The notes under the pieces: model-generated
Seen by the model: only the letters and a program-made list of their open reading frames with translations
What the model was told of the DNA's origin: nothing
The model's database searches: none
Part shown: positions 1-49,177 of the stretch, in pieces
Position numbering within the stretch: the stretch's first letter is position 1
Layout of the letters: every line of letters starts with the position of its first letter
DNA from: Actinomycetota bacterium
Lineage (GTDB): Bacteria > Actinomycetota > Actinomycetes > Nanopelagicales > Nanopelagicaceae
Direction: 5' to 3'
NCBI GenBank assembly: GCA_009698675.1
Contig: WLPT01000010.1
Location: 1 to 49,177 of the forward strand
DNA length: 49,177 nucleotides
Program-made: the position numbers and the translations under genes

Positions 1-3
1 ACA

Positions 4-918
4 TCATTCACTCCCTGCACTAGCTGAGGCCAACGCGTCTGCGCCGCCAACAATTTCACTGATCTCTTGGGTAATTTCAGCCTGACGGGCTGCGTTCGCA
101 AGTCGTGTAAGCGACTTGATTAAATCATCGGCATTGTCAGTGGCCGACTTCATTGCGCGACGTCGAGCAGCATGCTCGGAGGCAGCTGATTGCAGCATCG
201 CGTTAAATACTCGAGCCTCAATGTAACGAGGCAAGAGTGCATTGAGCACGACCTCGGCATTTGGTTCGAATTCATACATAGGTAGCAAGCCAGTTGGAAC
301 TGGTGCATCGCTTTCTACAACTTCTAGAGGAAGCATCCGCTTTGCCATTGCATTTTGCGTAAGCATTGATTTGAACTCAGTAAAGACGATATGGATCTCA
401 TCGACACCAGATTGATCAACTGAAGAATCGGCGACGAAGGCTTTGATAAGCGAATCGGCAACTTCCTTAGCGTTTTCATACGTTGGATTATCTGAAAAAC
501 CACTCCACTGTCCTGCAATCTCGCGATTACGGAAACGGTAGTAGTTCACGGCCTTTCGACCGACTAAGTATGACTTTGTTTCAAGTCCACGCTCTTTAAG
601 CAGGGCAGTTAACTGCTCACCCTCTTTAATTGCATTATTTGAGTACGCACCGGCCATTCCACGATCGGCCGAGATAACCAAAATCGCTGCGCGCTTTGGA
701 TTCTCGTGAGGCGTGGTTAGTGGGTGGTTAGTTGAAGAGTAGGTAGCAACTGCAGATACCGCGCGAGTCAACTCATGTGCATATGGAGTCGAAGCAGTGA
801 CTCGTTGCTGCGCCTTAACGATACGAGATGCCGAGATTAACTCCATGGCTTTCGTAATCTTTTTAGTCGCTTTAACGGATCGCATGCGTCTGCGATAAAC
901 GCGAAGTTGGGCACCCAT
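4..918 (-). CDS. atpG: F1Fo ATP synthase gamma subunit
   Basis: This is the central rotor stalk of F1, which turns inside the alpha3beta3 head and couples proton flow to ATP synthesis. The 304-residue product has the expected N-terminal helix ([14 protein letters not shown], then [12 protein letters not shown]) and the matching C-terminal helix ([25 protein letters not shown]) that together form the coiled coil. It is slightly longer than E. coli gamma, as is usual in actinobacteria. The ATG at 918 lies 3 bases after the atpA stop, so it is the last visible gene of the atp operon. atpD and atpC would be expected just beyond the left edge. The TGA stop is at 4-6, so the gene is complete. Confidence 0.97.
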
Positions 919-921
919 GAG

Positions 922-2562
922 TTACTTCTTCACCGCCGGTGGCACGTGCTTTGTAATCTGCTCGGAGCCTTCGCCATCGAGGGCTTGGACTGGAGCATCA
1001 TTTACTGCAGCGGCCGCTGATGTCTTGAAGATCTTCTTGAAGTCATCGACTGCAATCTGCATCTTCGCAATAGTGTCATCCTCGAGAAGCTTGGTCTCTG
1101 AGATCACAGTGAAGATATCTTTGCGTTCGCGACCAATGAACTCTAGGAGTTCGGCCTCAAAGCGGCGAATATCGGCGACAGGAACTGAGTCAAGTGCACC
1201 TGATGTACCTGCCCAAATTGAAACAATCTGGTGCTCGAGTGAGTACGGTGAGTACTGACCCTGCTTCAAGAGCTCAACCATGCGCGCACCGCGCTCAAGT
1301 TGCGCCTTTGAAGCGGCATCTAAATCTGATCCAAATGCTGCGAAAGCTTCGAGCTCGCGGAACTGAGCAAGGTCAAGACGCAGGCGACCAGCGATTTTCT
1401 TCATCGCCTTAGTCTGAGCAGAGCCACCTACACGAGATACAGATACACCTACGTTGATCGCTGGGCGAACACCGGCGTTGAATAAATCTGTCTCAAGGAA
1501 GCACTGGCCATCGGTAATAGAGATAACGTTTGTAGGGATAAATGCAGATACGTCATTTCCCTTAGTTTCAATGATTGGTAAACCAGTCATTGAACCGCCA
1601 CCGAGCTCATCGGATAGTTTTGCGCAACGCTCTAATAAACGTGAGTGTAAGTAGAAGACGTCGCCAGGGTATGCCTCGCGGCCTGGTGGACGGCGTAGCA
1701 ATAGTGAGACTGAACGGTAGGCCTCGGCCTGTTTTGATAAATCATCAAAGACGATAAGAACGTGCTCGCCGTTATACATCCAGTGCTGACCGATTGAAGA
1801 GCCAGTGTATGGAGCCAAGTACTTAAAGCCAGCTGGATCTGAGGCAGGAGAGGCAACGATTGTTGTGTACTCCATTGCGCCAGCCTCTTCGAGTGCGCCC
1901 TTAACTGCAGCGATAGTTGAACCCTTTTGTCCGATAGCGACATAAATACATTTAACTTGCTTCTTCTTATCGCCAGATTTCCAGTTTTCCTTCTGGTTAA
2001 TGATTGTGTCTACCGCAACTGCAGTCTTACCAGTCTGGCGATCACCAATGATTAACTGGCGCTGTCCACGGCCAATTGCCGTCATCGCATCGATGGCTTT
2101 AATTCCAGTTGCAAGTGGCTCTTTTACCGGCTGGCGCTGAACTACAGAGGGAGCCTGGAGTTCAAGTGCACGGCGTGCATCGGCTTTGATCTCACCCTTG
2201 CCATCGATTGGACGACCAAGTGGATCAACAACGCGACCTAAGAAAGCATCGCCGACTGGTACAGAGAGAATCTCACCTGTACGTCGAACCGAAGTTCCTT
2301 CTTCAATTCCTTCGTAGCCACCCAAGATAACTACGCCGATTTCGCGTACATCCAGGTTTAGCGCAAGACCGAGTGTGCCGTTTTCAAACTGCAGCAACTC
2401 GTTTGCCATCGTTGATGGCAGCCCTTCAACGCGTGCAATTCCGTCGCCTGCTTGGCTAACGGTTCCGACTTCGTCGCGAGCTGCAACGCCTGGATCGTAA
2501 GACTTAACAAAATTTGCTAAGGCTCCCTGGATTTCTGCCGGGTTGATCGTTAGGTCTGCCAT
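922..2562 (-). CDS. atpA: F1Fo ATP synthase alpha subunit
   Basis: Regulatory nucleotide-binding subunit of the F1 head on the cytoplasmic side of the membrane. The 546-residue protein has an N-terminal beta-barrel (to about residue 95), a nucleotide-binding domain with Walker A GDRQTGKT at residues 173-180, and a C-terminal helical bundle. The family signature around [14 protein letters not shown] is intact. A GGGAG ribosome binding site precedes the ATG. It sits between atpH and atpG with short gaps, and there is no sign of disruption. Confidence 0.98.
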
Positions 2563-2574
2563 GTGTTTCTCCCT

Positions 2575-3402
2575 TTATTTGCTTCCGACTACGGCGCGTG
2601 CGGCCCCAGCCAAACGATTTGAAACTGTTCCATCAACTAACTCATCTGCAAACTTGACTGAAACTCCGCCAATAACCGCTGGCTCGATCTCAACATTGAT
2701 ACGTACTGGCTGTCCGACCTGGGCATTTAATGCCACAGATAGGCGCTCTTGTTGGGCCGCACTCATTGGTGCTGCAACGCGAACATGTGCAATAACGCGA
2801 TTACGTCGGGCTGCCAAAGAGTGTGAATAGTCGGCGAAGGCCGATTCAACGCTACGGCCACGCCACGAATTTACTAACTGTGAAACTAACTTCACGGTTG
2901 AATCAGATGCCCCCTTGAGAATCTCGCTAACAAGTGTTGCCTTAGCAAGCTTTGCATCTGATGTCAGTGCCTTGCGAAGCTCGGCTGAGCCGGCAATCGC
3001 ACGTGATGCGGTAAAGATTTCATCTTCTACACGGTCGAGCTCGCCTGCGATATTGGCAGCTGATGCTTCTGCCTCAATAGCTAGCTGTTCGCTCACAAGT
3101 ACAAGATCCTTTGGAGCAGACCAGCGCATCACCGAAATCTCAGTAATAACTGCCAGTGCTTGTGCGCCGATCTTGGAACTAAATAGCTCTTTGAGAAATA
3201 GTGCTTTAGCGTTGGCGTCACGAGATGAGTCTGTGAGCGCACGACGCACTGCGATATTTGCATTTAGAATCTCGGCAACAAAGAAAAGCTCAGCACTCAA
3301 GGTCGATGCATTTTTTGCATCCGAGCCTTTTATTGCAGCATCTAATGTAAGCCGAGCAGTCACTAATGACTGACGGCTGCTGCCTCCGAGGTGAGCTCTC
3401 AT
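2575..3402 (-). CDS. atpH: F1Fo ATP synthase delta subunit (long actinobacterial form)
   Basis: Peripheral-stalk subunit that ties the b subunits to the top of F1. At 275 residues it is about 100 longer than the E. coli protein, which fits the long delta subunits of actinobacteria. It is not the very long b-delta fusion of mycobacteria, because a separate atpF lies upstream. The C-terminal part contains the conserved OSCP-type region (about IEPAVIGGVSVKFADELVDGT). The ATG at 3402 follows the atpF stop by 3 bases, suggesting translational coupling. Confidence 0.93.
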   Translation of the reverse strand: MRAHLGGSSRQSLVTARLTLDAAIKGSDAKNASTLSAELFFVAEILNANIAVRRALTDSSRDANAKALFLKELFSSKIGAQALAVITEISVMRWSAPKDLVLVSEQLAIEAEASAANIAGELDRVEDEIFTASRAIAGSAELRKALTSDAKLAKATLVSEILKGASDSTVKLVSQLVNSWRGRSVESAFADYSHSLAARRNRVIAHVRVAAPMSAAQQERLSVALNAQVGQPVRINVEIEPAVIGGVSVKFADELVDGTVSNRLAGAARAVVGSK

Positions 3403-3405
3403 TGA

Positions 3406-3951
<546 letters not shown>

Positions 3952-3966
3952 TTAAATTCTTATGGT

Positions 3967-4170
3967 TTAGAGAACGAATGCGAGAACGAGGCCGAAGAGT
4001 GCAAGGGCTTCAGCAAGTGCGAACCCAAGGAACGCGATTGGCTGTAGGACGCTGCGAGCTTCTGGCTGACGTGCAACGCCATTGATATATGCGGCGAAGA
4101 TGAGGCCAGTTGCGATTCCGGGACCGATTGCTGCGAGGCCAAAACCAACGAGGTTGAGTGTGCCTGTCAT
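3967..4170 (-). CDS. atpE: F1Fo ATP synthase c subunit (proton type)
   Basis: Subunit of the membrane c-ring. The 67-residue hairpin has two transmembrane helices joined by the polar loop RQPE (residues 34-37). The ion-binding carboxylate is Glu54 in helix 2 ([10 protein letters not shown]). The position that carries Gln in sodium-binding c subunits is Ala here (GPGIATG), and Glu54 is followed by Ala rather than Ser/Thr, so I read this as a proton-coupled ring. It lies 18 bases downstream of atpB. Confidence 0.97.
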
Positions 4171-4188
4171 TTTCTTCCTTCTTTCCTA

Positions 4189-4974
4189 TTAGTGCTCGTC
4201 GGCAAGGGCGCCGGCGATGTAGAGAGCTGCTAGCAGAGTAAAGATGTACGCCTGCAAGCATTGGACCATGAATTCAAAGAAGGTCAACACAATGCCGATA
4301 CCGAAGGCAAATGGGCTAATCAACTTCAAACCAATTACACCTTGGAGTAGATGATCTCCACCCAAGATGAAAACAAGTAGTAATAAGTGACCTGCAAACA
4401 TATTTGCAAAAAGACGAAGCGCCAGAGTCAATGGACGAACTACAAAAAAGGTGAGAATCTCAAGAGGGGTGATAAGAATGTACGCCGCTTTTGGCACTCC
4501 AGGCATAAACATAATCTCTTTGAAGTACTTAATAGCGCCTTGTTTGCGAATTCCGACATAGTGGAAAACTAGATAAATCGTGATCGCCAAGACATATGGG
4601 AATGAAACGCGCGACATTGAAGGAAACTGCAGTAGCGGGATAATTCCGAATATGTTGTTAACTAAGATAAAAGTAAAGAGTGTGAAAAGATAAGGAACAA
4701 AGCGTAGAAAATCATGACCGATGACATCTTTGGCTAAGTCATTGCGGACAAAGCTATAGACGCTCTCACCGGCAAACTGAAGTTTGGATGGCACAATCGC
4801 CGCTTTACGTGAAGCTAAAATGAAAAATACCGAGATTAAAATGACTGAGAGAAATACTAAAAGAATTGGTTTTGTTGTATAGATGTTATGACCAAAGACC
4901 GGCGGAAGTTCGAAGTCGGCGCTACTTGGTGGGACGAATCCTCCACCTGTACCTGAACGCAGTAGCTCGCGCAC
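4189..4974 (-). CDS. atpB: F1Fo ATP synthase a subunit
   Basis: Integral membrane stator that forms the proton half-channels against the c-ring. The essential arginine is in LALRLFANMFAG (Arg187 with the start chosen here), and five to six hydrophobic helices can be seen. I chose the GTG at 4974 because an AAGGAG ribosome binding site lies six bases before it. The frame can be extended to a TTG at 4989, but that codon overlaps this ribosome binding site. The ATG at 4978 is out of frame. A 119-base gap separates it from atpZ upstream, which is unusually large for this operon and could hold an internal promoter. Confidence 0.94.
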   Translation of the reverse strand: MRELLRSGTGGGFVPPSSADFELPPVFGHNIYTTKPILLVFLSVILISVFFILASRKAAIVPSKLQFAGESVYSFVRNDLAKDVIGHDFLRFVPYLFTLFTFILVNNIFGIIPLLQFPSMSRVSFPYVLAITIYLVFHYVGIRKQGAIKYFKEIMFMPGVPKAAYILITPLEILTFFVVRPLTLALRLFANMFAGHLLLLVFILGGDHLLQGVIGLKLISPFAFGIGIVLTFFEFMVQCLQAYIFTLLAALYIAGALADEH

Positions 4975-5093
4975 GCATAACTCCTTCAACGGTTGAATTA
5001 ACTGGTTAAAACGGGGAAGTTAAGACGAGGCAACCCTATGGCAGAGGCGCCCGAGTTGAGAAATCCAAAGGCCATCCCAGATAGTGGAACGGC

Positions 5094-5282
5094 TCACTCC
5101 CGCCCGAAGCGAAGCCATACCAAATAGATAGCCCCACTAACTCCGACCAAGAGGCCTATGAGGGTGAAGTAGCTCTTTCCGAGCCAATGATCAAGGCCAT
5201 ATCCGACTCCGCCCCAGAAGAGCAGGCCCGAGAGCAGGTATCCAAATATCGACCACATCGCACTCTCTTCACGCTTTGCCAT
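5094..5282 (-). CDS. AtpZ/AtpI-family small membrane protein
   Basis: A 62-residue protein with two transmembrane helices (about 9-28 and 36-57) and the motif GYGLDHWLG between them. This matches the AtpZ-type accessory proteins often found at the head of atp operons, which are linked to c-ring assembly or magnesium/calcium supply. A strong AAGGAG ribosome binding site precedes the ATG. Its place between the AtpI-like gene and atpB supports the call. The exact biochemical role cannot be told from the sequence. Confidence 0.75.
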   Translation of the reverse strand: MAKREESAMWSIFGYLLSGLLFWGGVGYGLDHWLGKSYFTLIGLLVGVSGAIYLVWLRFGRE

Positions 5283-5291
5283 GAGGACTCC

Positions 5292-5705
5292 TTAAGCCTT
5301 TGTATCAGGGAGAGGTAAATGTAGGCGAAGTTTCATGAAACTAGAAATCTCACCCCATAGCCAGGCGATTGTGAGCACAACGGCGGTGATCCCAAAGGTG
5401 GTTCGGTTAATTGTGGCGCGACTGGTGAACTTAGATATAGCCCAGAGTAAGAGGCCCAAGGCGAAGAGTTTTGCAAAGTAAGAAAAGAGCGCCATCGCCA
5501 TCGTCGTAATTGGATCCAAGTTTCGAGCCATGCCAGAGACTGCAATATGGATAATGAAGAAGATGATGACAACAAACTGTGCCAGAAGGGCACCATACAA
5601 ACCACTGGATCCTTTAAGAATTGCCGATAGTGCGATAGCAATAATACCCACTACAAAAGTCGGTACGAATGCACCTCGAAGTAAGCGCGATTCATTGCTG
5701 CTCAT
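5292..5705 (-). CDS. ATP synthase protein I-like membrane protein
   Basis: A 137-residue protein with four hydrophobic segments, in the position where actinobacteria carry atpI ahead of atpB. The start chosen is the ATG at 5705, which overlaps the stop of the upstream glycosyltransferase as ATGA. A longer frame to 5834 would run into that gene and has no family support. AtpI proteins are thought to help assemble the c-ring. Sequence similarity in this family is weak, so the call leans on membrane topology and context. Confidence 0.7.
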   Translation of the reverse strand: MSSNESRLLRGAFVPTFVVGIIAIALSAILKGSSGLYGALLAQFVVIIFFIIHIAVSGMARNLDPITTMAMALFSYFAKLFALGLLLWAISKFTSRATINRTTFGITAVVLTIAWLWGEISSFMKLRLHLPLPDTKA

Positions 5706-6781
5706 ACCAGTACTTTCTTTCCACTTTTTAAAACTGTGACTGTAATGGTTATCAAAACAACTGCAGTAATCATCGCTATCCACCATGGCGCAAAAGCTAA
5801 TACGGTTACAGGAAATGCAATCGTTGCCGTCCATAGATAAAGAATGAACGCGGTCTTTAACTGCGAATTACCTGCACTCAATAAGCGGTGGTGTAAATGT
5901 TCATTATCGGGAGTAAATGGTGACTTGCCGGCCTTTACGCGTCTGGCGACGGCTAGAAGTAAATCGGCTAAAGGAATTGCAAGGACTGCAAAAGGTAATA
6001 AGAGTGGCAAAAGCGTTGGACCTGAAGACTCTGCTGAGATTGCATTGGGATCAACCTGTCCTGTCAACGTGATCGCTGCACTGGCAAGGAGTAGTCCAAG
6101 CAACATTGATCCGCTATCTCCCATAAAGATTCTTGCAGGGTGGGCATTGTGCGGCAAGAAACCTATGCAGATTCCGACTAAAACTGCGGTGATTAATGAG
6201 GGCGCACCTGCGCGGCTAAAGCCATAATCAACGGATAAAAGATAGGCGAAGGCAAAGAATGCAATCCCTGCAATAGCTACGATTCCCGCTGCTAATCCAT
6301 CCATTCCATCTATAAAGTTAACTGCATTAATAGTTATGACAACAATTAAGACTGTAACGAGCTGCCCGATACTTGGTGGCAATGTAATCACGCCGTTAAT
6401 TGGAAGCCAGAGAATTTGGATTCCATACATCAGTAAAATACTTGCAACAAAAACCTGCCCAGCAAGTTTTGTTAGCGCATCCAGTTGAAAGCGATCATCG
6501 GCCATTCCCAATAGAACAATGATGGTAGAGGCCAGTAAAATACCCTGGGATTCATGCCCAAATGATTTTCCCACCAATGGCAGATGATTAACGATCAGGA
6601 AAGTTAACGCCATGGCTATCCACATTGCTACGCCGCCCCAGCGGGCAGTTGGAGTTGTATGAATATCTCGACCGCGTATTTGTGCAACTGCGCCAAATCG
6701 AATGGCGATCGAACGCACGTATGGAGTAATTAGGTAACACAAAACCGCTGAGATCAGCAGGGTTACTAAATACTCGCGCAT
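5702..6781 (-). CDS. WecA/TagO-type undecaprenyl-phosphate sugar-1-phosphate transferase
   Basis: Multi-spanning membrane enzyme (359 residues, about ten helices) of the MraY/WecA glycosyltransferase-4 family. It moves a sugar-1-phosphate from a UDP-sugar onto undecaprenyl (or decaprenyl) phosphate to start a cell-envelope polysaccharide. Visible motifs in order are the aspartate pair in GMADDRFQLD, NFIDGMDGLAAG, FMGDSGS and the HLHHRLL loop that separates WecA-like enzymes from MraY. It overlaps the AtpI-like gene by four bases and follows glyA by 8 bases. The link with the atp operon is normal for actinobacteria. Substrate choice (GlcNAc is likely) is inferred. Confidence 0.88.
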   Translation of the reverse strand: MREYLVTLLISAVLCYLITPYVRSIAIRFGAVAQIRGRDIHTTPTARWGGVAMWIAMALTFLIVNHLPLVGKSFGHESQGILLASTIIVLLGMADDRFQLDALTKLAGQVFVASILLMYGIQILWLPINGVITLPPSIGQLVTVLIVVITINAVNFIDGMDGLAAGIVAIAGIAFFAFAYLLSVDYGFSRAGAPSLITAVLVGICIGFLPHNAHPARIFMGDSGSMLLGLLLASAAITLTGQVDPNAISAESSGPTLLPLLLPFAVLAIPLADLLLAVARRVKAGKSPFTPDNEHLHHRLLSAGNSQLKTAFILYLWTATIAFPVTVLAFAPWWIAMITAVVLITITVTVLKSGKKVLV

Positions 6782-6789
6782 GAATCTAC

Positions 6790-8049
6790 TTATGCCTGAT
6801 AAATTGGGAATCGTGCGGTGAGTTCATGAACTTCTCTTTTAATTGAGGCATGTACTGCCGCATCATCACTTGCTATTGCATCTGCAATTAACCTGGCGAT
6901 CAGCTTCATTTCATCAACTCCCATGCCTTGCGTTGTAGTGGCAGGAGTACCAACACGTATGCCACTAGTGACACCAGGCTTTTCTGGATCATATGGAATC
7001 GAGTTCTTATTCATTACGATTCCTGCAGCCCCACATCGTTCATCGGCAACCTTGCCGGTAACCCCAGTGCTACGAATATCCATTAAAGCTAAGTGAGTCT
7101 GAGTTCCACCCGATACCGCGCGCATTCCTTGGCCTTCAAGGGCGGTAGCTAACGCCTGTGCATTGACGATGACCTCCTTGGCATATTTTTGATAGCCGGG
7201 AGTTGCACATTCAGCTAATGCAACGGCCTTGCCTGCAACGGCCGACATGATTGGTCCTCCCTGCATTCCAGGAAAGACTGCCTTATCAATGGCCGCTGCA
7301 TGCTCGGCCTTAGCTAAAATCATTCCTCCGCGTGGGCCGCGCAAAACTTTGTGTGTTGTAAAAGAGACAACATCGGCAAAGGGAACAGGTGAAGGGATCG
7401 CCTTTCCAGCAACAAGTCCTATGAAATGCGCCGCATCAACCCACATAATTGCGCCTACTTCATCGCAAATCGCACGAATCTTTTCGAAATCGATTAATGA
7501 TGGGTAGGCAGTTGCCCCCGAACAAATCATCTTTGGCTTTGTTGCAATAGCTTTCTCGCGAAGTTCATCGTAATCAATGAGCTCATTATCGGCGCGCACA
7601 CCATAAGACTCAACGTTGAACCACTTCCCAGAAAAGTTAACTGCCGAGCCATGTGTTAGGTGGCCGCCATGTGGAAGTGACATTGCCAAGACCGTATCGC
7701 CAGGCTTAGTAAATGCTTGATACACCGCGATATTGGCACTTGCCCCTGAGTGCGGTTGAACATTTGCATGGTCGGCCCCAAATAAACTCTTTGCCCGATC
7801 AATTGCTAAATACTCGGCCTTGTCTACCTCTTCGCAGCCACCGTAATATCGCTTGCCTGGATAACCTTCGGCATATTTATTTGAAAGCGTAGAACCCATC
7901 GCAGCCAAGACTGCACGGGAGGTAAAGTTCTCCGAAGCAATAAGCTGCAAATTGGTTTGTTGGCGCTTTAGCTCAGATAATAAGACTGCGGCGATCTCTG
8001 GATCTTGCGCAGTTAAAGCTTCAAAATCAGGACCGTAGAAAGTAGACAT
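6790..8049 (-). CDS. glyA: Serine hydroxymethyltransferase
   Basis: PLP enzyme that converts serine and tetrahydrofolate to glycine and methylene-tetrahydrofolate, the main source of one-carbon units. The 419-residue length is typical. The PLP lysine is Lys234 in TTHKVLRGPRGG. The folate/PLP motifs around SENFTSRAV and KYAEGYPGKRYYGG are intact. It is spaced by 9 bases from the sua5-like gene and belongs to the same long operon. Confidence 0.97.
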   Translation of the reverse strand: MSTFYGPDFEALTAQDPEIAAVLLSELKRQQTNLQLIASENFTSRAVLAAMGSTLSNKYAEGYPGKRYYGGCEEVDKAEYLAIDRAKSLFGADHANVQPHSGASANIAVYQAFTKPGDTVLAMSLPHGGHLTHGSAVNFSGKWFNVESYGVRADNELIDYDELREKAIATKPKMICSGATAYPSLIDFEKIRAICDEVGAIMWVDAAHFIGLVAGKAIPSPVPFADVVSFTTHKVLRGPRGGMILAKAEHAAAIDKAVFPGMQGGPIMSAVAGKAVALAECATPGYQKYAKEVIVNAQALATALEGQGMRAVSGGTQTHLALMDIRSTGVTGKVADERCGAAGIVMNKNSIPYDPEKPGVTSGIRVGTPATTTQGMGVDEMKLIARLIADAIASDDAAVHASIKREVHELTARFPIYQA

Positions 8050-8058
8050 ACGGCAATC

Positions 8059-8703
8059 TTATAGTGCGGTGGCTCCAGGTACGATACTTTGAATCTCTTC
8101 CAATGAGATTGCCCCAATTCTAAGCACGCGCACACCTTTGTCATCGGCTTCAACCACGGTTGTCATTGGCCCTTTTCGAAGATTTCCATTGTTGAACTGC
8201 ATCGCTAAATCCGCATCCAAAACAAAGATATCGCTCAGTGATTTAGGTGCAGGGCGGCCAACACGCACACCGCTTGCAACGGCTAATGGTCCACTTTCAA
8301 CCAATAAAGCCTTAGCAAATTTACTCTTTGGAACGCGAATGCTGATCTGGTCCAATTGATTATCATCGCCTAAATCCCAACTCAACCCAGTTTGCGGGCG
8401 AAGATTCATCGATAACATCCCAGGCCAGAACTTCTTCATTAATGCGGCAATATCTGAGTTGATCTCACGTACAACGCCTTCGGCCGTTTTTGCGCTTCCA
8501 ACTAAAACTTGTGCTGCAGTAAATAGTGGATCACCACGCAAAACATGCATCGCGCGAACGGCGTCTGCCTTAAATGCATCACAAGCAAATGCGTAACTAT
8601 GTTCCAAAGGGATAGCGATTATGTATCCATCAGAGATAGCTTTTAGCGCCTTATTGACATGGCGTATGAGTTCGCCTTTTTTCAAATCAATCTCTTTGCC
8701 CAT
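8059..8703 (-). CDS. Divergent Sua5/TsaC-like (YrdC-domain) protein
   Basis: 214 residues with the YrdC fold. In actinobacteria the gene between prmC and glyA encodes threonylcarbamoyl-AMP synthase, which makes the precursor for t6A in ANN-reading tRNAs. Here the key motifs are changed: the usual P-T-[DE]-T-x-Y-G-L reads PLEHSYAFA (about residues 31-40), and the usual K-G-R region reads LRGDPLFTAAQ. The later S-I-R-V-P segment and the S/T-rich C-terminal end look normal. Position and overall similarity support family membership, but the enzyme's activity is uncertain. It starts 2 bases after the prmC stop. Confidence 0.75.
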   Translation of the reverse strand: MGKEIDLKKGELIRHVNKALKAISDGYIIAIPLEHSYAFACDAFKADAVRAMHVLRGDPLFTAAQVLVGSAKTAEGVVREINSDIAALMKKFWPGMLSMNLRPQTGLSWDLGDDNQLDQISIRVPKSKFAKALLVESGPLAVASGVRVGRPAPKSLSDIFVLDADLAMQFNNGNLRKGPMTTVVEADDKGVRVLRIGAISLEEIQSIVPGATAL

Positions 8704-8705
8704 GG

Positions 8706-9554
8706 TTACCTCCTAACCGCACTAGTCCACCGAGGACGACCTACGAGGTCATCATGGAGTGAAATGTTATCGAAATCTAGTGCCAACTCCCTTTCAATAG
8801 CCGCGCCCTGCTCCTGTGCATGTTCTATAACTAATACTCCTGCAGATTTTAGTAATCGAGCAGCGGCAGTGATAAAAATCTTAGGAATCTCCATTCCCGT
8901 TGGACCACCAAAGAGAGCCGCATGTGGCTCAAAACTTGCAACATCGCGTGGCAATGGCTGCGTATCGGGAATATACGGCGGGTTTGCAATGACAACATCA
9001 CATTTAATGCCGGGCAATACATCGGCGACATCGCCCTCGACTACACGAACATTTTCGGCAATCACTGAGACATTTTTCTTAAGCCAGAGTATGGCCTCGG
9101 GTGAGTTTTCAACTGCGATTACCCGCGTGTCAGGTGACTCGGTCGCAATCGCTAATGCAAGCGCGCCAGAGCCTGCACCTAAATCGATTACGCTAACTGG
9201 CGCCGGCAGATTCATAATGTGCGTCAATACCGCATCTACCAAGAGCTCTGACTCGGGCCTTGGAACCAGAACTCCTGGACCAACCTCAATCTCCAAATAT
9301 CGAAAAGCCGCTCTCCCGGTTAAATACTGTAACGGCTCATGATTTATTCGGCGATCTAGCAAGGTGAAGAACTGCTCCTCGATTACATCAGTGTCACTGA
9401 GTGCTTTTAACGTGGATTCAAGGAGAACTGAGTTATGCAAATCCATCCGTGAAAGAGCTAGAACATGCGCCAATAAATGTTCGGCATCAACCTCAGAAAT
9501 TCCAGATTCTCTCAGCTGCGACTTTGCATCTCGCAGTAACGCTTTAATATCCAT
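8706..9554 (-). CDS. prmC: Peptide chain release factor N5-glutamine methyltransferase
   Basis: SAM-dependent methyltransferase that modifies the glutamine of the GGQ motif in release factors. An N-terminal helical domain (to about residue 85) is followed by a Rossmann methyltransferase domain with VIDLGAGSGALALA as the SAM loop and the catalytic NPPY in VIANPPYIP. The 282-residue length is usual. It lies 6 bases downstream of its substrate gene prfA, as in most bacteria. Confidence 0.95.
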   Translation of the reverse strand: MDIKALLRDAKSQLRESGISEVDAEHLLAHVLALSRMDLHNSVLLESTLKALSDTDVIEEQFFTLLDRRINHEPLQYLTGRAAFRYLEIEVGPGVLVPRPESELLVDAVLTHIMNLPAPVSVIDLGAGSGALALAIATESPDTRVIAVENSPEAILWLKKNVSVIAENVRVVEGDVADVLPGIKCDVVIANPPYIPDTQPLPRDVASFEPHAALFGGPTGMEIPKIFITAAARLLKSAGVLVIEHAQEQGAAIERELALDFDNISLHDDLVGRPRWTSAVRR

Positions 9555-9560
9555 CGGACA

Positions 9561-10643
9561 TTATTTCGTGTTGGCTAAGCGTGCAGCTTTATCGGCATCG
9601 ATTAGGGCTTGAATCATGTCATCTAGATCGCCATTGAGAACTGCATCGAGATTATTTGATTTGTAGTTCACGCGGTGGTCACTAATACGGTTTTCAGGGT
9701 AATTATAAGTTCGAATTCGCTCTGATCTATCGACGGTACGCACTTGGCTTTTACGTTCGGCCGATGCCGCTGCTTCTTGTGCCTCTTGTGCTGCAGCAAG
9801 TAAACGCGCACGCAGAATACGAAGCGCCGACTCTTTGTTTTGCAGTTGACTCTTCTCATTTTGGCAAGAAACGACGATGCCAGTTGGAACGTGGGTTAAG
9901 CGCACTGCCGAGTCGGTTGTATTAACCGACTGCCCGCCTGGTCCCGATGAGCGAAACACATCTACGCGAACATCGTTCATATTTAACTCAACATCAATCT
10001 CTTCGGCCTCGGGCAGAATCAAAACACCTGCGGCCGATGTATGAATTCGCCCTTGGCTCTCAGTCTCTGGCACACGTTGCACGCGATGCACTCCACCTTC
10101 AAATTTCAGACGTGCATACGGTGATTCACCTGGGGCTGGAACTCCCTTTGACTTAACACCTACAGAGATATCTTTGTAGCCGCCCATTTCACTCTCGGTG
10201 GCATCGATAATCTCAATTTTCCAATTATGTCGTTCGGCGTAGCGCATATACATGCGCAGTAAATCTCCGGCAAAGATTGCAGACTCATCACCGCCGGCTC
10301 CAGCTTTAACTTCTAGGATCACATCGCGGTCATCGTTAGGATCACGTGGAAGCAGTAACTCCTCTAACTTCTCCCCCGCAGTTAGGGCCGTTGCCTCAAG
10401 GGCTGGAATCTCAGATGCAAATTCGGCATCAACTAGCGCCAACTCTTTAGCTGTAAGCAGATCGTCTTCGGCAGATTTCCAAGCTTTAAATCCAGCAACG
10501 ACTGGACCTAGTTGGGCATAGCGACGACCGAGTTTGCGGGCATTGGCTTGGTCATCATGAATAGTCGGATCGGCCATCTTGGCTTCTAGTTCTGCATATT
10601 CGCGAACCATTTCATGGGCTGATGCAAAGCGGTCATTGCTCAT
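9561..10643 (-). CDS. prfA: Peptide chain release factor 1
   Basis: Recognises UAA and UAG stop codons and triggers peptide release. The 360-residue protein carries the codon-reading PxT tripeptide as P192-E-T194 and the catalytic GGQ at 236-238 ([11 protein letters not shown]). The frame is open upstream to 10706, but the start is set at the ATG at 10643 because family homology begins there and the upstream bases hold the rpmE terminator. First gene after that terminator, with prmC following. Confidence 0.96.
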
Positions 10644-10683
10644 GTGGCCTCTGCCTCTCTTATGTCGAATTTGTGCATTATGA

Positions 10684-10727
10684 AAATAAAAAAACCGCGA
10701 CCGCAACCGTTAAGGCTGCGATGCGGT
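10684..10727 (-). terminator. Rho-independent terminator after rpmE
   Basis: Seen directly: on the minus strand an ACCGC...GCGGT hairpin with further G/C pairing towards the loop (bases 10694-10727) is followed by a T-rich tract (10693-10684). It lies between the rpmE stop (10740) and the prfA start (10643), so it should end or attenuate transcription from rpmE before the prfA-to-atp run of genes. Confidence 0.85.
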
Positions 10728-10739
10728 CTCTTTAAAAAG

Positions 10740-10961
10740 CTACTTAGCTTCCGTTGTCTTCTTTCCAAAGCGCTCTTCGAACTTAGCTACGCGTCCACCA
10801 GTATCTAGGATGCGCTGCTTGCCGGTGTAGAACGGGTGGCATACAGAACAGACTTCAACGTAGATTGAACCGCTAGCAACTGTCGAGCGAGTAACAAACT
10901 TCTCACCGCAACCACAAGTCACTTGGGTCTCTTTGTACTCTGGGTGGATCTCTGGCTTCAT
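10740..10961 (-). CDS. rpmE: 50S ribosomal protein L31 (zinc-binding form)
   Basis: 73-residue ribosomal protein starting [11 protein letters not shown]. It has four cysteines (residues 16, 18, 38 and 41), the C+ zinc-ribbon type rather than the cysteine-free paralogue made under zinc limitation. The ATG at 10961 has an AGGGAAG ribosome binding site; a longer frame to 11009 adds residues that are not part of the family. The 110-base gap to rho contains an inverted repeat AACCAA/TTGGTT (11004-11020) just upstream of the gene, whose role is unknown. Confidence 0.97.
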
Positions 10962-11071
10962 AGTTCTTCCCTTTTTCTTAGTTTGGATCTCGACTAGCGA
11001 GTGAACCAAACGGATTGGTTAACGTGGACAAGAGTAGGCCAAAGCCCAACTTTTATGAAATTTACGCCTAA

Positions 11072-12625
11072 TTACTTGCTGTCATCAGGGCCAGAAGTTG
11101 TCTTCTGAATCTGCATCAAGAACTCGACGTTGGACTTAGTCCCCTTCATCTTCTCGAGGAGAAGTTCTAGAGCCGCTTGTGGCTCAAGGGCGTGTAGAAC
11201 GCGACGTAGTTTCCAGACGATGTTTAGCTCCTCTGAGCCCATAAGAATCTCTTCCTTACGAGTACCAGATGCAACCACGTTAACGGCTGGGAAGATTCGC
11301 TTATCTGCAAGGCGACGATCCAGGATTAACTCCATGTTTCCGGTGCCCTTAAACTCTTCGAAGATCACTTCATCCATGCGCGAGCCAGTATCGACCAATG
11401 CCGTTGCAAGAATGGTTAGTGAGCCGCCATCTTCAATATTTCGTGCCGCGCCAAAGAACTTCTTCGGCGGATAGAGCGCAGCTGAATCAACACCACCCGA
11501 GAGAATTCGGCCAGATGCTGGCGCTGAGATGTTGTAGGCGCGACCTAAACGAGTGATTGAATCGAGCAACACAACGACATCGTGGCCAAGTTCAACAAGG
11601 CGCTTTGCGCGTTCAATAGCTAGTTCGGCGATCGTCGTGTGATCATCGGCAGGGCGATCAAAAGTTGAAGCGATTACTTCGCCCTTAACAGAGCGTTGCA
11701 TATCGGTAACTTCTTCTGGGCGCTCATCGACTAGAACAACCATTAAGTGACACTCTGGATTATTTGTTGTTATTGCATTGGCAATTGCCTGCAAAACCAT
11801 CGTCTTACCGGCTTTAGGTGGTGAAACAATAAGTCCGCGCTGTCCTTTACCAATAGGTGCAATCAAGTCGATTACGCGAGTTGTTAGTACGTTTGGCTCG
11901 GTCTCAAGGCGTAGACGCTCTTGCGGATAGAGCGGCGTTAACTTGCCGAACTCAACACGGTTACGTGCCTCATCTGGGCTCATGCCATTAACAGTTTCAA
12001 GAGTAATGAGTGCATTGAACTTCTCTTTGCGCTCGCCTTCGCGGGCTTGACGCACTTGACCAGTTACAACATCACCTTTGCGAAGGCCATTACGTCGGAC
12101 TTGCTGCAACGTGACATAGACGTCATTTGGACCAGGTAGGTAACCCGAAGTGCGGATAAATCCGTAGCTATCGAGAATATCTAGAAGACCACTAACTGGA
12201 ACTAATACATCGTCTTCACTGAGCACTGGTTCGCGCTCTTCACGAGGCGCGCGATCGCGATTGTTGCGATCACGATTTCGGTCGCGTCCACGGGTACGAT
12301 CATTACGGTCGTTGCGAGCGCCGCGATCGTTATTGCCGGTTGGCGCATCATCATCTGAACTATCTTCTGAATCTTGATTGGTATTAGCTGCCGGCTTGCT
12401 CTCTTTCTTGCGGCTATTGCGGGCTTCGCGACGTGCTTCACGTTCGGCTTTGGCGGCTTCACGATTCTTAGCCTGTAAATCGGCGATCGCCTCTACTAAG
12501 ACGTCCTTCTTCATCTTTGCTGCGCCTTCGACACCTAACTGTGTTGCAACGGTCTTTAACTTCGGTAGGGTCATTGCGGCAAGCTCTGGACTTTGTGAAC
12601 GTACTGGCTCTTGTGTTGTTGTCAT
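11072..12625 (-). CDS. rho: Transcription termination factor Rho
   Basis: Hexameric RNA helicase that ends transcription. The 517-residue protein has an N-terminal Rho_N helical domain (about 15-50), then a long low-complexity insert rich in Arg, Asp and Asn (about 60-135, including repeated RDRN units), an OB-fold RNA-binding domain (about 140-215) and the ATPase core with P-loop PPKAGKT at 269-275. The charged insert is characteristic of actinobacterial Rho and changes RNA affinity in studied relatives. The gene has a leader of about 115 bases behind a likely promoter at 12745-12774. Confidence 0.97.
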
Positions 12626-12744
12626 CTGTTTCTTTTCGCTATTGGAGTACGGGCCTACATTGATAACCCGTGAAACCGTGGATTGTTTTCTTGATGTATC
12701 TGATGTGTTTCTGCCCCGAAATAACAGGGCTAGCAGATGCCCAA

Positions 12745-12774
12745 ATATTAGCAGGGGCTAACCTCATTGGGCAA
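12745..12774 (-). promoter_or_regulatory. Candidate rho promoter with long leader
   Basis: On the minus strand a TTGCCC hexamer (12774-12769) and a TAATAT hexamer (12750-12745) are 18 bases apart. Transcription starting near 12738 would give a leader of roughly 113 bases before the rho ATG. This fits the common pattern of a long rho leader used for autoregulation. Position and spacing are seen; activity is inferred. Confidence 0.55.
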
Positions 12775-12782
12775 ACATCGCC

Positions 12783-13706
12783 TTAGATCAGGCTGGCTCC
12801 CTCACGTGAGAGGCCCAAGGCCTTGGTGGTGAACTTGTCGCCTGCGGCACGAGTGAGCTCTTCTACTTCCTCAGTGCCACCAGTATGCAGAACTAAAACG
12901 GTAGGTCCGGCTCCAGAGATAAAGGCAGCTACTCCGGCTTTTCGCAGTTTCACTAAGAGTGCAAATGATGCCGGCATCGCTTCGGCGCGATAGCTCTGGT
13001 GCAGAAAATCTTCAGTTGCCGAATGTAGTAAGTCTGGTCGATGTTGCAGGGCATGAACGAGCAAAGCGGCATTGGCTGAATTCTTAACGGCATCGGCATG
13101 AGAGATGAGTTCTGGAAGCATCTTTCGCGCTTTAGATGTTGCAACTGATGTCGAAGGCACAAATGCAACTGCACTAATTCGCGGATCTACCTCTAACTGC
13201 ACGCAAAGTGCGACATTGTGTCCATGTTGCATCTCTTGCCAAGCAATTGTTGCACCGCCATAGATAGCTGCTGCAACATTATCGGGATGGCCTTCCATCT
13301 CATTTGCTAGATTTAACATGTCATCATTACTCATTCGCTCATTGCCACCTAAGACAAGTGCGCGTGCAAGTGATAATCCACCAACAATGGCACTTGCCGA
13401 TGAACCAAGTCCACGAGTATGCGGAATAACATTCAGTGCACGTAGGGCGATACCTCTTGGCTTTCCACCAAGAAATTCAAAACCTTTGTGCATAGATTTA
13501 ATAACTAAGTTTTTCTCATTGCGTGCAAGAACGTCAGCGCCTTCACCCGTGATATCTACATCTATTACTTGCTCGTCTAAAACTTGAGCAATGTATCGAT
13601 CATGCATTCCAAGGGCTAATCCCAACGAGTCAAAACCTGGGCCCAGATTGGCGCTAGTTGCAGGCACTTGTACTTGCATTGATTGAGCTTTAAAGGTTGG
13701 TTTCAT
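12783..13706 (-). CDS. thrB: Homoserine kinase
   Basis: GHMP kinase that phosphorylates homoserine with ATP, the step before threonine synthase. Motifs seen: PATSANLGPGFDSLG near the N-terminus, the glycine-rich ATP loop HTRGLGSSASAIVGG, and a C-terminal ISGAGPTVL segment. The length of 307 residues is normal. It starts 1 base after the thrC stop. An internal Met10 is a possible alternative start; neither has a strong ribosome binding site, which fits coupled translation. Confidence 0.94.
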   Translation of the reverse strand: MKPTFKAQSMQVQVPATSANLGPGFDSLGLALGMHDRYIAQVLDEQVIDVDITGEGADVLARNEKNLVIKSMHKGFEFLGGKPRGIALRALNVIPHTRGLGSSASAIVGGLSLARALVLGGNERMSNDDMLNLANEMEGHPDNVAAAIYGGATIAWQEMQHGHNVALCVQLEVDPRISAVAFVPSTSVATSKARKMLPELISHADAVKNSANAALLVHALQHRPDLLHSATEDFLHQSYRAEAMPASFALLVKLRKAGVAAFISGAGPTVLVLHTGGTEEVEELTRAAGDKFTTKALGLSREGASLI

Positions 13707-13707
13707 A

Positions 13708-14793
13708 TTACTTAAGTCCCAGCGCCTTTGCCGCGGCCTTTACATTGACAGGAATAATGATTGGCTTCTTTGCAGTTTCCAACGCATGTGAAATATCTTT
13801 TAAACCATGACCAGTAACTGTGATCACGATGGTCTTGTCCTTAGCAAGCTTGCCGGCCTTCTTGTATTTAATGAGCCCGGCCAAGCCTGCAGCCGATGAA
13901 GGCTCAACAAAAATACCCTCTTTGGCTGCAATTAATCTATATGCAGCCAGGATCTCTCGATCTGTTACCGAGTCAATCACGCCCCCAGATGAATCACGGG
14001 CATCTATTGCTTGAGCCCAAGAGGCTGGATTCCCAATTCGAATCGCTGTAGCAATTGTTTCAGGGTTTTTAATGATTTTGCCTTTAACAATCGGCGCAGA
14101 ACCAGCTGCTTGAAAACCATACATCGCTGGAAGGCGCGCTGCCATTGCATCTTTGTAGTACTCCTTGTAGCCCTTCCAATATGCGGTGATGTTGCCAGCG
14201 TTTCCGACAGGCAGTGCATGAATATCCGGGGCATTTCCTAACATATCTACAACTTCAAAGGCGGCAGTTTTCTGTCCTTCAATGCGAAAAGGGTTGACCG
14301 AGTTAACAAGTGCGACAGGGTAGTTTTCAGAAAGTTCGCGGGCAAGTGTCAAGCAGTCGTCGAAATTACCGTTTACTTGCAAGATAGTTGAATTGTGTAT
14401 GACGGCTTGAGCTAACTTACCCATTGCGATCTTGCCTTTTGGAATCAAAACTGCAGGAACCATTCCAGCCTTTACTGCATACGCTGCGGCCGAGGCCGAG
14501 GTATTTCCAGTCGATGCACAGATGACTGCTTTTGAGCCATCCTCTGCAGCCTTTGAAATTGCCATCGTCATTCCACGATCCTTGAATGAACCCGTTGGAT
14601 TTAGACCTTCGTACTTAATCCATACATTATTTTCTAATAACTCTGAAAGGAAAGCTGCGTGAATAAGCGGGGTCCCACCTTCTCGCAATGAGATTACGGG
14701 CGTGCTTGCGCTAACGGGCAAACGGTGACGGTACTCCTCGATAACTCCACGCCATTGGTGTGCGCCTTTTCTATTGCCCCCAAAGATTGCCAT
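13708..14793 (-). CDS. thrC: Threonine synthase
   Basis: PLP enzyme that turns O-phosphohomoserine into threonine. The PLP lysine is Lys71 in [12 protein letters not shown], and the phosphate-binding loop is formed by [13 protein letters not shown]. At 361 residues it is the short, actinobacterial/Bacillus type. The start codon directly abuts the hom stop codon with no gap, and thrB follows after one base, giving a tight hom-thrC-thrB unit. Confidence 0.96.
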
Positions 14794-16089
14794 CTACGAA
14801 ACCGCTCCCTCTACACGAATTACCGATTCAACTTTAGTGACAATCTCCATTTTCGAGAGCTTCTTTACGCAGGCATCTAGAGCATCTTCGCTGGCTTTGT
14901 GGGTAACGACAATGAGCTCGGCATCTTTACCCATTCCTGCCTGACGTACTGTCTGGATTGAAATATCTTCACTAGCAAATGTCTGCGCAATTGAGGCTAA
15001 AACACCTGATTTATCGGCGACATGCAGGCGGACAAAGAATTGGGATCGCACTTGACTAGTTGGAGCAATATCTAAATCAGCATAATCGGACTCGCCATAT
15101 CCCACCGTTGAATAGGCACGGTGACGTGTAACTGCTACCAGGTCACCCAATATTGCCGAAGCCGTTGGTGCCCCGCCTGCACCGCGACCATAAAACATTA
15201 GCTCGCCAGCGGCTTCAGATTCAACATAAACTGCATTGAAGGCATCGCGCACGGAGGCCAAAGGATGTGAGATTGGAAGCATGACTGGATGCACGCGCAC
15301 TGAAATCTCATCGTTGACGGTAATTTCAGCAATAGCTAGAAGTTTAATAACCGCCTTCATCGCTTTAGCCGCATTTACATCATCGATTGAAATCTTTGTA
15401 ATTCCTTCACAGTAAACCTCATCGATGGTAACTGTGCTGTGAAAAGCCAAGCTTGCAAGCAGCGCGGCTTTGGCTGCAGCGTCATGGCCTTCGATGTCTG
15501 CGCTCGGGTCAGCCTCTGCATACCCCAGCGCTTGTGCCTCTTTTAATACATCGGCAAACTCACGGCCTTCTTCGTGCATCTTAGTTAAAATATAGTTTGT
15601 TGTTCCATTCACAATTCCCATTACCCGCGTAATTTGGTCTCCGGCTAATGATTCGCGCATCGAACGAATAATCGGAATCGCACCTGCGACTGCAGCTTCA
15701 TAATATAAATCCACTTTCGCAGCATCTGCAGCGTTAAATAGTTCATGACCATGGGTTGCAAGCAGCGCTTTGTTGGCAGTAATGACTGATTTCTTATTCT
15801 TAATCGCCTCTAAGATTAAAGTTCGAGCAGGCTCAATTCCACCCATTACTTCAATAACGATATTAATCTCAGGGTCGGTAACAATAGAGTTCAAATCTGT
15901 TGTGATCATCGATGTATCGATGCCCTCACGTGCAGAAAGTGTTCGAACCCCAACTTTTTTCAAAACTAATAGCGCTCCAGAGCGATCAGAGAGCTCTTGG
16001 CGATCGGATTGAAGCAGGCGGGCAACCTGGCTGCCGACCACGCCAGCGCCAAGCATTCCGATTGAGATTGTTTTTAATCCTGCGTCCAT
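14794..16089 (-). CDS. hom: Homoserine dehydrogenase
   Basis: Reduces aspartate semialdehyde to homoserine at the branch to threonine and methionine. The N-terminal NAD(P)-binding motif GMLGAGVVGSQVA is followed by the catalytic domain (YYEAAVAGAIPIIR and ADPSADIEGHDAAAK), then a C-terminal ACT domain (about 350-431; KSGVLASIAQTFASEDI) expected to bind threonine for feedback inhibition. I set the start at the ATG at 16089; a longer frame to 16170 overlaps lysA. It lies 34 bases after lysA. Confidence 0.95.
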   Translation of the reverse strand: MDAGLKTISIGMLGAGVVGSQVARLLQSDRQELSDRSGALLVLKKVGVRTLSAREGIDTSMITTDLNSIVTDPEINIVIEVMGGIEPARTLILEAIKNKKSVITANKALLATHGHELFNAADAAKVDLYYEAAVAGAIPIIRSMRESLAGDQITRVMGIVNGTTNYILTKMHEEGREFADVLKEAQALGYAEADPSADIEGHDAAAKAALLASLAFHSTVTIDEVYCEGITKISIDDVNAAKAMKAVIKLLAIAEITVNDEISVRVHPVMLPISHPLASVRDAFNAVYVESEAAGELMFYGRGAGGAPTASAILGDLVAVTRHRAYSTVGYGESDYADLDIAPTSQVRSQFFVRLHVADKSGVLASIAQTFASEDISIQTVRQAGMGKDAELIVVTHKASEDALDACVKKLSKMEIVTKVESVIRVEGAVS

Positions 16090-16123
16090 GCGGGTTATTC
16101 TTTCACAGATGCCAGTAACGGCG

Positions 16124-17431
16124 TTAAATATCCAATCCGAGCAGATCGGCCTCGGTTTCACGGCGCACAATCACCCGGGCCTTTCCATCATTAACTGCAA
16201 TAACAGGAGGTCGTGGAACATGGTTGTAATTGCTAGCCATGCTGCGTCCATATGCACCAGTTGCAGGGGTAGCCAATAAATCTCCAACTGCGATATCGCT
16301 AGCTAAAGCAATATCTCGAATGAGAATATCGCCGGTTTCGCAGTGCTTTCCAACTAATCGAGAGGAGATTAGCTCGGCATTGCTGGCGCGATTTGCAAGT
16401 ACAGCTGTGTACTCGGCTTCATATAGGGCTGGTCGAATGTTGTCGCTCATTCCACCATCAATAGATATGTATCGACGGTTATCTCCCGATTCAAGCGTTA
16501 CATCTTTAATGGTTCCAACTTCATAGAGAGTAAACATTGTTGGGCCCACTATCGCTCGGCCAGGTTCAATCGAAACACGTGGCAGATCCAAGTTATGGAG
16601 TATGCAGTTGGCCTTGACTGCAGAGGCAAGTGCGGCCATTGCAACTACTGGTGATAACTCCTCATCTCCAGGTAGATAGTGAATGCCATATCCCCCACCC
16701 AAATCAAGCTCTGGAAGTTGGCTGTTGAATGCATCGCGATACTTGGCAAGCAGTGCGATAAGTCGTTGGGCACTTATTTCAAAGGAGCTGGTATCTAAAA
16801 TCTGCGAACCGATATGCGCATGGAAACCTCTCAACTCGAGAGACTCGTGATTACGTACCGCTTCAATCGATTTCCACGCCATGCCGCTTGCAATTGAAAA
16901 GCCAAATTTCACATCTTCGTGCGCCGTTGCAATGGATTCATGGGTATGGGCTTCAATACCAGGTGTTAAACGAAGCAAGACTCGCTGAACTTTTCCAATT
17001 TTCTTAGCAGCTAAAGCAACGCGTTCGATTTCAATTAGTGAGTCTATGACGATAGTTTCAACACCGGCCTTTATTGCCTTTTCAATCTCACTTACAGATT
17101 TATTGTTGCCATGTAGCTGAATCATTGTCGGATTGATTCCTCCAGCAAGGGCAACTGCAAGTTCACCGCCAGTGCAGACATCAATTCCAATGCCAATATC
17201 CTTAACCCAACGCGCAACTTCAGTACAGATAAAGGCTTTAGCTGCGTAGTACACCGTGCCTGCACTAGCGCCAAAACTATTTTTTAGTGCCTCATCCCAA
17301 GCTTTTGCGCGTGCTCTAAAATCGGCCTCATCCATAATAAATGCAGGTGTTCCAAACTCTTTAGCTAAATTGGTTGCAGAAATCCCCGATATCGAAAGCT
17401 CTTTGCCTTGTGCAACGTTAGCCGACCACAT
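16124..17431 (-). CDS. lysA: Diaminopimelate decarboxylase
   Basis: Last step of lysine synthesis, converting meso-diaminopimelate to lysine. Alanine-racemase-fold PLP enzyme of 435 residues. The PLP lysine is Lys65 in YYAAKAF. HAHIGSQI, GGGYGIHY and the substrate-binding CETGD segment are present. A GGAGAGG ribosome binding site precedes the ATG at 17431. It follows argS by 2 bases, the argS-lysA-hom-thrC-thrB order known from actinobacteria. Confidence 0.96.
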   Translation of the reverse strand: MWSANVAQGKELSISGISATNLAKEFGTPAFIMDEADFRARAKAWDEALKNSFGASAGTVYYAAKAFICTEVARWVKDIGIGIDVCTGGELAVALAGGINPTMIQLHGNNKSVSEIEKAIKAGVETIVIDSLIEIERVALAAKKIGKVQRVLLRLTPGIEAHTHESIATAHEDVKFGFSIASGMAWKSIEAVRNHESLELRGFHAHIGSQILDTSSFEISAQRLIALLAKYRDAFNSQLPELDLGGGYGIHYLPGDEELSPVVAMAALASAVKANCILHNLDLPRVSIEPGRAIVGPTMFTLYEVGTIKDVTLESGDNRRYISIDGGMSDNIRPALYEAEYTAVLANRASNAELISSRLVGKHCETGDILIRDIALASDIAVGDLLATPATGAYGRSMASNYNHVPRPPVIAVNDGKARVIVRRETEADLLGLDI

Positions 17432-17433
17432 TT

Positions 17434-19098
17434 CTACATCCTCTCCGGTGCACTTACACCTAATAGCGCTAGACCATTAGCTATAACTATTTTCGTAGAG
17501 CTACAGAGTAATAGTCGGGCTGTGTGCAGCGGAGTTGGATTTTCTTCACCCATTGGGAGCACGCGACAGTCGGCATAAAAGCCGTGATAGGTGCCAGCAA
17601 GATCCTCTAAGTAACGGGCTATGCGATGCGGCTGACGTAGTTCGGCTGCGCCAGCGACAACACGTGGGAACTCGGCTAAGGCACCCAAAAGCTCATTTTC
17701 GCGATCATGGGTGAGTTGAGATGAATCAAAATCTGCAAGATCTACTGAAATCGCTAACTCATTCGCATTTCGTAAAACCGCAGCAATACGTGCATGGGCA
17801 TACTGGACGTAATAAACAGGATTCTCATTTGTGTTGCGCTTCAAGACGTCGATATCCATCACCATCGGCGTATCAACTGGGTATCTGATCAAGGTATACC
17901 GCGCGGCATCGACGCCAACTTTTTCAACTAACTCTTCTAAAGTTATTATCGTGCCGGCGCGTTTAGAGAGTTTTACCTCTTGTCCGCCCTCCATGATTTT
18001 AACTAACTGTCCTATTAATACATCTATGTTGTACTCAGGATCATCACCTGCACATGCGGCAATAGCCTTAAGGCGGCCGACATATCCATGGTGATCTGCG
18101 CCCAACATATAGATACAGATATCAAAGCCCCGCTCGCGCTTATTAATGTAATATGCAGTATCGGAGGAAAAATAGGTAAGTGAACCATCGGATTTAGTTA
18201 AGACGCGATCTTTATCATCGCCAAAATCAGATGTGCGCAGCCAAATAGCACCATCTTCTTCAAAGACATGGCCTTGACCACGTAGCTTCTCTAGACCGTG
18301 CTCGACAGCGCCAAGTTCATGCAATGAGCGTTCTGAAAACCATGTATCGAAGTGTGTTCCAAAACTATCTAAAACTCTCTGTTGATCTTTTAACTGCACA
18401 GCATATGCAGCTTCGCGAAATGCCCGATGGCGCTCACTTTCTGGCAACGAAGTCATGGCTGGATTATCTGTTACAACCACTTTAGCTAAGTCGAGGATGT
18501 ACTCACCTTTATAGCCATCTTCAGGAATTGGATTACCGAGTGCGGCTGCCTCTACAGATGCGCCAAATAAATCCATCTGATTTCCGCGATCATTGATATA
18601 AAACTCTCGTGATACATCGGCGCCGGCGGCGCTGAGCACTCGACCTAATGCATCTCCCACTGCTGCCCAACGTGTGTGGCCCAGATGTAGCGGACCAGTT
18701 GGATTGGCACTTATAAACTCTAAGTTAATTCGTACGCCTTTCAACGCATTACCTTGACCGAAATCTTTTCCCGCATTAATAATTGTTGACACAAGTTCGG
18801 CCTGGCTAGCGCGGTTGAGTGTGATGTTAATAAATCCTGGACCTGCAATATCTAACTGTGAAATTCCAACTTCGCCGGTGAGGTAGGTAATGATTATTTG
18901 CGCGATTTCACGTGGGTTTTTGCCGGCGGCTTTAGCTAGCTGCAGGGCGACCGAGGTTGCGAAATCCCCATGCTCACGATTCTTAGGCCGCTCTAATGTG
19001 ATGGTGTCAGGGGTGGCCCCAGATAGCTCGCCAGTTGAAATAGCCCGTGAAATGGCGGCCTTCACCGCCGCCTCTAGCTGCTCCACCTGTGATGACAT
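17434..19098 (-). CDS. argS: Arginyl-tRNA synthetase
   Basis: Class I synthetase charging tRNA-Arg, 554 residues. It has the N-terminal additional domain (1-100), the HIGH-type motif HLGH at 138-141, a KMSKS equivalent KLSKR in the Rossmann domain, and a C-terminal DALR anticodon-binding domain. First gene of the minus-strand block. There is no Shine-Dalgarno sequence; instead a TAGCCT hexamer lies exactly six bases before the ATG, suggesting a leaderless mRNA. Confidence 0.96.
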   Translation of the reverse strand: MSSQVEQLEAAVKAAISRAISTGELSGATPDTITLERPKNREHGDFATSVALQLAKAAGKNPREIAQIIITYLTGEVGISQLDIAGPGFINITLNRASQAELVSTIINAGKDFGQGNALKGVRINLEFISANPTGPLHLGHTRWAAVGDALGRVLSAAGADVSREFYINDRGNQMDLFGASVEAAALGNPIPEDGYKGEYILDLAKVVVTDNPAMTSLPESERHRAFREAAYAVQLKDQQRVLDSFGTHFDTWFSERSLHELGAVEHGLEKLRGQGHVFEEDGAIWLRTSDFGDDKDRVLTKSDGSLTYFSSDTAYYINKRERGFDICIYMLGADHHGYVGRLKAIAACAGDDPEYNIDVLIGQLVKIMEGGQEVKLSKRAGTIITLEELVEKVGVDAARYTLIRYPVDTPMVMDIDVLKRNTNENPVYYVQYAHARIAAVLRNANELAISVDLADFDSSQLTHDRENELLGALAEFPRVVAGAAELRQPHRIARYLEDLAGTYHGFYADCRVLPMGEENPTPLHTARLLLCSSTKIVIANGLALLGVSAPERM

Positions 19099-19110
19099 TA
19101 TCCAAGGCTA
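19099..19110 (-). promoter_or_regulatory. Candidate leaderless -10 box for argS
   Basis: On the minus strand TAGCCT, six bases, then the ATG. With the usual spacing the transcript would begin at the A of the start codon. The nearby perfect palindrome ACCTAA-TCG-TTAGGT (19134-19148) lies where an upstream regulatory site could act on argS or on the divergent sugar operon. Confidence 0.5.
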
Positions 19111-19224
19111 CCGTTAGGCGACTAAAGGCCGTTACCTAATCGTTAGGTTGGCACCAAAATTTCATGAAAATCCCTAGTGACCTTTCAATCTATTTCTATT
19201 ACCTTATGGTCACAGAGCCACCCT

Positions 19225-19256
19225 CCTCATTTGGGCAAAAATCTTTGCCCTAGGGT
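19225..19256 (+). promoter_or_regulatory. Candidate promoter and operator of the pentose ABC operon
   Basis: A perfect inverted repeat, GGGCAAA-AATC-TTTGCCC (19233-19250), is directly followed by a TAGGGT hexamer (19251-19256). Transcription would start near 19263, leaving a 22-base leader with a GAAAGG ribosome binding site before the ATG at 19285. A repressor bound to the palindrome would cover the -35/-10 gap. The -35 itself is poor. The palindrome is seen; the operator role is inferred. Confidence 0.5.
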
Positions 19257-19284
19257 GATTCTCCTTTTGAAAGGTGTTTCATAT

Positions 19285-20352
19285 ATGACAAAGCGCCGCC
19301 TCGCGATTACTGCAGCATTTGCTGCACTTGCAATCGCACTTACAGGTTGCTCAAAAGCTGACAAGGCCTCAGAAGGCTACGTCGGAGTAATTCTTCCAGA
19401 TGCAGCATCATCAAACCGTTGGGAAACTGCTGACCGCGGATTCCTACAAGGTGCATTTGATGCCGCTGGAGTTAAAGTAGATATTCAGAATGCAAACGGC
19501 GATAAGGCCGCATTTGCAACAATCGCTGATCAAATGCTTACAGGTGGAGCTAAGGTTCTTATTCTCGTAAACCTAGATTCAGATTCAGCCAAGGCTGTTC
19601 AAGACAAAGCTGCAGCACAAGGTGTTAAGACAATCGACTATGACCGTCTAACACTTAATGGTTCAGCTTCATACTACGTATCATTCGACAACGAAGCAGT
19701 TGGCAAGTTGCAGGGTGAAGGCATCAAGGCTTGTCTCGATGCAGCAGGCAAGACAACTGCACGTATCGTTTACTTGAACGGTTCACCAACTGATAACAAT
19801 GCAACTCTTTTCAAGGCTGGCTATGACTCAGTGCTACGTCCTTTGATCGATTCAAAGGCATACACACTTGTTGATGACCAAGCTGTCCCAGATTGGGATA
19901 ATGCAAAGGGTGGAGTAATTTTCGAACAGCAGCTATCAAAGGCTGGCGGAAAGCTCGATGCAGTTGTTTCAGCTAACGAAGGTCTTGGACTTGCAGCTGT
20001 AGCAGTTCTTAAGAAGAACAAGCTAAACGGCAAGGTCTGCGTATCTGGACAAGATGCAACTGTTGATGGATTGCGTGCAATCCTTACAGGTGACCTTTCA
20101 AACACTGTTTACAAGGCAATCAAGGCAGAGGCCGAAGGCGCAGCAACTCTAGCAATCGCATTGCTTAAGGGTGAGGATGCAACTACAGCTACAGGTTCTG
20201 TAAATAACGGAACAGTAGATGTACCTTCAGTTCTCTTGGTACCAGTTGGAATCACAAAGGCTAACGTCAAGGACGTTATTGCCGATGGCTTCCAGAAGAA
20301 GGAAGATGTCTGTAAGGGCATCGAAGATCTCTGCACAGCTAACGGAATTTAA
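19285..20352 (+). CDS. Sugar ABC transporter substrate-binding lipoprotein (xylose-type)
   Basis: Extracellular binding protein that delivers a pentose or related sugar to the permease. The signal peptide ends in the lipobox LTGC, with the lipidated Cys22. The mature part has the two-lobed periplasmic-binding-protein-1 fold of XylF/RbsB proteins (GVILPDAASSNRWETADRGF). Length is 355 residues from the ATG at 19285 with ribosome binding site GAAAGG; an upstream in-frame ATG at 19177 would hide the signal peptide. The product is followed by a strong hairpin and then the ATPase and permease genes. Xylose is the best substrate guess because xylose isomerase sits at the end of the operon. Confidence 0.88.
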   Translation: MTKRRLAITAAFAALAIALTGCSKADKASEGYVGVILPDAASSNRWETADRGFLQGAFDAAGVKVDIQNANGDKAAFATIADQMLTGGAKVLILVNLDSDSAKAVQDKAAAQGVKTIDYDRLTLNGSASYYVSFDNEAVGKLQGEGIKACLDAAGKTTARIVYLNGSPTDNNATLFKAGYDSVLRPLIDSKAYTLVDDQAVPDWDNAKGGVIFEQQLSKAGGKLDAVVSANEGLGLAAVAVLKKNKLNGKVCVSGQDATVDGLRAILTGDLSNTVYKAIKAEAEGAATLAIALLKGEDATTATGSVNNGTVDVPSVLLVPVGITKANVKDVIADGFQKKEDVCKGIEDLCTANGI

Positions 20353-20384
20353 TTTCCGTACCTGCTAGGCAGTAAAGAATGATG

Positions 20385-20430
20385 GTTGCGGCTCAGGGTT
20401 TAAAGCCCTGAGCCGCAACTTCTTTAATAC
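20385..20430 (+). terminator. Intercistronic hairpin between binding protein and ATPase genes
   Basis: A perfect 14-bp stem (20385-20398 with 20406-20419) and a 7-base loop, followed by TTCTTTAATAC. It should terminate part of the transcripts or protect the 3' end of the binding-protein mRNA. Either effect gives more binding protein than transporter core, a known arrangement in sugar ABC operons. Confidence 0.85.
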
Positions 20431-20481
20431 AATGTTTTAATTGATTGAGCTACTAGCCACAATAGAAAAGTGGGTACACCA

Positions 20482-21246
20482 ATGAGTACACCGATTCTCT
20501 CCCTGCGTGGAGTTAACAAATCCTTTGGGCCAGTTCATGTACTGCGGGATGTTGATTTTGACATCGCCGCCGGCAAAGTAACAGCCCTTGTCGGAGACAA
20601 CGGCGCAGGAAAAAGCACGCTCATTAAATGTATTGCTGGAATTTATACTCCCGATCACGGCGACTTTCTCTTTGATGGTAATAAGGTTGAGATCTCGGGC
20701 CCGCGTGATGCTACCGCTCTCGGAATTGAGATTGTGTATCAAGATTTAGCGCTCTGTGACAACTTAGACATTGTTCATAATATGTTTTTGGGCCGTGAAA
20801 AAAAGCGCGGCTCGGTCTTAGATGAGACCGCAATGGAAGCACTTGCCCGAAAGACTTTAGATGGCTTAAGCGTTAGAACTGTTAAATCAATTCGTCAGAC
20901 TGTCTCCTCACTTTCTGGCGGTCAACGTCAAACAGTTGCAATTGCTCGTGCAGTCCTCTGGAATAGCAAAATTGTTATCTTGGATGAGCCAACGGCAGCA
21001 CTAGGGGTAGCCCAGACTGAACAGGTACTCAACCTAGTTCGTCGGCTAGCCGACAATGGTTTGGCTGTTGTTTTAATTAGCCATAACTTAAACGACGTCT
21101 TTGAAGTCGCTGACAATATTGCAGCACTGTATCTAGGTCAGATGGCTGCGCAAGTTGATAAGAATGAAGTCATCCCACGGCAGGTAATTGAGTTGATTAC
21201 CACAGGAAAATCAGCTGGCGTAGAGAGTGCAGGGGCTGTGAAATGA
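20482..21246 (+). CDS. Sugar ABC transporter ATP-binding protein (single domain)
   Basis: Energises sugar uptake. One ABC domain only (254 residues): Walker A GDNGAGKST at 38-46, signature LSGGQRQ, Walker B IVILDEP. True XylG and RbsA proteins have two fused ABC domains, so this is the short FrcA-like form and must act as a homodimer. I chose the ATG at 20482 because homology begins at MSTPILSLRGV; a GTG at 20470 would add four residues. It overlaps the permease gene by four bases (ATGA). Confidence 0.9.
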   Translation: MSTPILSLRGVNKSFGPVHVLRDVDFDIAAGKVTALVGDNGAGKSTLIKCIAGIYTPDHGDFLFDGNKVEISGPRDATALGIEIVYQDLALCDNLDIVHNMFLGREKKRGSVLDETAMEALARKTLDGLSVRTVKSIRQTVSSLSGGQRQTVAIARAVLWNSKIVILDEPTAALGVAQTEQVLNLVRRLADNGLAVVLISHNLNDVFEVADNIAALYLGQMAAQVDKNEVIPRQVIELITTGKSAGVESAGAVK

Positions 21247-22478
21247 GTACTTCTATAGTCAACGATCCTGGCGCAGAAAAGGCAACGTTGAAAGGTGCGA
21301 TGCATGACTACTGGTCGCGCATAAAAGCTGGTGACATTGGATCCCTTCCAGCCGTACTTGGACTTGTGGTTCTCTGCATCGTATTTGGTTCAATGTCGAG
21401 CGTGTTTCTAACGCCTGGAAACTTTGCGAATCTTTTGACTCAGGCCGCTGCAGTCATTGTTATTGCTATGGGCTTAGTATTTGTTTTACTTCTTGGAGAA
21501 ATCGATTTATCGGCTGGATACACAGCCGGTGTTACGGGTGCAGTACTAGTAATTCTAATTACTAATCATGATGTGCCTTGGTACTTAGCGCTCGTGGCTG
21601 CAATCTTCGTCGGAGTTGTATTGGGCTTTGGTCTTGGCACACTTGTTGCCCGACTTGGCATTCCATCCTTCGTTGTAACTTTGGCGGCATTCCTGGCTTT
21701 TCAGGGAATTTTGTTACTTCTTGCCGGTGAAGGTGGAACCATCCGCGTTGAAGATAAAACTATCTTGGCCGTTGAGAATTCAAATCTCACACCAACATTT
21801 AGTTGGATCTTCTTCATCATAGTTTCGGTAATTTATGTTTTGAGTGGATTAAATGCCATTAATTCACGTCGTAAAGCAGGTTTAAAATCTGAGCTTATTA
21901 ACCTCTGGGTCCTAAAAACCGTCGGGCTACTTGCAATAACAGGACTTGCAGTTTTTGCCCTTAATGTTGAGCGCAGCAATAACCCTGACTTAGTAAGTCT
22001 GAAGGGTATTCCCTATGTAGTTCCAGTGATCTTGTTGCTTCTTGTGTTGGGTACCTTTGTACTCAGCCGCACCGCCTTTGGTCGACATATCTATGCCGTG
22101 GGTGGAAATGCCGAGGCGGCACGTCGCGCCGGAATTAATGTCAAGCGCGTTCGCATTGCCGCATTCATGATCTGTTCTGGCCTATCTGCAATTGCGGGAA
22201 TGATTTTTGCTTCACGCCAAAACTCTGTCTCCCCAACTACTGGTGGAAGTTCAACACTTCTCTACGCAGTAGGTGCCGCAGTTATTGGCGGAACATCACT
22301 CTTTGGCGGAAAAGGAAAGATGCGCGATGCGATTCTTGGAGGTTTAGTCGTTGCAGTGATCGATAACGGCATGGGTCTTTTGGGATATGCAGCGGGAATC
22401 AAGTTCATCGTTACCGGACTTGTGCTACTAATCTCTGCTGGCGTCGATGCAATCTCTCGCCGAGGTGCCAGCGTTTAA
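21243..22478 (+). CDS. Sugar ABC transporter permease (xylose-type)
   Basis: Membrane channel of the carbohydrate uptake family 2 (XylH/RbsC). The 411-residue product has about ten to twelve hydrophobic helices, including the conserved GEIDLSAG near residue 85 and the ATPase-contact region AARRAGINVKRVR. It is longer than RbsC and similar in size to XylH. Translation is coupled to the ATPase gene. Its stop is only 7 bases from the stop of the convergent xylA, and no terminator is visible between them. Confidence 0.9.
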   Translation: MSTSIVNDPGAEKATLKGAMHDYWSRIKAGDIGSLPAVLGLVVLCIVFGSMSSVFLTPGNFANLLTQAAAVIVIAMGLVFVLLLGEIDLSAGYTAGVTGAVLVILITNHDVPWYLALVAAIFVGVVLGFGLGTLVARLGIPSFVVTLAAFLAFQGILLLLAGEGGTIRVEDKTILAVENSNLTPTFSWIFFIIVSVIYVLSGLNAINSRRKAGLKSELINLWVLKTVGLLAITGLAVFALNVERSNNPDLVSLKGIPYVVPVILLLLVLGTFVLSRTAFGRHIYAVGGNAEAARRAGINVKRVRIAAFMICSGLSAIAGMIFASRQNSVSPTTGGSSTLLYAVGAAVIGGTSLFGGKGKMRDAILGGLVVAVIDNGMGLLGYAAGIKFIVTGLVLLISAGVDAISRRGASV

Positions 22479-22485
22479 TTTGCAG

Positions 22486-23640
22486 TTACTTGACACCCAT
22501 TAAGTGTTCAAGGGCCAACTGATCAATGGCCTCATAGCCATATCCGCGGGTACCTGCAGCTTCGACATCGAATGAATCTTTAGCAAGATCCTTCCATGTC
22601 TCTCCTGCACTCAGAGTTGGTTGACTGAGCCCTGGAATATTCGACTCTGCCATCGCAGCAATTACTCGTGGATCTGTACGGAAGGCGAGTGCGCGCTCCT
22701 TAAGAGCTAGGTAGGTACGCATATTTGCCGTTGCCGACTCCCACACACCCTTATCACTTTCCGTACGTGCTGGCTTGTAATCAAAGTGTTTCGGTCCGTC
22801 GTAGTTATAGCGTTCGAGCAGATCGACGAGGAAGAAGGCAGATTTAAGGTCACCATGACCAAAAACTAAATCCTGATCAAACTTAGGTCCATGCTGACCG
22901 TTTAAATCAATGTGATACAACTTCTTCTGCCAAAGAGCTTGGGCAATTCCATGAACAAAGTTAAGGCCGGCCATTTGTTCATGACCAACTTCAGGATTTA
23001 ATCCAACGAGCTCTGGTCGATCAAGGGTGTAAATAAAAGCCAATGCGTGACCAATTGTCGGCAAGAAGATATCGCCACGAGGTTCATTGGGCTTTGGCTC
23101 GATTGCAAACTTAATGTCATAGCCATTATCTGTTACAAATTCACCTAGAGTATTGAAGGCCTCGCGGAAACGATCGAGGGCAACGTATGCATCTTTGCCA
23201 CCATCGGTTTCGGCGCCTTCGCGGCCGCCCCAACAAACATAGGTCTTGGCGCCGAGTTCAACGGCCAGTTCAATATTCTTCATCACCTTACGCAAAGCAA
23301 AGCGGCGAATATCTTTATCATTTGATGTAAAGGCTCCATCTTTAAAAACTGGGTGTGTAAATAGATTTGTTGTCGCCATTGGCACTTTCATTCCAGTCTC
23401 TGCCAACGCCTTCTTGAAGCGATCGATGTGCATACGACGTGCGCCTTCATCGCTGCCAAATGGAATGAGGTCGTCATCGTGAAAAGTCACACCATGGGCA
23501 CCACGTGAAGCGAGCTCATTGACGGTTCGGACTGGATCGAGGGCGCCGCGCGTTGCATCACCAAAGGGGTCACGTGCCTGCCAGCCAACGGTCCAGAGAC
23601 CGAAAGTGAACTTATCTGCAGGTGTTGGTGTGAGTGACAT
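22486..23640 (-). CDS. xylA: Xylose isomerase (actinobacterial class I)
   Basis: Converts D-xylose to D-xylulose using two divalent metals. At 384 residues it matches the short class I enzymes of Streptomyces and Arthrobacter. Active-site His54 and Asp57 are in GVTFHDDDL, and the metal-binding [13 protein letters not shown] and HFDYKPAR segments are present. It is convergent with the sugar transporter operon. No xylulokinase lies in the window, so the next step must be encoded elsewhere. Confidence 0.95.
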
Positions 23641-23681
23641 AGTGTGGAGCCTTTCTAGTTGCGGGCAATAGCTTGGCCGTT

Positions 23682-23710
23682 TTGATACATCGCTAACTTA
23701 CCTCTAATCT
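23682..23710 (+). promoter_or_regulatory. Promoter of the tRNA-Leu gene
   Basis: TTGATA (23682-23687) and TAATCT (23705-23710) are separated by 17 bases, the best -35/-10 pair in this part of the window. Transcription would start near 23717, about 40 bases before the tRNA. It also overlaps the upstream region of the divergent xylA. Confidence 0.7.
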
Positions 23711-23756
23711 TGGGGCCTATCCATACAAGAGCACAAGCGGCTTCTGTGTGGATTTA

Positions 23757-23837
23757 GCGGGAGTGGTGAAATGGCAGACACGCAGGTCTTAGGAACCTGT
23801 GTCTTCGGACGTGAGGGTTCAAGTCCCTTCTCCCGCA
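23757..23837 (+). tRNA. tRNA-Leu (anticodon UAG)
   Basis: Cloverleaf read by eye: acceptor GCGGGAG pairs with CTCCCGC, discriminator A at 23837, an anticodon arm with TAG in the loop (CAGGTCTTAGGAACCTG), a short variable arm (TGTCTTCGGACG) and the T-arm GAGGGTTCAAGTCCCTT. The variable arm marks it as class II. CCA is not encoded. It reads CUA codons and, by wobble, other CUN codons. Confidence 0.95.
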
Positions 23838-23871
23838 CACGTACAGCATGAGCTCTAGATAGGTTTTATTC

Positions 23872-24207
23872 ATGGCGAAGAAATCTCCAGCCAAAGTTAA
23901 GAAGTTGGCCGCACAAGCAAAACGTGATGGTGCAGCAAATCGCGCAGAAAAGAAAGCCAAAAAAGAATCGGCGATTTCAAATGAGAACACCGTAATCGAT
24001 GCCTATGCAGCCGTTGATGGATCGTGGCAAGAAATTGGTTTAGCCGCACCAGCACGCCGAGCATTAGTCGATGAGGGTCTATTTCAATTGAGTGACCTTC
24101 GAAAGCTTTCTTTAGCGGCAATAAAAGAGCTCCACGGTATGGGGCCAAATGCAATCAGAGTTTTAGTCTCGGAGATGAAAAAGGCTGATCTCTCTTTTAG
24201 AAAATAG
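23872..24207 (+). CDS. Small basic protein with RpoA-CTD-like helix-hairpin-helix domain
   Basis: 111 residues. The N-terminal 40 are Lys/Ala-rich (AKKSPAKVKKLAAQAK), like a nucleic-acid-binding tail. The C-terminal part (about 60-111; GLAAPARRALVDEGLFQLSDLRKLSLAAIKELHGMG) resembles the HhH fold of the RNA polymerase alpha C-terminal domain. DNA binding is therefore likely, but no specific function is known to me. There is no Shine-Dalgarno sequence; a TAGGTT hexamer (23860-23865) sits six bases before the ATG, suggesting leaderless transcription 35 bases after the tRNA. Confidence 0.75.
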   Translation: MAKKSPAKVKKLAAQAKRDGAANRAEKKAKKESAISNENTVIDAYAAVDGSWQEIGLAAPARRALVDEGLFQLSDLRKLSLAAIKELHGMGPNAIRVLVSEMKKADLSFRK

Positions 24208-24217
24208 TTCTCTAGCT

Positions 24218-24424
24218 TTATGCAATCACGCGATAGCCGGCAGCAATAACGGCCGCGCCAACTTGCTCTGAGTCGAGTTCGGATGAAGAAGTTATTACCG
24301 CTTCTGCCGCTTCTGCGCTGGCCTTTACTTCGCTTACCCCAGCCAACTTGCCTAATTCAGTATTGACTCTACCTTCGCAATGTCCGCAAGTCATACCCTT
24401 AATTTTTACCGTTGTTACCGTCAT
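24218..24424 (-). CDS. Heavy-metal-associated (CopZ-like) chaperone
   Basis: 68-residue ferredoxin-like HMA protein with the metal-binding motif GMTCGHCEGRV near the N-terminus. Such proteins pass Cu(I) or other soft metals to transporters or regulators. A strong AGGGGAG ribosome binding site precedes the ATG. It lies 23 bases after the permease gene, so the two likely share an mRNA. Which metal is bound cannot be read from the sequence. Confidence 0.88.
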   Translation of the reverse strand: MTVTTVKIKGMTCGHCEGRVNTELGKLAGVSEVKASAEAAEAVITSSSELDSEQVGAAVIAAGYRVIA

Positions 24425-24447
24425 TACTTCTCCCCTTTTTTTAGAAA

Positions 24448-25500
24448 CTAGAGAATTGCATTAAATAGATAGCCGACAAAAATAATTCCAACTGCAACGA
24501 CGCCTATAAATGTTGCTAGAAGTTTAATTTTAAGAACGCGTCTCAATAAGATCATTTCAGGCAAACTTAGGGCAACTACGGACATCATGAAAGCCAGAAG
24601 CGTTCCCATTGGTAGGCCCTTTTCATATAAGGCCTGGACTATTGGCATTACTCCAGCTGCATTTGAATACAAGGGAACCCCAACAAGAACTGCCAATACG
24701 ACTGCCAATGGATTGCTTGAGCCGGCATACTTAGTAAAGAACTCAGTTGGTACCCAGCCATGGATTGTTGCACCTAACGCTATGCCAGCAAGTAGATACG
24801 GCCAAATCTTCAAGAAAATAGATTTTGCCTCTTCAACTCCCATTGATGTGCGCTCAGAGACTGAATACCTGGGCTGAGCAAAACCAGATTGGGGATTTAC
24901 TAAGTTAGCAAAGACAAATGGCTCTACCCAGCGCTCTACTTTCAATCTGCCCAGCACTATTCCAGCGGCTATTGCGATAGTAAGACCTGATATTAAATAA
25001 ATCGCCGCGATTTTGAAACCGAACATCGTAAATAGGAGTCCGACTGCAATTTCATTGATCAATGGGCTGGCGATTAGAAAACTTAAGGTTACGCCTATCG
25101 GGATTCCAGCACCAAGAAAACCAATAAATACCGGCACTGCACTACAAGAACAAAAGGGAGTAACGATCCCGGCACTGGCGGCTAAAACATTAGCCACCCC
25201 TTCACGTTTTCCACCTAGAAGAGACCTAGTTTTTTCAATTGTAATGAAGGATCGTGCAATTGTGACTATAAAAGTTATCCCGACCAGAAGCAAAGTAATT
25301 TTTGCCGCATCAAAGAAGAAGAAGTGCAGACTATCGCCTAGCCGGGTAGCCTGCTTTAGGCCTAAGACATCAAAAAGCAACCAGTTCCAAAAACGATTAT
25401 TAACCCAGTAGAGGCCAAACCATAGAAGAATAATCCCCACCAGTTTAGAAATCTGCCGAGATCGGCTCTGACGCTTTGAAATATTAATAGAAACGCTCAC
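24448..25500 (-). CDS. ArsP/YraQ-type (DUF318) membrane permease
   Basis: Polytopic membrane protein of 350 residues with about eight helices in two related halves. The family signature TPFCSCSAVPVFIGF carries the two cysteines used by ArsP-type efflux proteins, and a second half-motif PLYSNAAGVMPI follows. Members export trivalent organoarsenicals or metal ions. The GTG start at 25500 has a GGAGG ribosome binding site. It lies between a Cys-rich peptide gene and an HMA chaperone gene, which supports a role in soft-metal or metalloid handling. The substrate is unknown. Confidence 0.85.
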   Translation of the reverse strand: MSVSINISKRQSRSRQISKLVGIILLWFGLYWVNNRFWNWLLFDVLGLKQATRLGDSLHFFFFDAAKITLLLVGITFIVTIARSFITIEKTRSLLGGKREGVANVLAASAGIVTPFCSCSAVPVFIGFLGAGIPIGVTLSFLIASPLINEIAVGLLFTMFGFKIAAIYLISGLTIAIAAGIVLGRLKVERWVEPFVFANLVNPQSGFAQPRYSVSERTSMGVEEAKSIFLKIWPYLLAGIALGATIHGWVPTEFFTKYAGSSNPLAVVLAVLVGVPLYSNAAGVMPIVQALYEKGLPMGTLLAFMMSVVALSLPEMILLRRVLKIKLLATFIGVVAVGIIFVGYLFNAIL

Positions 25501-25529
25501 GTTTCCTCCGCTCTAAATTGAAGAACTAT

Positions 25530-25667
25530 TTAGCAGCAGCCTGAGCCAGAACAGCATTCACCGTCGGCCTTAACTTCAGATTTAACTCCCTTTTCTGAGC
25601 AGCACTGGCCACCTTCGGCAGAGCATGCACACTGCTTTTCAATTAATTCGATCTTTGTTTCACTCAT
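25530..25667 (-). CDS. Cysteine-rich metallothionein-like peptide
   Basis: A short gene of 45 codons: ATG at 25667 with ribosome binding site AGAAGGAG, stop TAA at 25530-25532. The peptide begins MSETKIELIEKQ and has eight cysteines in a C-x-C pair (13, 15) and three CC pairs (22-23, 38-39, 44-45), with no aromatic residue or histidine. This is the composition of a metal-binding peptide. It lies 29 bases upstream of the permease gene on the same strand. I do not recognise a named family; the start and the ribosome binding site are strong. Confidence 0.8.
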   Translation of the reverse strand: MSETKIELIEKQCACSAEGGQCCSEKGVKSEVKADGECCSGSGCC

Positions 25668-25809
25668 TGTGATTCTCCTTCTGGGCTGCGAAAAGGCGAA
25701 CTCCCCATGCTTTTAGCCTACCCCCGAACTTTGGAAACTCAGGTGAAAACTACCCGCTGAGATGCCCTTCACAGGCTAAGTGAGTGCCAGCGTTACTAAC
25801 GTTAACTAA

Positions 25810-27126
25810 TTAGCGTGCTGCAGCAAAGCCTAGTTTGATATCAGCCTTAATATCTTCGATGTTTTCAAGGCCAATAGAGACACGAACCATGCCAGGAGTT
25901 ATTCCGGCTTTAATTTGCTCGTCAGGATTTAATTGAGAGTGTGTAGTTGATGCTGGGTGAATTACAAGGGATCTAACATCTCCGATGTTTGCAACGTGAC
26001 TAAAGAGTTTTAATCCTTCTACAAATTTACGTCCTGCAGCAGCTCCGCCTTTTAGCTCAAAAGTGAAGACTGCACCTGCTCCCTTAGGTGCGTACTTTTT
26101 AGCAACCGCATTCCAAGGAGAGGATGGCAGGCCGGCATAACTCACATGCGCAACCTCTGGCTGTTGTTCAAGCCACTCGGCTAAAACTTGAGCGTTGAGT
26201 AGATGGCGATCCATGCGCAAATTGAGAGTTTCCAAACCATGGGCCAATAACCATGCATTAAATGGTGAAACCGATGCCCCTATATCGCGAAGCAGTTGTA
26301 GTCGTGCTTTGAATATAAAGGCAAGATTTGCACCGAAATTTCCGTTAACTCCCAACGTTTGGGCATAGACCAAGTTGTTATAACTTGCATCGGGTTGATT
26401 AAATCCTGGGAATTTCTCTGGATCTTGAGCAAAATCAAAGTTTCCTGAATCAACAATTGCACCAACCATTGCATTTCCATGGCCTGATAAAAACTTTGTT
26501 GCCGAGTGAGTAACTATATCGGCGCCATATTCAAAAGGCTTGGTTACATAAGGCGTAGCAATGGTGTTATCAACAATCCATGGCACTCCAGCTTCATGAG
26601 CTACTTTACTAATTGCCTCAATATCTAGGACTGCTCCCAGCGGATTTGAAATTCCCTCACCGAAAAATGCTTTAGTGTTTGGTCTGACCGCATCGCGCCA
26701 AGCCTGCATATTGCCGGTGTCATTTACGAATGTCACCTCTATGCCATATTTAGGCAACGTATAGTTGAATAAATTGAACGTTCCGCCATATACATTTGAG
26801 CTAGAGACAACATGGTCGCCTGCTTGAGCAACATTCATAATTGCAAATGCTGTGGCAGTCATCCCTGATGCAACTAAAAGTGATGCAACTCCACCCTCTA
26901 GTGCAGCGATACGCTGTTCTACTGCATCCTGAGTTGGGTTATTGATTCGAGTGTAGACATTTCCCGCCTCGGCAATTCCAAAAAGATTCGCCGCATGTTG
27001 TGTATCTCTGAACTGATAGGCCGTGGTTTGGTAAATTGGCAACGAGCGCGAGCCAGTTGTCGGATCAGGTGTCTGGCCGGCATGGATCTGGAGAGTTTCA
27101 AAGGCCCAATTATCGTTTTTGCTCAT
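25810..27126 (-). CDS. metY: O-acetylhomoserine sulfhydrylase (MetY type)
   Basis: PLP enzyme of the Cys/Met metabolism family, 438 residues, longer than cystathionine synthase and of MetY size. It replaces the acetyl group of O-acetylhomoserine with sulfide (or methanethiol). The PLP lysine is in HSATKFLSGHGN. Start set at the ATG at 27126 (SKNDNWAFETLQIHAGQ). The frame continues to a TTG at 27156, and neither start has a good ribosome binding site. It stands alone, with no metX beside it. Direct sulfhydrylation fits organisms that depend on reduced sulfur, as reported for acI bacteria. Confidence 0.92.
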   Translation of the reverse strand: MSKNDNWAFETLQIHAGQTPDPTTGSRSLPIYQTTAYQFRDTQHAANLFGIAEAGNVYTRINNPTQDAVEQRIAALEGGVASLLVASGMTATAFAIMNVAQAGDHVVSSSNVYGGTFNLFNYTLPKYGIEVTFVNDTGNMQAWRDAVRPNTKAFFGEGISNPLGAVLDIEAISKVAHEAGVPWIVDNTIATPYVTKPFEYGADIVTHSATKFLSGHGNAMVGAIVDSGNFDFAQDPEKFPGFNQPDASYNNLVYAQTLGVNGNFGANLAFIFKARLQLLRDIGASVSPFNAWLLAHGLETLNLRMDRHLLNAQVLAEWLEQQPEVAHVSYAGLPSSPWNAVAKKYAPKGAGAVFTFELKGGAAAGRKFVEGLKLFSHVANIGDVRSLVIHPASTTHSQLNPDEQIKAGITPGMVRVSIGLENIEDIKADIKLGFAAAR

Positions 27127-27172
27127 GGGAGTGACTCTGGCGCAAGAGCGAGTCAATTACAAGAGAGGTTGC

Positions 27173-27424
27173 TTAATTTAGAACTGCATAGGCAACTAAA
27201 GCTAAGCCAAGGCACAGGGTTATCGCCTTGGTTGAGCGCAGTTCAAGGGCTCTGGCAAGAGATGGAATCCAGGTTGCAGCTAGGACGAGCGCGCCCGGAA
27301 CTACGATGGTCAAACTATGCCTTAATACGCTGCTTTGGCCACTTTGATAGCGAAGATTTATTAAGCCGATGGCAATTAGTAGATAGCCACCCATGCGGTA
27401 ATTATTAATCAAGTTTCTATTCAT
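27173..27424 (-). CDS. Small hydrophobic membrane protein of unknown function
   Basis: 83 residues from the ATG at 27424 with an upstream GGGAG, though the spacing is short. There are three likely membrane segments (about 9-24, 36-56 and 64-83) and no recognisable motif. A TTG at 27433 is an alternative start. It lies between the rhodopsin terminator and metY, and may share an mRNA with metY (46-base gap). Confidence 0.55.
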   Translation of the reverse strand: MNRNLINNYRMGGYLLIAIGLINLRYQSGQSSVLRHSLTIVVPGALVLAATWIPSLARALELRSTKAITLCLGLALVAYAVLN

Positions 27425-27446
27425 GGCTCCCAATCTAGGTTCTATT

Positions 27447-27480
27447 TCAAAATAAAGGGGTGCCGATTTCCCGACACCCC
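27447..27480 (-). terminator. Rho-independent terminator after the rhodopsin gene
   Basis: On the minus strand GGGGTGTCGGG...CACCCC forms a hairpin (27457-27480) followed by TTTATTTT (27456-27449). It is 20 bases beyond the rhodopsin stop and isolates that gene as a single transcript. Confidence 0.85.
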
Positions 27481-27500
27481 TTCATTGAGTTTGATCTTAC

Positions 27501-28262
27501 TTAGTGATCTTCCTTCATTCCTTCTGCAGCTGACTTCATACGCGCGATCTTAAAAATTGTCAGACCGAATACGCACTTAGCTAAAATGTCAGCGATTGTG
27601 TAACCAACTTGAACGCCAACAAATTGTTGTGCAGATGCCATACCATCACCCATGCCTAAGATGTATGAAACTGGATAGACGCCCCACGTTGCAACAAGCA
27701 GAAGACGCAAGCGACCAATCGTCGCAGCAACGCCATCTGGCTGGTTATCGAGTGACTTACCAAGTTCTATAAAGAGTACATAGAGAATATATAGGAATGG
27801 AATCGTTGATAGAACACCATATAGAATCTGCGTGTTCTGATCAGATGAGATTTCTCCTGGATAACCAAGTGCGATCATTGCAGCAGATGCTGGTACTAGG
27901 CGCATGATCAGTGATCGAGAAACAGCTTTAGCTAGCGCAAGTACTGCAATAACTTCAACGAGAAGTAGCGGCACAGTAAGCAGCCAATCAACATAACGAT
28001 AGGCCTCATTGAATGAACCCTGAGCACCTGAAATATTGACAGTCATATCTGCAGATGATTCATTGAATGAGTTGAATATTCGCATGTAGTGATAGCCAGC
28101 AATGAAAGTAACCATTGATGACATCACAAGAGCGCTACGATATTTTGCTAGGACGCGCTGTTGTGAGACTAATGTGTAGATAGTTGTAGCGAGCATTGAA
28201 ACTAGTCCGAAAGAAAATACGTTATAGACCAGATTCCATTGATTGCTATCGAGTTTAAGCAT
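27501..28262 (-). CDS. Actinorhodopsin, light-driven proton pump
   Basis: Seven-helix microbial rhodopsin of 253 residues. The Schiff-base lysine is Lys229 in DILAKCVFG. In helix C, RYVDWLLTVPLLLVE gives the proton acceptor Asp92 and donor Glu103, the pair of an outward proton pump. Leu100 is the tuning position, predicting green absorption. His58 matches the conserved proteorhodopsin His75. The ATG at 28262 is preceded by GGAGG; the frame runs on to 28349, but those residues are not part of the fold. It stands alone between a terminator and a divergent MFS gene, with no carotenoid gene beside it, so retinal must come from elsewhere in the genome or from outside. Confidence 0.95.
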   Translation of the reverse strand: MLKLDSNQWNLVYNVFSFGLVSMLATTIYTLVSQQRVLAKYRSALVMSSMVTFIAGYHYMRIFNSFNESSADMTVNISGAQGSFNEAYRYVDWLLTVPLLLVEVIAVLALAKAVSRSLIMRLVPASAAMIALGYPGEISSDQNTQILYGVLSTIPFLYILYVLFIELGKSLDNQPDGVAATIGRLRLLLVATWGVYPVSYILGMGDGMASAQQFVGVQVGYTIADILAKCVFGLTIFKIARMKSAAEGMKEDH

Positions 28263-28542
28263 TGATAGATGCCTCCGTAAGGTGTTATTTCCTAGTTCTC
28301 TTGTGAGAGCCAGAACCTTCAGGCCAATCGGCACCGTTACGGGCGTCATTGACCTTCGGTAGGTAAATTGTGAATTGTCATAGGGGTTTTCGCATCTTGA
28401 AATCCTTTGAAAACATCAAAAACTAGGGCGAAACTGTAGGCATGCAGGGCTAATTGCAGTGCCAAGCGTTTAATTCGCGGCCACCTTCTCAACGGTGATT
28501 ACCAGCAGTATTGAGCGGCTTGCCTCCGGATATGCTTAATCA
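28263..28542. other. Divergent intergenic region between rhodopsin and MFS genes
   Basis: 280 bases without a convincing gene. It holds the rhodopsin ribosome binding site (GGAGG) and the TATGCT box of the MFS gene. The octamer GTGATTAC occurs twice (about 28495 and 28543). I could not identify a clear -35/-10 pair for the rhodopsin. Confidence 0.5.
28531..28542 (+). promoter_or_regulatory. Candidate leaderless -10 box for the MFS gene
   Basis: TATGCT, then six bases, then the GTG start codon. The short frame starting at the ATG inside this box ends after four codons, so it does not offer another gene start. Confidence 0.5.
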
Positions 28543-29787
28543 GTGATTACAGTGCAATTGCGCCAACTGCGCGTACATAAGGGGTTTTCACACCTGATTA
28601 GTGCGCGATTTATTTCAAATGTCGGCAATGGGCTATCTCCTATTGCCTTGGCCTATGGAACCTTGAGTTTGGCTGGTGCAACTGGGAAAGATTTAAGTTT
28701 CGTAATGTCGGCTCGAATCTTTCCCATGATTGCACTCATGCTTTTTGGCGGAGTAATCGGGGATCGTTTTAAAAGAAACCGCATCGTAGGTGGCACCGAC
28801 ATGCTGGGTAGCATTTTTGTTGCAATCAGCGCCGCCTCTTTTCTCTTTGGTTTTGCATCCGTATGGCTGCTTGTCATCATGGGTTTTCTCTTTGGAGTTC
28901 TAAACGCAATGTGGTGGCCAGCAATGTCTGGCGTGCTTCCGGCAATATTGCCCAAAGACAAGCTTAAAGATGGAAATGCCGTAGTTGGTTTGCTCAGTAA
29001 CTTCGGATATGTCCTCGGAGCATTAATGGGTGGAACGTTAGTCACACTCTTTGGATCAGGTTGGGCATTATTGGTAGATGCACTCTCCTTCTTCATTGCA
29101 GGGGTTCTCGTTTGGCAATTAGATGTGCCAGCGATGGAGCATCGCGAACGCACCTCTGTCTTTACTGAGCTTAAAGATGGATGGTTGGAGTTCAAATCTC
29201 GATCATGGCTCGTTGCAATGGTTATTGCATTTACTGGAATCAACGCCTGCTTTGAAGCGCTGGTCCAAGTGCTAGGGCCGCTTGCTTTTAATGAAAACTC
29301 ACATGGACCACGTGACTGGTCTTTGAATTTAGCTGGCTTAACTCTCGGAATGATTTGTGGCGGAGTAATCGCACTCAAAGTTCATTTAAGTCGCCCTATG
29401 TTTTTTTCAATGATTGTTATCGCACTTTCTGCCGCCTGGGATTTTTCATTAGCGGTGCGCGTGCCACTAGTCTTAACCTTCATATGTGCCTTCCTATCTG
29501 GAATTGCAGTTGAGATGTATATGGTCAACTGGAGCACAACGATGCAAACCAATATTCCTGAGGAGTCTTTCTCGCGCGTGAGTGCCTACGATGCCTTTGG
29601 TTCATACGCCTTAGCGCCACTTGGAATCGTCGTAGCTGGCCCATTAGCGATGTACTACGGGGTGCACACCATCCTTTGGGTTACAGGAGGGGTGACGGTA
29701 GTTTCGGCCCTTTTGGCGCTGTCTGTTAAATCAGTACGAAATTTAAGGTCAATTCAAATTTACCCCATTACTTCAAAATCTCTGTGA
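28543..29787 (+). CDS. MFS transporter, DHA3-like exporter family
   Basis: Twelve-helix major facilitator of 414 residues. The loop after helix 2 reads GGVIGDRFKRNR, a typical MFS motif A. Similarity is to the DHA3/EntS-type group that exports drugs, siderophores or macrolides. The GTG start at 28543 has no Shine-Dalgarno sequence but is preceded, exactly six bases upstream, by TATGCT (28531-28536), so a leaderless mRNA is likely. The substrate is unknown. It is followed by hlyIII after 18 bases. Confidence 0.88.
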   Translation: MITVQLRQLRVHKGFSHLISARFISNVGNGLSPIALAYGTLSLAGATGKDLSFVMSARIFPMIALMLFGGVIGDRFKRNRIVGGTDMLGSIFVAISAASFLFGFASVWLLVIMGFLFGVLNAMWWPAMSGVLPAILPKDKLKDGNAVVGLLSNFGYVLGALMGGTLVTLFGSGWALLVDALSFFIAGVLVWQLDVPAMEHRERTSVFTELKDGWLEFKSRSWLVAMVIAFTGINACFEALVQVLGPLAFNENSHGPRDWSLNLAGLTLGMICGGVIALKVHLSRPMFFSMIVIALSAAWDFSLAVRVPLVLTFICAFLSGIAVEMYMVNWSTTMQTNIPEESFSRVSAYDAFGSYALAPLGIVVAGPLAMYYGVHTILWVTGGVTVVSALLALSVKSVRNLRSIQIYPITSKSL

Positions 29788-29793
29788 TTCCCG

Positions 29794-29805
29794 TAGGCTC
29801 AAGCC
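29794..29805 (+). promoter_or_regulatory. Candidate leaderless -10 box for the HlyIII gene
   Basis: TAGGCT (29794-29799), six bases, then the ATG at 29806. It lies just after the MFS stop codon, so the HlyIII gene may have its own start of transcription. Confidence 0.45.
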
Positions 29806-30450
29806 ATGACTGAGCACCCAATTGTCCCGCCGAAACTGCGGGGTTGGTTTCACTTAGGTGCAACACCGGTAGTAATCATCGCCTCGCTGATCTTATTTAT
29901 TCTCAGCAAAGAACCTTTAAAATTTGCAGTTGCTATTTACTCAGTAACGGCGATTCTTTTATTTAGCGTCTCTGCGATTTATCACCGCGTTCCATGGTCA
30001 CCAGCGAAAAAAAAGATTTGGCGTCGTTTTGATCATGCCAATATCAACTTACTCATCGCCGGTTCATACACGCCATTTGCAGTTGCTTTATTAGAAGGGC
30101 GAACCCGCACGATCCTTTTAACCGTTGTTTGGATTGGCGCCGCTGCTGGAGTTGCGATGCGTGTGTTTTGGTTAGCCGCCCCACGCTGGCTCTATGTTGC
30201 AAATTACTTACTACTGGGTTGGGTCGCTGTTGCCTATACGCCGGCGCTCTACCGTGCAGGTGGACTGTGGGTGCTTTTGCCCATTGTTGTTGGGGGTTTG
30301 TTCTACTCCGTGGGGGCGATATTTTATGCACTCAAGCGCCCTGGCCGCGAAGCCAAATACTTCGGCTTCCATGAGCTTTTCCATATATTTGTGCTGGCGG
30401 CATGGGTTTCACAGTATGTCGCTATCTCGGTAGCGATTTACAGTAAGTGA
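29806..30450 (+). CDS. Hemolysin III / PAQR family membrane protein
   Basis: 214 residues with seven hydrophobic helices. Conserved features of the HlyIII (PAQR, CREST) family are present: SAIYHRVPW with the first metal-site serine and histidine, FDHANINLLIAGSYTP, and the C-terminal FHELFHIFVL histidines. These form a zinc-site hydrolase fold in relatives, possibly a ceramidase-like activity. The role in bacteria is uncertain, and the name hemolysin should not be taken literally. Confidence 0.88.
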   Translation: MTEHPIVPPKLRGWFHLGATPVVIIASLILFILSKEPLKFAVAIYSVTAILLFSVSAIYHRVPWSPAKKKIWRRFDHANINLLIAGSYTPFAVALLEGRTRTILLTVVWIGAAAGVAMRVFWLAAPRWLYVANYLLLGWVAVAYTPALYRAGGLWVLLPIVVGGLFYSVGAIFYALKRPGREAKYFGFHELFHIFVLAAWVSQYVAISVAIYSK

Positions 30451-30496
30451 GGCCTTGCTCTAACCTAAGGCTCTATTTACAAGAACTGCGGGGTGC

Positions 30497-31306
30497 ATGG
30501 TGGCTAAGAAGAGCTCCTTCTTAAACTGGGTCGGTTTCAAAGGTGAAGAACTGAACCAACCCTCCTCTGTTGATCGCATTCGCGAACTTGAATCTCAATT
30601 AGCCGACCTTCGTTCCCGCCGAGATATCAATGGCTTAAGCAAAGAAGAGTTTGAAATCCTTGCAACTGAAACTGCAATGGCAATGATTAAATCGGCCCAA
30701 GCTCGTGAGAGTAAAGCACATGCAACGGCCTCTCGCTTAGTTGCCGAGACAAATCGAATTACTAAAGAAGAGATTGAGGCCGCCGATTCGAAGGCACGTG
30801 CAATCTTAAGTGGCGCTGAAACGCGCGGTCGCAAATATATTCAAAGCGCCGAAGATGCTGCTGGCCAGATGGTCGCCGAAGCCGAGGCTGAAGCCGAGGC
30901 ACTGGTAGATTCCAAGCGACGTGAAGTTGCATCGCTGACAACAGCGGCCCGTCGAGAAGGTGAACGAATTATTAGCGATGCAACCTCTGAAGTGTCTAAC
31001 TACCGGCAGTGGCTTACTGGTGTGATTTCTGAAGCCGAACGTCTATACAAGATTCAAACTCAATCTTTAGATGCCGCACAAAATGCAATCCATCAATCAA
31101 GAGCCCGTCTTGAGTCAGCATTCACCAGACTCGCAGAGTTGCAAAAGAGCGTCATTGAAAACTTGAACTCCGATGACACGATTATCGATACTGGGCCAAT
31201 TAAAGTAACCAGCGAGCGGACTAAGGTCGCAATTTCCGCCCCTAGAAAAACTTCACAGTCTAGAACTAAGAAAGCAGTTGCAAAGAACGCTGCCACACGT
31301 AAGTAG
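30497..31306 (+). CDS. DivIVA-like coiled-coil protein
   Basis: 269 residues, almost all helical and charged, with no membrane segment. After a short N-terminal part the protein has long heptad-rich stretches (about 22-50 and 60-235, including EAEAEAEALVDSKRREV), like the middle of Wag31/DivIVA proteins (ATETAMAMIKSAQ). The classic DivIVA N-terminal lipid-binding motif is not seen. The last 25 residues are basic (SRTKKAVAKNAATRK). It lies 6 bases upstream of an envelope acyltransferase gene, which suggests a role at the growing cell pole or septum. The function is inferred. Confidence 0.65.
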   Translation: MVAKKSSFLNWVGFKGEELNQPSSVDRIRELESQLADLRSRRDINGLSKEEFEILATETAMAMIKSAQARESKAHATASRLVAETNRITKEEIEAADSKARAILSGAETRGRKYIQSAEDAAGQMVAEAEAEAEALVDSKRREVASLTTAARREGERIISDATSEVSNYRQWLTGVISEAERLYKIQTQSLDAAQNAIHQSRARLESAFTRLAELQKSVIENLNSDDTIIDTGPIKVTSERTKVAISAPRKTSQSRTKKAVAKNAATRK

Positions 31307-31312
31307 TTAGTT

Positions 31313-33064
31313 ATGGCAACAGCTCGAGGAATTCGATATATCCCAGCCATCGATGGCTTGCGTGGCGTTGCAGTACTTGCAGTACTCCTTTATCACTTGG
31401 GCTACACATGGATTCCCGGTGGTTTTCTTGGAGTTGATCTCTTCTTCGTAATCTCTGGTTATGTTATAACTCGCCTACTTCTCGACTCTATTGCGCGAAG
31501 TGGTGGATTAGATCTTCGCGCCTTCTATAAGGCTCGTTTTCGACGCCTCTTCCCGCCGCTAATTGCGATGATTATTCCGACCTCTATCTACATCGCAATC
31601 TGGGCGCCGGAGACGATGCGCCGCTTTCTTAGTGACTCACCCTTCGCGCTGCTCGGGGCAATGAATTGGTGGTTGGTATTTCGCCACACAGACTACTTTG
31701 ATGCCATTGCTAGACCTCCACTGCTACAACACACATGGTCTCTCGGTGTGGAAGCGCAGTTTTATTTACTTTGGCCTTTGATTCTGCTTCTTGTGCTGCG
31801 TTATTTTGGGAAGAAGAGAATTCCTGGAGCAGCCCTATTAATTGCAGCAATTTCCGGTGTTGTACTTCTCATCGTTTCCTTTCAAGTAGATGCTTCCAAC
31901 GCCTCACAAATTAGCCATGTTTACTTTGGCACGGATACCCACTCAATCGGACTCTTCTTAGGTGCCGCTCTTGCTGTGAGTTGGATTCCCCAGAATCTAA
32001 AACTAGATGTTGATAAACGCGCGCAGGATTTTATCGATGGAGTTGGCGTTATTGGTTTTCTGGGAATGCTGGCAACTTTTTTATTCATCAACGAGACCGA
32101 TCCAACACTTTATAAGTTGGCTTTCCCGCTTGCAGGAATCTTTGGATGTGCAATCATCACCTCGATCGTCCATCCTGCTTCACGTTTTGCACCAATTCTC
32201 AGCAGCAAAATCGCCGTATGGATTGGTGAGCGCTCATATGCAATCTACTTGTGGCATTGGGTTGTTTTCCAAGTTACAAGACCTAGTGTCGATCTTGAAG
32301 GTTCACGATGGGCACTGGCTGCTCTTCGGATTCTTATTGTCTTTGCTTTGGCCGATATTTCATTACGCTTAATTGAGCTGCCAACTAGAAGCGGGTTAGT
32401 TGAATATTGGTTTAAAGGGATGAAATATCGAACTAAACGTTTGCAATTACATCAAAAATCGATTTTAGCTCTTTCTATATTGACGCTACTTACTTCAATT
32501 TCTCTCCTGAGTGCACATGCCGTTCAAGAGAGTGATCGAGCTATGGCCGCAGTCAAAGCTCAACTCGAACAAGAAGGCCAGAGCAAGGCTCAAAGTAATC
32601 CGACTAGCGCCGTTGACGGCCTTTGGGTCACTGGTGATTCAGTCATTCTTGGAGTTCGATATGAGTTGGACAGGCATGCCCACATTGGGCTCATTAATGC
32701 CCGCGTTGGGCGACAGGCTCCTGAGCTCATCGATGTGATGACTCATGACAAGGTACATATGGCGAATTCAACAGTGATCTTCAATCTAGGCAACAACAAT
32801 AAACTAACTGAGTTGCAAGTGGCAGATATTTTCAATGAGGTGAAGGATCAGCCAAAGATAATCGTTGTCAATACGGCCGTCCCACGGGACTGGCGCGATG
32901 CAAATAATATTTTGATTGCACAGTACGCCAGAAAGTTCGGCGCAAGACTTATAGATTGGGCTGCAATTTCAAATGAACACCCCGAATACTTTGCGCCAGA
33001 TGGAGTTCACTTAGTTGCATTGGGAGTTCAAGCATACGTCGCTGCAATTTCTGCAAATCTTTAA
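31313..33064 (+). CDS. Acyltransferase-3 family membrane protein with C-terminal SGNH domain
   Basis: 583 residues. The N-terminal two-thirds is an OafA/OatA-type acyltransferase with ten or more helices (IDGLRGVAVLAVLLYHLGY holds the catalytic histidine; DLFFVISGYV follows). After a last helix (about 385-403) and a linker comes an extracytoplasmic SGNH hydrolase-like domain with GDSV, GNNN and DGVHL blocks. Proteins of this build acetylate or otherwise acylate peptidoglycan or surface glycans. The target sugar cannot be read from the sequence. Confidence 0.9.
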   Translation: MATARGIRYIPAIDGLRGVAVLAVLLYHLGYTWIPGGFLGVDLFFVISGYVITRLLLDSIARSGGLDLRAFYKARFRRLFPPLIAMIIPTSIYIAIWAPETMRRFLSDSPFALLGAMNWWLVFRHTDYFDAIARPPLLQHTWSLGVEAQFYLLWPLILLLVLRYFGKKRIPGAALLIAAISGVVLLIVSFQVDASNASQISHVYFGTDTHSIGLFLGAALAVSWIPQNLKLDVDKRAQDFIDGVGVIGFLGMLATFLFINETDPTLYKLAFPLAGIFGCAIITSIVHPASRFAPILSSKIAVWIGERSYAIYLWHWVVFQVTRPSVDLEGSRWALAALRILIVFALADISLRLIELPTRSGLVEYWFKGMKYRTKRLQLHQKSILALSILTLLTSISLLSAHAVQESDRAMAAVKAQLEQEGQSKAQSNPTSAVDGLWVTGDSVILGVRYELDRHAHIGLINARVGRQAPELIDVMTHDKVHMANSTVIFNLGNNNKLTELQVADIFNEVKDQPKIIVVNTAVPRDWRDANNILIAQYARKFGARLIDWAAISNEHPEYFAPDGVHLVALGVQAYVAAISANL

Positions 33065-33074
33065 ATTGTGAAAA

Positions 33075-33109
33075 AAATAAACCCCCTCACTTAGTGAGGG
33101 GGTTTATTT
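33075..33109. terminator. Bidirectional Rho-independent terminator
   Basis: A perfect 16-bp stem (33075-33090 with 33094-33109) with a three-base loop, A-rich on the left and T-rich on the right, lies between two convergent genes (stops at 33064 and 33119). Its ATAAACCCCC/GGGGGTTTAT stem works on both strands. Confidence 0.95.
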
Positions 33110-33118
33110 CAACTTCTT

Positions 33119-33925
33119 TTACTTAAACTCTCCGGGGATTCCAAAAGGCTTTGCATACGATGCCATTTGCCCATCGGAATAAACCGAAGTTATGCGGAAC
33201 TGTGTCCATCCGACTGCTGAGTTCAACGTAACATTCTGTGTTAACTGATCTGCTGGAACGCTAGCGATTGTTGTCCAATCCCCGACTCCATTTGCACGGA
33301 TTTCAACGTTGTATCCAGTCAAGCCATCGATGGCCATCGGTGCTAACCAACGAAGCTTCAATCCATCGGTGCTTTTGAGTGCAACAAATTTTGATGGTGC
33401 TTCAACGGCAGATACTGCAGGAGCCGATGCCGATTCACTTGGTGTGGCCGATGCCGAGATAGATGGTGTGGCCGATGCCGAGATAGATGGAGCAGGAGCT
33501 GCTGCATCATCACCATTTGAACCAGATTTTGACCAAACGATCGCAGCCAGAATGACGATACCTGCAACTACGAGAACTACTACACGGCTTGAAGTGCCCT
33601 GCTTAGGTTTGGCTGTTGGCTTTGGTGCAGAGTTCGAAGCTGGGGCTACTGGAGTTGCCGCTACTGGAGTTGCAAAGACATTGACTCTAGGAGTTACCGA
33701 ACGTACTGATGCCTTCTTAACTACACGCTTTACAGCTGCCTTCTTGGCAACCTTTTTCTTTGGCGCAGCTTTTTTGGCTACAGCTTTCTTGGTCGCGCTC
33801 TTTTTAACTACGCGCTTTGCAGCTGCCTTCTTTGCAACACTCTTTTTCGCAACCTTTTTGACGGTTCGTTTGGCTGGTGCCTTCTTGGCAACCTTCTTAG
33901 CTGGGCTCTTCTTTTTTACGGCCAC
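33119..33925 (-). CDS. Membrane-anchored protein with histone-H1-like tail and FnIII-like domain
   Basis: 268 residues from a GTG at 33925 with ribosome binding site AAGGAG. Layout: residues 1-85 are Lys/Ala/Val-rich with repeated PAKK, VAKK and VKK units, as in the C-terminal tails of histone H1 and mycobacterial HupB; then a Pro/Ala linker; one transmembrane helix (SRVVVLVVAGIVILAAIVW, about 116-134); an Ser/Ala/Pro-rich linker with an 8-residue repeat; and a C-terminal fibronectin-III-like domain (LKLRWLAPMAIDGLTGYNVEIRANG). The predicted topology puts the basic tail in the cytoplasm and the FnIII domain outside. No name or function is known to me. Confidence 0.8.
   Translation of the reverse strand: MAVKKKSPAKKVAKKAPAKRTVKKVAKKSVAKKAAAKRVVKKSATKKAVAKKAAPKKKVAKKAAVKRVVKKASVRSVTPRVNVFATPVAATPVAPASNSAPKPTAKPKQGTSSRVVVLVVAGIVILAAIVWSKSGSNGDDAAAPAPSISASATPSISASATPSESASAPAVSAVEAPSKFVALKSTDGLKLRWLAPMAIDGLTGYNVEIRANGVGDWTTIASVPADQLTQNVTLNSAVGWTQFRITSVYSDGQMASYAKPFGIPGEFK
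33441..33488 (-). repeat. 24-bp in-frame tandem duplication
   Basis: Two exact 24-bp copies (33441-33464 and 33465-33488) inside the gene of the histone-like membrane protein. They encode two SISASATP units of the external linker. Length variation between strains would not break the frame. Confidence 0.85.
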
Positions 33926-33980
33926 GATTACTCCTTGGATAGCGGTGCGCACGCAAATAACGCGCGTCGATAGGACAAGG

Positions 33981-34598
33981 CTACCTCAGCCCCCCAAGCA
34001 TTTCTATTACATGTGGCGCAATTGCTCGGAGTGATTTTCCACGATGACTTATCGCATCCTTTTCTTCGGCGCTCAACTGCGCCGACGAAATCGACATTCC
34101 AAAGGGTGCAAAAATAGGATCATAGCCAAAGCCCCCTGCGCCAACGCTGGTATGGAGAATGCTTCCAAAAAAGAGGCCCTCTGAAAGCTCTTCGCGGCCA
34201 TCTGGCATGACAAGGGCTGCAGCGCAGAGAAAGTGAGCTCCTCGCTTCTCATCGGGTACTGCTTTTAATTCATCCAAAAGCTTCTCTATATTTGCTTGGT
34301 CATTGCCATGCTCGCCCGCCCAACGTGCGGAGAAAATTCCAGGGGCGCCATTGAGTGCATCAACGCATAACCCAGAGTCATCAGAAATCGAAGGCAAGCC
34401 CGTCATCGCGGCCGTATATCTAGCCTTAAGCAAAGCATTTTCTGCAAAGCTCGTTCCAGTCTCTTCAACATCGACCAACTCTGGAAATTGATCAAGACCG
34501 ACTAGTTCAACTGTACTCTCGGAGATTGAATTGAGAATTCTACGAAACTCGACAATCTTTCCGAGATTGCGTGTTGCGATGACAAGTTTATTCGACAC
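33981..34598 (-). CDS. rdgB: Non-canonical purine NTP pyrophosphatase
   Basis: RdgB/HAM1 house-cleaning enzyme (205 residues) that hydrolyses dITP and XTP to keep them out of DNA. N-terminal VIATRNLGKIVEF and the catalytic DDSGLCVDALNGAPGIFSARWAG are clear. The start is a GTG at 34598. It is the last gene of the murI-rph-rdgB set, a common actinobacterial order. Confidence 0.93.
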   Translation of the reverse strand: MSNKLVIATRNLGKIVEFRRILNSISESTVELVGLDQFPELVDVEETGTSFAENALLKARYTAAMTGLPSISDDSGLCVDALNGAPGIFSARWAGEHGNDQANIEKLLDELKAVPDEKRGAHFLCAAALVMPDGREELSEGLFFGSILHTSVGAGGFGYDPIFAPFGMSISSAQLSAEEKDAISHRGKSLRAIAPHVIEMLGGLR

Positions 34599-34636
34599 CG
34601 TTGTTAATACCTCATCTGCAAAAAGTACAAGAGTAT

Positions 34637-35362
34637 TTACTTAGAAAGTACGGCTCGTTGAAGTTTATTCAACTCATTACAACCATTGACCGCTAGATCT
34701 AACAATTGATTTAGCAACTCTCGATCAAAAGGCTCGCCCTCTGCAGTTCCTTGTACCTCAATAAATCGACCATCCCCAGCGACAACTACGTTCATATCTG
34801 TACCAGCTCGGACATCTTCCTCATAACAAAGGTCTAGCATCGCAACACCATCGATAATTCCGACACTCACCGCTGCAACGAAATCATTCAGGGGCTTGGC
34901 CGAGGCTTTGATGTGACCTTCACGCTTTGCCCACGCAATTGCATCTGCAAGTGCAACATAAGCACCGGTGATCGCGGCAGTACGTGTACCGCCATCGGCT
35001 TGAAGCACATCGCAATCTATGACAATAGTATTTTCGCCCAACTCTTGTGTATTCACAATTGCGCGAAGTGAACGCCCAACTAAACGTGAAATCTCTTGTG
35101 TGCGCCCACCCAATTTTCCTTTCACGCTCTCTCGATCAGAGCGTGTATGAGTTGCTCGTGGCAACATTGCATACTCAGATGTCACCCAACCTGTTCCGGA
35201 ATCCTTTAACCACCGTGGCACACCTGGAGAAAATGATGCTACACATAGAACGCGAGTCTTGCCGAACTCGACTAAGACCGAACCTTCGGCATGGTCTAAC
35301 CAACCGCGTGTAAATTTTATTTCACGAAGAGAGTTAACTTCTCGTCCATCATTGCGTGCCAT
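34637..35362 (-). CDS. rph: Ribonuclease PH
   Basis: Phosphorolytic 3'-5' exonuclease that trims tRNA 3' ends. The 241-residue protein has the RNase PH core ([14 protein letters not shown], then [21 protein letters not shown]). A GGAG ribosome binding site precedes the ATG at 35362. It sits between murI and rdgB. Confidence 0.95.
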
Positions 35363-35378
35363 CTATTGCTCCTATTGC

Positions 35379-36176
35379 CTAGAGTTCTTGGTGTTCTACT
35401 CGAGTTACTTCTGGACCTAGAAAACGTCGAGCTAAGCTTTCGAAAGCTTTGGCATCGCCAGTTGCTAAGAATCTATGTGTTGGTGATCCGCTATTTTGAT
35501 TACGCAAGAGATCTTTTTCTACTAATAAGCGATAGAGATCTTTAGCAGTCTCTTCAGCACTGGAGACCAGCGTTACGCCCTCGCCCATTACGTAAGAAAT
35601 AACACCAGTTAGCAATGGATAATGCGTACATCCCAAAACCAAAGTATCAATCTTTGCCTCAATTAGTGGAGCTAAGTAATCTCTAGCGACATCTGTAATC
35701 TCTTGCCCTGAAGTTTGGCCACGCTCAACAAACTCTACGAAGAGAGGGCATGCAATTGACGTTATCTCTAACTGCGGGGCGACGGCAAATGCATCTAAAT
35801 ACGATGCCGAATCTATTGTCGCACGCGTTCCAATGACACCGATACGACCGCTTCGTGTAGCTGCAACTGCCCGGCGCGCAGCAGGTTGGATTACTTCAAT
35901 GACTGGAACTGAATAGCGCTCACGTGCATCACGTAACATTGCAGAGCTTGCAGTGTTGCATGCAATGACAATTGCTTTTACACCTTGCTCAATAAGGAAA
36001 TCTAAACTCTCTAACGCAAACTCACGGACTTGAGCTAATGGGCGGGGGCCATAAGGACCGCGCGCTGTGTCCCCGATGTATAAAGTCGACTCATTTGGTA
36101 ACTGATCCAAGATAGATCTGGCAACTGTAAGACCGCCGACTCCAGAATCAAAGATTCCAATTGGCGCATCGCTCAT
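35379..36176 (-). CDS. murI: Glutamate racemase
   Basis: Makes D-glutamate for peptidoglycan. The 265-residue enzyme has both catalytic cysteine regions, [10 protein letters not shown] and GCTHYPLL, and the N-terminal [16 protein letters not shown] hexamer lies seven bases before the ATG (36189-36184), so its mRNA may be leaderless and start here. The murI-rph-rdgB order supports one transcript. Confidence 0.95.
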
Positions 36177-36206
36177 AACGTAAATACTACCGTGCGTATT
36201 AAAGAG

Positions 36207-36782
36207 TTAGAGTGCATCATCCATTAAGGCTTGAATTAGACTCTCTTGCAACCACCCCAACCAGCTATAAACTGCATAGACCCCACGCATTGGATCATCG
36301 GGAGCCAAGATTTCTAGCTCTTCATGCGAGTTGACTTGAACTTTTAATCTAACGCCTAAAGCCAAGCGAATATCGTTCATCGCACCCAGCCATGCATTTG
36401 CGCTCTCGTGATCGACTTCAATCTGTCCATCTGGAGAACTCTTTAAATCCATCCGCATCGACATTGCGTGTGCCGATTTTTTAGCACGAAGCGTCAATTC
36501 GGTATATCGACGAAACTCTGAGGCATCAACTTGGTCTGCATAGGCATTTGGTAATAACCGCAACAGGACTTCATCATCGGGGGGCGAATCATGGCTTGTA
36601 ATCCCCACCATCGCAGCTAAAGGATCGTCACTGTTGTTGTCACTACGCTCGCCCAAAAGCTCAATGATTTGCTCTACTAAGTTGATCAGAACCTCTTTTT
36701 CTGACTCTGAAAACTCAACAACGTAATCATTATTTCCATGGCGAGTGAAGCCTGAGGGTTGTGAATCACTTCCATTGCTCAT
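36207..36782 (-). CDS. DUF2017 family protein
   Basis: 191 residues, acidic, mainly helical. It matches in place and character the DUF2017 protein that follows clpS in actinobacteria. I set the start at the ATG at 36782 because it overlaps the clpS stop as ATGA; an upstream in-frame start would lie inside clpS. The function is unknown; the fixed pairing with ClpS suggests a link to Clp proteolysis. Confidence 0.8.
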
Positions 36783-37075
36783 AAAGCTTGGTCTCCCCTC
36801 TGCAGAGTTGCCCAAAGTCCGTACTCATGCAACCTAGCTACATCATGCTCCATCTCTTCGCGACTTCCAGTTGAAACGACCGCCTTTGCCTCGGTATGAA
36901 CTTTCATCATTAACTCGTGAGCTTTTTCCTTCGAGTAGCCGAAGAGCTCCATTAATACATAGGTAACGTATGACATTAAATTAACTGGATCGTCCCACAC
37001 GATTGTGACCCATGGTTTGTCGCTACTAAATATCTCTTTTATCGCTTCCTCTATTTTCTCATCGAGCTTTACCAT
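36779..37075 (-). CDS. clpS: ATP-dependent Clp protease adaptor ClpS
   Basis: 98-residue adaptor that hands N-degron substrates to ClpC/ClpA-ClpP. The core [20 protein letters not shown] has the binding-pocket residues of the family (N-hydrophobic-MSYVTYV), and [17 protein letters not shown] is conserved. It is coupled to DUF2017 by a four-base overlap. Its start lies 2 bases after the stop of a secreted GH18 gene, an unexpected partner. Confidence 0.93.
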
Positions 37076-37077
37076 TA

Positions 37078-38931
37078 TTAACGCACCACTATCGAGAACT
37101 CGGTTGAATTAATACTTTGAGTACCATTATTTATTTGCACTCGCATAGTCAGAACTCCCCGATTCGTGGCATTGGCTGTAATTGAGAACCTGCCCTGTGA
37201 ATCCGTTAATACATTCGCGGCAAAATTCCTCCACTGACCGACGGTCAATTGTTGGAGCGCGACGCTTGCTCCACCAACCGTTGGTAGCAACTGTCCATTA
37301 ACTTGAAAGGCAGTGTTATGCACTACAGATGCTGGCTTGCTAAGAATCATTTTTGGGAGAACGCTCACATCAACTTCAGGGCTAGTTGACTCTGCGCGCT
37401 CCCATGTTCCTGTGGTGGTTAAACGGAAAGCTGCACTATTAGCGATTTTAATAGGAAATGAAATAGTTCCATCTTGCACAGTGGCCGCTTCAGAAATCTT
37501 CGTCCATGAACTCTCGCTAGCACGTTTCATCTCAAGGCTGACATTGACTCCAACTACGGCCGAATTATCTTTAAGTGTTAATACACCTTTTAGCGTAAAA
37601 GGATCACCGAAATTCACTTGATTTTTAACGCTGTTCTCAACGGTTAATACGCTTGTGACCGTATCTGGTGCGATCGCAAGAGCCACATTTCGCAGAGCCG
37701 TCGTTGCCTTCGGATCCTCCATGCCTAACGTCCAGAGCGCTGCTCCGCCGAGTTGGTACTTAACAACTAAATTCATACGCTCGGTATAACTTCGCTCATT
37801 TTGATACCAAACAGTTCGTGAGACTGCACATGAGGTAGCCGCCCCTTTTGCTGTTAAGCCGTTGAAACTTTGAACATAGGAGTAAGTGGCCTCACTACTT
37901 ACTACATCAAAACTTGGGAGTGCTTGATCAATTACCGCTTTAGCATCTGCGTAATTCATCTTAAATGTCGCCGCTTTTGCCCCTAAGGTCAAACCTGGCG
38001 GCGCAGAGGTTGGACACGTTCCAACTATCGAAGTAATCCAATCTCGCCCATACCCTGGCAGCCCCATAAATACTTTTGAGGCCGGCATAACGCTGATTGC
38101 ATATTGAAGAGTTTTTTCAGTCCAAGGAAACGGTCCAATTGGCCCAGGCTTAGCAACTGAATAGTCATACGTCATGATTCGTAATCGATCAATGCTTGAA
38201 GCGATATCTGCCCATGCATATACGGTGTATCCCTTGATTTTTTCCGTGGGATTAAATGCATAAGGAGAGGAAACCGACAAAAGTTTTTGGGCGGCATGGA
38301 GCTGAGCGCTTAGATCTTTAATAAATAGAATCCAGTTTGGAGCCGTTTTGGCCCATGTTGTATTGCCATCTACAAAGGCAAAACCCTCAAAATCCAAGTC
38401 GATCCCATCAAAGTTATTCATATTTACTAAATTTACAATCGACTGGACAATAGTTGATCGTGTTTTAGCATTGGCTAAATATCCAGCCAAAACTAATTTG
38501 TCTGTGCCATCGGTAATCGTTGGAATAATCTTTAAACCGGTTTTGCGCATTAAGCAGAGCGTGTCAGCCATGGGCCAAGATGGATTACCTGTCGTATAGT
38601 CATCACGAATTACTGTCGGCGACTTGAGCGTAAACCAAAAAGGCATTACCTCTTTCATTAAATCTTTATTGGTGTACAGATACGAAGCATTCAGCGCTGC
38701 AATATCTGCAGGTGAATACTCATTTGGTTCACATGTGACTGGTGCACCAGGTGTTGAGATTGGAGCACTCGGTTGTTTTTTGATAAAGGGCATAATGGTT
38801 TTAACTGAATAATATGGAATCCAGCCTGAAACAATTGTGCGCGGCTGATTTTCTACAGCGTTAGCTGCGGCTGGGAAGAGTAATACTGTGCACAGAAATA
38901 CTGAGGTAGCGGTTCTAAACCTGCGCAACAT
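37078..38931 (-). CDS. Secreted GH18-family glycosidase with Ig-like C-terminal region
   Basis: 617 residues. A signal peptide is cut after ANA (residue 25). A GH18 TIM barrel (about 30-420) has the DxxDxDxE motif as DGIDLDFE at 175-182 with Glu182 as acid/base, so it is probably active on beta-1,4-linked GlcNAc polymers. The layout resembles YaaH/SleL-type and chitinase-like proteins. Residues 430-617 contain two beta-rich Ig-like repeats. Four bases or fewer separate it from its neighbours (DUF3039 and clpS). Chitin or peptidoglycan is the likely target; which one is uncertain. Confidence 0.82.
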
Positions 38932-38933
38932 CG

Positions 38934-39203
38934 CTATGAATCTTCAGGGGCTTGCTTAAGGCCTGCGAAGATCTCTTTACATGCCGGGCAGATTGGATAC
39001 TTCTCTGGATCTCTCGATGGGATCCATTTCTTTCCACACAAGGCACGCACAGATTTACCAGTAACCGCCGACTCAACGATCTTGTCCTTCTTCACATAGT
39101 GCGCGAAACGGTCGTGCCCGCCATCGTCCTCTTCGAGGATGGGCCGGGTAAGGAGATCGGTATCTGAATCCGTCTCTATCGCGTCTTTTCTGAAGATTCC
39201 CAT
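38934..39203 (-). CDS. DUF3039 family zinc-ribbon-like protein
   Basis: 89 residues. The C-terminal half has a possible zinc site (ALCGKKW...YPICPACKEIFAGL: one single Cys and a CPxC pair). This matches the small actinobacterial DUF3039 proteins. The start is set at the ATG at 39203 (MGIFRKDAIETD); the frame stays open to 39278, but that overlaps argF. No Shine-Dalgarno sequence is visible. The function is unknown. It heads the DUF3039-GH18-clpS-DUF2017 row and is divergent from argF. Confidence 0.75.
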   Translation of the reverse strand: MGIFRKDAIETDSDTDLLTRPILEEDDGGHDRFAHYVKKDKIVESAVTGKSVRALCGKKWIPSRDPEKYPICPACKEIFAGLKQAPEDS

Positions 39204-39244
39204 GAGGTGGATAAGAATACCTTCGGCGTCGGTGAAACTACGGG

Positions 39245-39256
39245 TAGAATTCACTA
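39245..39256 (+). promoter_or_regulatory. Candidate leaderless -10 box for argF
   Basis: TAGAAT (39245-39250), six bases, then the ATG at 39257. No Shine-Dalgarno sequence is present. The predicted transcript would start on the first base of the coding region. Confidence 0.55.
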
Positions 39257-40201
39257 ATGAAGGACTTACTGCGTACACAAGATCTCAGCCGGAGCGATAT
39301 TGAGTTACTTCTCGATACTGCCGCTGATTTTGCTGAAAATCCACTCCGTTCCAATACCGCCTTAGCCAATAAGAGCGTGGCCATCCTTATGACGAAGCCC
39401 TCGACCCGCACGCGCCTTTCCTCTGAAACTGCGGTAGCCCATCTTGGTGGAACTCCGATCTTTATCCGTGGCGATGAACTGCAGTTAGGACGCGGTGAGA
39501 CGATTGCAGATACTGCCAAAATCATCAGCGGATACTGCAGTGCATTAATCGTTCGTACCTTTGCTCAGGCCGATGTAAACGAACTCGGCGCTAACGCTTC
39601 GATCCCAGTAATTAATGCCTTAACCGATGATGATCATCCAACACAGTTGCTCGCCGATTGGTTAACGATTCGTGAACACTTTGGAAAAGATATTTCGGGA
39701 CGAAAATTTGTTTACTTGGGCGATGGAAACAATATGTCACATGCATGGCTTGTCATGGGAGCAATCATGGGAGCACACGTAGTTGCTGCAACGCCAAGAG
39801 GTGCTTGGGCACCAGATCCACGTGTTATTGAAGTTGCACAAAAAATTGCGCAGCAAAGTGGAGCGACTATAGAAGTTCTACATGATCCAGAGGCTGCAGC
39901 TAAAGATGCAAGTGTTTTATATACCGATGTATGGATGTCGATGGGTGATTCTGAGGATGAACGCGATGAAAAAGTGCTGGCACTCTCACCATTTGCAGTC
40001 ACTGAAAATCTAATGTCATTAACTGAAAAAGATTCAATGTTCATGCACTGTTTACCTGCACATCGCGGAGAGGAAGTTGAAGCCTCTGTGATAGACGGAA
40101 CAAAATCCCTGGTCTGGCGAGAGGCATATCACCGCCGTACAACCATTCAATCGCTGCTCTATCACCTTGTCAGAGGTGACCTGAAAGGTTATAGCCAGTA
40201 G
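39257..40201 (+). CDS. argF: Ornithine carbamoyltransferase
   Basis: Joins carbamoyl phosphate and ornithine to citrulline in arginine synthesis. 314 residues. The carbamoyl-phosphate loop STRTR is at 49-53, and the ornithine-site motif HCLP at 264-267 separates it from aspartate carbamoyltransferases. The gene stands apart from other arg genes. Its TAG stop is the start of the TAGTAT hexamer in front of pntAA. Confidence 0.95.
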   Translation: MKDLLRTQDLSRSDIELLLDTAADFAENPLRSNTALANKSVAILMTKPSTRTRLSSETAVAHLGGTPIFIRGDELQLGRGETIADTAKIISGYCSALIVRTFAQADVNELGANASIPVINALTDDDHPTQLLADWLTIREHFGKDISGRKFVYLGDGNNMSHAWLVMGAIMGAHVVAATPRGAWAPDPRVIEVAQKIAQQSGATIEVLHDPEAAAKDASVLYTDVWMSMGDSEDERDEKVLALSPFAVTENLMSLTEKDSMFMHCLPAHRGEEVEASVIDGTKSLVWREAYHRRTTIQSLLYHLVRGDLKGYSQ

Positions 40202-40211
40202 TATTTCCCGC
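40199..40211 (+). promoter_or_regulatory. Candidate leaderless -10 box for pntAA
   Basis: TAGTAT (40199-40204) overlaps the argF stop and lies seven bases before the pntAA ATG. No Shine-Dalgarno sequence is seen. Confidence 0.4.
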
Positions 40212-41339
40212 ATGCGCATAGCCGTACCTAAAGAAATTCGTGATGGTGAAAAGCGCGTGGCGCTTGTTCCCGACATTATTAATAAATTAACTCGGTTAGG
40301 TTTCGATGTAGTCATCGAATCCGGTGCTGGAGTTCTTTCGCAAGCAACAGATGCTGATTACACAAGCGCTGGTGCGACGATCTCAAACGGTGAAGTTCTC
40401 AGCACCGCTGATGCCGTTCTCTCGGTTCAACCTCTAACACCGGCCCAGATGGCTATGTTGAAGAAAGGTGCCGTAACAATTAGTTTTATGTCTCCAGTTA
40501 CTGCAGTCGATTCAATAGATGCCGCAGCAGCTGCAGGGGTTACTGCATTCTCACTTGAACTTGTTCCGCGTATTTCGCGTGCACAGTCCATGGATGCTCT
40601 CTCATCACAGGCATTATGTGCGGGCTATCGCGCAGCCCTTGTAGGTGCCGAACTATCTCCACGATTCTTCCCAATGCTCATGACGGCTGCAGGTACGGTT
40701 ACCCCCGCCCAAGTATTAGTTCTTGGCGCAGGAGTTGCAGGTCTGCAGGCAATCGCAACTGCACGACGTTTAGGTGCAGTTGTTTCGGCCTACGACGTTC
40801 GTCCAGCATCTGCCGATGAGGTTCGTTCGATGGGTGCATCATTTATCGAACTTGAGTTAGAAGCACTCGAGGGCACTGGCGGTTATGCACGCGAGATGAC
40901 CGAAGATCGTGCAGCTCAACAACAAGCTCTACTCACTCCATACATCGCAAAGTCACACGTTGTTATTACAACCGCCGCTGTTCCTGGTCGTCAAGCACCG
41001 CGTTTGATGACGCAAGGGATGGTTGATTCGATGGCGCCCGGCACAATCATCATCGACTTAGCCGCTGAAACTGGTGGCAACGTTGAAGGGTCAAAGCCTG
41101 GAGAGATTATTACCACAAAGGGTGGTGTTCGAATTTGGGGTGGCAAGGATGTTCCAAGTCAACTTCCATTCCACGCATCGTTCCTATATTCACGCAACGT
41201 TGTAAATCTCTTAACGCTCTTTACAGCTGGAGCTAAAGAAGATGCCAAGGTTGCATTCACTATTAACTTCGAGGATGAAATCATCAATGGGGCGGCCGTA
41301 ACTCATGGCGGATCCCGTAGAAATGCGGGAGGTAAGTAA
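40212..41339 (+). CDS. pntAA: NAD(P) transhydrogenase alpha subunit, part 1
   Basis: NAD(H)-binding domain I of the proton-translocating transhydrogenase, 375 residues. It has the AlaDH/PNT N-terminal fold (MRIAVPKEIRDGEKRVALVPD) and the NAD-binding VLGAGVAGLQAIATARRLGA. The membrane part is on a separate gene, as in Rhodospirillum and actinobacteria. The pntAB start follows directly after the stop codon with no gap. Confidence 0.95.
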   Translation: MRIAVPKEIRDGEKRVALVPDIINKLTRLGFDVVIESGAGVLSQATDADYTSAGATISNGEVLSTADAVLSVQPLTPAQMAMLKKGAVTISFMSPVTAVDSIDAAAAAGVTAFSLELVPRISRAQSMDALSSQALCAGYRAALVGAELSPRFFPMLMTAAGTVTPAQVLVLGAGVAGLQAIATARRLGAVVSAYDVRPASADEVRSMGASFIELELEALEGTGGYAREMTEDRAAQQQALLTPYIAKSHVVITTAAVPGRQAPRLMTQGMVDSMAPGTIIIDLAAETGGNVEGSKPGEIITTKGGVRIWGGKDVPSQLPFHASFLYSRNVVNLLTLFTAGAKEDAKVAFTINFEDEIINGAAVTHGGSRRNAGGK

Positions 41340-41618
41340 ATGGAGCCGATTGCAGTAATTTCGATCTTCGTTTTAGCAGTCTTCGTAGGCTTTGAAGTCG
41401 TTTCCAAAGTCTCTTCAACTTTACATACACCTCTCATGTCAGGTGCCAATGCAATCCACGGAGTGATTTTGGTAGGAGCAATCATCGTGGCCGACCACAG
41501 CTCGACAAATCTTGAGCTCGGCCTTGCAGTTGCAGCAATCGTTTTGGCAACTATAAATATGGTCGGTGGCTTTGTTGTTACCGATCGAATGCTTGAGATG
41601 TTCAAGGGGAAGAAATAA
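41340..41618 (+). CDS. pntAB: NAD(P) transhydrogenase alpha subunit, part 2
   Basis: 92-residue membrane piece of domain II with three hydrophobic helices. It includes the conserved TPLMSGANAIHGVI, whose histidine lies in the proton channel region. It abuts pntAA and overlaps the pntB start by one base. Confidence 0.95.
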   Translation: MEPIAVISIFVLAVFVGFEVVSKVSSTLHTPLMSGANAIHGVILVGAIIVADHSSTNLELGLAVAAIVLATINMVGGFVVTDRMLEMFKGKK

Positions 41619-43024
41619 TGAGCCGCACTCTGTATGACCTCATAGGCTTAGCCGCCGGCGTCGCATTTATCTTGGCTCTTAAAGGTCTATCGCATCCAAA
41701 GACTGCCCGTCGTGGAAATATGATTGGTGCATTTGGTGCAACGTTGGCAACGATCGTTGTCTTCTTCTTCGTTGTCGCACCAAAGACTGGTGTGGCTCAT
41801 GCCCTGCCACTGCATCACTTGGGTTGGATTCTGGGTGCAATGGCCGTTGGATTAGCCATTGGTGTTCCCGCTGCGCGTAAAGTTCAGATGACGCAGATGC
41901 CACAACTTGTTGCTCTATTTAACGGTGTTGGCGGCGGCGCAGCTGCGCTCGTTGCTATCGTTGAATATCTTCACCTTGGTAGCGGGGCAACAAAGGCCGA
42001 AGTTATCTTCACGGTGTTTACTGTAATCGTTGGCTGTGTTTCATTTAGCGGTTCAATTATTACCTTTATGAAGTTGCAAGAGCTCATGACAACACGTCCA
42101 GTTATCTTCCCTGCGGGTCGCTTCATCATCGCAGCAACATTGGTCAGCGTTATTGGTGTTGGCGGATGGGTAGTTGCAGCACTTGGAACTACTCCCCTAC
42201 TCATACTTGCGGGCCTCTCACTTCTATTTGGAGTTCTCTTCGTGCTTCCAGTTGGCGGCGCAGATGTACCAATTGTTATCTCGCTTTTAAATGCATTTAC
42301 TGGTTTGACAGTGGCGGCAAGTGGTTACGTTCTAGATTCAGTTCTCTTAATCATCGCCGGAACTCTGGTCGGTGCATCCGGAACAATCTTGACACGTTTA
42401 ATGGCCGAGGCGATGGGACGTTCACTATTTGGAACTTTGTTCGGCGCATTTACCGCAAAACCACAAGCGGCAACTGGAGCTGCGGAAGAGCGCCCAGTAC
42501 GTTCGGGTTCACCCGATGATGTTGCGATCCTGCTTAACTATGCACGTCGCGTAGTTATCGTGCCGGGCTTTGGTTTAGCTGTCGCACAAGCACAGCACAC
42601 CGTTCGCGAATTAGCCGACTTGATGATCTCTAAGGGCATCGATGTTGCCTATGGAATTCACCCTGTTGCAGGTCGCATGCCTGGACATATGAACGTCTTA
42701 CTTGCCGAGGCAAATGTTCCATACGATCAGTTAGAGGAGATGGATGAGATTAATCCAACCTTTAGTCAGACCGATGTTGCAATTGTTATCGGCGCTAACG
42801 ATGTTGTTAACCCAGCGGCAGAAAATACTCCAGGTTGCCCAATCTATGGAATGCCAATTCTGCAAGTTGCTAACGCAGCAAATGTAATCTTCTTAAAGCG
42901 TTCGATGCGCCCAGGTTTTGCTGGAATCGAAAACGAGCTTTTGTATGATCCAAAGACAATGCTTTTGTTTGGCGATGCAAAGGCATCCCTGACAAAGGTT
43001 GTCTCTGCCCTTAAAGCTCTCTAA
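41618..43024 (+). CDS. pntB: NAD(P) transhydrogenase beta subunit
   Basis: 468 residues: eight to nine membrane helices (domain II) followed by the NADP(H)-binding domain III from about residue 290 (VVIVPGFGLAVAQAQH and VAIVIGANDVVNPAA). With PntAA and PntAB it makes NADPH at the cost of the proton gradient, which the rhodopsin and respiration both feed. Its TAA stop shares bases with the stop of the convergent VOC gene. Confidence 0.96.
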   Translation: MSRTLYDLIGLAAGVAFILALKGLSHPKTARRGNMIGAFGATLATIVVFFFVVAPKTGVAHALPLHHLGWILGAMAVGLAIGVPAARKVQMTQMPQLVALFNGVGGGAAALVAIVEYLHLGSGATKAEVIFTVFTVIVGCVSFSGSIITFMKLQELMTTRPVIFPAGRFIIAATLVSVIGVGGWVVAALGTTPLLILAGLSLLFGVLFVLPVGGADVPIVISLLNAFTGLTVAASGYVLDSVLLIIAGTLVGASGTILTRLMAEAMGRSLFGTLFGAFTAKPQAATGAAEERPVRSGSPDDVAILLNYARRVVIVPGFGLAVAQAQHTVRELADLMISKGIDVAYGIHPVAGRMPGHMNVLLAEANVPYDQLEEMDEINPTFSQTDVAIVIGANDVVNPAAENTPGCPIYGMPILQVANAANVIFLKRSMRPGFAGIENELLYDPKTMLLFGDAKASLTKVVSALKAL

Positions 43025-43395
43025 CCCAGAGCTTTAAGTACGCAAAACTCATTTCCTTCGGGATCTGCCATAACGATCCATGTTGTGTCGCTATCGTTAG
43101 ACTGCCCAATTTCAATCTGTCTGGCCCCGATTCTCTCTAGACGTTCCACCTCTTCCTGTTGATTTTCAGGGCGAAGATCTAGATGCAATCTATTCTTTGA
43201 GTTTTTCTTATCGGGTGTTTTTATAAAAAGAATATCTGGGTAGCCATCAGTGTTATTCGGCTCTAGATTTCTTTCAATGTAGGCCTCATTGTCACTGGCT
43301 CCATCACCTAGGCTCCAGTTCAATGCCTCTGCCCAAAACTCTGCGAGCTCTAGCGGGTTGTGGCAATCGATAGTCAGGCATTGAATATTTATCAT
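43021..43395 (-). CDS. Glyoxalase/VOC-like protein
   Basis: 124 residues with a single VOC half-barrel fold (LTIDCHNPLELAEFWAEALNW near the N-terminus, WIVMADPEGNEFCVL at the C-terminus). Such proteins act as dimers in metal-dependent or binding roles; the substrate is unknown. The ATG at 43395 has TAGGCT exactly six bases upstream (43407-43402) and no ribosome binding site. Its stop overlaps the pntB stop by three bases. Confidence 0.85.
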   Translation of the reverse strand: MINIQCLTIDCHNPLELAEFWAEALNWSLGDGASDNEAYIERNLEPNNTDGYPDILFIKTPDKKNSKNRLHLDLRPENQQEEVERLERIGARQIEIGQSNDSDTTWIVMADPEGNEFCVLKALG

Positions 43396-43401
43396 CTTCC
43401 A

Positions 43402-43407
43402 AGCCTA
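43402..43407 (-). promoter_or_regulatory. Candidate leaderless -10 box for the VOC gene
   Basis: Minus-strand TAGGCT, six bases, ATG. Same hexamer and spacing as in front of the HlyIII gene. Confidence 0.5.
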
Positions 43408-43440
43408 AAGGCTTATTTTGGTAGAGGGAACTACACTGGG

Positions 43441-43469
43441 TTGCGAGTAGTTGAAAGTTCAACTACTCT
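43441..43469 (+). promoter_or_regulatory. Pirin promoter with palindromic operator
   Basis: -35 TTGCGA (43441-43446), a 17-base spacer and -10 TACTCT (43464-43469). A perfect palindrome with 11-base arms (43445-43468) fills the spacer; its core is TAGTTGAA-N2-TTCAACTA. The same core lies in the yceI promoter. A bound dimeric regulator, for example of the MarR family, would block RNA polymerase. The operator role is inferred from location and symmetry. Confidence 0.75.
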
Positions 43470-43494
43470 TTTCTATGAACTAAGGAGAGTTAAA

Positions 43495-44562
43495 ATGCCA
43501 GCTGTAACCGTTGCCGACATAAGTATTTTGCCGCGTGTAAGCGAAGTTCTTGGCGCACGTGCGCGCTCAGTCAAGAGCGTTACGACTGCACCTGCCGGCT
43601 ATGAAGGCGAAGGCTTTCCAGTTCGTCGCACATTTGCTGGCATCGATATGGCCGAACTAGATCCATTCATCATGATGGATCAGATGGGTGAAGTTGAATA
43701 CGCACCTGGTGAACCAAAGGGAACGCCTTGGCATCCCCATCGCGGCTTTGAAACCGTTACATACATAATCGATGGAATCTTTGATCACAAAGATAACAAT
43801 GGTGGTGGTGGAACGATTTCCAATGGCGATACACAATGGATGACCGCAGGTGCTGGAATTTTGCACATTGAAACTCCCCCTGAGCATTTAGTGATGTCGG
43901 GCGGTTTGTTCCACGGTTTTCAATTATGGGTCAACTTGCCAGCGGCTAAGAAATGGTCTGCGCCGGCTTATCAAGATGTGCGCGCTAAAGATGTTGCGCT
44001 TTTATCTTCGGCCGATGGCGGGGCTTTAATTCGCGTTATCGCAGGAGAGGTCGACGGACACCCTGGTCCTGGAACAACACAGACTCCAATCACTTTGATT
44101 CATGCAACCGTTGCCGCAGGTGCCGAGCTTCGCCTTCCATGGCGCAAGGATTACAACGCACTTGTATATGTTGCCGCTGGCTTCGGCTACGTTGGCGATG
44201 AGCATCGCCCAGTCAAGACTGGCCAATCAACCCTCTTTGGCGATGGCGATACGATCGTTGTTCGTGCCGCAGATCAACAAGAAAGCCGTTCACCTGCATT
44301 GGAGTTATTTATCTTAGGTGGTGCGCCGATTCAAGAGCCTATTGCTTGGATGGGCCCATTTGTTATGAACACAAAGCGCGAAGTTCTCCAAGCTTTTGAA
44401 GATTTTCAAAAAGGTTTGCTGGGGACTATTCCAGCTATCTACAAAGAGGATGCCAAGAAGCCTTTAAATCCTAGCGGAGATGGCGCAAAGTTAGCTTCGA
44501 CAAATAAGGCCGCCGATGTTCTTGATGTGCATGGAGCACCTACGCAGATGCAAGAGGGGTAA
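43495..44562 (+). CDS. Pirin family protein
   Basis: Two-domain cupin protein of 355 residues. The N-terminal cupin has the metal ligands of pirins (HPHRGFETVTYIIDG and the later HIETPPEH). Pirins are linked to quercetin dioxygenase activity, redox sensing or regulation of central metabolism in different bacteria. The start is the ATG at 43495 with ribosome binding site AAGGAG. An open frame upstream to 43360 runs through the operator and is not coding. Its shared operator with yceI suggests a response to an oxidant or organic acid. Confidence 0.9.
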   Translation: MPAVTVADISILPRVSEVLGARARSVKSVTTAPAGYEGEGFPVRRTFAGIDMAELDPFIMMDQMGEVEYAPGEPKGTPWHPHRGFETVTYIIDGIFDHKDNNGGGGTISNGDTQWMTAGAGILHIETPPEHLVMSGGLFHGFQLWVNLPAAKKWSAPAYQDVRAKDVALLSSADGGALIRVIAGEVDGHPGPGTTQTPITLIHATVAAGAELRLPWRKDYNALVYVAAGFGYVGDEHRPVKTGQSTLFGDGDTIVVRAADQQESRSPALELFILGGAPIQEPIAWMGPFVMNTKREVLQAFEDFQKGLLGTIPAIYKEDAKKPLNPSGDGAKLASTNKAADVLDVHGAPTQMQEG

Positions 44563-44565
44563 GTA

Positions 44566-44601
44566 AAGCTCCACATCAAGCTCCACATCAATAAGCTTAT
44601 T
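44566..44601 (+). repeat. 12-bp direct repeat and AT-rich palindrome after pirin
   Basis: AAGCTCCACATC occurs twice head to tail (44566-44589), followed at once by the perfect palindrome AATAAGCTTATT (44590-44601). The repeat is also nearly complementary to the last codons of pirin (GATGTG-cat-GGAGC, about 44524-44537), so the mRNA end could fold. There is no T-tract, so it is not a standard terminator. Confidence 0.6.
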
Positions 44602-44662
44602 AACAAGCTCAAAGAATAGGTTTGAGCCTATGGTGTTTTCGCCTGTGAATAACCTCTGAAAG

Positions 44663-46216
44663 ATGTCAGGGGCCTACGACAGATTTCTGCATATGAGAAG
44701 TAATGCGATTCATTTGAACAGTTACCGCTGCGACCACAGTGGTTTCAACTCCACAGTCAATGAAGTTAGCCCGCTTGATTCTCAACTCGAACTTGCTAGT
44801 GGCAGTGATCTCAACGTACGAGTTGCTTACCTACTAGCTGCCTTCCCTGGGATTAAAACACTTACCGGCTTAGTTGCAATCGATCCCAATGATTTAGCGC
44901 AGAGCGCACGAATCGATTACTTAAGTGCGCTAGAGCGACAGAGTGCATGGCTGCAGGCGGTTTTGCAGCGCGCGATAGTTGCAGTAGCTGGCAATGACCC
45001 CTCATCACCTGAAACAACATGGGATGGGATCGATGAGGCCGAGAGAGAGGATGTAGCCGCTGCACTGCGCTTATCGGGTAGCACTGCACAGATGCGTATA
45101 GATGTGGCACGAACTTTGGTGAATCACCTACCAAATACCTGTTCAGCACTTGCGATGGGCGAGATCTCTGCTGCGCATGCAACGGTTATTGCAAAGGAGA
45201 CGGCCGCTGCAATACGAGATGGCATTAGTGAGTTCGCGATCTATCAAATTGAGGAGAGCGCGCTAGCTCACGCAGAGTTCCATACTCCAGGTCAAGTAGC
45301 TTATAAAGTGCGGACAACTATCGCTCAACTCGCACCCACTGAGTTCGAAGTTGTCGTTGACCGCGCCCGCCAATCGCGACGAGTTAGCTGTTACAACGAG
45401 GCCGATGGAATGGCCACTGTCGTTGCAATTTTGCCGGCCCAAGATGCGCAGACTGTTATGAAATCGATTGAGGCCTATATCTTGAAAATGAACGAGATCG
45501 ATGAGGCTGCGCGAAATCGCGCAGAAAATCAACGTGGCGGGCTGATTAACGTGGCCGCCAGCGCTGGCGCACGAGATAACACTGGCGCACGAGATAACAC
45601 TGGCGCACGAGATAACGCCGATGGAGCAACGGATACATGGTCGCTACTAACGGCCGATAACAAGCGTGCAGATGCACTCACTGCAATTCTCTCGCAGGCC
45701 TTAGCTAGCAACCTCGATGAGGTTCACCCACATCGACGTCCAGTTACCGTAAATGTCAGAATCGATCTGCCAACTCTTCTCGGATTAGCTGAGAATCCCG
45801 GGCAGTTATCGGGCTACGGCGCAATTCCCGCATCGGTTGCACGCGAATTAGCATCGGATGCAACGTGGAAGAGATTCATTACAGATCCACAAAGTGGAAA
45901 TCTCTTAGATTATGGTCGTGAAAAATATGAGCCACCTCAGGCCCTTGTTGATTTCTTACTCGCGCGTGATCGCACCTGTCGATTCCCTGGTTGTCGACAG
46001 CCTGCATCTCGAAGCGATATAGATCATGCACAAAGTTGGGAGACCGGCGGTGAAACCAAGCCAGAAAACCTAGGTCTTTTATGCCGGCGCCATCATCGGC
46101 TAAAGACACATGGACGATGGGCCTTGGTCAGTAACCCCGATGGCTCGTGTGAATGGACCTCTCCTGTTGGTAAAAAATACTTTGTACCATCCCGCCCCGT
46201 TAACGAGAACGTTTAG
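44663..46216 (+). CDS. DUF222 / 13E12-repeat HNH endonuclease-like protein
   Basis: 517 residues. The N-terminal DUF222 region (about 40-270) is helical. The C-terminal HNH domain reads CRFPGCRQPASRSDIDHAQSWETGG...LCRRHHRLKTH and keeps the zinc cysteines and catalytic His of the family. These proteins occur in many copies in actinobacterial genomes and are thought to be nucleases of selfish or defence-related elements. The start is uncertain: ATG 44663 has TAACCT seven bases upstream, and ATG 44693 is an alternative. Three copies of a six-residue unit (GARDNT) lie at about 301-318. Confidence 0.85.
   Translation: MSGAYDRFLHMRSNAIHLNSYRCDHSGFNSTVNEVSPLDSQLELASGSDLNVRVAYLLAAFPGIKTLTGLVAIDPNDLAQSARIDYLSALERQSAWLQAVLQRAIVAVAGNDPSSPETTWDGIDEAEREDVAAALRLSGSTAQMRIDVARTLVNHLPNTCSALAMGEISAAHATVIAKETAAAIRDGISEFAIYQIEESALAHAEFHTPGQVAYKVRTTIAQLAPTEFEVVVDRARQSRRVSCYNEADGMATVVAILPAQDAQTVMKSIEAYILKMNEIDEAARNRAENQRGGLINVAASAGARDNTGARDNTGARDNADGATDTWSLLTADNKRADALTAILSQALASNLDEVHPHRRPVTVNVRIDLPTLLGLAENPGQLSGYGAIPASVARELASDATWKRFITDPQSGNLLDYGREKYEPPQALVDFLLARDRTCRFPGCRQPASRSDIDHAQSWETGGETKPENLGLLCRRHHRLKTHGRWALVSNPDGSCEWTSPVGKKYFVPSRPVNENV
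45564..45617 (+). repeat. 18-bp in-frame tandem repeat (3 copies)
   Basis: CTGGCGCACGAGATAACA three times (45564-45581, 45582-45599, 45600-45617; the last base of the third copy is G). It lies in the linker between the DUF222 and HNH regions and encodes GARDN units. Confidence 0.95.
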
Positions 46217-46302
46217 TGTCCTCAGATGAACTCCATTGCCGTCGTTGAGTTGACGGCGATATTCGTATCCTCAATCTCCATCACTACTGCCATACTTTGG
46301 AG

Positions 46303-46875
46303 ATGATCTGGTGGCCGACTGAAATACCAACCCTTACTTATGGGTTGATGACGCTTCGCCCGCTTGCCGAAAAAGATATCCCCGAGATCTATGCCAGTTG
46401 CCAAGATGCTGTCATCCCTAGATTTACCCGCGTTCCTATTAATTACACAATGGCGCACGCTGAGTTCTTCGTTCGTGAAAAAACACCTAAATCCCTTGCT
46501 GAAAAGAGTGAGCTAGCCTTTGCGATTGATTACGGCAATGGGGATGAGAGAAAGTTCGCTGGGGTGATCTCTTTTCACAGCATGGATCTGCCTGACCTGG
46601 TTGCAGAGCTTGGCTACTGGATCTCTGCCGATCTTCGTGGAAAAGGCATAGGGACTACCGCTGCGCGCATGTTGACCAACTTCGGCTTTGAGACGATGGG
46701 CTTTGAGCGTATAGAGGCGCTCGTTGATGTAGAAAATACGGCATCAAAGCTCTTACTCTCCTCCGCTGGGTATAGCCTTGAGGGCATATTGCGCAAGAAA
46801 TCACGCAGGTTCGATGGATCTCAGATCGATATGGCTTTGTTCGCGGTGATTCGTGAAGAGTGGGAGGAGATGTAA
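46303..46875 (+). CDS. GNAT acetyltransferase, RimJ/RimL type
   Basis: 190 residues with the GNAT fold: N-terminal LRPLAEKDIPEIYASC, the acetyl-CoA loop LRGKGIGTTAARML, and C-terminal VDVENTASKLLLSSAGYSLEG. RimJ/RimL relatives acetylate ribosomal N-termini or small amines; the substrate here is unknown. I chose the ATG at 46303, which has CATACT six bases upstream, fitting a leaderless mRNA. A TTG at 46297 is possible. Confidence 0.85.
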   Translation: MIWWPTEIPTLTYGLMTLRPLAEKDIPEIYASCQDAVIPRFTRVPINYTMAHAEFFVREKTPKSLAEKSELAFAIDYGNGDERKFAGVISFHSMDLPDLVAELGYWISADLRGKGIGTTAARMLTNFGFETMGFERIEALVDVENTASKLLLSSAGYSLEGILRKKSRRFDGSQIDMALFAVIREEWEEM

Positions 46876-47319
46876 ATGGAGAGCCTGGCACTGCTTGTTG
46901 CAATTCTCATGGTCGTTGCCTTTCTCGCAGGGCCTATTGCAATTGGGCTCACCAGATTGAAATCAGATTTCATAATTTTAATTGTGTTTCGTAAGTTATT
47001 TCACGGCCTCTTTGTTGCTCTCTCATTATGGGTTGGAATGATGTTCTTCTTCAGCCCTGGAGTTCCATTAATCGTTCATCTCATAGGTTTTTATGGAATC
47101 TCCATGGGATATATCGCGAGTAGGCGTGAATATTTCCCAGAGGTTCGAATCATCTCTCCCCTTCTTGCACGTTTAGGGATTAATACTCGGTCTCGCTCTA
47201 GGAGCTACGATGGCGAAGATTCCGAAGGCACTTCTTTCACTCACGGCCCAGTATTAAAGTGGAAAGGAAATGGCCGCTCGAGCGGCAGTGACGGCCACGG
47301 ACCTGAAGGCCAAAACTAA
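46876..47319 (+). CDS. Membrane protein of unknown function
   Basis: 147 residues with three likely helices (about 4-26, 40-60 and 62-82) and a hydrophilic, Gly/Ser-rich C-terminal tail after residue 105. A GGAGGAG ribosome binding site lies at the end of the GNAT gene, and the ATG follows its stop codon directly, so the two genes are one operon. I do not recognise a family. Confidence 0.7.
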   Translation: MESLALLVAILMVVAFLAGPIAIGLTRLKSDFIILIVFRKLFHGLFVALSLWVGMMFFFSPGVPLIVHLIGFYGISMGYIASRREYFPEVRIISPLLARLGINTRSRSRSYDGEDSEGTSFTHGPVLKWKGNGRSSGSDGHGPEGQN

Positions 47320-47387
47320 AGAGCCCACGCCTTCACGGTGGTTATCCACAATATTGGCCAGTAAAGTATTCACACTTGATAAGTAAC

Positions 47388-47399
47388 TAGCCTCGTGCG
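47388..47399 (+). promoter_or_regulatory. Candidate leaderless -10 box for the RDD gene
   Basis: TAGCCT (47388-47393), six bases, then the ATG at 47400. Identical hexamer and spacing to those in front of argS. Confidence 0.5.
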
Positions 47400-47804
47400 A
47401 TGAATACACTTACTCATCAATTAGCTGCACCTGAAAAACGTCTTTATGCATTCTTAGCAAATATGGGCATAGGCATTATTACCCTCGGAATTGGCTGGAT
47501 AATTTGGTCAGCGCTCCTCTGGAGTGAGGGAACAACACCAGGCCATAAGCTACTCAACTTGTCCATTGTCGATGAAAAAACCTTTGAGCCCCTTAACTGG
47601 AACAGGATGGCAGTCCGCGAGCTGGTATTCAAAGGAATCTTCGCAGCTGCAATCTCCTCATTCACGTATGGTCTTTCATATATCGCAGACGGCCTCTTCA
47701 TATTTCGAGATGATCGCCGAGCACTTCATGACCATTTAGCTCGTTCAATCGTCATTGATAACGAGAGTCAGGGCTCTCGAAGAATTCGATTCACTTACGA
47801 GTAA
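47400..47804 (+). CDS. RDD family membrane protein
   Basis: 134 residues with two to three hydrophobic segments and RDD-like features: TPGHKLLNLSIVDE after helix 1 and RRALHDHLARSIVI at the C-terminus (the HD-x3-R block typical of the family). The function of RDD proteins is mostly unknown; some are linked to sodium transport. It is a single gene, followed by the tandem repeat region. Confidence 0.85.
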   Translation: MNTLTHQLAAPEKRLYAFLANMGIGIITLGIGWIIWSALLWSEGTTPGHKLLNLSIVDEKTFEPLNWNRMAVRELVFKGIFAAAISSFTYGLSYIADGLFIFRDDRRALHDHLARSIVIDNESQGSRRIRFTYE

Positions 47805-47831
47805 GCAGTTGCAAGCTCAATCTCGTACTTC

Positions 47832-47931
47832 TCTATGCTCGATTTATCTGATCTGTGCTCGATTTATCTGATCTGTGCTCGATTTATCTGATCTATGCTC
47901 GATTTATCTGATCTATGCTCGATTTATCTGG
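47832..47931 (+). repeat. 20-bp tandem repeat, five copies
   Basis: Five head-to-tail 20-bp units with the constant part GCTCGATTTATCTG and one variable position (A,G,G,A,A at the fourth base). The first four copies end in A, the last in G. The array starts 28 bases after the RDD stop. The unit length is not a multiple of three, so it is not coding. Confidence 0.95.
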
Positions 47932-47940
47932 AAATAGAAG

Positions 47941-47992
47941 TGGGCTGCTCGACATTGATTCCATGTATTGAGAATCTATATCGAGCAGCCCA
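47941..47992. repeat. 12-bp inverted repeat with inner stem
   Basis: TGGGCTGCTCGA (47941-47952) and TCGAGCAGCCCA (47981-47992) are perfect complements. Inside lies a second short stem, GATTC/GAATC (47957-47961 and 47972-47976), with a 10-base loop. It begins 9 bases after the tandem array. No T-tract follows on the plus strand, so a structured RNA or a protein site is as likely as a terminator. Confidence 0.85.
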
Positions 47993-48119
47993 TTGCTACC
48001 TGTAAAGCTTTGCACGAAGGATCTTTACTCTTTGGTTACAGAACCCCCATAGGGATAATTAGCAACATTCTACCAACTTGGTAATAAGGTGACACCTAAT
48101 CAAAAGCTAGCTCAAAACT
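47993..48119. other. Intergenic stretch downstream of yceI
   Basis: Last part of a 315-base gap between the RDD gene and yceI. It contains two small perfect palindromes, TACCAA-C-TTGGTA (48071-48083) and AGGT-GAC-ACCT (48087-48097). I see no coding region. Confidence 0.5.
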
Positions 48120-48677
48120 CTATGCAACATCCGCACTGCGAATAGCTGAGAGCTCGAATTCAAGGTTGATCTTCTCGCTGACGAGAACTCCGCCTGTTTC
48201 AAGAGCTGTATTCCAATTAACGCCCCACGCGGTGCGGTCAATTGTGGTTTTGCCTTCGAAGCCAACGCGTGTATTTCCCCAAGGATCAACGGCAGTTCCA
48301 GTGAAATCAAACTCTACAGTTACAGGCTTGGTAACACCCTTAATTGTGAGGTCGCCAGTTACTGCATAAACATCGCCATTCTTAACTGCTGATGTTGAAA
48401 GGAAAGTAATTTCTGGAAACTTCTCCATATCGAAAAAGTCATTACCTTTTAAGTGGCCATCGCGATCGGCATTGCGAGTATCGATGCTCGCAGCCTGAAT
48501 CTTTAACTCAACCTTTGAGTTAGCAGGAGTCTCAAAATCAATAACTCCTCCGCCTGAGAATTCATTGAATGCGCCGCGAACCTTAGTCACCATGAGGTGG
48601 CGGGCTGTAAAGCCAATCTGACTGTGGCTAGCATCGATTGTGTAAGTTCCGGTTAACGCTGAAGTTGCTGTAGACAT
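48120..48677 (-). CDS. YceI family protein
   Basis: 185-residue lipocalin-like beta barrel that binds long isoprenoid or amide ligands in known members. The family signature is clear (GTYTIDASHSQIGFTARHLMV at the N-terminus, then DLTIKGVTKPVTVEF and FEGKTTIDRTAWGV). There is no signal peptide, so it is cytoplasmic, unlike E. coli YceI. The ATG at 48677 follows a leader of about 107 bases. Its promoter holds the same palindrome as that of pirin. Confidence 0.93.
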   Translation of the reverse strand: MSTATSALTGTYTIDASHSQIGFTARHLMVTKVRGAFNEFSGGGVIDFETPANSKVELKIQAASIDTRNADRDGHLKGNDFFDMEKFPEITFLSTSAVKNGDVYAVTGDLTIKGVTKPVTVEFDFTGTAVDPWGNTRVGFEGKTTIDRTAWGVNWNTALETGGVLVSEKINLEFELSAIRSADVA

Positions 48678-48789
48678 TAGCTCTGCTCTCTTTAGAAGTA
48701 TTTTTGAATTAAGACCTTTAGGTCGACGGTGATATGGATAGCAATAGAACGCTTCAAACTAGCCTTACGTGGTTGGTTGAAACTTAAAG

Positions 48790-48820
48790 TATTATAGTTG
48801 AAACTTCAACTATAATACAA
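48790..48820 (-). promoter_or_regulatory. yceI promoter with palindromic operator
   Basis: Minus strand: -35 TTGTAT (48820-48815), an 18-base spacer and -10 TATAAT (48796-48791). A perfect palindrome with 13-base arms (48790-48817) spans them; its core TAGTTGAA-N2-TTCAACTA is identical to that before pirin. A degenerate third copy, GGTTGAA-AC-TTAAA, is adjacent at 48774-48787. Repression by one regulator of both genes is inferred. Confidence 0.8.
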
Positions 48821-48895
48821 ATCCAATCTTCCCCCTTGATTTACTTCTTAATGTAAATGCTTCGCATTGTGCCTATAGAAATTCGGACGCCAAAG

Positions 48896-49177
48896 TGGAG
48901 GTGCCGGGAATCGAACCCGGGTCCTTCGGTGCAAAAACAGGGCTTCTACGGGCGTAGTGTGATTAGCGCTTTCTCAGTCCCGAAGTTTTCCCACACAACT
49001 CTTCGACAGACTCATTTGCGAAACTGTTCTCCCGCGCTGTTCGCAACACCAACGCGATGAAAAGCCCTCTATCGACGCTAGATTCCAGACCGAGAGCGGC
49101 ATCTGGGCTAACGGCTTCAAACTAGCTTATGCAGCGAGTGTGAAAGCTTGCTGATTAGTGTCAGCAGTTATTTTTTG
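48896..49177 (-). ncRNA. ssrA: tmRNA (transfer-messenger RNA), 5' end cut by the window
   Basis: The tRNA-like 3' end is seen on the minus strand: T-arm CCGGGTTCGATTCCCGG, then CACCTCC and the discriminator A at 48896; CCA is not encoded. Near the right edge an open frame GCT GAC ACT AAT ... GCT GCA TAA encodes the tag ADTNQQAFTLAA, which ends in the LAA signal for ClpXP/ClpAP. The G/C-rich pseudoknot stretches lie between them. The 5' half of the tRNA domain and the promoter lie past 49177. Confidence 0.95.

Follow-up and report, generated by a model that had tools for sequence, protein, structure and literature searches.

The window, which is the whole stretch of DNA analysed (49,177 nucleotides, contig WLPT01000010.1 of a member of the Nanopelagicales), contains a gene whose product was first described from its letters alone as a lysine-rich tail joined to one membrane helix, a Ser/Ala/Pro linker and a FnIII-like domain. 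The coordinates given in that sequence-only reading are correct, the gene lies on the minus strand, and frame reading, AlphaFold2 and hydropathy analysis recovered the joined build with its parts in the described order (Table 1). The gene is preceded by an rdgB-like gene and faces two convergent genes, an acyltransferase and, beyond it, a coiled-coil protein. The hairpin in the gap between the convergent genes likely serves as a two-way terminator, ending transcription of both the tail-helix-FnIII gene and the acyltransferase.

Table 1. Features of the locus, with positions numbered along the window.
Feature	Position	Strand	Basis
Complete gene with its stop codon, 268 aa, GTG start	33119..33925	-	frame reading, orthologues
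Shine-Dalgarno-like AAGGAG, 5 nt before GTG	33931..33936	-	read in sequence; SD-like core in 60/61 orthologues
Lys-rich H1-like tail, residues 1-80, without acidic residue	33686..33925	-	sequence, charge, HC2 matches
Proline-containing spacer ahead of membrane helix, residues 81-112	33590..33685	-	
Predicted membrane helix, residues 113-132	33530..33589	-	AlphaFold2, hydropathy
Acidic linker of Ser/Ala/Pro/Thr, residues 133-176, predicted to be disordered and to lie outside	33398..33529	-	
FnIII-like domain, residues 177-268	33122..33397	-	AlphaFold2, Foldseek, family profile against PDB
Hairpin between two convergent genes	33074..33110		fold -26.4 kcal/mol, z -7.06
Upstream neighbour, conserved: rdgB-like gene of the Ham1 family, directly adjacent	33981..34598	-	Pfam PF01725; 28/28 loci
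Convergent acyltransferase, conserved neighbour	31313..33064	+	PF01757; 28/28 loci
Coiled-coil protein with short basic C-terminus, conserved neighbour	30497..31306	+	

The sequence-only reading had named a start codon beyond the lysine-rich region as one finding that would undo it. Orthologue starts were assigned by us at a V/M-A-x-K motif in 61 sequences. The start codon is GTG in 60 of these, a Shine-Dalgarno-like core lies no more than 20 nt upstream in 60, and an in-frame stop occurs within five codons upstream of the start in 10, in two of them immediately upstream. Left out of the 61 were a locus with a masked tail (L025), a contig beginning inside the gene (L051), two genes cut by contig ends (L103 and L111), and four duplicates (L031, L032, L039 and L040, which are the same genes as L006, L029, L009 and L004, respectively). 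A start codon past the lysine-rich part is ruled out by the GTG with AAGGAG 5 nt upstream, by the orthologue starts and by codon selection within the tail. The stretch just upstream of the GTG (33926-33952, minus strand; in frame RTAIQGVIV), which contains the Shine-Dalgarno-like sequence, is conserved among close relatives and may be regulatory.

Residues 1-80 of the window protein are made up of xAKK/xVKK repeats, neither aspartate nor glutamate occurs across residues 1-112, and the net charge ahead of the hydrophobic segment is +38. The region had initially been described as about 85 residues of PAKK/VAKK repeats. A lysine-rich repeat tail of about 80 residues stands, but the emphasis on PAKK does not, as residues 1-112 contain five VAKK and four AKKA with a single PAKK and a single KKAP. 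Tail length varies from 50 to 141 residues among the 61 orthologues while the charge is kept, and aspartate and glutamate together account for 0.6% of the pooled tail residues. The spacer between tail and helix carries a V/I-P-x-V/A-P motif in 41 of the 61 orthologues, the window protein being without it. Aligned Lys-Lys positions of the tail differ between AAA and AAG at 1437 of 4301 sites, and the median dN/dS over unsaturated pairs falls from 0.27 in the linker to 0.20 in the helix, 0.17 in the tail and 0.09 in the FnIII domain (the tail value comes from 74 unsaturated of 152 pairs; pairs are non-independent, and many approach saturation at synonymous sites). This codon-level pattern indicates that the tail is read as protein. 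The tail is thus translated and purifying selection holds its composition, with the FnIII domain the most constrained part. Chance or artefact as the origin of the build is ruled out by its conservation, its fixed locus and the codon-level selection.

The Pfam profile HC2 (PF07382) matches 25 of 34 family members at E<=1. The window protein scores 25.7 bits, below the curated cut-off of 40 bits, and the orthologue in genome G040 scores 54.2 bits. Two side matches were rejected as falling below their cut-offs: Pfam DUF2397, on the tail and reaching into the helix, and an NCBIfam valyl-tRNA ligase, on the tail.

Structure prediction of the C-terminal part agrees with the FnIII-like domain proposed for residues 170-268. 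With a 34-sequence family alignment, AlphaFold2 predicted a confident block over residues 171-268 (pLDDT 81-97) containing an FnIII-like sandwich from residue 180, together with a helix at residues 113-132; the tail and most of the linker were low-confidence or disordered. The best 50 of 1551 Foldseek matches to the model are nearly all FnIII-domain proteins, 42 of them at E<=0.001, and the family profile matches FnIII chains in the PDB. The single sequence scored 14.7 bits against PF00041, below the cut-off of 25 bits, and that profile matches 17 of 34 family members at E<=1.

The protein appears to cross the membrane once. The best 19-residue hydropathy in the window protein is 2.63 and the next best 0.85; a second hydrophobic stretch was found only in orthologue L020 (1.72 vs 2.16), and the other 60 have none above 1.4. 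In all 61 orthologues the charge before the main hydrophobic segment is positive (+24 to +50, median +40) and the charge after it negative (-15 to -1). Because the N-terminal side is basic and the opposite side net negative, the positive-inside rule predicts a tail in the cytoplasm and an FnIII domain outside. The sequence-only reading had left both orientations open and proposed a topology check; on this charge pattern its cytoplasmic alternative is favoured, as a prediction, and its external one disfavoured. An arrangement as described for HbhA, in which an external tail would attach to acidic polymers of the surface, to host glycans or to DNA from the environment, is extremely unlikely in our estimation, given that every orthologue carries its positive charge N-terminal to the main hydrophobic segment. 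In the window protein an AAA-P stretch starts 9 residues after the helix, and cleavage may release the FnIII domain.

A basic tail at the inner face of the membrane need not contact DNA: it could bind acidic lipids or just fix the topology, leaving the FnIII domain as the working part. Such a role is consistent with a tail that varies in length (50-141 residues) and keeps its charge, and with the stronger constraint on the FnIII domain (median dN/dS 0.09 vs 0.17). It sits less well with the size of that charge, since a median of about 40 net charges far exceeds what topology needs, and with the similar tails found in this genome on proteins linked to DNA or RNA polymerase, which by family are not membrane proteins. 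We consider it unlikely.

We then ask how widely the build occurs. Across the Nanopelagicales the gene was matched in 188 of 201 genomes, the window's own included, at E<=0.001; 183 of these matches are strong (E<=4e-12) and five weak (E 1.3e-6 to 2.8e-4). Among the high-quality genomes of the order 105 of 108 were matched, 101 strongly. The same domain order therefore recurs in the order, with 183 of 201 genomes matching strongly, and the build that had been called unusual is so in general but is the norm within the Nanopelagicales.

The arrangement of the locus is likewise conserved. The rdgB gene lies upstream, and the acyltransferase (PF01757) and coiled-coil genes are convergent, as had been read in the window, at 28 of 28 loci from 8 genera; at six of these (L035, L036, L037, L049, L065 and L070) the frame of the gene was read separately from the neighbour survey. 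The murI and rph genes lie upstream at 27 of the 28 loci, L069 ending inside rdgB. The same build was also found beside rdgB in genera g40, g42 and g44, and in g39 and g41, where it is cut by contig ends. In genera g35, g38 and g43, ten genomes (L104-L107, L113-L115 and L117-L119) have no copy next to rdgB, and the occurrence of rdgB without the gene alongside indicates that the gene is dispensable within the order.

Beyond the order, 345 other genomes of the phylum were searched with a profile of the membrane and FnIII parts. No relative emerged at E<=1e-6 with up to 10 candidates per genome scored, a setting that a weak relative could escape; the two matches obtained are FnIII domains within frames of 1256 and 5192 aa. 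At class level, a nearly full-length match at E<=5.3e-73 was obtained for 27 of the 28 genomes listed from family f1, the window's own among them, with G100 the exception. The 26 non-self matches at this level all belong to f1, and the next best match (1.2e-18) covers the tail only. Outside f1, 191 of 268 genomes match at E<=0.001, among the matches listed nearly always on the tail part. These 191, together with seven weak matches outside the order (E 6.7e-6 to 6.8e-4), were set aside as composition, the listed ones lying nearly all on the lysine-rich part. Searches of the protein database, each scoring about 8000 candidates, returned at least 1228 relatives at E<=0.001 and, with the family profile, at least 1982 at E<=1e-20. 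Public names, taken from the best 120 relatives, are hypothetical, unannotated and, once, 'fibronectin protein' among the matches listed. A six-pattern scan of genome contigs, with two patterns from the repeat tail, confirmed no relative in a set that may omit near genomes, a result we do not read as absence.

Divergent proteins with this build are encoded at separate loci in two genomes (L041:4142-5128, minus strand; L042:6144-7076, plus strand), scoring 42.4 and 40.2 bits, respectively, against HC2 (cut-off 40 bits). The predicted structure of the L042 protein has a low-confidence tail, a helix at residues 154-172 and a confident sandwich at 223-309, for which the top Foldseek match is an FnIII domain (E 1.2e-3), with none at E<=0.001. 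Both genes lie just downstream of a gene for a large repeat protein, L041 by 19 bp (14 Listeria-Bacteroides repeats) and L042 by 10 bp (fn3 and Ig-like domains). A search of the other 120 genomes recovered no protein of the L041 type; 14 further matches to it at E<=1e-12 cover residues about 191-327 only, and most are sites of the main gene. By prediction, this second group shares the tail-helix-sandwich build.

Tails of the same kind occur on other proteins of the window's genome. HC2 at E<=0.01 marks three places there: the gene under study, a sigma-70-type protein and a TraR/DksA zinc-finger protein. The sigma-70-type factor (L140:1-1686, minus strand, contig C17) contains sigma-70 regions 1.2, 2 and 3 and has an N-terminal lysine-rich extension of KKAVAKKAP type; the TraR/DksA protein (L080:1434-2204, plus strand, contig C13) has an H1-like lysine-rich N-terminus. 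HU, which HC2 does not pick up, is present in 41 of 41 genomes, and its tail resembles that of the window protein in both loci read (2 of 20 fetched HU loci), the window's genome included. Proteins of the HU, sigma-70 and TraR/DksA families act on DNA or RNA polymerase, and in this company the tail most likely signifies a nucleoid address. The tails of the window protein and its own HU share three six-residue words, where shuffling gives 0.7 on average and up to 8, so that the overlap is not persuasive. In the complete relative G015, a phasin-like protein without a clear nucleoid role bears a short tail of similar kind.

The same company could point to RNA. In this reading the ligand of the tail at the membrane would be RNA, the ribosome or RNA polymerase, and the protein would be a transertion-like or ribosome anchor instead of a chromosome tether. 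The tails on the sigma-70-type and TraR/DksA-type proteins fit it, as does mycobacterial RplV, described in PMC10665949 as a 23S rRNA-binding protein that has AKKA repeats yet does not shift DNA. Against it, the DNA-binding protein HU bears the same kind of tail here, and we judge an RNA or ribosome anchor distinctly unlikely.

The coiled-coil neighbour had been labelled DivIVA-like. It has no match to the Pfam DivIVA family, and this identity was rejected after testing with PF05103. The profile had no match in the 61 genomes searched from the order, of which 60 are high-quality, though a very divergent DivIVA could escape this search; as a control, it matched 7 of 14 named genomes, including that of Corynebacterium glutamicum. 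Aligned orthologues of the coiled-coil protein keep a WVGF stretch at the N-terminus and a short basic C-terminal end of KK..AKRK type. We regard the protein as a candidate scaffold of the order, in which the organisation of the growth pole may use a scaffold other than DivIVA.

A scaffold of this sort might offer another partner for the window protein. The link could be to a scaffold of the cell pole or of division, for which the coiled-coil neighbour itself is a candidate, with DNA contact secondary, as proposed for Rv3852 of Mycobacterium tuberculosis with Wag31. The coiled-coil gene does lie beyond the acyltransferase at all 28 loci and encodes a basic C-terminus of its own, and Rv3852 is reported in PMC8233713 to bind Wag31/DivIVA directly. 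Two basic tails, however, would not be drawn to one another, Pfam does not identify the neighbour as DivIVA in an order where PF05103 was found in 0 of 61 genomes, and convergent genes are not co-transcribed. We think this link very unlikely.

Taken together, the protein is best read as one that tethers the nucleoid from an anchor in the membrane and has its FnIII domain as a grip on the outside, a reading which we hold to be somewhat better than an even prospect. The cytoplasmic tail would bind chromosomal DNA irrespective of sequence, as HbhA is reported to do; the single membrane helix is predicted to anchor the protein with the tail in and the FnIII domain out; and the outer FnIII domain would hold a partner in the envelope. 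The nucleoid would be kept close to the membrane by the physical link so formed. That the tail binds DNA we infer from its composition, from the tails of HU and the sigma-70-type and TraR/DksA-type proteins in the same genome, and by analogy with the precedent of Rv3852. Several observations count against the tether: many genomes of the class have lysine-rich stretches (matches in 191 of the 268 outside f1), AKKA repeats are no guarantee of DNA binding (RplV, as reported in PMC10665949), the role of Rv3852 is disputed, a phasin-like protein of G015 has such a tail, and the gene is missing beside rdgB in three genera.

A bolder form of the proposal is that a single polypeptide tethers chromosome to wall and holds the nucleoid mechanically, as a core gene of a genome-streamlined order without recognisable DivIVA, its build being re-used beside large repeat proteins. 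We put this forward tentatively and as the more doubtful version. A short protein conserved across an order, with the parts of a direct link from nucleoid to envelope, would make it testable how a chromosome is held at the membrane without systems of the DivIVA/RacA type. If the tether is real, the isolated and disputed mycobacterial case of Rv3852 becomes part of a wider theme, and there is a functional lead for a protein publicly named hypothetical, unannotated or, once, 'fibronectin protein'.

Several known systems resemble parts of this build. The chlamydial HC2/histone H1-like family (PF07382) has the same composition as the tail, a low-complexity similarity only, and is not known to include a membrane helix or an FnIII domain. 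HU of the HupB type, present in the window's genome, has a basic tail of AKK/PAKK type, but this is C-terminal to a soluble HU fold without a membrane helix. LINC-type links between chromosome and membrane embody the same working idea in nuclear membranes and with several proteins; no sequence relation is claimed. Nor is one claimed for RacA-DivIVA, as described in PMC8233713, which also holds chromatin at the membrane but employs several proteins and specific DNA sites. HbhA of M. tuberculosis contains lysine-, alanine- and proline-rich repeats like those seen here and is reported to bind DNA (PMC10665949), whereas its tail is C-terminal, on a different protein with a described glycan-binding role at the surface. 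Our search of the open-licence literature found no publication on a Nanopelagicales protein of this build.

The closest comparison, made by description, is with Rv3852, in which KAAK/PAAK repeats are followed by a C-terminal membrane helix (PMC8233713). The lysine-rich tetrapeptide region of Rv3852 is reported to bind DNA (PMC4433263), and the protein is described as located on DNA while tethered to the membrane, deletion of the helix leaving the nucleoid condensed (PMC8233713). Its role at the nucleoid, or as a NAP, is stated to be 'disproved' in PMC6155035, which cites Odermatt 2017, and both that report and PMC6319747 use Rv3852 as a membrane-fraction control. The window protein likewise has N-terminal lysine-rich tetrapeptide repeats and then a predicted membrane helix. 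The two differ in that the helix of Rv3852 is C-terminal, whereas here the linker and FnIII domain (residues 133-268) come after it; in distribution, Rv3852 being described as confined to slow-growing mycobacteria (PMC8233713) and the present family being near-universal in another order; and in the partner, which for Rv3852 is Wag31/DivIVA, a family whose Pfam profile is missing from all 61 genomes searched in this order. By analogy, the protein described here may be a variant of the Rv3852 kind that adds an outer FnIII domain and works alike.
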